34,064 nt of DNA, from positions 1-34,064 of the forward strand of contig JACMLN010000050.1 in assembly GCA_014379585.1 (NCBI GenBank), read 5' to 3'. The translations under genes and the position numbers were made by a program. Shown here piece by piece: positions 1 through 34,064 of this stretch (its first letter is position 1; every line of letters begins with the position of its first letter). The notes below the pieces were generated by a model. It made no database searches. It worked only from the letters and a program-made list of their open reading frames with translations, and was not told the origin of the DNA. This stretch comes from Gloeobacterales cyanobacterium ES-bin-313. GTDB lineage: Bacteria; Cyanobacteriota; Cyanobacteriia; Gloeobacterales; Gloeobacteraceae.

Positions 1-1299
1 ACCACTCCCGTTCAAAGCACAGGTCATCGATGCACTAGGTGGCTCTGGAGCTTGAGGAAAGCTCAGGGCTGGAATTGTCTGATATCCTCCCGTGGGAGTG
101 TTGGAGAGCGGTGGACAGGTAGTGCTAGTACAAGCAACAGAGCCATTAACGACGTTACCAGAGCCACCAGTGACTCCCGATGTTCCTCCAGAAGTGGTGC
201 CATTGGAGCCAACATTGCCGATGTTGCCCGCTGGTAAGTAGCTATAGGTTGGGTCCAAGGCATAGGTACCACCACTTGCCACGACCGTTCCGCTTGGAAA
301 GGCAGGGGCCAGATTGGCGGTACCGGTCGTCGCGCCTGGAGTCAGCGGCAAGGGCAATGCATTACCAGTTGTACTGTCAACAACTGGCCAAGCGACTGCT
401 CCTGACGGTGGCAGGTTTGTTGCAGTTGCGAAGAATGCCCCACCATTTGTTTGTTTATAAATGCCTGAAACTGTCTCGCAACTCGAGAGGGTAGGACAGA
501 CAGTGGACAAAGCCGAGGAGAGACTCGCGTCTGAGGAATCAGTGATATAGGAAACAACGCCTGTTAATTTGTTGCGGTAGATCCCGCGCATGTAGGTGAC
601 TACTGAGCAGTCAGCAACACCATTGGCATAGCTACAGAACGGCATTGCACTAAAAGTATCACCGTTGCCTAGGCTGACATAGTCCCGTCCAAAAGCTGCA
701 TACTTGTTGCCAGCTGGGAAAGGGACAACATTCGGAAAAATAGAAGCACTCACATTTGAGGCCACACTGCGACCCCGAAAACCCATCGCTTTAACGTCAA
801 GACGAGCAACATTGGTTGGAATTGTAGTCCGATCCCAGGCAACAGGAGCATTGAGGCTATTACAGGGATAGGTTGAATTTTGACAAGTTGAAATGTTGAC
901 TTCGTAAATGAGATAGCTCAGACCATTGCCAATACCCTGAGGCACGGCTCCTTGATAGGCTGTTCCTGCCTGGATCTGGCCTCCTGATGCTGCCACTACC
1001 ATGCTTGCTTGCGTCTGATTCAAAGAGGTAATAATAGATTGATTATTTACAAGTAGATTGGCATTTGTGTAACTGATTGCATTCGCTCCAAGACCCATCT
1101 GACTCAATTTTCCAGCCAGCGTATTGATACCAGTTTCTGCCGCATAAAAGCTATCTGTTCCGGCTCTTTGCGAAATTCCATCTCGACGAGATGCCCCAGC
1201 TTGAAGAAAAAGTGCTCCTGCAAGCAGTAGCGTCGCTGTCGAGATTAATGTCACCGAGATCAGTGAAAACCCTGAGTTATTGCGATTACTCTTTCTCAT
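1..1299 (-). CDS. PilX-like pilus assembly protein (3' end outside window)
   Basis: An uninterrupted minus-strand reading frame of 433 codons runs from ATG at 1299 to the window edge, so the C-terminus is missing. The start is preceded by a GAGG motif about 9 nt upstream. The N-terminus reads RKSNRNNSGFSLISVTLIS: a basic leader, a G-F prepilin-like cleavage site and a hydrophobic helix. Position +5 of the mature form is Ser rather than the pilin Glu. About 25 residues later comes FYAAETGIN, which matches the xxAAExG motif of the PilX N-terminal family; that family also lacks Glu5. The rest is a Ser/Thr/Gly/Asn-rich secreted region with several Cys pairs (for example STCPTLSSCE). In type IV pili PilX-type minor pilins act at the inner membrane and pilus tip. 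The call is a family-level inference; other genes of a minor-pilin cluster would be expected beyond the left edge. Confidence 0.7.
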   Translation of the reverse strand, partial: MRKSNRNNSGFSLISVTLISTATLLLAGALFLQAGASRRDGISQRAGTDSFYAAETGINTLAGKLSQMGLGANAISYTNANLLVNNQSIITSLNQTQASMVVAASGGQIQAGTAYQGAVPQGIGNGLSYLIYEVNISTCQNSTYPCNSLNAPVAWDRTTIPTNVARLDVKAMGFRGRSVASNVSASIFPNVVPFPAGNKYAAFGRDYVSLGNGDTFSAMPFCSYANGVADCSVVTYMRGIYRNKLTGVVSYITDSSDASLSSALSTVCPTLSSCETVSGIYKQTNGGAFFATATNLPPSGAVAWPVVDSTTGNALPLPLTPGATTGTANLAPAFPSGTVVASGGTYALDPTYSYLPAGNIGNVGSNGTTSGGTSGVTGGSGNVVNGSVACTSTTCPPLSNTPTGGYQTIPALSFPQAPEPPSASMTCALNGSG

Positions 1300-1525
1300 T
1301 TCTGAAGCCTCTTGCGGAAACTATGAATATCATTCAAGCTTCTCAACTCTACAGAAAATAAAGCCGTAGTTCATAAACTTACGATGAAGTTTCTCTAAAG
1401 TTCCCGCTTTGAGCAGATTGCTTATGCCAAGCTCTGTGTATTTGTTGTTTTGGACTTTTTAACGAAAAGACAAAGTTTCAGCCATCGAAGCGTCAACCTT
1501 TCACATTTGTTCGTCAGACCAGAAC

Positions 1526-2386
1526 CTAATCCAACGTCTTCTGGAGAAGCACTGGACAGTTGCTATGGGTGCGCACATAGTCAGAAACCGAGTTCCCCAA
1601 CAGACGGTCGAGGTCAGGTAGGCTCATGGCGATGGAGGGTCTACGATCCGCACAGCCAAGCACTAACAGATCTGCGCTATTTTCCTCGGCGAGGCGGCAA
1701 ATTTCCATTCCAGAATTGCCTTGACCGTATAGAGATTTGTATTCTATACCTTGAGAACGGGCAAACTCCGCGGCAGTTGCCAGAATCAAACTTTGATCCT
1801 CTGGACGGATAGTCTTGCTGATATCGGTATTTTTGGTACTGACCCGCACCAAGAACAGGACTCCACCGGGAATCTGTTTGACCAAATCTACTGCCGTTTT
1901 TAGAGCGAACTTCGACGACATATTGTCACTGACTGCCACAGCGATCCGCTTGAGGCGGTTGATATAGACCCCATCGCGGATCAAAATCATTGGACAAGAA
2001 GCCCGCTGAAAAACGTACTGGCTGACCGAACTTTTGAGAATGGCGATCACGTTGTTGAGACCCCGCGATCCCATCAACAAGATCGTGGCGTTGATCTCTT
2101 CGGCCACTTGACAGACGATGTCCTTCGGATCCCCTGTGCGCAGGATCGTCTTGCACTCGTGCTCGGCGGGCAAGCCTAATTCAGCGACTGTATTGGCGAG
2201 AAGGGCTGTCCCCCGCGCCAGTGCCACGCCATATTTCTCAGCGGAAGGCATGGCTCTAACGACGTGAAGCAGAGTAATCCTCGCGCCTCGACTACCGGGC
2301 AGATTGAGTAGAGATTGGAGCATTCCAATCGGGGCAGGAGATTCGACATCTTCGAGGGCAAGCAGAATATTGCTGAGAAGTGGCAT
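1526..2386 (-). CDS. Universal stress protein, tandem UspA domains
   Basis: 286 residues form two UspA-like alpha/beta domains in tandem (about 1-140 and 143-286), the usual length for double-domain bacterial Usps. The first domain has GSRGLNNVIAILKSSVS near residues 106-122, resembling the G-2x-G-9x-G-S/T nucleotide-binding loop, though not perfectly. The second has the degenerate LGCADRR...LLGNSVSDYV version, so ATP binding may be kept by only part of the protein. Usps are cytoplasmic stress-responsive proteins with no single fixed reaction. The gene lies 83 bp downstream of the hydrolase on the same strand and may be co-transcribed with it or use the weak promoter at 2413-2441. The family assignment is firm; the physiological role cannot be read from sequence. 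Confidence 0.85.
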   Translation of the reverse strand: MPLLSNILLALEDVESPAPIGMLQSLLNLPGSRGARITLLHVVRAMPSAEKYGVALARGTALLANTVAELGLPAEHECKTILRTGDPKDIVCQVAEEINATILLMGSRGLNNVIAILKSSVSQYVFQRASCPMILIRDGVYINRLKRIAVAVSDNMSSKFALKTAVDLVKQIPGGVLFLVRVSTKNTDISKTIRPEDQSLILATAAEFARSQGIEYKSLYGQGNSGMEICRLAEENSADLLVLGCADRRPSIAMSLPDLDRLLGNSVSDYVRTHSNCPVLLQKTLD

Positions 2387-2412
2387 ACAGGTGTATCAAT
2401 AGACCAACTCGG

Positions 2413-2441
2413 AGTGTAGCAAACGTTTTTGCGTTCTTTAA
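2413..2441 (-). promoter_or_regulatory. Possible sigma70-type promoter of the Usp gene
   Basis: On the minus strand a -35-like TTAAAG (2436-2441) and a -10-like TACACT (2413-2418) are separated by exactly 17 nt. A transcript would start about 20 nt before the Usp ATG at 2386. Both boxes differ from consensus, so this is only a candidate. Confidence 0.3.
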
Positions 2442-2469
2442 CAGTGTGTAAACAACCCGAAATCACTGT

Positions 2470-3153
2470 TCACGAAAGGCTACATTCCAGCCACTTTTTG
2501 AAGGTGATGGGGGTCTGATCCATGGGCTGATGGCTGCTTGGGGCAACGGTGAGGGAAGCATCGGGCAACTGTTTGACGATCGCTTCGAGGGCGCTAGGCG
2601 GCGCAATGGGATCCAACTGCCCAGTCAATATCCGAATCGGCAACTTGAAACTTGACCAGTCAGGAGCCTGCCAATCCCGCAAAGAAGACCAGGCACTGCG
2701 TACCACATCAGGTGGCGTGCTATTCGCAGTCTGAATACGTGGGCTAAAGGAAAAGAGTGGACGCAACCAGGCGTTTTGACTGTAGGCGAACTCTAAAGGA
2801 TTTTGAGTAAATACGTTGTAGAAAAGTTTGGTCGGATCGGGGATAGCAACCGCTGGGCAAACGAGCAGAAGGCGTTCGACGGCGATGCCTTGGCGAATCA
2901 ACTCCACAGATACGGTGCCACCGAGGGAGTGACCGATAAACAGGGCCGGACGGTGCTCTTCGATCAGCGGCCTGAGGAACTGACAACAAGCGAGGACGGA
3001 GCAGTCGCTTGTTGGATCTCCGCCAAGGCCATGTCCTGGCAAATCCGGGGCAACCACCGTGTAACCTTGGTTTTCGAGCCAGAGACACCAAGGCCGCCAA
3101 TTTGCGGCACAGTCGGCAGTGCCATGGAGGAGCAAGATCGTTTGTTGAGACAT
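2470..3153 (-). CDS. Alpha/beta hydrolase
   Basis: The open frame extends up to 3381, but that part overlaps dxs on the other strand. The natural start is the ATG at 3153, which places the first strand and oxyanion loop (ILLLHGTADCAANW) right at the N-terminus and gives 227 residues. The catalytic triad can be read: Ser76 in the nucleophile elbow GHSLGG, Asp181 in TGQLDPIAP and His208 in SSHQP. A DLPGHG motif at 37-42 is typical of MhpC/esterase-type alpha/beta hydrolases. The substrate is unknown and it is probably a cytosolic esterase or C-C hydrolase. It is transcribed divergently from dxs with a 116-bp intergenic region and precedes the Usp gene on the same strand. The Shine-Dalgarno sequence is weak, so the exact start is less certain than the family. 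Confidence 0.85.
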   Translation of the reverse strand: MSQQTILLLHGTADCAANWRPWCLWLENQGYTVVAPDLPGHGLGGDPTSDCSVLACCQFLRPLIEEHRPALFIGHSLGGTVSVELIRQGIAVERLLLVCPAVAIPDPTKLFYNVFTQNPLEFAYSQNAWLRPLFSFSPRIQTANSTPPDVVRSAWSSLRDWQAPDWSSFKLPIRILTGQLDPIAPPSALEAIVKQLPDASLTVAPSSHQPMDQTPITFKKWLECSLS

Positions 3154-3232
3154 TTTGGAATCGTCAGCCAGTAAAACCAGCTTAAGTCCTGTGGATAGGG
3201 GAAGGAACCCATCTGTCTTGTTCCTAACCTCG

Positions 3233-3238
3233 TATAAT
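3233..3238 (+). promoter_or_regulatory. Candidate -10 box of dxs
   Basis: A perfect TATAAT lies 32 nt before the dxs ATG. There is no recognisable -35 box at 16-18 nt spacing (a TTGTTC lies only 9 nt upstream). Initiation here would leave a 5' leader of about 25 nt that carries the TAAGGA ribosome site at 3256-3261. Confidence 0.35.
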
Positions 3239-3269
3239 GAATTGTTAAGGATCTGTAAGGATTGGCTGA

Positions 3270-5180
3270 ATGAACTTGAGCGACCTCTCCCACCCGAATC
3301 AGTTGCGCGACCTTTCGGTTCCCCAACTGGCTCGTCTTGCCCATCAGATTCGCGAGAAACATCTACAGACCGTGGCCGCAACGGGAGGGCATCTAGGGCC
3401 TGGGCTTGGAGTAGTGGAATTGACCCTGGCGCTCTACAAAACCCTAGATCTCGACCGCGATCGGGTGGTCTGGGATGTGGGGCACCAAGCCTACCCCCAC
3501 AAGATGCTGACAGGGCGCTATCAACACTTTCATACCCTCCGCCAAAAAGATGGCATTGCTGGCTACCTCAAGCGTTCCGAGAGTCCCTTCGACTGCTGGG
3601 GAGCCGGCCACGCCTCGACGAGTATTTCCGCCGCCCTGGGCATGGCAATTGCCCGCGACCAACAGGGGCTCAACCGCAAAGCGATTGCCATTATTGGCGA
3701 TGGTGCCCTGACCGGAGGAATGGCCCTCGAAGCCTTGAATCACGCTGGCCATCTGCGCAAGACCAACATCATGGTCATCCTCAACGACAACGAAATGTCC
3801 ATTTCTGAGAATGTCGGTGCCCTATCGCGCTACTTGAATCGTCTGCGCACCGACCCGACCATGCGGCAGTTGACCGACAACCTCGAAAGTCAGATCAAGA
3901 ATATTCCGATTGTCGGTTCGACAATTAGTCCCGAACTAGAACGCATCAAAGATTCTGTGAAGTATATGACCGTCACGCGCTCCAAAGCAGGAGTGATCTT
4001 TGAGGAATTAGGTTTCACCTACCTTGGCCCCATCGATGGCCACAACTTGGCCGAGTTGATCGAAACCTTTGAACACGCCCACACAATTCCTGGCCCCGTG
4101 TTTGTCCACGTCATCACCGTGAAGGGCAAGGGCTACGCGGTTGCCGAGGAAAATCAGATCAAGTACCACGCCCAAACCCCATTCGACCTTAAAACCGGGA
4201 AAACAGTCCCAGTTACCAAGCCGACACCTCCGGCTTACACAGCGGTATTCGCTTCGACCCTTGTGAAATTGGCCGAACAGAATGAGAAAATTATCGGCAT
4301 TACCGCCGCAATGCCGACGGGGACAGGCATGGACAAGTTCAAAGAACGCTTTCCAGATCGCTACTTCGATGTTGGGATTGCCGAGCAGCACGCGGTGACG
4401 ATGGCGGCTGGGTTGGCCTCTGAAGGGATGCGACCCGTCTGTGCGATCTACTCCACTTTTTTGCAGCGCGCCTACGACCAGATCATTCATGATGTGGCGA
4501 TTCAGCATCTGCCCGTCTTTTTCTGCTTGGATCGCTCTGGGGTGGTCGGCGAAGATGGCCCGACCCATCACGGTGTCTTCGATATTGCTTATCTACGCAA
4601 AATTCCTGGCATGGTGGTCATGGCTCCCAAGGACGAAGCAGAATTCCAACGGATGATCGTCACAGGTGTGCAACATACCGATGGCCCGATTGCCGTGCGC
4701 TATCCGCGCGGATCCGGTGCTGGTGCGCCCCTCATGGCGGAAGGTTGGGAAGCGATTCCGGTGGGCAAGGCAGAAATGTTGCGCAGCGGCAACGATATCT
4801 TGATCTTGGCAATCGGCACCATGGTCACTCCCGCGCTTCAAGCTGCAAACTTGCTGAGTGAACATGGCATCGATGCTTGTGTCGTCAACGCCCGCTTTGT
4901 CAAACCCCTCGACACGGAGTTGATTTTGCCCCTCGCCCGCCGCATTGGTCGGGTGGTGACTGTGGAAGAAGGCTGTCGTATGGGTGGTTTCGGTTCAGCG
5001 GTGCTCGAAGCCTTGATGGACGGCGGCGCTGTCGTCCCCGTCACCCGGATCGGCATCGACGACCATTTTGTCACCCACGCCACCCGTTCCCAACTTCTCG
5101 AATCACTGGGGCTGACAGCGAGCGGCATTGCCCGTACAATCCAGGAGAGTTTCCAGGCACAAGTCGCCTTGGAAGCATAA
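3270..5180 (+). CDS. dxs: 1-deoxy-D-xylulose-5-phosphate synthase
   Basis: DXS condenses pyruvate and glyceraldehyde 3-phosphate, with thiamine diphosphate and Mg2+, to 1-deoxy-D-xylulose 5-phosphate. This is the entry step of the MEP isoprenoid pathway, which feeds chlorophyll, carotenoid and quinone side chains in cyanobacteria. The 636-residue length is normal. Visible hallmarks are GGHLGPGLG (39-47), [12 protein letters not shown] (67-78), the ThDP/Mg motif GDG (143-145) with NDN (172-174), and the activating glutamate E372 in [15 protein letters not shown]. The C-terminal transketolase domain ends normally. ATG at 3270 has a TAAGGA site 8 nt upstream. The next gene starts 20 bp downstream and may be co-transcribed. 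Confidence 0.97.
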
Positions 5181-5199
5181 AACCCGAGAGGGCATCTCT

Positions 5200-5634
5200 A
5201 TGGAATTCAAAAAAATTGGTGAGTGCTTGGCTGCCAAGTCCGACTGGGTAGTCACCGAAGTGTCTGATTTTGAAGTGCATGTCAAAATTCCTCTAGAAGG
5301 CGAACGCAGCCAACATGTGCGCATCTCCCAGGTGGGCAAGTTCGATGCCCAGGGCATTCAAAGTGAAGTGCTCGAATTTCATTCGGTCTCCGTCGAAGTG
5401 CCCAAGGGTCAAATGATCACCCCAAAGCTGGCCTACGACCTTCTGAAGACCAATGCTCGGATGATGTTCGGGGCTTGGGGCATCGGTGAACTAGACGGCA
5501 AGCAGTACTTAGCGATCTACGACTCCGCATTGCTTGCCACCCTCACACCCGAGGATCTCGTTGCCACTGTCACTGTGTTGGCCACCGAGGCGGATCGCCT
5601 TGAACAAGATTGGGACGGTCAAGATATTTTCTAG
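5200..5634 (+). CDS. YbjN / type III secretion chaperone-like protein
   Basis: A 144-residue protein starts at ATG 5200 behind a GAGAGGG ribosome site; the longer in-frame upstream extension overlaps dxs and has no such site. The sequence (MEFKKIGECLAAKSDWVV..., then alternating beta strands and a final helix ADRLEQDWDG) resembles the CesT/YbjN-like alpha-beta fold common in cyanobacterial hypotheticals. No catalytic residues are expected; family members act as small chaperones or regulators. It follows dxs by 19 bp and may be in its transcription unit, but nothing links it functionally to isoprenoid synthesis. The fold assignment is tentative. Confidence 0.6.
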   Translation: MEFKKIGECLAAKSDWVVTEVSDFEVHVKIPLEGERSQHVRISQVGKFDAQGIQSEVLEFHSVSVEVPKGQMITPKLAYDLLKTNARMMFGAWGIGELDGKQYLAIYDSALLATLTPEDLVATVTVLATEADRLEQDWDGQDIF

Positions 5635-5685
5635 TCTGCTTTCCAATAAGAGAGCTTCACAACCAAGTCGCAAAAGGGAGGATCC

Positions 5686-6687
5686 ATGATCGGCACGGCC
5701 AATCAAGGTTTCGCCCAGTACGCGTTAGAGGAAATTCGGCGACTGTTCCCGGATCTCAAATTTCAGTATCTTGAATCGGGAGAAATCTTCCGCTTCAAGA
5801 CGGCAACCCCTCGCGAAGATCTTCTGCGTAGACTTCAAGAAAATGAACCGATCTTTCTGCGCCATATACAACCCGTAGATCAGGAATTCGCGATTGCTCG
5901 TACCCTTCAAGATCTAACAGCCGTACAAGCTTTAGCAAGTGCTGAATCACGCTTCCAAAAAGGCGAAAAAGTAGCCATCCAGGTGCGCAAACAGAGCGGT
6001 GTTGATTTTGCCTACACACCCGCCCAGTTGAAAGAAGCCCTCAATATGGAGCAGTTTGGGGTTGCATCTGTGAATCGCGAAGCAGATTGGATTCTTTCGA
6101 TTTATCTCAGCGCTGAAAAACTCTACTGGGGCATTTCTCGGCCTGCTGCAAATCTTTCTGACTGGTCCGGTGGTGCCGTGCGTTTTCAAAAAGAAGCAGC
6201 ACAGATTTCCCGTGCCAAGTTCAAACTCTTAGAAGCAGAAAGCGCCTTTGCCATCGACTTTCGACAATTTCAGAATGCCCTCGATATCGGCGCTGCACCG
6301 GGGGGGTGGACAGAGTTCCTTCTAGAACGCGGTCTGCGCGTCACTGCCGTCGATCCTGGCAAACTTGATGCCACGTTGCTCAAAAATCCACGGCTTACCT
6401 ATCTGCCCCGCAACGCTGAAAATATTGATTTCCCTCCACAATCTTTCGACTTGCTTGTCTGTGATATGAACGGTAGCCCCAACCAAACAGCGAGGCTGAT
6501 CGCCAAACTTTTACCGATGTTAAAAGTAGGCGGCACACTATTACTGACGATTAAATTGATGCACAAGAAGCCCTTTCAAACCGTGAAAGAAACTTTAACG
6601 ACGTTAGGCAATCGTGTTGTTCTTGTCCGAGCAAAACAGTTATTTCATAATCGTGAAGAACTCACTCTTTATTTGAAAGTAAATTAA
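5686..6687 (+). CDS. RlmM/FtsJ-like SAM-dependent rRNA methyltransferase
   Basis: 333 residues. The N-terminal half (about 1-165) resembles a THUMP-type RNA-binding region as in RlmM. The C-terminal half is a Rossmann methyltransferase with motif I LDIGAAPGGW (199-208). The ribose 2'-O-methyltransferase tetrad K-D-K-E can be assigned to K178 or K180, D260 (VCDMNG), K290 (LTIKLM) and E324 or E325 (NREELTLYL). This points to 2'-O-methylation of rRNA, as for E. coli RlmM on 23S rRNA, though the target base is unknown. The start at 5686 follows a GGGAGGA ribosome site. The gene is richer in A/T and AAA/GAA codons than dxs. Its 3' end faces the Uma2 gene across repeat copy A. Confidence 0.8.
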   Translation: MIGTANQGFAQYALEEIRRLFPDLKFQYLESGEIFRFKTATPREDLLRRLQENEPIFLRHIQPVDQEFAIARTLQDLTAVQALASAESRFQKGEKVAIQVRKQSGVDFAYTPAQLKEALNMEQFGVASVNREADWILSIYLSAEKLYWGISRPAANLSDWSGGAVRFQKEAAQISRAKFKLLEAESAFAIDFRQFQNALDIGAAPGGWTEFLLERGLRVTAVDPGKLDATLLKNPRLTYLPRNAENIDFPPQSFDLLVCDMNGSPNQTARLIAKLLPMLKVGGTLLLTIKLMHKKPFQTVKETLTTLGNRVVLVRAKQLFHNREELTLYLKVN

Positions 6688-6710
6688 GTCAATCTCAGAA
6701 TATTATACCA

Positions 6711-7097
6711 ATTCGTGATCGCAATGAGTGGCCGAGGCAAAACCCAATGCCCCTCCCATCGCTCACCCAGACCACTCCCAATCCGCCTCCCATTCCGCAT
6801 CACCACACGGGGAAATTCAAAATTCAAAATTAAGAATTCAAAATTTTGAATTCAATGGTTTTCGCCATGAGCCTGGGACGCGCAGCGTCATACCTACCGT
6901 GCCACCAGTCCACAGACTGTGGTGGTTGCGCACCCACCCGCAACGTGAGACGAAATCTGCGCAACCCAAAAGCACCAAGTATCAAGCCACTAAAGTTGCC
7001 AAGGGGGTGTGGGGGACAGGCTTCTGTCCCCCACGGGGCGGGGGTTTTAGGGGGCGGGGCTTGCCCCTGCCCCCTAATGCAGTTCGCCATATTTATC
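6711..7097. repeat. Intergenic repeat, copy A (full form)
   Basis: A noncoding element of about 387 bp is repeated at 13897-14186 (copy B) and 33747-34064 (copy C). In order it has: a block from ATTCGTGATCGCAATGAGTGG shared with copy C only; an A/T-rich tract built from AAATTC units around GAATTC; a nearly invariant core from CAATGGTTTTCGCC; and two GC-rich hairpins. The core contains a perfect CCACAG-A-CTGTGG palindrome. It fills most of the 523-bp gap between two convergent genes. Positions 7098-7210 hold only a short TAGAGTTGG direct duplication. Apparent open frames inside the element are products of the repeat, not genes. Confidence 0.9.
7009..7077. terminator. Tandem GC-rich hairpins at the end of repeat copy A
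   Basis: GTGGGGGACAG (7009-7019) pairs perfectly with CTGTCCCCCAC (7024-7034) around a 4-nt loop. A second hairpin, TTAGGGGGCGGGGC with GCCCCTGCCCCCTAA, spans 7047-7077 with a 2-nt loop and one unpaired base. Lying between convergent genes, they could stop transcription from both sides, but neither carries a strong U-tract. The terminator role is inferred. Confidence 0.5.
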
Positions 7098-7210
7098 TCA
7101 CTTGCCAAAAAGGAACGCGGCATTGTTAACCCCCCGACAGACCTTGTGAATAAATCGCTCAGTTTGTAGAGTTGGACGGTATTAGTAGAGTTGGCTGGAA
7201 TCCAATGTAG

Positions 7211-7777
7211 TTAGAAAGCAACATCTTCATAAAGCACTTCTAGTCTGCTCGAAAAGTTGAGACTACTCAGTTGAAATGTTCCTGGATCTTCTGTGTAGGA
7301 CTCCAAAACCCAAAGCCCTTCTTCGTTGCGACGGAAACATTGAACCAGTTGCCGTTTTGAACTGATCAAGACGTATTCTTGAAGGCTCTCGATGGTCTGA
7401 TAGTCCTGAAACTTATCCCCTCGATCAAACGCTTCAGTGGAATCCGAGAGAATTTCGATGATGAGTCTGGGGAAGCGCAGAGAAATGGGGGTTTCTTGGT
7501 CGCGCTGATCACAACTCACCACCACATCCGGGTAGTAATAGCAATTGCGCTGCTCAATACGGACTTTCATATCCGAGACAAACACCCGGCAGCCAGAACC
7601 GCGAATATGACTACGCAGAACCGTCAAAAGATTGCCTGCAATCGTATTGTGCGCTTGGCTTGCGCCCACCATAGCGTAGAGCCGCCCATTCACATACTCA
7701 TGCTTGATCGGACTTTTTTCTTCGATCTGAAGGTACTCATCGGGCGAGAAATAGGGATCTTGGGGCGTAGCAATCAT
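7211..7777 (-). CDS. Uma2-family (DUF820) nuclease-fold protein
   Basis: The open frame extends to 8020, but that part overlaps the metallophosphoesterase gene. ATG at 7777 gives the 188-residue length usual for Uma2 proteins and starts just before the conserved ...FSPDEYLQIEEKSPIKHEYVNG... segment. The PD-(D/E)XK pattern is visible: YYPDVVV supplies the Asp, LIIEILSDST the Glu, and DRGDKFQDYQ the Lys and Tyr typical of the family. Uma2 genes are strongly expanded in cyanobacteria; their substrate and role are not established. It lies 82 bp downstream of the phosphoesterase on the same strand and its 3' end abuts repeat copy A. Confidence 0.85.
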   Translation of the reverse strand: MIATPQDPYFSPDEYLQIEEKSPIKHEYVNGRLYAMVGASQAHNTIAGNLLTVLRSHIRGSGCRVFVSDMKVRIEQRNCYYYPDVVVSCDQRDQETPISLRFPRLIIEILSDSTEAFDRGDKFQDYQTIESLQEYVLISSKRQLVQCFRRNEEGLWVLESYTEDPGTFQLSSLNFSSRLEVLYEDVAF

Positions 7778-7859
7778 ACCCTTGGCCTCAGGGAGCGAAG
7801 TTTTGTTCTGCCTCCAAAGTACTATCTTCGCAATCAAACGTTCCGGGTGCCATCCAACG

Positions 7860-9017
7860 TCATTTCCCATCCCGCACAAACGGTCTACGAGAATCGAGGT
7901 CAAGCAGTTGGTAGGTACTGGCTCGCACACTGCCCATATTGGCATCGGCAAAAATGAGGCTACCTTGGTGCGCATCCGTTTTTTCGATGACACCGGGAGC
8001 GTATTGAACTTTTTGACCATCGGTGCGCAAGAAACGGAGTCCCCCTTCAGGCGTTTTTTTGCTGTCCGCCCAGGAACCGAGCAGCTTTCGGCACTTGAGG
8101 TCGCGGGTATGACCGATGACTTGGGTGATGCCTTTGGGCAACGTGCGTGGATCGAATCGCCGTACTAGGGACTCCCTTGGTTTCGTTGGCCCGCCAACAA
8201 ACTCAGGGCGGTGATAGAAAATCCCTCTTCCTTCCTGGTGATGACCACTGCCAGGCAGATGTAAACCTTCGATGTGCAGTGGTTCTAGACCATTCCAATT
8301 TTGGACAGCCACATCGAGGCGTTCATTCATTGCCTCCGCGACTTGCTCTGCATCGGCTTGGGAGCGAATCCCTGCAGTCTCGAGATCTGCCTCTGTAAAG
8401 CCAGCGTGACAGAGCAGAAAATTGACATCGACTGCCGTTGCGGCTCGGAATCGGCCAGCAAGGAGGAGACTGCGCACCAAGTCGCGCTGGCGCTCGTTGA
8501 AGCAGGCGAAATCTCGGGCAGCAATTTCCACGGAGGGCAAGCTTGGATGGTTGTCGAGAAAGGCTCTTTCTTGTCGAAAATTCCAGGGGCGCGCCGTGTA
8601 GATGCGGGTTGCCTCTTCTTGCACCTGCTCAAAGTTGCCATCTTTGAAGCGCACCATTTCGCCCACCCTAGCGAGGTCATGGTTGCCCAACAGCAAAGTG
8701 ACTTGATCCGCAGGATGGGCAGCGAGCCAAGCGAGCAGTTCGAGTCCTTCGCGGGTGGCTTGCTTGCGCTGGGCATGGGTGCCCCAATCGAAGTGATCCC
8801 CTAAGGAAATAAGCTGGACATCCTCTGCCAAGCGGCCATCTTCGCCCAGCAAGTGATTTACCTCTAGGATGCTCAAAAATTGAAGCAGAGGTGCTTGGGG
8901 ATCGCCGATGGCAACGCGCCTGCGCAGCTTTTGCCCACGGAGTGACCGTTCGATCGTCGGTTTTTCTCCATCTTGTTGGGCGAGGTGCTGGGCTTTAAGT
9001 ACGCGCTGGTTGATCAT
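7860..9017 (-). CDS. Calcineurin-like metallophosphoesterase
   Basis: 385 residues with the dinuclear-metal phosphoesterase motifs in order: GDPQAP (38-43, variant of GDxH), GDHFDWG (73-79, variant of GDxxDRG), GNHD (111-114), LCHAGF, and GHTRD near the C-terminus. His in motif I is replaced by Pro-Gln, as in some bacterial subfamilies. It should hydrolyse a phosphoester, but sequence does not say whether the substrate is protein, nucleotide or small molecule. No signal peptide is evident, so it is probably cytosolic. It is followed on the same strand by the Uma2 gene and preceded by the small WD40 remnant. Confidence 0.8.
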   Translation of the reverse strand: MINQRVLKAQHLAQQDGEKPTIERSLRGQKLRRRVAIGDPQAPLLQFLSILEVNHLLGEDGRLAEDVQLISLGDHFDWGTHAQRKQATREGLELLAWLAAHPADQVTLLLGNHDLARVGEMVRFKDGNFEQVQEEATRIYTARPWNFRQERAFLDNHPSLPSVEIAARDFACFNERQRDLVRSLLLAGRFRAATAVDVNFLLCHAGFTEADLETAGIRSQADAEQVAEAMNERLDVAVQNWNGLEPLHIEGLHLPGSGHHQEGRGIFYHRPEFVGGPTKPRESLVRRFDPRTLPKGITQVIGHTRDLKCRKLLGSWADSKKTPEGGLRFLRTDGQKVQYAPGVIEKTDAHQGSLIFADANMGSVRASTYQLLDLDSRRPFVRDGK

Positions 9018-9089
9018 TGGGAGCTGTGGCTTACTTCCCTATGATGGCAGAATTTCACAGCGTATAAATGTGTGGGATTCTACTCAAAG

Positions 9090-9281
9090 TCAGGGAAGTG
9101 CCGAGATCTGGACTGTGTGATCAAAGCTGCTGCTGGCCAATGTTTTACCATCGGGACTAAAAGCGAAGGCAGAAACAGCCGCTTGTTGATCGATTTTCCG
9201 TAGACTCTCGGCGCGGACGCTGTTTTGGGCGAAAAAGCTAGAAAGCAGGAGGAAAAAGAAAAACTGGGTGAACCGGATCAT
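9090..9281 (-). pseudogene. Truncated exported WD40-repeat protein (one blade left)
   Basis: ATG at 9281 opens a 63-residue frame. A clear signal peptide (IRFTQFFFFLLLSSFFA, then a RAES cleavage region) is followed by one WD40 blade, AFAFSPDGKTLASSSFDHTV, which stops just where the next strand should end. A beta-propeller needs about seven blades, so one blade with a secretion signal is most easily read as the 5' remnant of a deleted periplasmic WD40 gene. No continuation was seen in other frames. A functional micropeptide is less likely. Confidence 0.6.
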
Positions 9282-9410
9282 GGGGACGAAAAAAGTTGCC
9301 TCAGCGATTTTACAGGGTCGCATTGCAACTGCTTGGTTTGCATTCTGACACCCCATAAGCTTTCTTGACATTCTGGGTACGCTCTATGTGCAGTTTTAGA
9401 GTCGAATCAG

Positions 9411-9623
9411 ATGCGTTCTTTTTCTTTGCTTGCTCTCGTGGTCGTTCTTGGATGTGTATTTTATTTTTCATCGCGTACTTTACCTAAAACTATCTTCGCG
9501 ACTAGCCCAACCACGGGCACCCAAAAGTTGCAGACCGAAGTCTATCGAGAACGGCTCAAACAGAAGACAGACGATCTCCAAAAAGGCTACGACAAGATGG
9601 ATCAAGAGGTGGGTTCCCAATAG
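9411..9623 (+). CDS. Small membrane-anchored hypothetical protein
   Basis: A 70-residue frame begins with a hydrophobic anchor or signal (about residues 4-20), followed by a charged, probably helical tail (VYRERLKQKTDDLQKGYDKM). I do not recognise the family. A consensus TTGACA at 9365-9370 could be a -35 box, but the best -10 (TATGTG, 9385) is only 14 nt away. The ribosome site is weak. It lies alone between the WD40 remnant and the NTF2-like gene. Confidence 0.45.
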   Translation: MRSFSLLALVVVLGCVFYFSSRTLPKTIFATSPTTGTQKLQTEVYRERLKQKTDDLQKGYDKMDQEVGSQ

Positions 9624-9797
9624 GGTAACCAAGGTTCGGCATTGAAGTTTCTCAACAGTTTTTGGTCGTACCTTGCCCTTTCTTCGCGCTTATGCCTGTC
9701 CACCGCTTTTTAAAGCCATTGATGAGTATTTTCTACTAGTCCTGGGTTAAGGCTGGCTGCTAAGATAAAGAAGTGTAAACTTTTAGGGTTTCTGAAC

Positions 9798-10610
9798 GTG
9801 CGGTTTAGCGCTTATTCCGGTTTGACGATCTCGCTTGTGTGCCTTGTAGCTGGCGCAGCCCAAGCCCAGTCCGTGGATGAAGTCGCTGTGAAAGCGACCC
9901 TGACCCATCTCGATGAAACAGCCTCCCGCTGCGATGTGGATGGGATGCTCACCCGCTACAGCCCAAATTTTAAAAGCAAAGATGGTCTAAATGTTGAGGC
10001 GACTCGCAAAGCTTTCACCAGCCTGTGTGCCAAGATCGACAAGCCCATGTACCGCAGCGAAGTCCGTTCCGTCAAAAAGCTTCCCAAGGGTGTGCTGCAA
10101 GTGGTGACGACGACGAATATGACTGCCACTTACCGCACCGAATTGCCCAAGCCCGCCCAACTGGTCAGCACTGTGGAGAGTTTGAACAGGTTTGAATCGG
10201 TGAAGGGTGTACTCAAGTTGGTGGGCCAAGAGATCTTGGCGGAAAATACGACGATCTCCATCGGCGAAAAACCACCACGGGTCAATCTCAACTTGCCGAC
10301 GATGGTCAAACCCGGACGGGATTTTAAGATCGAGGCCATTTTGCCGACGCCCCTCCAGGACAGTCCTGCCCTCGGCGGCATCAGCCTCACCCCAATCAAT
10401 GCAAAGACGAGTACGACCTTGCAAATGCCGACCCTCGAAGCACTGCGTTCGGGAGGGATTTTCAAGACAGGCCAAGCGCCGAGTCGCCAAGAGGATCAGT
10501 CCTTAACCCTCGCATTTGTGCAAGATGGCGGCATGATTTTGGTCAGTCAACGTCTGCGGGTCACTAGTGCTGAACCGCCTGTAAATTCTTCACCCTCTAA
10601 ATCGGAGTAG
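9798..10610 (+). CDS. Exported NTF2-like hypothetical protein
   Basis: A GTG start at 9798 gives 270 residues; no better ATG is nearby. An N-terminal signal peptide with an AQAQ-S cleavage region indicates export. The first mature segment (about 28-140: VKATLTHLDETASRCDVDGMLTRYSPNF...) has the helix-helix-sheet pattern of NTF2/SnoaL-like domains. The rest is a beta-rich region ending in a Ser/Pro tail. The function is unknown. The stop is 4 nt before the ndhD start codon, so the two genes are very probably co-transcribed. An exported protein next to an NDH-1 membrane subunit is odd and may only reflect shared transcription. Confidence 0.65.
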   Translation: MRFSAYSGLTISLVCLVAGAAQAQSVDEVAVKATLTHLDETASRCDVDGMLTRYSPNFKSKDGLNVEATRKAFTSLCAKIDKPMYRSEVRSVKKLPKGVLQVVTTTNMTATYRTELPKPAQLVSTVESLNRFESVKGVLKLVGQEILAENTTISIGEKPPRVNLNLPTMVKPGRDFKIEAILPTPLQDSPALGGISLTPINAKTSTTLQMPTLEALRSGGIFKTGQAPSRQEDQSLTLAFVQDGGMILVSQRLRVTSAEPPVNSSPSKSE

Positions 10611-10614
10611 ACCT

Positions 10615-12105
10615 GTGCCTTGGCTTAGTGTCATTTTTTTGCTGCCAGCCCTCGGTGCTTTTGGCCTTTCAGTCTTCCCTGGCGAGATCAGCTATCGGTT
10701 CGCCCGTATGTGGGCACTGGTCGTCTCAGGATTGACCTTTTTGGCCAGTGGCATTATGGCCTACCAGTTTAACTATGCAGACGGTGGCCAACAGTTCAAA
10801 GAGACCATCAACTGGATTCCCCAAGTCGGCATCAGTTATAGCCTCTCAGTGGACGGCCTCAGTTTGCCCTTGGTGTTGCTCACTGGCTTACTCGTCGTCC
10901 TCTCGATCTTCACCAGTTGGGAACTCAATCAGCGTTCGCGGCTCTACTACTCATTAATTCTGTTGTTGATGACAGGAGTAATGGGGGCGTTTTTGGCCCG
11001 CGATGCGATTATTTTCTTCCTCTCCTACGAATTGGAGTTGATTCCCCTTTACTTCTTGATCAGTATCTGGGGCGGCAAGCGCCGTGAGTACGCGGGCACG
11101 AAATTTTTGCTCTACACGTTCATCTCTGGCATCTCCCTTCTCGTTGTTTTCCTCAGTGCTTTCTTTGTCTCAGGCTCCGGGAGTTTCAGCATTGATGCCC
11201 TCGCCAATCCGCAAACACCCTATCCCCTAGCATTTCAGGCGATTGCGCTTGGTGTTTTGACGCTTGGCTTTGGGATCAAGATGCCCCTTGTGCCTTTGCA
11301 TACCTGGCTACCTGATGCCCACGTCGAAGCACCCACCGCTGTCTCAGTGTTGCTGGCCGGTGTTCTGCTCAAACTCGGTACCTACGGCATCGTCCGCTTC
11401 GGTCTAGGACTGTTTCCCCAAGCGGCTAGCCAGTTTGCCTGGTTGCTCGCTGTCCTTGCCGTCATCAACGTGATCTACGCATCGTTGGCAGCCATCGCCC
11501 AGACGGACATGAAGAAGATGATCGCCTACAGTTCGATTGCCCACATGGGTTACGTCGTTCTCGGTATCGCTTCTTTAAATACCATTGGTCTCAACGGTGC
11601 TGTCTTCCAGATGGTCAGCCACGGGATCATCTCCGGTCTACTGTTTATGTTGGTCGGCATTGTCTACGAAAAAGCCGGCACCCGCGAACTGCCCAAGCTT
11701 GGTGGCCTCTTCGCGACATTGCCCATCGTCGGCGCTTTCTTTACAACAGCAGCGATGGCCAATGCCGGTCTGCCTGGTCTGAGCGGATTCATCGCCGAAT
11801 TCCTGGTTTTCCGGGGTGGCTTTGAGCGCTTCCAGATCCCGACTGTGCTCTGTATCTTTGGGGTCGTCCTCACCGCGATCTACATGCTCAAATTGATGGC
11901 GAAAGCGTTCTTTGGCAAGATTCCCGATCAACTCCTGACCATGCCCCGCGTCAGTCTGCCTGAACTGGCTCCATCCTTTGTGCTTGTACTGGTCATGCTC
12001 GCCTACGGCCTTGCACCCAGCTTACTCACAGGCATGTTTGAGCCCAGTGTTGCCACCCTCGTCAAGCAACTTGGCACTGAAACCGTCGCCCAACTGCCCC
12101 GCTAA
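10615..12105 (+). CDS. ndhD: NAD(P)H-quinone oxidoreductase (NDH-1) subunit 4, NdhD/NuoM type
   Basis: 496 residues with about 14 membrane helices. It is a proton-pumping antiporter-like subunit of thylakoid or plasma membrane NDH-1. Family marks are the key glutamate in SYELELIPLYFLI, the following conserved lysine helix (TKFLLYTFISG), PLHTWLPDAHVEAPT and AQTDMKKMIAYSSIAHMG. A GTG start at 10615 has GGAG about 8 nt upstream. Cyanobacteria have NdhD1/D2 (respiration, cyclic flow) and NdhD3/D4 (CO2 uptake) paralogs; I cannot separate these without a tree, and no ndhF or chp/cup gene is adjacent. The transcript ends at the hairpin 12107-12145. Confidence 0.93.
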   Translation: MPWLSVIFLLPALGAFGLSVFPGEISYRFARMWALVVSGLTFLASGIMAYQFNYADGGQQFKETINWIPQVGISYSLSVDGLSLPLVLLTGLLVVLSIFTSWELNQRSRLYYSLILLLMTGVMGAFLARDAIIFFLSYELELIPLYFLISIWGGKRREYAGTKFLLYTFISGISLLVVFLSAFFVSGSGSFSIDALANPQTPYPLAFQAIALGVLTLGFGIKMPLVPLHTWLPDAHVEAPTAVSVLLAGVLLKLGTYGIVRFGLGLFPQAASQFAWLLAVLAVINVIYASLAAIAQTDMKKMIAYSSIAHMGYVVLGIASLNTIGLNGAVFQMVSHGIISGLLFMLVGIVYEKAGTRELPKLGGLFATLPIVGAFFTTAAMANAGLPGLSGFIAEFLVFRGGFERFQIPTVLCIFGVVLTAIYMLKLMAKAFFGKIPDQLLTMPRVSLPELAPSFVLVLVMLAYGLAPSLLTGMFEPSVATLVKQLGTETVAQLPR

Positions 12106-12106
12106 T

Positions 12107-12145
12107 CTTTGCAACAGCGCTTTCCTGGTGGAAAGCGCCGCAAAG
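12107..12145. terminator. Bidirectional hairpin between ndhD and the DUF3285-like gene
   Basis: GCGCTTTCC (12117-12125) pairs perfectly with GGAAAGCGC (12130-12138) around TGGT. An outer CTTTGC/GCAAAG pair (12107-12112, 12140-12145) extends the stem with a small bulge. It starts 2 nt after the ndhD stop and ends 5 nt before the stop of the convergent small gene, as expected for a shared terminator. Confidence 0.7.
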
Positions 12146-12150
12146 CTGGG

Positions 12151-12330
12151 CTAGCCCCGAAAGATGACACTCATCAGGACGAAGAAGCCGATCACAGCCA
12201 TGAGAGTGAGGGCGAAATGCTTGAGGGAAGTGCCGCGCTTGAGCACCATGTTACGCATCGCCAGTTTCGTGAAACTGGGATTCACTTCTCCGGGTTTAAT
12301 CAGGGGGTTATCGGTGGTTGGTTCGGACAT
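12151..12330 (-). CDS. Small single-helix membrane protein, DUF3285-like
   Basis: 59 residues from ATG 12330, chosen because an AAGGGGA site lies about 8 nt upstream; an in-frame start 7 codons earlier lacks one. The pattern is a polar N-terminus, then SFTKLAMRNMVLKRGTSLKHF and one C-terminal hydrophobic helix. This matches my memory of the cyanobacterial DUF3285 family (x-KLAMRNMV-KG-SLxHF). The positive residues before the helix predict a cytoplasmic N-terminus. The role is unknown, and the gene is convergent with ndhD. Confidence 0.75.
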   Translation of the reverse strand: MSEPTTDNPLIKPGEVNPSFTKLAMRNMVLKRGTSLKHFALTLMAVIGFFVLMSVIFRG

Positions 12331-12405
12331 GGTGTATCCCCTTATGCGCAAATTAAAGCATGCAGCCCGTAGAATGGCCTTGCAGCTCTAGTCCCAGGGT
12401 AATCG

Positions 12406-13860
12406 ATGACGGACACAGGAACCACTCTTCTTCAACAGTACGAACCGGGCGATTTTTACGACGAGATGTTTAGTGAACAGGGTCAAGCCCGTCCTCACTA
12501 TCAGACCTTGGCCACTTTGTTGTCTCGCTTTTCTGGTGAGGAGATCGAGAAACGGGCACGTCTAGCAAAGTTAGCCTTTCTCAATCGCGGCATTACTTTT
12601 GCTGTCTACGGTTCCGACGAAGGCACCGAAAAGATTTTCCCCTTCGACCTGATTCCGCGCATCATCCCCAACAGTGAGTGGCAGGTGATCGAAAAAGGGC
12701 TGAAGCAGCGCTTGACTGCCCTCAATCTCTTCTTAAAAGATCTCTACAACGATCAAAAAATTCTCAAAGACAAAGTCGTACCCCGCCACCTCATCGAGAG
12801 TGCCAGCCACTTTCGTCCCCAGTTCTGTGGCATGAAAGTTCCGAAAGATGCCTACGTCCAGATCTGTGGCACAGACTTGATTCGCGACCGCAATGGCGAA
12901 TATGTGGTGCTCGAAGACAACCTGCGCGTCCCTTCCGGGGTTTCCTACGTCCTCGAAAATCGCCGGATCATGAAGCAAGTTTTCCCGGTGGTCTTTGCCA
13001 ACTACCCCGTCCTCCCCGTGATGGACTATCCCCTGCGCCTCCTTCAGACCCTACGTCACGTTTCCCCTGTCCCCGATCCGACTGTCGTCGTTTTAACTCC
13101 AGGTGTCTACAATTCTGCCTACTTTGAGCACGCCTTTCTCGCCCTCCAGATGGGTGTGGAACTTGTCGAAGGCCGCGACTTATTGGTCGAAAATGATCGC
13201 GTCTATGCCAAGACCGTGGCTGGCTTGCGTCCCGTCCACGTCATCTACCGCCGCCTCGACGACGATTTTCTCGATCCAGAAGTGTTCCGTACCGATTCTT
13301 ATTTAGGTGTCCCTGGCCTCATGCGCGCCTACCGCGCTGGCAATGTCGTTCTTTCCAACACCGTCGGTACAGGCGTTGCCGACGACAAAGTGATCTACAA
13401 ATTCGTGCCAGAGATCATCCGCTACTACCTAGGCGAAGACATCATCCTCAAAAACGTCGATACCTACATGGCCGAAGACGAGAAAGAGGGGCGATACATC
13501 CTCGAAAACATGGAATCCCTGGTCGTCAAGGAAGCGGACAATTCCGGTGGATACGGCATGTTGATCGGCCCCAAGGCCACCCGCGCCGAAATCGCTGAAT
13601 TTCGAGAACGCGTCCAAGCCAACCCACGCAATTACTTAGCCCAACCCGTCGTCAACTTCTCCCGTCATCCCACCTACTCCGAAGACTCTCACAGCTTTTA
13701 CGGTTGCCATGTCGATTTGCGTCCTTACATTCTCAACAATGGTGACGACATCTGGGTTCTGCCCGGTGGACTAACCCGTGTTGCTCTAAAAAAAGGCTCT
13801 CTGGTGGTCAACTCCAGCCAAGGTGGGGGTTCCAAGGACACCTGGGTATTGAGCGATTGA
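12406..13860 (+). CDS. Circularly permuted ATP-grasp family protein (DUF404/407 type)
   Basis: 484 residues with the typical start ([15 protein letters not shown]), the central [32 protein letters not shown] segment that carries acidic nucleotide/Mg ligands, and the C-terminal [19 protein letters not shown] loop. These are hallmarks of type 2 circularly permuted ATP-grasp proteins. They are predicted ATP-dependent carboxylate-amine ligases that make an unknown peptide-like product. In many genomes the next genes encode an alpha-E protein and a transglutaminase-like protease; here the next feature is a hairpin and repeat copy B, so those partners are absent locally. The start is supported by AGGGTA upstream. 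Confidence 0.88.
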
Positions 13861-13881
13861 TGCGGTATGGATCGTTAGAGG

Positions 13882-13897
13882 GCACGCAGTAGCGTGC
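13882..13897 (+). terminator. Short hairpin after the ATP-grasp gene
   Basis: GCACGC (13882-13887), loop AGTA, GCGTGC (13892-13897) form a perfect 6-bp stem 21 nt after the stop codon, touching the left edge of repeat copy B. There is no T-tract; the following A/T-rich repeat tract may help release. Confidence 0.4.
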
Positions 13898-14186
13898 GGG
13901 GAAATTCAAAATTAAGAATTCAAAATTCAAAATTTTGAATTCAATGGTTTTCGCCATGGGCCTGAGACGCGCAGCGTCATACCTACCGTGCCACCAGTCC
14001 ACAGACTGCGGTGATTGCGCACCCGCCCGCAACGTGAGACGAAATCTGCGCAACCCAACAACACCAAGTATCAAGCCACTAAAGTTGCCAAGGGGGTGTG
14101 GGGGACAGGCTTCTGTCCCCCACGGGGCGGGGGTTTTAGGGGGCGGGGCTTGCCCCTGCCCCCTAATGCCGTTCGCCATACTTATC
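13897..14186. repeat. Intergenic repeat, copy B (short form)
   Basis: About 290 bp nearly identical to copy A from CGGGGAAATTC through TTCGCCAT-TTATC. It lacks the left block shared by copies A and C. The AAATTC/GAATTC tract has a different unit arrangement from A and C. The CCACAGACTGTGG palindrome carries one change here (CTGCGG). It occupies nearly all of the gap between two convergent genes, the same setting as copy A. Confidence 0.9.
14098..14166. terminator. Tandem GC-rich hairpins in repeat copy B
   Basis: These are the same two hairpins as in copy A: an 11-bp perfect stem (14098-14108 with 14113-14123) and a second long stem (14136-14149 with 14152-14166). They start 33 nt before the last codon of the convergent STAND ATPase gene. 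A terminator role is inferred from position and structure. Confidence 0.5.
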
Positions 14187-14198
14187 GCAACCCACCAA

Positions 14199-16481
14199 TC
14201 ACTCGTCCGACAATCTTCTCGACAGTGCCCGCGCATCTTCCAGACTGGCGTGGCGCAGACGTTCAAACGTGGCAAGTGCTTGTCCAGCCAGTTCTTGAGC
14301 CTCAGTTTTCCTGCCGAGTCCAGACAAAACGCGCGCCATGCGGAATTGGCCTTCCGCGACCAAATCTCGACGATGGATCTTCAGAGCCAAGTTCTGACCT
14401 TCCTGCAACCAGCGCTGGGCCAGAGGCAGATCTGACTGGTGAAAAGCAACCAGCCCCAGGTTGAGCGCACAGATCGCCCGTTGTTCTTCTAGGGCATGTG
14501 CCAGCGCATAAGCCTGTTTAAAGCACTCGTTCGCCCGCTCAAAGTCTTTGAGGTCGCAGCGAACCCGGCCAAGGTCGTTGAGGGTCGTGACGATCTGACG
14601 AACAGTGCCATGGGTACGACAGAAGTAGAGCACCGCCTGCAAGCGCGCTTCAGCCAAATCCAGGTCGCCCCGTGCCCGTGCTTGCAGACCTTCCCAGCGC
14701 TGCCGATAAATATCGACATCTTCTTGCAGTCCGCACTGACCCGCCGCATAGAGCAGACGTTGCATCCAGTGTTCTGCCTCTTCGGGTTCGTTGCGGGCGT
14801 AAGGCCCATACACCCACACCAGGCATTGGGCGCTCCACACCGCCCCCATCCAATGCTCACTAGCAGTGGAGACATCGAAACCCTGCCGCGCGATCTGCAC
14901 CAGTTCCGTCCAGTAGCCCCGAAACCACAAAAAGCGGCGCAGCGAACGGATAAATTCGATCAAAAGCAGTGACGAACGCTTATGAATCGCCGTGTAGCCA
15001 GCACTGCTCGCTTCTTGAAGCCAGACCATGCAGCTTTGCAAGTTCGGCCACTCTGCTTCCAATTGGTCGTAACTGGCGAAATCGGCGGGGTGGTCGCCAC
15101 CGTAGGTGCGGGCGAACTCCGCCCATGCCTGGGCAAAGCGCAGGCCACTTTCGTCGTCGATGCGGCTGCCTGCCAGGGTACTTGTCAGTGGCAGGAGGTG
15201 AAAGTGTGCGTGTTCGGGATCGCTCTCGGCAAGGGACAACTGCACCAGTTGTTCGCAGGCACCCTGCACAAGTTCGATCGGCAAACCGCTCGCAGCAGCG
15301 AGCATCGGCAGTGTAGCGGGGGCACGAAAGAGCGCGAGGGTCGAGAATACCTGCCGCCCCTGAGCGGATAGCTGTTCTAAGGATTCAGCAAAGACAAACC
15401 CGTGCAGATCGCTGGTCATAGCCGCTTGAGCAAGCATTTCCAGAACCCGTTCGTAACTGTAGCTCTTCTGGGTAATCAGCCGCATTGTCCACCGCAGCGC
15501 CAAGGGGGATCCCCCCGCTGCTGTGTAGAGTTTCTGAATACCGCTCTCGCCCAGTTGGGTAACCACGTCTAAAACATCCGCATCTTTCGCCGCGAGGCAG
15601 GCGAACAGTTCGTAGGCAGTCTGCCAGGGCAGCGGATCGAGGCGCACAGTCACAGCACTCTCCCCCGATCGGCGGCGACTCGTGACGATTGCCTTGCAAT
15701 CGCGGGGCAGACGACGCAGGAATTCACCGACCTCCTGGCGCTCCTCAGCCGTGAGCGTCTCCAGATTGTCGAGCACCAGCAGCGAACGCGTCCCCACGAG
15801 GGCGCGCTCCAGATGTTGGCATTTTTCTTGCGTCGTTCCGAGGCGGCGGATTTCCACCCCCCGCAGCTGCGCGAGTTCATCGAGCAGTGCATCGAGGGTC
15901 GTTGGTGCCAGGATGTCCTGCTGCACGCCACGGGCAGTCAGATAGGTCGTCTTGGCGCTCACCCAGAGGTAGGCACCAAAAAATCCCTCTTTTCGACAAA
16001 GATGGGCGACCGCGAGGGCCAAGGCACTCTTGCCCAGACCACCCTGGCCGTCGATTACCACACCCCATCCCCGTTCCTGGGGACTCAGTCCTTCGAGACA
16101 CCGCGCGATCTCCGCCTCCCGCCCAACAAAAAGGTCGATGGCAGGTAGGTTATCGATAGCCGGTGTTTGGGGCGCTGTGCCTACTGAAGCTGGTACCAGT
16201 TCCGCCAGCACATCTTCCAAACGATCACAGCGATCTAGTTGCCGATCCACGTCGTCGAGGAGTTCTCGTAGTTCCGGAGTGGCTGGGTAGGCAATCGCCA
16301 TCTCCTCCAAATCCTGGAAAAGGACACGCGCCTTGCGTACTTGGCGATTCAGTTTTTTGCCCTGGAGCAAAAACAGCGGACGGCGCTGCTTTTCTACTTC
16401 ATCGAGAGCGTCGTCGAGTCCGTCAAGCAGCGCTCTTGCTCGCTTGTATTCCCGTGTCAGGCTGCCGAAAGCTTCTTGCAT
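14199..16481 (-). CDS. STAND-type NTPase (NB-ARC-like) with C-terminal TPR repeats
   Basis: 760 residues. The N-terminal 100 residues are a charged helical bundle with no recognisable enzymatic effector. The NTPase core has VGRE (119-122), Walker A GQGGLGKS (145-152), Walker B SLLVLDNLE (233-241), a sensor-like TSRR (268-271) and GGSPLALR (323-330, the GLPL-type motif). A winged-helix-like region follows, then TPR helices from about 590 to the end (for example LNDLGRVRCDLKDFERANECFKQAYALAHAL). STAND proteins act as signal-triggered oligomerising switches in regulation, conflict or cell death. It lies 36 bp downstream of a small coiled-coil gene in the same direction, probably as one operon. 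The 3' end abuts repeat copy B. What it senses is unknown. Confidence 0.82.
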   Translation of the reverse strand: MQEAFGSLTREYKRARALLDGLDDALDEVEKQRRPLFLLQGKKLNRQVRKARVLFQDLEEMAIAYPATPELRELLDDVDRQLDRCDRLEDVLAELVPASVGTAPQTPAIDNLPAIDLFVGREAEIARCLEGLSPQERGWGVVIDGQGGLGKSALALAVAHLCRKEGFFGAYLWVSAKTTYLTARGVQQDILAPTTLDALLDELAQLRGVEIRRLGTTQEKCQHLERALVGTRSLLVLDNLETLTAEERQEVGEFLRRLPRDCKAIVTSRRRSGESAVTVRLDPLPWQTAYELFACLAAKDADVLDVVTQLGESGIQKLYTAAGGSPLALRWTMRLITQKSYSYERVLEMLAQAAMTSDLHGFVFAESLEQLSAQGRQVFSTLALFRAPATLPMLAAASGLPIELVQGACEQLVQLSLAESDPEHAHFHLLPLTSTLAGSRIDDESGLRFAQAWAEFARTYGGDHPADFASYDQLEAEWPNLQSCMVWLQEASSAGYTAIHKRSSLLLIEFIRSLRRFLWFRGYWTELVQIARQGFDVSTASEHWMGAVWSAQCLVWVYGPYARNEPEEAEHWMQRLLYAAGQCGLQEDVDIYRQRWEGLQARARGDLDLAEARLQAVLYFCRTHGTVRQIVTTLNDLGRVRCDLKDFERANECFKQAYALAHALEEQRAICALNLGLVAFHQSDLPLAQRWLQEGQNLALKIHRRDLVAEGQFRMARVLSGLGRKTEAQELAGQALATFERLRHASLEDARALSRRLSDE

Positions 16482-16517
16482 TACCGTTACCCCAGCTTAT
16501 AGGCAGGCTGAAAAAAT

Positions 16518-16961
16518 TCAGGCCGCATGCTCAGATTGAACCTCAAAAACGAGTCGATCCGCTTTTTGTTGCGCGGTCAAAGTAGACAGATCCACACCCC
16601 CCTCTTGGCCGGTGTAGGCCGCGATCACTTGATCTTCTACCGAGACATCCAGGTTCTGAGCGCCAACATTGCGCGCTTCAAGAATCTCAACGGCCTGGAT
16701 CGCCTCTTCGAGCATCTGCAAGTTTGCTGGCTCCACCAAGCGCTTGAATTCATTCAAGGCTGCGTACTCGGACTGCAGAGCAGTATGCTCCGAACTCAAA
16801 GTCTCAAGCGCCTTCTGGGACTGTTGAAATTGAGAGAGTAAATGCAGGAACTTGCCTTTTAACTCTGTGTGCGCCTGGGAAAGATCTCGGTGGCGCTCAT
16901 CCAACTGAATATAAGCCTGACTTAAGCGTATATACTTATCTATAGGAAAATCCACGACCAT
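16518..16961 (-). CDS. Coiled-coil hypothetical protein
   Basis: 147 residues starting at ATG 16961 behind GGAG. Residues about 20-75 form a heptad-rich coiled coil (LKGKFLHLLSQFQQSQKALETL). An acidic, less helical C-terminal part (VEDQVIAAYTGQEGGVDLSTL) follows. I do not recognise a family. It is the first gene of a likely two-gene minus-strand operon with the STAND ATPase, so it could be a partner that recruits or restrains that ATPase through its helical N-terminal domain. That is inference from position only. Confidence 0.6.
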   Translation of the reverse strand: MVVDFPIDKYIRLSQAYIQLDERHRDLSQAHTELKGKFLHLLSQFQQSQKALETLSSEHTALQSEYAALNEFKRLVEPANLQMLEEAIQAVEILEARNVGAQNLDVSVEDQVIAAYTGQEGGVDLSTLTAQQKADRLVFEVQSEHAA

Positions 16962-17111
16962 CGCTCCAGCAGTTTTGTACAGTCATCCTGGCATAATCGG
17001 TAGCAATCACTACTATACAGGGTCGGGCAAGTTTTTTGGGTGAGAATCCTGCGCTGCGCTGGCCTGTTACCATTGGGCATCCCAGAGCGGTTGTTCGGAT
17101 AGGAGTTTTCG

Positions 17112-18179
17112 ATGAGCCGTTTCCCGGCGCAGAACGAAGGAGAAACGGGGATTGACGCGAGCACGGTTGAACTTGCTGCTTTCGAAGACCTCAGCGATGA
17201 AGTGCTGATCGGTTCCGCTGGGACATCACCGCTCCATCTGATTGCCCTCCACGAGCGCTACAAAAGGTTGGTCAGTGAACTAGCAACACACCGCCCTCTG
17301 AGCCAGCGGATTTGGTTTAATCTCTTTGAAATGCTTGAGCACGATCCACAATCTTTGTTGCCTGTGGAGGAGAAGCTGACCCAGATGGTGGAGAAGCTCT
17401 TTGGGGGGTGCATCCGCAGTGAGAAAACTTTCTTGCCCGATCCGCTGGCCTGGTATTTGCACAGAGCGCTGAATACGCTTCCCCAGCCAATGCGCGTCAT
17501 CCTCCAACTTGTCGAAGTGGAGCAGCGTTCACCAACGGAAATCACCGGATTTCTGGCTGAACGCGGGTTTGGGATCACAGTCTCAGAAGTAGAAGATGGC
17601 TATGCCCAGGCGAAAGATCTGCTGGTGGAGGGTCTTCCAGCCGTGGTGAACAGGATTTACTTCGGCGGAGTGATCGATTGCTTGAGCCTGACACCCTGGC
17701 TGCATCTGGAGATAGCAGACGAGATCCGGGATTTCGATGTCTGGAAACAAACCCAAACACTGCCACCTCAGACCGCCCCAACCTCAGCCGATGGAAAACA
17801 GCGATGGTGGGTTGCCATATCCGTGGCCCTGAGTGTGCTCGTGATCGGCGTGGTCGCATCGCAACCGAGGCAGGCGATCCCGACTTATTCTTCCAAAGTA
17901 TCAGTACAACCGCCATCGACAACGCCAGTCCCGAAGCGCATGGATCCCCCAAGTGCCCCGATCTGGAGTGGAAAAACCTATGTTTTGGTCGCCGATCCAG
18001 GCCCAGAAGGGTTCGCCAAACTGCAAACCATCGACCGTAAGATTTATTACCGCAAGTATCAAGGCAAACTCCACATTCAAGTTGGTGCCTTCTCGACGCG
18101 CAGCAGTGCTGAAGTCACAGGTGGGCAGGTGAGTCAGTTGGGTTTCGAGCCAATCTTCGCGCCTGAGATTGGACCTTGA
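17112..18179 (+). CDS. Membrane protein joining an ECF-sigma-like region to a SPOR domain
   Basis: 355 residues from ATG 17112, with AGGAG 6 nt upstream. Residues about 27-60 (LSDEVLIGSAGTSPLHLIALHERYKRLV) resemble the start of ECF sigma region 2. Residues 121-175 (LPQPMRVILQLVEVEQRSPTEITGFLAERG...) resemble sigma region 4, with the LP-x-x-R-x-V-x-L-x-x-VE-x-x-S pattern and a helix-turn-helix-like segment. A single membrane helix spans 231-249 (WWVAISVALSVLVIGVVA). After a Pro/Ser linker the C-terminus (287-352, HIQVGAFSTRSSAEVTGGQV) is a SPOR domain, which in other proteins binds denuded peptidoglycan. The inferred topology is cytoplasmic sigma-like part, periplasmic SPOR. The sigma similarity is by pattern only, and promoter-binding activity is doubtful. 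Confidence 0.65.
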   Translation: MSRFPAQNEGETGIDASTVELAAFEDLSDEVLIGSAGTSPLHLIALHERYKRLVSELATHRPLSQRIWFNLFEMLEHDPQSLLPVEEKLTQMVEKLFGGCIRSEKTFLPDPLAWYLHRALNTLPQPMRVILQLVEVEQRSPTEITGFLAERGFGITVSEVEDGYAQAKDLLVEGLPAVVNRIYFGGVIDCLSLTPWLHLEIADEIRDFDVWKQTQTLPPQTAPTSADGKQRWWVAISVALSVLVIGVVASQPRQAIPTYSSKVSVQPPSTTPVPKRMDPPSAPIWSGKTYVLVADPGPEGFAKLQTIDRKIYYRKYQGKLHIQVGAFSTRSSAEVTGGQVSQLGFEPIFAPEIGP

Positions 18180-18270
18180 TGGGGACTGAGCCTCCTCTGT
18201 CTATCGAAGTCCAAAGCGTCGATTCTAGGTGTTCTAAGGTGATCTGCGAAGCCTGGAGGAAAAAATGTAA

Positions 18271-18301
18271 TTTACGGGTGCAGAGTGGTCTCCGTTACAA
18301 T
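18271..18301 (+). promoter_or_regulatory. Weak candidate promoter of the Ppx/GppA gene
   Basis: TTTACG (18271-18276) and TACAAT (18296-18301) are 19 nt apart. Initiation about 7 nt later would exclude the upstream GTG (18285) and favour the ATG at 18327 as start. The long spacer makes this only suggestive. Confidence 0.25.
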
Positions 18302-18326
18302 TTGGGTGTCCCCTGCACTGACAACT

Positions 18327-19964
18327 ATGCCTGATCCTGAAGTGGCAAAAACCTTAGCTGCCATCGATATTGGCACCAACTCCATTCATATGGTGATCGT
18401 GCAGTTGCAAGCAGACTTGCCGAGCTATACGATTGTCGCCCGCGAAAAGTATATGGTTCGCCTCGGTGAGTACTGCCAAAGCACAGGCTGGTTAACGCCC
18501 CAGGCCATGGTGCGCGCCTTAGAGGCGCTGACTCGTTGCAAGACATTGGCGGTCGCCTTTGCGGTGGATGAGATCATCGCTGTTGCCACCAGTGCTGTAC
18601 GCGAAGCACCGAATGGGCCAGAGTTTCTCCACCAAGTTGAAAGGGTCGTCGGCCTCCACGTCGATCTGATCTCGGGGCCAGAGGAGGCGCGGCGCATCTA
18701 CTTAGGTGTGCTCTCCGCAGTTGCTTTTGAGGGACGCTCAAAAGTGGTAATCGACATCGGTGGTGGTTCCACAGAGATTGTCCTCGGCAATGGCCACGAA
18801 CCGAAATATTTGACCAGTGTGAAGGCAGGGGCAGTGCGCCTCACCGAAGAACTCGTCAAAAGCGATCCAGTTTCGACCCGCGACTTCGCCAATCTGCGCA
18901 ATCAGGTGCGCTGCCTCTTGGAGCCAGCCATCGAGCAATTAAAACTGAGCGGCAGTTTTGAGCAGTTGATCGGTACAAGTGGCACGATTACGACCCTCGC
19001 CGAAATTGACGCCCGTTCTACAGGACTCTCCCCCACCAGCCTCCAAGGTCATGAACTCAGCCTTGCCAGTGTGCAACGGATCTTGCAGCAATTGCGTGGC
19101 ATGAGTCTCGAAGAACGCCGCCGCCTACCAGGGATTTCTGAACGGCGGGCGGACATTATTGTGGCGGGAGCGACAATTCTCCAGGAGGCAATGATTCTCC
19201 TGGGTGTTCACAGCTTGACGGTCTGTGAAGCGGCGCTTCGGGAAGGTCTGATCGTCGATTGGATGCTCAGTCGGGGGCTGATCGCGGATCGCCTGCGCTA
19301 TCAGGGTTCTGTGCGCACTCGCAGTGTTCAACGCCTTGCAGAGAAATATCACATCGATATGGCGCATAGCGAACAGGTAACGCGTCTTGCATTGAGCCTT
19401 TTTGATCAGACCCGTGGCACGTTACATCGCTGGTCTACCGTGGATCGCGAACTGCTTTGGGCAGCTGCGACGCTCCATAACTGTGGACACTTCGTCAACC
19501 ACTCCAGCCACCATAAACACTCCTACTATTTGATCCGAAACGGTGGTCTCCTTGGTTTTACGGAAGAGGAAATCGAAGTGATCGCCAACATTGCCCGCTA
19601 CCACCGCAAGAGCACCCCGAAGCGGAAGCATCTTCCCTTTCAACAGATGTCCAAAGACCACAAGCGTCTCGTGCGCAATCTCAGCATCTTTTTGCGCCTC
19701 GCCTCTGCCCTTGACCGCCGCCATAAGGGTGTTGTGGAAGCGGTGCGCTGCGTCATCCAATCCCGCATCGTCCAACTCTTCGTGCAACCAAAGGATCCCT
19801 CTGACACCTGTGAGATCGAGATCTGGAACGCCGAGTTCAAAAAAGCCGAATTTGAAGAGATGTTCGCCTACGGCTTACAGATTTTTCTCGACCCAATCAT
19901 CCCTGAAACCCTGGAACACCTAGAAATTCCTACCCCTCCAGAGTTGACCACTTCGACTTTGTGA
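18327..19964 (+). CDS. ppx: Ppx/GppA-family exopolyphosphatase / pppGpp phosphohydrolase
   Basis: 545 residues from ATG 18327. An in-frame GTG 14 codons earlier is possible but adds no conserved sequence. The ASKHA ATPase-like core is plain: AAIDIGTNSIHMVI near the N-terminus, then ATSAVREAPNG, SGPEEARRIYLGV, VIDIGGGSTEIVLG and GTSGTITTLAEI. The C-terminal part is the helical HD-like domain typical of long Ppx proteins (LLWAAATLHNCGHFVNHSSHHKHSYYLI). The enzyme removes terminal phosphate from polyphosphate or from pppGpp, so it connects to phosphate storage and the stringent response; sequence does not separate the two. It follows the sigma-SPOR gene by 147 bp. Confidence 0.9.
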   Translation: MPDPEVAKTLAAIDIGTNSIHMVIVQLQADLPSYTIVAREKYMVRLGEYCQSTGWLTPQAMVRALEALTRCKTLAVAFAVDEIIAVATSAVREAPNGPEFLHQVERVVGLHVDLISGPEEARRIYLGVLSAVAFEGRSKVVIDIGGGSTEIVLGNGHEPKYLTSVKAGAVRLTEELVKSDPVSTRDFANLRNQVRCLLEPAIEQLKLSGSFEQLIGTSGTITTLAEIDARSTGLSPTSLQGHELSLASVQRILQQLRGMSLEERRRLPGISERRADIIVAGATILQEAMILLGVHSLTVCEAALREGLIVDWMLSRGLIADRLRYQGSVRTRSVQRLAEKYHIDMAHSEQVTRLALSLFDQTRGTLHRWSTVDRELLWAAATLHNCGHFVNHSSHHKHSYYLIRNGGLLGFTEEEIEVIANIARYHRKSTPKRKHLPFQQMSKDHKRLVRNLSIFLRLASALDRRHKGVVEAVRCVIQSRIVQLFVQPKDPSDTCEIEIWNAEFKKAEFEEMFAYGLQIFLDPIIPETLEHLEIPTPPELTTSTL

Positions 19965-20020
19965 AGATTCTGCGAAGTGCCTGGGTATACTAAGCTCCAC
20001 AGTTTGCGGATGGGCATGTG

Positions 20021-20758
20021 ATGGTGAATCAGACCGTCGTCAATTTTCCAGGAACCGAGGCCGTTTACTCGCCTCAAGCCGAACTCATTGGCCTGCGAAA
20101 TGCGCTCCAGGAGCGAGATGCCCTGATTCGCCAGTTAGTCAGCGAGCTGGTTAAAGTCAACCAGCAAAATCGGACATTGAATGCACAAGTTTCGCTTTCT
20201 ACTTCACAAGAAGCTGCTCACGATCAAATTGGTGCCCTTCAAGCCCAGAATGCCTATCTAGAAGGGAATATTCACGACCTCGAAAAGCAGCTTGAGGCAG
20301 CCCGGATCAGCTTTGAAGAGCACAGAGCTGCTTTACAGAGCGAAAATCAGTACCTCAAGGCAAATATTCATCAACTCGAAACCCAAGTCAAAGGTAGTCG
20401 CGAGGAAATCGATGCCCGCGAGGCTGGACTACGTGCCCTTTTAGGCAAGATCCAAACCCTGAGCGACAACAATCGCCAGCTTGAACATCACTTGAATGAA
20501 GTACCCGAACTCTATCGCCGCAAGTTCACAGAGCGGATGAATCCGGTTGCGGAGAAGATCCAGGGTATTCAGTCCGAAAACTATCGTCTGCAACTCGAAA
20601 TGCAGGGCATGGCTCAGAAACTTTTGGCGGTCCAAGAAGTGCTCGGTAAACCGATGCTGCCAGCGCCAGCACCGGAAGAACCCCAGCAGACAGCTGGACT
20701 ATTGGCCGATCTTTTTGGTGAAATGGAGACGTCATCCCCATCGGTCTTGAGCCATTGA
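20021..20758 (+). CDS. Long coiled-coil protein of unknown function
   Basis: 245 residues from ATG 20021 (a GTG one codon earlier is possible). Nearly the whole chain from residue 25 to 205 is heptad-patterned helix. It includes two similar units, LQAQNAYLEGNIHDLEKQLEAA and LQSENQYLKANIHQLETQVKG, so part of it is an internal repeat. A Pro/Ala-rich hinge and the short tail GLLADLFGEME end the protein; a similar short acidic amphipathic tail is often a docking peptide. No membrane segment or enzyme motif is seen. Its stop overlaps the TTG start of the next gene, so the two are translationally coupled and probably work together. Confidence 0.6.
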   Translation: MVNQTVVNFPGTEAVYSPQAELIGLRNALQERDALIRQLVSELVKVNQQNRTLNAQVSLSTSQEAAHDQIGALQAQNAYLEGNIHDLEKQLEAARISFEEHRAALQSENQYLKANIHQLETQVKGSREEIDAREAGLRALLGKIQTLSDNNRQLEHHLNEVPELYRRKFTERMNPVAEKIQGIQSENYRLQLEMQGMAQKLLAVQEVLGKPMLPAPAPEEPQQTAGLLADLFGEMETSSPSVLSH

Positions 20759-21492
20759 CCTTGCCGACCATCTGGGCCATTGGTCCAACGTTGCTCTCAA
20801 AAATCCTCGCAGATAGTTACATCTCCTGGGGTGGTGCTGCCGCCTGCTTCGAAACCTTGCCTGAGCACATGCCCCTGCCAGACGAGGTTTTTTGGCTGAG
20901 TGTCCCCCCGGAAGGCTTTTCGGATAGCCCCCAAGATCTAGCGACGACTTCCCTAGATCTGCCGATTGCGCTTAAAGAGAGTCAGGCTACACGGCTTACC
21001 TTGCCCCTTGTGGTGACAGCGCGGGGCATTCTCTACGGCGAAGCGATCGGCCAGCGTGGTGCGATTGCTTGGCAGCCTGAACCCCTCAGCGATCCCCAAC
21101 GCCAGCTACTCTACAAGGCTGCTCGGAAAATCGTTGGTTCAACAGTAAAACCTGGAGTCACACTGCTACATTTCGCTGTTTCTCCGGAAGCACTGCTATT
21201 TAAAAGTCTGAGTCCTTTTCCCGACGAATCTGCCCTGGTGACACTGAATAGTCAACAGCCGGATCTCTTCACCTGCCATTGGCGCTGTGTCCTCGGTCTT
21301 CCCATTATTGATCTTCAGGTGCGTCGCCCCTCAGCCGCATACTTCCAGCCTTCGGTGCCTCTGTCTGCTCAGGTACGCCAAGCTGCTTTGCTCGAAGCGG
21401 ATGCCAGCCTCCAACTTTCTGGGCATCTTTTGCAGGTTCAAGCCGCTTCTTTGTGTACGGCGCAGGAAATTTTGCACAGAATTGTCGATTAA
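20755..21492 (+). CDS. Hypothetical protein coupled to the coiled-coil gene
   Basis: 245 residues starting at TTG 20755, in a TTGA overlap with the stop of the coiled-coil gene; no ATG exists near the N-terminus. The frame stays open with normal composition for this genome. I do not recognise the family. Visible features are a hydrophobic first helix (PTIWAIGPTLLSKILA), a central beta-rich part (RLTLPLVVTARGILYGEAIG) and an alpha-helical end. No membrane span, signal peptide or known catalytic motif is evident. Translational coupling suggests a complex with the coiled-coil protein. The rare start codon would keep its level below that of its partner. Confidence 0.55.
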   Translation: MTLPTIWAIGPTLLSKILADSYISWGGAAACFETLPEHMPLPDEVFWLSVPPEGFSDSPQDLATTSLDLPIALKESQATRLTLPLVVTARGILYGEAIGQRGAIAWQPEPLSDPQRQLLYKAARKIVGSTVKPGVTLLHFAVSPEALLFKSLSPFPDESALVTLNSQQPDLFTCHWRCVLGLPIIDLQVRRPSAAYFQPSVPLSAQVRQAALLEADASLQLSGHLLQVQAASLCTAQEILHRIVD

Positions 21493-21567
21493 GTGGTGTT
21501 CACGAAAGCCTGTAATCTACGATTAAGGAGTAGTGAACGATATTGGAAATATTCTGGCGGTGCAGTC

Positions 21568-21759
21568 ATGACAGGGAGCAGCGATCATTACCAGAAGCGA
21601 CTTGACCAATTTATGCGTTTGACAGCTGATTTGCATATCTCCCAAGTGAAGACAGACGCGCAGATCAATCAATTGGGAATCAACGTTGACCGTATTACTG
21701 ATGCCATGAGTGATCTGCGAGAAAAGCTTTCAAAGATGTTTCCAGAAAGTGAGGATTAG
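21568..21759 (+). CDS. Small helical hypothetical protein
   Basis: 63 residues from ATG 21568. The longer frame from 21493 begins directly after the previous stop and adds a low-complexity stretch without support. The chain is almost wholly amphipathic helix (YQKRLDQFMRLTADLHISQVKTDAQINQLGINVDRIT), suggesting a small coiled-coil partner like the two genes before it. The ribosome site is weak. It ends 5 nt before the stop codon of the convergent reverse transcriptase, leaving no room for a terminator. Confidence 0.5.
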   Translation: MTGSSDHYQKRLDQFMRLTADLHISQVKTDAQINQLGINVDRITDAMSDLREKLSKMFPESED

Positions 21760-21764
21760 CTGAA

Positions 21765-23165
21765 TCAACCGTGCAAACTACGCAAGTGTCTTACTTTTTG
21801 ACGCAAGGGCAAGCCTCGTTCAGGATCGACCATATAGACAAAATTAGCGAATCCTTGCATGGCGGCAAAGAGGTTCGGCGCTCCTTCCCAATGTTTACCA
21901 GAAGGACCATCCCGCTCGATCTGAAAGAGCAGCGCACGAAAACGGCGCAGGGTTTTGCGGCAGACAGAGAGCTTATTATTGACGACAATGCCAGTCACTT
22001 CCTGCTGAGATCCACCGCGCAAGATCCGGGTTTTCGCTTCGTTGATCACAAACCCTTCGTGGGTGACGATGGACTCAATGCGGCGCAGCAGAGTGCAAAT
22101 GTGGCGTAGGTTCTCCCCGGAAGCAGAGAACGTCAGGTCGTCGGCGTAGCGCGTGTATTGAGAGCCCAGAGCTGTGGCCATCGCTGTCAGTCGGCGGTCA
22201 AAGCGGCGACAGAGCAAGTTGGTAATCGCGGGACTCGTCGGCGCGCCTTGGGGCAAGTGGCGGGTGCCTTGAGAAACATAGTAGGTGGTCTGGTCGAGAC
22301 TGAGCGCGGCTACCTCCGGCTCCGTACAGAGTAGACCAAAGATCGTCGCTGCTGCTTCGGAGTAGCCCAGGGCACGGAAAAGCCCTTTGACCCGCTTATA
22401 CGTAATCGTTGGAAAAAAGTTTTTGAGGTCGAGATTGACGACCACATCTGCACCGACGTGGGGACGGGCATTGGTGACGATGGAATGTCCCGTGCGAAAC
22501 CCATGGGCGGCTTCGTGAAGGGGAATATTGGTGAGCAGATTCGCCAAGAGCCAGTGCTGGATGTGTTTGAGTCGGGGCAGCGGTGCTGAAATCAGCCGTT
22601 CACCCCCCGACTTCTTAGGAATCGTGAAGCGAATATAATGAGAAACTTTTGAAGTACGCCGCGAAAAAGCGAGAAAACGTAATTGCCCAACACTGATTCC
22701 CATGGCAGACGCGATCTGCTCGGCACTGCCTAGGGCAGGCAATCCATAGCTCGCCAGCCGTTCATGGTCGCATTCAGTGGCACTCAGCCCCCCAGAGACG
22801 CCCTCGCCCAAGTAGAGAATTTCGTGCTGCTTGCGTTGCTCCCACACCTGAGCACGGGCAATGCGTTCTTGCTCCCGCCGCTCTTTGTTTTGTTGTTGTT
22901 TTTGACGAGATTCCTGGAGGCGAAGCTTCCGGGCAGCCTTGCGCAAGTGTTCTTCATTGTTGAGCTTCCGGCTTTCGGAGCGCAAAGCTTCAAGTTCTCG
23001 CTGTAACTCCCCTTGACGACGGATCTCTTCGGCGGGATCTTCGGGAAGGGTGCCCTGACGCGGCCAAAAACCAAGGCGGATCATCTCTTCAAGAATGAAT
23101 TCGTCCTTTGAGGTTTGACGAATCCGGTCGTAGAGTTCTTGGCGGGTGCGGGGCTGCTCGGTCAT
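21765..23165 (-). CDS. Retron-type reverse transcriptase with charged N-terminal extension
   Basis: 466 residues. The N-terminal 120 residues start with ELYDRIRQTSKDEFILEEMI...GFWP and continue as a very charged (E/R/K/Q) helix. The RT domain follows: RFTIPKKSGGERLISAP (179-195), HGFRTGHSIVTNA (221-233), catalytic NLDLKNFFPT (244-253), LPQGAPTSPAITN (304-316) and YADD (340-343). GFVINEAKTR (371-380) and VTGIVVN (390-396) complete it. QGAPTSP, the NAxxH-like region replaced by GHSIVTNA, and a VTG motif after YADD are marks of retron RTs rather than group II intron or DGR RTs; no maturase or endonuclease domain follows. It would copy the msd part of the adjacent ncRNA into msDNA. The ncRNA ends 18 nt before its start codon. 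Confidence 0.92.
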   Translation of the reverse strand: MTEQPRTRQELYDRIRQTSKDEFILEEMIRLGFWPRQGTLPEDPAEEIRRQGELQRELEALRSESRKLNNEEHLRKAARKLRLQESRQKQQQNKERREQERIARAQVWEQRKQHEILYLGEGVSGGLSATECDHERLASYGLPALGSAEQIASAMGISVGQLRFLAFSRRTSKVSHYIRFTIPKKSGGERLISAPLPRLKHIQHWLLANLLTNIPLHEAAHGFRTGHSIVTNARPHVGADVVVNLDLKNFFPTITYKRVKGLFRALGYSEAAATIFGLLCTEPEVAALSLDQTTYYVSQGTRHLPQGAPTSPAITNLLCRRFDRRLTAMATALGSQYTRYADDLTFSASGENLRHICTLLRRIESIVTHEGFVINEAKTRILRGGSQQEVTGIVVNNKLSVCRKTLRRFRALLFQIERDGPSGKHWEGAPNLFAAMQGFANFVYMVDPERGLPLRQKVRHLRSLHG

Positions 23166-23183
23166 GATCTGAAAAAAATAAAA

Positions 23184-23419
23184 TGTACAGCTTCGAAAGA
23201 GTGTTCCTTCGTAAACAACTCAGGACTGGGTTGCTCAACTCAAGCGGACTGCGGGTAGTAGTGCTCATTCGCAAGGCGCTTGCCCCACCGGAATAGCACT
23301 ACTACCCGCTTAGGCCGCAACGTCAAGAGCGAACCAGTGATGCATGGCTTGGACTCAGCGCAAGGATGGCGATCCACCATCCGGGTTGCAAGGTCATGGC
23401 ACCCTTTCGTTGCTGTACA
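23184..23419 (-). ncRNA. Candidate retron msr-msd RNA
   Basis: The 434-bp gap before the RT gene has the full layout of a retron ncRNA, read 5' to 3' on minus. a1 (23419-23400) is TGTACAGCAACGAAAGGGTG. a2 (23203-23184) is its near reverse complement: 8 bp, a 2-nt mismatch, 6 bp, one G-U, then 3 bp. After a1 come an msr hairpin with a perfect GGATGG/CCATCC stem (23364-23382) and a shorter CTTG/CAAG one. Then follows the msd hairpin at 23251-23309. The total of 236 nt is in the known range. The branching guanosine could not be fixed with confidence. This is all seen in sequence; production of msDNA is inferred. Confidence 0.82.
23251..23309 (-). repeat. msd long hairpin (inverted repeat)
   Basis: GCGGGTAGTAGTGCT (23251-23265) and AGCACTACTACCCGC (23295-23309) form a perfect 15-bp stem. 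Inside are ATTC/GAAT (4 bp, after one unpaired base), a 7-nt one-sided bulge, and a GCAAG/CTTGC stem with a 3-nt loop. Outside, GCGG and CCGC (23244-23247 with 23315-23318) can extend it. This is the part expected to become the single-stranded DNA hairpin. Confidence 0.85.
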
Positions 23420-23426
23420 TCAGTTG

Positions 23427-23432
23427 ATAATA
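23427..23432 (-). promoter_or_regulatory. Candidate -10 box of the retron RNA
   Basis: TATTAT on the minus strand lies 7 nt before the first base of a1, so a transcript starting at normal distance begins at the a1 TGTACAGC. No clear -35 box was found. An ATATGG/CCATAT inverted repeat (23485-23504) lies farther upstream and could end the glycosidase transcript or bind a regulator. Confidence 0.45.
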
Positions 23433-23599
23433 CCGCCTGTAGCTGAAGGTTTATCACCTACGGGGAGGGCGGCGCGTACTCTGTATATGGACAAAATACC
23501 ATATCTCCCTGGTGATGGCAAGCTCTGGTCTCGGTAAAAAGTGGATTGCTGCTTTTGCGGTTCCTCTAATAGCTTGGGACAGTGGCATCAGACAACTCG

Positions 23600-25639
23600 T
23601 TATCTTTCTTGAATTGTTAGCAAATTGGGATAATCCGTCGCACTAACCACCACTGTGAGTGAAGTGCTTGTTCGCCCAGTCACCGTCAACGCAATTGTTT
23701 GATTGGTGATCGGATCGTAGGCACTGAGTCGTGCGCCTAGCCCATTGACACCACCAATTGTCAAAGTGAAATTTTCAGGCGGCAGGTTGGTCATCACATC
23801 CCGCGTCATCACATAGTAAGGAATGACAAAGCGCTTCGCATTGACTTGAAAGGGCAAGAAAGCAAAGACATCGCGGTCATAAAGGTTCGGGTGCGCTGCG
23901 GTACCATCTCCAGCAAATTGGTAATGGTTGTGGGTATCTGTGATCGCGTTGAGCGTCAAACTCCGGGTGTTGCCAACCACCAGGGTTGTGTCGAGTCCTG
24001 ACGTAAATTTGCTGACCATCCGACTTGTGGCGGCAAGTGCTGGCGAGGTGTAAGCGGTGTCGTCGCTTGGGTAGATGGTATTCGTACTGGCGTATTGCAA
24101 GAAGTTATCTTGGATCGTGCCGATGGATAAATCTCCGCCAACGGCTCCGAACAGATCGACTTGTTCCACACCTTTGTTGAGATAAAAAGCGAAGTATCGC
24201 AAGGTGTTCTTGGCTTTGAACGCTAGAGCCTGACTGATGTTAGTTATGCCGTTTTCGGAAGGGGAAATATTGACTTCTGTAATCCACGTCCAGCAAGGAA
24301 TTACTTGACCATTCACAATACGGGCGTAGCGTCCATGTTGTGCTCCATACACACTATTTGTGGTCGGAGTCATCTCCCGAGTCATCGTCTCTGTTTGGAT
24401 CCCTGTGGCGAAATATTCCGGGAAAAGACTTGTGTAAGCTGGCCCAAAGGATCCGTCTACCTGGCCAAGGGCGTTGAGAGGTGTTGCACCATATCCAGCA
24501 AGTAGGTTGCCTTCGTCAGGCGCACCATTGATGTTGTAGGATGCCCGTCCAGTATATGGGTGTTTACCAATTGCCCGAATGGCTGGTTGCTCAAATGCAG
24601 AGTAAGGCCAAGGAATAGTATTTGCTAAACCATCACCAAACTTGACTCCAGGAAACTCGCTTGGATGAGCCGTGACGTAGTTGCCTGTTTCAGTCTGCAA
24701 AGTGTACCAAATCGTCTCATCGCTGTAGGAAGCGGTATTTGGGTACAAGGGCGTTGCATAGTAGTGGTTGATGTAGAGGAATTCCGAACCAAACGAAAGT
24801 TCATTCCAAACCTCCATATCGAATCCCTTGTCAGTCTGATTGGTTGTGGTGCCTAATTGCGTGGAAACAAATTGTGCTACGGTCGAGACATACTTATTCC
24901 AACCCGCCATAGTTTCGTTGAAATCAGCGGTTCCGGGAGGGCTAAAGGGGCGGTACTTTAGCGTACTGATTTGAAGGCTCGTCCCCGCTGCAATTGTCTG
25001 AGGAAGAGGTTTTGAAAGTGTGACGGTGTTGCCAGCAATGTTCGTAATCAAGATTTCAGCCGCCCAATAACCTGAAAGATTGGAAAGGCCACTTCTACCA
25101 ACAATCAGATTATTTGTATCCTGAAGGGTAAGCGTCGTTGTTCCTGCTGGAGCATTCTGAGTCGTCACTTTAGTGATGCTGACTTGCGGGGTTGGACCAC
25201 CATGATTGGCATTGAGCAAGATGAGCGGGCGAACCCCGTACTGTTTGCAGGCAAGCAGCAATTTCTGAAAGTAAGGAGCGCTATAGGCAAGCAACTGGCT
25301 TTCGTTGCTGTAATCAATATTGTTCCAACCAATCTCGATTCGGGCGTGGCGAATTCCATGTTTTGCCAACATCTGAATCAGCAGCGCAGGATCGGCAGAG
25401 TTGTCAAAGGTAAGGTTGAGGTTCACACCCATACCATTGACCAAAACAGTAGCGGGCATTGTTTCTAGATACGATCTCCAGGGCTGGAGCCAGTGGGAGC
25501 GATAACCAAAGTCAAAGAAGTAAGTAGGACTTGTATAAACAGGTTGAGTTGTTTGTCCAAAGCTAGCAGTGGGGAGCAAGAGCGTACTTGCTAAAGCAAT
25601 GCCAGACAGTAATTTTGTGATCCTACGAATGCAACGCAC
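23600..25639 (-). CDS. Exported glycoside hydrolase-like protein (clan GH-A type fold)
   Basis: 679 residues from GTG 25639, with GGGAG 6 nt upstream. A signal peptide (about 1-29, ending ASFGQ) targets it outside the cytoplasm. The chain looks like a (beta/alpha)8 barrel with a C-terminal beta domain. Barrel signs are HARIEIGWNNIDY, RPLILLNANHGG, the acid/base candidate E280 in MEVWNE and the nucleophile candidate E455 in TWITEVNISPSE, as in GH39/GH5-like enzymes. A beta-rich insert (about 150-226, TTLTLQDTNNLIVG...) interrupts the barrel between early strands. The substrate is unknown. It sits between the SWIM gene and the retron on the same strand, with its own 348-bp A/T-rich upstream region. 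It could be an insertion in the retron locus rather than a part of it. Confidence 0.7.
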   Translation of the reverse strand: MRCIRRITKLLSGIALASTLLLPTASFGQTTQPVYTSPTYFFDFGYRSHWLQPWRSYLETMPATVLVNGMGVNLNLTFDNSADPALLIQMLAKHGIRHARIEIGWNNIDYSNESQLLAYSAPYFQKLLLACKQYGVRPLILLNANHGGPTPQVSITKVTTQNAPAGTTTLTLQDTNNLIVGRSGLSNLSGYWAAEILITNIAGNTVTLSKPLPQTIAAGTSLQISTLKYRPFSPPGTADFNETMAGWNKYVSTVAQFVSTQLGTTTNQTDKGFDMEVWNELSFGSEFLYINHYYATPLYPNTASYSDETIWYTLQTETGNYVTAHPSEFPGVKFGDGLANTIPWPYSAFEQPAIRAIGKHPYTGRASYNINGAPDEGNLLAGYGATPLNALGQVDGSFGPAYTSLFPEYFATGIQTETMTREMTPTTNSVYGAQHGRYARIVNGQVIPCWTWITEVNISPSENGITNISQALAFKAKNTLRYFAFYLNKGVEQVDLFGAVGGDLSIGTIQDNFLQYASTNTIYPSDDTAYTSPALAATSRMVSKFTSGLDTTLVVGNTRSLTLNAITDTHNHYQFAGDGTAAHPNLYDRDVFAFLPFQVNAKRFVIPYYVMTRDVMTNLPPENFTLTIGGVNGLGARLSAYDPITNQTIALTVTGRTSTSLTVVVSATDYPNLLTIQER

Positions 25640-25987
25640 TTTATTCTCCCAATCGATTTAAGTTCTCTTTACCTAACTCATTTTTCCAAAAATACATCTT
25701 CTTCCTTTCGGTAAATCTGCTTAATACTGATCAAAATGCAGATGAGTCGTTAGTTTTTCTTCTTGATTCTGTACACCTTTTTTTCAATGCAGCATTTTTC
25801 TGGGATGCTTATCGTTCCTGTTATACAAGAAACTCAAAGCCACATAAATTGCGCAAAACAATATGCTAATCGCATAAATATACGAACTCACCTCGCGTGT
25901 AAATACTGAGTATAGCAACTAACTGTCTTAAAGTGGCTGCAAAAAAAGTAAATTTAAATTTCCTGAGAACAGTGAAATAGATAAACA
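25640..25987. other. A/T-rich intergenic region upstream of the glycosidase gene
   Basis: 348 bp, clearly more A/T-rich than the rest of the window, between the SWIM stop codon and the glycosidase GTG. It holds the glycosidase ribosome site (GGGAG) and several A/T-rich -10-like hexamers (for example TATAAC on minus). I could assign no specific promoter and found no repeat, hairpin terminator or convincing small gene. Its composition differs from the operon upstream, which fits a junction between DNA of different origin. Confidence 0.5.
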
Positions 25988-27625
25988 CTAAAGCATTCTT
26001 GAATGGGCCATACGTAGAGCAAGAATATGCTCGCAAGGACCTTTGAAGAGTTTGTTGTATTGGTGCCAGTTGCAAGTGCATTCAGCAGCTATCAAGCGTT
26101 CGTCACCATCGATAGTCAGACTTGGGGTATAGATAGATTCGCCATGACGGACAGTGCCACTCAGGGTCAGGACACCGTCGGTATTGTTAGCAGAGAGGAC
26201 GTGGACGGCGTTCTGAGTCAAGAACTGATTGGCTTGTTGCTCCCGCTCGTTGGCAAAGCGCAAAGCAGTGAGGGGCAAGGGTTCGCGGCTTAGTTCTCGA
26301 ACGCGGTAGACTTGACGGTTCAAGTCGTAGATCGCTCGTCCTGCCTGGGTATAAGCGGCCAGTGCGCCGAGGACGACGGGACGATCCAGTTGCAGGCGTT
26401 GAGCAAGGGCATCGGGACTTTCCGCCCAGTTGTCTTTGAGGGCGTTGAATATTCTCTGTTTGGTCCAGGGATCGACTTCGAGCCGAGGGGCTAGGAGGTC
26501 AAAGTTGCCCGACCGTGCCCAATCGTTGGCAGTCCAGCCAGAAAGTCCAAGGGTGAAGGAGAGATCGCCAAGATCAGCGACATAGAACGAAGGCAGACCT
26601 GTTCCTAAAAGATGAATCGTGAATTTGCGAGCCACAGGAATCAGGCGTTCCAAAATCGTAATCCGCCGCCGTCCCCAGACACGAATCGTTTGCGCCTCGG
26701 TGCCTGTATAGATCGATCGCGGACAGAGGACTTCGTATCCCCACGGGTCGAAGGTGACGCGGATCGGTTCACCCGGCGTGAGGTGGTAGCGCATACTGCG
26801 CGGACCCTGTTTCTCTTTGTGGCGGCGCAGGATAAAGCAAAGATTGTAGACATCCATCGGCTCAAGGTCGAAACGCACGGTCGGCAAAGACATCGCCGAA
26901 CTGACTTGCAAGAAGCCCCGCACCCAACTATCAGGTAAGTCGATCTTGACTTCTTTGTAGTCCTGTTCGCCGCTGGTCTGGACACCAAATCCAGACGGAT
27001 CGACTTCGAAATAGGTGCGCCGATAGGAACGGATCTTTTGGAATTCGTCGTAAAGTGCCGCCGAATAGTCGATGTTGGTCGTACCGCAGGCAAATTCGTC
27101 GATATGTTGGAAAACTTCGTAGTTGGCTCCTAGTCGTCCGTAGCTCGACTCATCTTGGCTAAAGCATTCGAAAAAGAGCTCGTCGGGGTGAACTGTGATC
27201 ACGGGATCGAGAACAAACCAGGCATCACGGTCTTTTTGGTAGAGGTAATCAAAGTACTTCTGGCGAGATTGATAAAAGGCGCTCCAGCGTTGGCCACGGG
27301 AATGGTAGAGATCAGTTAATTCTTTTTGAACTGTTTGAAGTTTTTGTGCCGTTTCCTGGCGTTGCGCTGCCACAAGTTGCCAATCGATCTGTTCTTGGCG
27401 GGCCGCCCAAGCAAGATACTCGCTGCGATCCTTCGGTTTGAAGCGCAGATCTGAAACGACGACATCGTGAAGCGCACCGATCGCCTCTCGAAAAGCGATA
27501 TTTTGGCGCAGTTCCCCCCGAAAGTAGGTGGGTTCGCGGGTCAGATCTGGGGCAAAGGAGAGGTTAGACCCAGTACTCGTCTGCTGAACGGCGCTGATTC
27601 CTTTGTAGGTGTAGTTGAACTGCAT
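25988..27625 (-). CDS. SWIM zinc-finger protein of the WGR/retron-linked operon
   Basis: 545 residues from ATG 27625, 13 nt after the stop of the WGR-HEAT gene and behind a GAGAG site; the frame upstream of it overlaps that gene. The C-terminal 30 residues carry a textbook SWIM motif: C516-x-C518, then 12 residues, C531-x-H533 (ECTCNWHQYNKLFKGPCEHI). SWIM fingers bind DNA or protein. A segment before it (WTKQRIFNALKDNWAESPDALAQRLQLDRPVVLGALAAYTQAGRAIYDL) has the look of a winged helix, giving a WH-SWIM arrangement. The N-terminal 300 residues are an uncharacterised alpha/beta region. In a retron system it would be a candidate effector or nucleic-acid sensor; this is inferred. Confidence 0.82.
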   Translation of the reverse strand: MQFNYTYKGISAVQQTSTGSNLSFAPDLTREPTYFRGELRQNIAFREAIGALHDVVVSDLRFKPKDRSEYLAWAARQEQIDWQLVAAQRQETAQKLQTVQKELTDLYHSRGQRWSAFYQSRQKYFDYLYQKDRDAWFVLDPVITVHPDELFFECFSQDESSYGRLGANYEVFQHIDEFACGTTNIDYSAALYDEFQKIRSYRRTYFEVDPSGFGVQTSGEQDYKEVKIDLPDSWVRGFLQVSSAMSLPTVRFDLEPMDVYNLCFILRRHKEKQGPRSMRYHLTPGEPIRVTFDPWGYEVLCPRSIYTGTEAQTIRVWGRRRITILERLIPVARKFTIHLLGTGLPSFYVADLGDLSFTLGLSGWTANDWARSGNFDLLAPRLEVDPWTKQRIFNALKDNWAESPDALAQRLQLDRPVVLGALAAYTQAGRAIYDLNRQVYRVRELSREPLPLTALRFANEREQQANQFLTQNAVHVLSANNTDGVLTLSGTVRHGESIYTPSLTIDGDERLIAAECTCNWHQYNKLFKGPCEHILALRMAHSRML

Positions 27626-27638
27626 GATGGCTCTCGAT

Positions 27639-30600
27639 TTAGATGCGGTGGGCAGGGGCGATAGGCTGGATCGGTAAAGATATGTCTGGATAGATCTGTC
27701 GAATGGCAATCATTGCTTCAATCGCTGCAGCTTTGTTGCCGATGGCAATCGTCAGGGATTGGCGGGTGAGAATCGCTGCAACGCAATGGGCGGCTGCTTC
27801 AGATTTGAGCGCTTCACGGTGCAAGAAAGCAAAGATGCGGGCTTTGGCGATCCGGCCACGATTGACCCCCGAAAGTATCCGCAGGAAGTAAGGAGTTAAT
27901 TCGCGCAGACGCTCCGGACTGTCTTGGGCGTAGTCTTCTAAGTACCCGGTGGCAAAGAGTTGGAGGTCTGCACTGGGGTGCTCGCTGAGTTGTGAAAGAT
28001 ACTGCTGACCCTGTTCGACTTTGAAGTAGCGCAGAATCAGTTCACGGCCAAATGAACGTACTTTTTCGTTGACACTGTCGCAGATATTGACCAGGAGGGC
28101 TGGAGTGAAATCTATTTCGATCAGGTGCGTCAGGAAAACCTGTTCGCCAAATTGCCGGGTATCTTCCCACTTGCCATCTAAGTAGCGGGCGGCAACGGTC
28201 AGTTCTTCGGGATGCAGACGACGTTCTGGCAAGACCTGCAAAAACATCGACCAGGAGGCTTCTCGCACTGCCAAGATTTCATGGTTGGCCAACTGCACCA
28301 GTTCAGCCGTGTTGAAATCGGCGGCCCAGTTTTCGCTATGACGCTGGAGTACGAGTCCCCCCAATTCTTGGGCAGCAGTGGCTTTCGCGCGAAGTAGGTT
28401 CATAGCCAGGTCGCAGGAAGCTGTCACCATCCACCCCGGAATATCTTCGCGGAGGATCAACGTCAGATCGCGGTGAACGCCTTCGTGGACTTCTCGGCGC
28501 AACAACAAAGGGATCAATTCAGCAGCTAAGTGGCTGGCAAAGGCTGGATTATTTGCCCCCAAGCGGCGAATGACTGGACGAATTGCACTGCGCAGATCCC
28601 TAAGTTCATGGCTGGCGAGGACAACTAAAAGTTCTTGTTCTTCAAGGAGCTGGGATTCTGGCAACTGACCAAACAGCCGAATCCCAACAGCGCGCACCGA
28701 TGGGTAGGGCGAATTGATCAACGCAGCAATCAGACCCACAGGCAGATCTGTGACTGGAGTCGCATGGTTGAGCAAGATCCGTGCGCCGAGGGTCTGGACT
28801 TCCGCCAGAGGATGACGCAACAAGTCGAGCACCACCTCTAAGTTGATATTGCGCAGTTGTTGCGCAAAGAGGGTGGCGAGGATTTCGACAAGTCCCGCCG
28901 TACCTGGGGTGGCTTCTGTAAGGGCAATCAAGCCAGCCAAAAGCCGACCAACGAGCGCCAGAGATTGGGACTCACTCAGATTCGCAGTGGTGAGGAGGCG
29001 TTGAGCAAATGCTTGTGTGTCCAGATGGCGGCTGGTAATGAGGGCAGCCAGAAAAGCAGTGTCGCCGAGAAAAGCTTGCTGGTTTTCCGTAATCCAGCGC
29101 TGGGCTACGGCACGGGCATCGGGCATGATGCAATTGGCTACGGCAAGCACCAAAGGCAAATCGGGCTGATTGGCATCATATTTTGCTTGAGCCAGTTCAA
29201 AACCAAATTGGGTTGTGATTGCATAATCAGTACCCAAAAGCACGACGATTTGAGGGATTTCTAGACCTGCACAGAAGTCAGTACAGTCCTGCAATACTTT
29301 GATCGCAAAGTGGTGAACAAGCAGGCAGTGACTATGCTCTAGTAAAACCAATAAATGCTCCGGATATTGCTCCCAAAGCTTTGGGAAGGCTTCTTCCCGA
29401 ACTATCGGTTCTAGGCCACCCGGCTTGAAACCAGCCTTGCAACGCCATGCTTTGGTGTTGTGCTTCAACTCGTAGCGAGGACTGTTGGTGTAGAGAATAT
29501 GGTTGAAAATTAAATAGGGAGCGAAACGATCCCAATGGATTGTCCGCAAAGTGATCGTTCGTCTTTGCCGATAGTCATAGCGGCTGTACTTTGCCTCGCG
29601 GGGTTCTTGGGCATCGTCATCGCTGTAAGTGAGTAAGATTCCAGTCGCTAAAGTCAGATATTCAGAGCTTTCGAGTTGGCCGAGTCGTCGCAGGGTGCGC
29701 CATACGCGTTTGCGCAGATAGTCCCGCGTCTTGGTACTGTAGGCGAACTGCGTATTGCGCTCTTGAAGATATTTTTTGAATTCTGGAACACGTAGATAGT
29801 TATAGTCACCTTCTCCTTGAAGATAGATGAAGCTGTATTGTCCTTTGGGGCTACGATAATTTGCTTTTTCTTGCTCAAATCGTCTAGCGAGCAGGCTAAA
29901 GACTTCCCCATCGTGGCGATATTCGGCCATTTTGAAGATATGGCGGATCGGTTGGAAAGTGCCGAAGGCGAAAGGCAATGTCTTTAAGATTTTTAGCAGG
30001 GTCGGACGAATCTGAGGATTGTCGATGTAGTAGAGGCGAATAAGTACCGAAAAGCGATCTACTGATTCGCTCTCTAGATAAATTTTCAACGCTGAATCGA
30101 AGATTTCCGGTGGGTCGTGACGGGTGGACTCTCGCAGATTGGGAGGGAGCAGGTCGATGGCCTGATCTATGAGCTGTGCCCGCAAAGCGTCGGAAGCCAA
30201 TGCACGCATTGCTTCAAAGCCGATCCGTCTAACCGCTTCTGTCGTCGGCCCCGAACAAAGATTGTTGAGGGGAACAATGGCGTTTTTATCCCCGCAATGC
30301 CCCAAAGCCCAGGCAATGCAGTAATCCCGCAGGGAATTGCTACTCCCGATCAATTTGATCAACAGGGGGGTCGCTTCACGCAAACCCAACTCCCCCGCTC
30401 GCCAGATCACCCGCTCCAAGGGCCAGGTTTTAATCAGGGGTTGAGAACCCAAAACATTTTGGACAAAGCTGAACAGTTGCCCGACGACATTACTGGTTTC
30501 GTCGAGGCGTTGGAGGATTCTAGCCCGCCGCAACTCTGGATTCGCGCCGCGCCGAGGCGGTTTTGATGTAGCAGTCCGCTCTGGAGCGGCAGTCGAGGAT

Positions 30601-30833
30601 TCTCGATAGCCCTTCTTTACTTTGGAGGCGACCAATTTGTCGAAAGCTCTTTGGGCTTCACTTTGAGACAAGGCTTGGGGTGTTTCCACCCCTTCTTTGA
30701 GGTTCCCCCCGCGTTTGCCGTAGCGATAGTTGACCACGAAGCGCCCATCGCTCACTTCGCAAAGATCAACCTCGTAGACTTTGTCCGAGGTGCCTTCTTG
30801 GTAATACAAAGACGTGCGCTGGATCAGTTTCAT
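27639..30833 (-). CDS. WGR-domain protein with HEAT/ARM-type repeats
   Basis: 1064 residues from ATG 30833, in a 4-bp ATGA overlap with the stop of the WGR-propeller gene. Residues 1-75 form a WGR domain (LYYQEGTSDKVYEVDL...FVVNYRYGKRGG), with the W-G-R core present as Y-G-K. The rest is a long alpha solenoid of about 40-residue two-helix repeats, for example TPLLIKLIGSSNSLRDYCIAWALGHCGD, HPLAEVQTLGARILLNHA and SPYPSVRAVGIRLFGQL. This matches HEAT/ARM repeats. WGR domains in PARP-type and MolR-type proteins bind nucleic acids; solenoids are protein scaffolds. It resembles MolR/YehI-like proteins, but no MoxR or VWA gene is nearby. It is the central gene of the three-gene operon and may be the scaffold of the proposed retron system. 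Confidence 0.82.
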   Translation of the reverse strand: MKLIQRTSLYYQEGTSDKVYEVDLCEVSDGRFVVNYRYGKRGGNLKEGVETPQALSQSEAQRAFDKLVASKVKKGYRESSTAAPERTATSKPPRRGANPELRRARILQRLDETSNVVGQLFSFVQNVLGSQPLIKTWPLERVIWRAGELGLREATPLLIKLIGSSNSLRDYCIAWALGHCGDKNAIVPLNNLCSGPTTEAVRRIGFEAMRALASDALRAQLIDQAIDLLPPNLRESTRHDPPEIFDSALKIYLESESVDRFSVLIRLYYIDNPQIRPTLLKILKTLPFAFGTFQPIRHIFKMAEYRHDGEVFSLLARRFEQEKANYRSPKGQYSFIYLQGEGDYNYLRVPEFKKYLQERNTQFAYSTKTRDYLRKRVWRTLRRLGQLESSEYLTLATGILLTYSDDDAQEPREAKYSRYDYRQRRTITLRTIHWDRFAPYLIFNHILYTNSPRYELKHNTKAWRCKAGFKPGGLEPIVREEAFPKLWEQYPEHLLVLLEHSHCLLVHHFAIKVLQDCTDFCAGLEIPQIVVLLGTDYAITTQFGFELAQAKYDANQPDLPLVLAVANCIMPDARAVAQRWITENQQAFLGDTAFLAALITSRHLDTQAFAQRLLTTANLSESQSLALVGRLLAGLIALTEATPGTAGLVEILATLFAQQLRNINLEVVLDLLRHPLAEVQTLGARILLNHATPVTDLPVGLIAALINSPYPSVRAVGIRLFGQLPESQLLEEQELLVVLASHELRDLRSAIRPVIRRLGANNPAFASHLAAELIPLLLRREVHEGVHRDLTLILREDIPGWMVTASCDLAMNLLRAKATAAQELGGLVLQRHSENWAADFNTAELVQLANHEILAVREASWSMFLQVLPERRLHPEELTVAARYLDGKWEDTRQFGEQVFLTHLIEIDFTPALLVNICDSVNEKVRSFGRELILRYFKVEQGQQYLSQLSEHPSADLQLFATGYLEDYAQDSPERLRELTPYFLRILSGVNRGRIAKARIFAFLHREALKSEAAAHCVAAILTRQSLTIAIGNKAAAIEAMIAIRQIYPDISLPIQPIAPAHRI

Positions 30834-32266
30834 ACCAATTTCCGAATCTCGCCGTAGGTGCGGTAAAAATTGCCCCGTGCGGCTGGGCGTAACGCTTCCA
30901 CCACATAGCGTGCCCCAAGTTCGCGAAGATCTCTTGGAAATTGGACGCGCCACGTAGAATCGTAGCCAGGCGAAAGAGCCCGAATCCGCAGTTGGCTACC
31001 TTCGGCAAAACATTCCACCAGAACCCCAGCCCCAGCATCCGTGGTGGTTTCGACAAAATTGACGGCCACGGGTGCAGCAATCGGTTTTGGCGCTTTGATA
31101 TCGACCACGGTGGGTACGGTTCCTGCCTGGGCGGACTGAATCGCCGCTTCACTGGCATCGACGCAGGCGAGAGAACCATTGGTGGTGACCAAGTACAGCC
31201 GATCCTCGAAAAACTGCATCGAGTAAACAGAGCCGCACCCTGTAGCCAATTTCCAAAGCCGCTCCCCTGCTTGATTGAAACAGTAAATGCTGTCGTCGTT
31301 GTCCCCAGCAAAAACGTACTTGCCATCTTCGGCAGCGGCACAGGAGAACACGGCATTGTCGCACTGATAGACCGCTTCTTGTTTGCCCTGCTTGGTAAAA
31401 CAGTAGACTTTTCGAGAGGCCGTACCCGCAAAAACAAGAGATTCTTCCTGCCAACCGAACAGCACAGCGCCGTCCGTAGGCTGTTGCCAGATCACCCGAC
31501 CGTCCTCCCAATCGTACATCGTCACCCCACGACTATGGCCGTGATAGACTCCGATCTCGTCGCAGCGCACCATCCAGCCACTATTGCCCGTACTGCGCTT
31601 GCTCCATTGGGATTCGTCTTCGTGGTTGATGATCGTCACCTGGCCATCTTGATCGGAGACACCGAGAATACCGTCAGCGATATCTAGCCAGAAAATATCG
31701 ATATTGTTAGCAATTTCGTAGGCGACGCGGGGGACTTTGCCGCCGAGGTCGTAGACTTTGCCATCGTCGCAACCAGCATAGATCCAAGCATCGTCAGCCA
31801 CCAAGCATTTCACCCCATCGGGCAATTGAAACTGGTTTCTCACCTGGCCACTGTGGTCGAGGGCAAACACCCGCCCCGTCTGGTTTCCGACCCAGCAGGT
31901 CTGTTGATCTACAAAGATGCCAAAGGCGGCACTACCTGAAGCAAACTTCCAGAGCACCGGAGCCTGCATGGCCTGCACCCGCGAACGGCTGACGGGAATA
32001 CTGGCCATGGCTCTGCGGGTGACTGCCCGTTTTTGGCGCACCCCAACCACCGCTTGTTCGTAGCCCTTGCGCAGTTTTTCGTTAATCTTTTTGGTGGCAT
32101 CCGCCTGTGCTTTTTCGGCAGTCGGAAACTCTGCGGTTTTGCTCTGGCCGTTGTCGCCGATGCGCCCGTAGCGCACTGTCACCTGGGTGCCATTGACGAC
32201 GACCTCGTAAAACTTGTGGGAACCCTCCGCTTCGGAGAGTTCTAGGTAGGTTTTTGCTTCGCTCAT
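30830..32266 (-). CDS. WGR-domain protein with beta-propeller
   Basis: 478 residues from ATG 32266, with AGGTG just upstream (a GTG two codons earlier is possible). Residues 1-70 are a WGR domain (SHKFYEVVVNGTQVTVRYGRIGDNG). After a basic linker (VGVRQKRAVTRRAMA) comes a PQQ/WD-like beta-propeller of repeated blades: TCWVGNQTGRVFALD, WIYAGCDDGKVYDLG, GILGVSDQDGQVTIIN, LVFAGTASRKVYCFT, YVFAGDNDDSIYCFN and RLYLVTTNGSLACVD. No signal peptide is present, so it acts in the cytoplasm. It is the first gene of the operon and is translationally coupled to WGR-HEAT. Two different WGR proteins in one operon suggest joint recognition of one nucleic acid, possibly the msDNA or its target. Confidence 0.82.
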   Translation of the reverse strand: MSEAKTYLELSEAEGSHKFYEVVVNGTQVTVRYGRIGDNGQSKTAEFPTAEKAQADATKKINEKLRKGYEQAVVGVRQKRAVTRRAMASIPVSRSRVQAMQAPVLWKFASGSAAFGIFVDQQTCWVGNQTGRVFALDHSGQVRNQFQLPDGVKCLVADDAWIYAGCDDGKVYDLGGKVPRVAYEIANNIDIFWLDIADGILGVSDQDGQVTIINHEDESQWSKRSTGNSGWMVRCDEIGVYHGHSRGVTMYDWEDGRVIWQQPTDGAVLFGWQEESLVFAGTASRKVYCFTKQGKQEAVYQCDNAVFSCAAAEDGKYVFAGDNDDSIYCFNQAGERLWKLATGCGSVYSMQFFEDRLYLVTTNGSLACVDASEAAIQSAQAGTVPTVVDIKAPKPIAAPVAVNFVETTTDAGAGVLVECFAEGSQLRIRALSPGYDSTWRVQFPRDLRELGARYVVEALRPAARGNFYRTYGEIRKLV

Positions 32267-32473
32267 GATCACCTAATAGATGAGGGGGACTTGATATGAA
32301 CGTTTGTCCAGTTTACAGCAATCTGGTTTGTTTTACTAGGGAGCTTTTCTTTGTAAATCACACATCGCTTGCAGCAGCACGGAGCTCTCTGCTCGCCTCC
32401 TTCACCGCTCCAACAAGGAAGATTCCAGTGATCGTTTTCAGGGGTGCGACTGTGGCTGTGTTTGTAGCAGGGT

Positions 32474-32683
32474 TTGATGGGAATGAGAAATTTATGGGGT
32501 TCAGATGAGCATCCGTGGGCTTATACCTCAGTGCTCAGTCTCAACTGTCAGACCCATGCCATTGACAACCCCTATGTGGTGGATGGCAGTTTCTTTTGGT
32601 CGAGTGGCGCTGTGAACCCAACTTTAACCATTATTGCTAATCCCCTACGCATTGGAGATAATCTCATCGACCGCATGAAGTAG
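32474..32683 (+). pseudogene. C-terminal remnant of a GMC oxidoreductase
   Basis: The frame encodes SLNCQTHAIDNPYVVDGSFF, then WSSGAVNPTLTIIANPLRIGDNL and the stop. This is the FAD-binding C-terminal signature of glucose-methanol-choline oxidoreductases (x-DNLYVVDGSFFP-S-AVNPTLTI-AN-LR-GD). Only about the last 60 residues remain, the family length being over 500, and an in-frame stop lies at 32465-32467. No other GMC sequence was found in the preceding 200 bp, so the body is deleted. The surrounding gap 32267-32792 holds nothing else I can support. Confidence 0.8.
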
Positions 32684-32792
32684 GACATCACGGTCTGGCA
32701 ATTGATTTTGCTGGGCTTGCCATTCTACAAAGCATGCAACAAGAGAATGCGTTGGAAACAAAAGTAAATGATTCATCAACGGAGTAAAAACA

Positions 32793-33653
32793 ATGAACAT
32801 ATGGCAAACAATTGCAAAAATTCCCCCTCATGAATTAGTCGAAAGCAGACTGCAACTGCATTATGCGATTCAGTTTATTGCAGCCACAGGCGCGGCATTG
32901 GCAGAACCGCTTTCGGACTATAGCCATACCAGTTTGGCGTGGCATCCGGTTTTAGAAGTATTTGTTGGCTCTGTCATTCAAGTACCACAGTTATTTCAAG
33001 TGGCACTTGATCCAGTCAGCCTCACCTTAATTCTGTTAGATCAGCAGAGCGAAACGATCGACTCTTTACCCTTGCCCGGTAAAACCATGGCCGATGGGCT
33101 GAACTGGCTTCAACAGGAGCTTGCTCGACTCGGTGCAGATGCGAGCAAGGTTGTGTTCTTGGATTATCCCCCCGATGACTTTCCTGATCATCCGCTTGCC
33201 CATGGTGCAGCCTTTAATGCCAGCCAAGCGGGGGCATTGCGTGAGTTAACAGACTACTACGCCAATACACAACCGTTGTTTCAAGCAATCATTGCAACGA
33301 CCGAGGGTGCGACTTCTATCCATATCTGGCCGCATCACTTCGATATGGCAACGCTCATCACCCTTCCCGGCACAAAAAACGGCAGTCCGCTCACAGTCGG
33401 AGTGGGCTTATCGCCTGGGGACACTAGCTATCCTGAGCCGTATTGGTATGTATCTCCTTACCCTTATCCAGACGCAGCCAGCCTTCCTGCCCTGGACAGT
33501 CTTGGTTTTTGGCACACTCAGCATTGGGTTGGGGCTGTACTACCAGCCTCTCGCCTCACTGAGACCGTCAGTGCTGAAGCTCAACAGCAACTTGTGGAGA
33601 CATTCTTGCATACGGCATTCAGGGCATCAATCGCCCTGCTGAAGTCCAAATAG
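32793..33653 (+). CDS. Hypothetical protein with WPHHFD motif
   Basis: 286 residues from ATG 32793, with GGAG about 9 nt upstream. I do not recognise a named family. It begins with a helical region (PPHELVESRLQLHYAIQFIAATGAALAEP) and contains the striking TSIHIWPHHFDMATLITLPG (about 170-189) followed by GLSPGDTSYPEPYWYVSPYPYP. The clustered His/Asp and aromatic residues look like a metal or ligand site, but no known enzyme motif matches. It has no signal peptide. It lies between decayed genes, but the frame itself is intact with normal codon use. Confidence 0.6.
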   Translation: MNIWQTIAKIPPHELVESRLQLHYAIQFIAATGAALAEPLSDYSHTSLAWHPVLEVFVGSVIQVPQLFQVALDPVSLTLILLDQQSETIDSLPLPGKTMADGLNWLQQELARLGADASKVVFLDYPPDDFPDHPLAHGAAFNASQAGALRELTDYYANTQPLFQAIIATTEGATSIHIWPHHFDMATLITLPGTKNGSPLTVGVGLSPGDTSYPEPYWYVSPYPYPDAASLPALDSLGFWHTQHWVGAVLPASRLTETVSAEAQQQLVETFLHTAFRASIALLKSK

Positions 33654-33655
33654 CC

Positions 33656-33742
33656 TGTTGAGGTTTGTCCCATCCTGCTGCATCGGAGATATTCTCGATG
33701 CGAACTGTAAAAGTCGTAGCAGGATCAAAGTCCCGATCTAAT
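33656..33742 (-). pseudogene. Short spondin-like gene remnant
   Basis: The minus frame reads LDRDFDPATTFTVRIENISD and a few more residues. TTFTVRIENIS resembles the first strand of bacterial Spondin_N proteins. Homology ends within about 30 codons and then runs into the 3' end of the plus-strand gene, while repeat copy C begins 4 bp on the other side. The match is short, so the family is tentative. Confidence 0.35.
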
Positions 33743-33746
33743 ACTG

Positions 33747-34064
33747 ATTCGTGATCGCAATGAGTGGCTGAGGCAAAACCCAATGCCCCTCCCATCGGAA
33801 AACCAAACCTCTCTCGATGATCCGCCTCCCATTCCGCTCCACCACGCGGGGAAATTCAAAATTCAAAATTAAGAATTCAAAATTCAAAATTTTGAATTCT
33901 TAATTTTGAATTCAATGGTTTTCGCCATGAGTCTGGGACGCGCAGCGTCATACCTACCGTGCCACCAGTCCACAAACTGTGGTGATTGCGCACCCGCCCG
34001 CAACGTGGGAAGAGGACTGCGCAACCCAGCAACACCAAGTATCAAGCCACTAAAGTTGCCAAGG
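33747..34064. repeat. Intergenic repeat, copy C (cut by window edge)
   Basis: It starts with the same ATTCGTGATCGCAATGAGTGG block as copy A and shares the same core, ending inside the core at the window edge, before the two GC-rich hairpins. The A/T-rich tract is the longest of the three, with an additional GAATTCTTAATTTTGAATTC palindromic unit. About 40 bp of the left block (after CCCATCG) differ between A and C. It follows the 3' end of a plus-strand gene, like the other copies. Confidence 0.88.

Follow-up and report, generated by a model that had tools for sequence, protein, structure and literature searches.

The locus and its genes

The window analysed here is a 34,064-nucleotide stretch of the genome of Gloeobacterales cyanobacterium ES-bin-313 (contig JACMLN010000050.1), and its minus strand carries a reverse transcriptase (RT) gene, a folded non-coding RNA (ncRNA) directly upstream of it, and partner genes 2.5-9 kb further upstream of this ncRNA-RT pair (Table 1). 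Retron RTs are defined by a YxDD core, a region X with the motif NAxxH and a region Y with the motif VTG (PMC6868368), and the NARPH, YADD and VTG motifs of the encoded protein are invariant in an alignment of its relatives, which came from 32 loci and 386 genomes of the phylum. The protein matches Pfam RVT_1 and, across residues 2-463, the PADLOC model RT_XIII (628.8 bits, versus 332.8 bits for the runner-up model). Its AF2 model (mean pLDDT 86) has the RT of retron Ec86 (Eco1) as closest solved fold (7v9x, E 7.5e-25), and Ec86 also ranks first among solved RTs in sequence comparison (E 2.3e-43). The likeness to Ec86 extends to an msr hairpin with an 8-bp stem and a 3-nt loop, which is the RT-binding element in Ec86 (PMC6868368), whereas the partner proteins and the msr-msd sequence differ, and the N-terminal extension of the RT has no counterpart in the aligned part of Ec86.

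Table 1. Features of the locus, in window coordinates, and ncRNA pairs of three Calothrix loci
Feature	Position	Strand	Basis or remark
NB-ARC/AAA ATPase with TPR repeats (STAND-like)	14199-16481	-	5 kb beyond the RT gene
Retron RT, 466 aa	21765-23165	-	~135-aa helical N-terminal extension; NARPH (region X), YADD, VTG (region Y)
msr-msd ncRNA, a1 to a2	23182-23421	-	Fold, covariance model, covariation
a2 arm	23182-23203	-	Fold and arm-pairing test
Outer stem, 3' arm	23223-23243	-	Covariation
msd hairpin, 59 nt, perfect 15-bp stem	23251-23309	-	Fold; stem sequence varies among relatives, pairing kept
Outer stem, 5' arm	23321-23340	-	Covariation
msr hairpin, 8-bp stem and 3-nt loop	23364-23382	-	Fold, covariation
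Candidate branching (priming) G in CUUGCA	23389	-	Invariant across aligned ncRNAs
a1 arm	23400-23421	-	Fold and arm-pairing test
TATTAT, possible -10 box, RNA start near a1	23427-23432	-	Sequence
Secreted glycoside-hydrolase-like protein, 679 aa	23600-25639	-	Between SWIM gene and ncRNA
SWIM_XIII partner, 545 aa	25988-27625	-	Homologue-supported ATG; C-terminal SWIM zinc finger; predicted sliding-clamp-like region
WGR_XIII partner, N-terminal WGR then HEAT repeats	27639-30833	-	Pfam WGR, HEAT_2
Second WGR protein with PQQ/WD beta-propeller	30830-32272	-	Pfam WGR, PQQ_2; stop codon adjoins WGR_XIII start
Calothrix L005, two ncRNAs	7998-8183 and 9724-9911
Calothrix L008, two ncRNAs	7038-7223 and 9664-9850
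Calothrix L021, two ncRNAs	8711-8896 and 9694-9880

The partner genes identify the class of this system. The frames of the SWIM and WGR_XIII genes were defined by homologue-supported starts, and their products match the PADLOC models for type XIII partners (WGR_XIII, 1168.5 bits; SWIM_XIII, 791.5 bits; HEAT-ARM_XIII, 122.8 bits), with the Pfam SWIM match just below cut-off (19.3 versus 19.6 bits). RT_XIII, SWIM_XIII and WGR_XIII thus score very highly on a single strand within 9.1 kb, and with this partner set the locus belongs to an already known retron type. A preliminary description, made without database searches, had announced a new retron with a readable msr-msd RNA directly upstream of an RT; the retron itself is borne out by the RT motifs, the RT_XIII match and a folded, covarying ncRNA, but judged by its sequence only the individual locus is new, the class being already catalogued in PADLOC as type XIII, and the partner genes had been overlooked. 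The genome that carries the locus clusters with cyanobacteria. Type XIII is a known, little-studied class, and a 2020 classification by Mestre and colleagues reportedly includes it.

Like other members of the class (PADLOC-DB RT_XIII, SWIM_XIII, WGR_XIII, HEAT-ARM_XIII), the locus combines an RT with an N-terminal extension, a SWIM protein and a WGR/HEAT protein in the same gene order. It differs from them by an extra WGR/beta-propeller gene, shared among the sampled loci only with the Spirosoma type XIII locus L020 (53% identical homologue), so that its product is regarded as an optional fourth partner, and by the glycoside-hydrolase-like gene that lies between SWIM and the ncRNA. The hydrolase nature of the latter product was judged from sequence alone (a signal peptide and an Asn-Glu in a TIM-barrel-like context), and no match was found in Pfam, NCBIfam or PADLOC. 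This gene was rejected as a retron component, being absent from all other examined type XIII loci; a 47% identical paralogue of it occurs in another part of this genome, 29 relatives have none, and it is therefore probably a passenger. Since this unrelated 2-kb gene splits SWIM from the ncRNA and RT, joint transcription of the locus is uncertain. On the other side of the RT, the STAND-like gene is possibly another defence or signalling gene.

An AlphaFold model of the SWIM protein has a mean pLDDT of 59 and low-confidence values across much of residues 131-247, and its best structural matches are all PCNA or sliding clamps (Foldseek E 1.6e-6; VIA Z 12.3, 176 residues, rmsd 4.5 A). Because of the low model confidence, the apparent likeness to a PCNA-like clamp is treated as a lead only.

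Fold and conservation of the ncRNA

Retron ncRNAs have an msr with one to three hairpins of about 7-10 bp, plus a long msd hairpin (PMC6868368), and both elements were found here by folding and covariation. The predicted fold of the whole RNA has a free energy of -112.8 kcal/mol, compared with a mean of -78.2 kcal/mol for shuffled sequences (z -6.8), and none of 200 dinucleotide shuffles was as good; Rfam searches at gathering thresholds gave no match across the window. The ends of the RNA are complementary, as in retrons, and form a 20-bp a1/a2 stem with G-U pairs and one 2x2 AA/AA internal loop. The msr hairpin is probably the RT-recognition element, by analogy with known retrons, where an msr hairpin with an 8-9-bp stem and a 3-nt loop is what the RT recognises (PMC6868368). 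The candidate branching G is the first nucleotide 3' of a short CCUU/AAGG helix that may form between 23390-23393 and 23206-23209; it was chosen by the retron rule that synthesis starts at the guanosine following the a1 stem (PMC6868368), and it is invariant in 25 of 25 aligned ncRNAs, in a context (UUGC) absent from the contexts listed in that source.

Most elements of this RNA had been recognised in the preliminary description, some with limits that have since shifted. The a1/a2 pair is present, but its arms, placed earlier at 23400-23419 and 23184-23203, now have the boundaries given in Table 1, and an msr hairpin is present, as had been proposed. The 59-nt msd hairpin also stands, with its perfect stem, but the DNA-copied region is likely to be larger than this hairpin because the conserved outer stem (23223-23340) is probably included. 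The TATTAT box, which had been taken to start the RNA at a1, is present as a -10 box, but a consensus scan gave no full promoter site at its position; in betaproteobacterial copies, those of Duganella and relatives, TATACT occupies a comparable position.

Homologous RNAs were found beside SWIM or RT genes in cyanobacteria, Bacteroidota, Beta- and Gammaproteobacteria and one planctomycete, and covariation was analysed in an alignment of 25 ncRNA copies from several phyla. In this alignment 92.3% of the cells in the proposed helices are paired, compared with 34-43% after sliding by 1-3 columns, and compensatory change is seen in 27 of 36 pairs. The best conserved helix is the msr hairpin (99.5% of cells paired, compensatory change in 5 of 8 pairs), and the outer stem (helix 2) is 94% paired, with compensatory change in 7 of 13 pairs. 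The covariation score exceeded that of all 500 shuffles; the slide and shuffle controls do not fully remove relatedness among the copies, and the a1/a2 arms served as a second test. Cognate a1/a2 duplexes have a mean energy of -28.5 kcal/mol, versus -15.1 kcal/mol for non-cognate ones, and none of 100,000 permutations did as well; the swapped pairs that outdid cognate ones come mostly from near-identical sister copies, the weak cases being L044 and L045. Covariation of the a1/a2 and msd stems had been named beforehand as the test of this RNA, and it was found; the mismatched yet base-paired a1/a2, G-U included, had been taken there as a sign of conserved RNA structure. A covariance model (R1) built from such copies, that of the window among them, scores 170 bits on the core at 23206-23393.

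Distribution and gene order

Full-length RT_XIII-like RTs and SWIM proteins occur in exactly the same 15 of 386 genomes, with a strong ncRNA match in 13 of the 15. In Bacteroidota and in Beta- and Gammaproteobacteria the locus runs from WGR through SWIM and the ncRNA to the RT in the space of a few kb, and in the planctomycete WGR, ncRNA and RT are present. The adjacent ncRNA and RT of the window represent the compact form, as does a second locus of Calothrix PCC 7716 (L117), with SWIM, ncRNA and RT close together. A search for mobile carriage gave one plasmid match (Methylobacterium bullatum, 53%, an unannotated record) and one weak phage match, hence no sign of a phage vehicle.

Several variations on the RT were seen. 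Type XIII RTs of Duganella and its kin (L013, L015-L019) have a C-terminal extension of ~150 aa with hydrophobic, membrane-like segments. Five cyanobacterial loci (L003, L056, L057, L064 and L065) have, immediately before the RT and in the same orientation, what looks by sequence like a ribonuclease III gene. Three further genomes (G042, G048 and G203; L113-L115) encode RTs that lack both the N-terminal extension and a SWIM partner, with weak ncRNA-model matches nearby, and these perhaps represent a related retron class.

Separated RT and ncRNA genes in cyanobacteria

An unexpected result of this comparison is that the RT and the ncRNA lie far apart in many relatives; a review names a single msr-msd-RT transcript as the norm for retrons (PMC8867640). 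In a first group of cyanobacterial loci (L004, L005, L007-L010, L021, L056, L057 and L060) the ncRNA follows SWIM, and unrelated genes separate it from the RT, which is 1-2.6 kb away. In eight cyanobacterial genomes (G308, G129, G360, G008, G213, G320, G172 and Argonema, L002/G386) the ncRNA is beside SWIM and the sole type XIII RT is encoded elsewhere, at distances from 28 kb up to over 600 kb or on another contig, in contrast to their adjacency in the window. The separation is 639 kb on one 4.2-Mb contig in G308 (C1 1103485 versus 1743057), at least 650 kb by contig geometry in G129, at least 90 kb in G172, 28.5 kb with the genes on opposite strands in G360, and at least 30 kb in each of G008, G213 and G320; in Argonema the two are on different contigs. 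The ncRNA follows SWIM by roughly 40-80 nt in most of these genomes, by about 0.9 kb in G172 and by 2.3 kb in G320. The components are otherwise those of the window: homologous RTs (60-68% identical) that are uninterrupted with all motifs present, SWIM, and ncRNAs scoring 166-178 bits (138 in G172). A scan of the whole genomes found one ncRNA in seven of the eight. G172 has two, which share the contig with SWIM and lie about 1.1 kb apart, and the second of them (L093/G172:C163 98279-98510) is a weaker match, at 88.9 bits. The separate and gapped arrangements form no single clade in either tree. It is possible that the split genomes contain trans-acting retrons; our literature search, outside which the original type XIII description lay, found nothing on far-apart RT and ncRNA or on trans-acting retrons.

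Some cyanobacteria contain more than one ncRNA per RT, Calothrix sp. NIES-4105 with its two among them. At three Calothrix loci (L005, L008 and L021) one ncRNA follows SWIM and a second one precedes the RT (Table 1), and L007, L009 and L010 have an apparent truncated second copy; no second ncRNA adjoining SWIM was found in the window by profile, covariance model or whole-genome search. Among the three second copies compared, the msd stem has a mean identity of 53% (minimum 32%) and the remainder of the RNA 98%, and every one of them still folds into a long hairpin. Reports of two ncRNAs per RT, or of replaced or hypervariable msd stems, were not found in the literature searched, which did not extend to the original type XIII description.

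Together these arrangements raise the possibility, which we put forward tentatively and with some doubt, that cyanobacterial type XIII retrons are dispersed systems in which one RT would serve one or two ncRNAs in trans. These ncRNAs would mostly be joined to the SWIM gene and not to the RT, which would in some cases lie hundreds of kilobases from them. The msd stem would be an exchangeable, fast-evolving bait, its sequence being swapped and the remainder of the RNA held constant, and SWIM may be a PCNA-like clamp.

A model for the locus and its alternatives

In the general model of retron function, a complex of RT and msDNA restrains toxic partners until phage infection. By analogy, we infer msDNA synthesis, the length and branch point of the msDNA, and a role in defence. 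The ncRNA would be transcribed and a1 would pair with a2; the RT would bind the msr hairpin, and copying of the msd would be primed by a conserved guanosine (candidate 23389) through its 2'-OH group. DNA synthesis would begin close to 23210 and extend across the outer stem as far as about 23340. This would yield branched single-stranded DNA, roughly 120-140 nt long, which includes the 59-nt msd hairpin and exceeds it in size. The RT-msDNA complex would keep the SWIM and WGR/HEAT partners in check until phage infection disturbs it, and disturbance would lead to abortive infection. A type XIII retron, expected to work by such msDNA synthesis and partner restraint, is, with high confidence, the best explanation of the locus, with sequence-based support for the RT class, for the RNA fold and its covariation, and for linkage and co-occurrence with SWIM and WGR. 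Our literature search, which did not cover the original type XIII description, found no paper on type XIII retrons with SWIM/WGR partners.

The alternative that survives best, although we consider it unlikely, is that the RT has a non-abortive role, such as production of a housekeeping or regulatory RT-DNA, with SWIM and WGR serving as partners that bind nucleic acids and not as toxins. Neither SWIM nor WGR showed a recognisable enzymatic toxin domain, SWIM resembles a PCNA-like clamp in its low-confidence model, and the RT and SWIM distances correlate tightly among cyanobacteria (r 0.95, Mantel p 0.0001), as shared vertical descent would also yield; however, the patchy distribution (15 of 386 genomes) and the fast-changing msd stems are more like a defence system than a housekeeping one. 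It is quite improbable that the locus is a decayed retron, in which RT and ncRNA persist in a system broken by insertion of the glycoside-hydrolase-like gene. That gene does interrupt the conserved SWIM-ncRNA-RT order, and RT and SWIM are absent from the five other family genomes searched, so the locus may have arrived recently and be unstable; yet every reading frame is open and full length, the a1/a2 and msd pairing is intact, and relatives with larger separations retain intact RTs and ncRNAs. That the ncRNA folds by chance, or is some unrelated structured element, and that the RT is an orphan, is favoured by the missing Rfam match and nothing else, and can be given almost no credence, since it is refuted by covariation of the same RNA in 25 copies against two controls, and RT and ncRNA co-occur genome-wide.

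Implications

As a type XIII retron, by analogy with known systems, the locus probably protects its host against viruses. The analysis provides a covariation-supported consensus for the type XIII retron RNA and a model that finds this RNA in whole genomes, so that the msDNA of a poorly studied class and phylum becomes directly testable. If the msd stem is truly replaced between close relatives, the stem of the msDNA would be the part under arms-race pressure. The split loci suggest that retrons need not be compact, and searches confined to the surroundings of an RT would, in many cyanobacteria, miss the ncRNA and the partners and label the RT an orphan.
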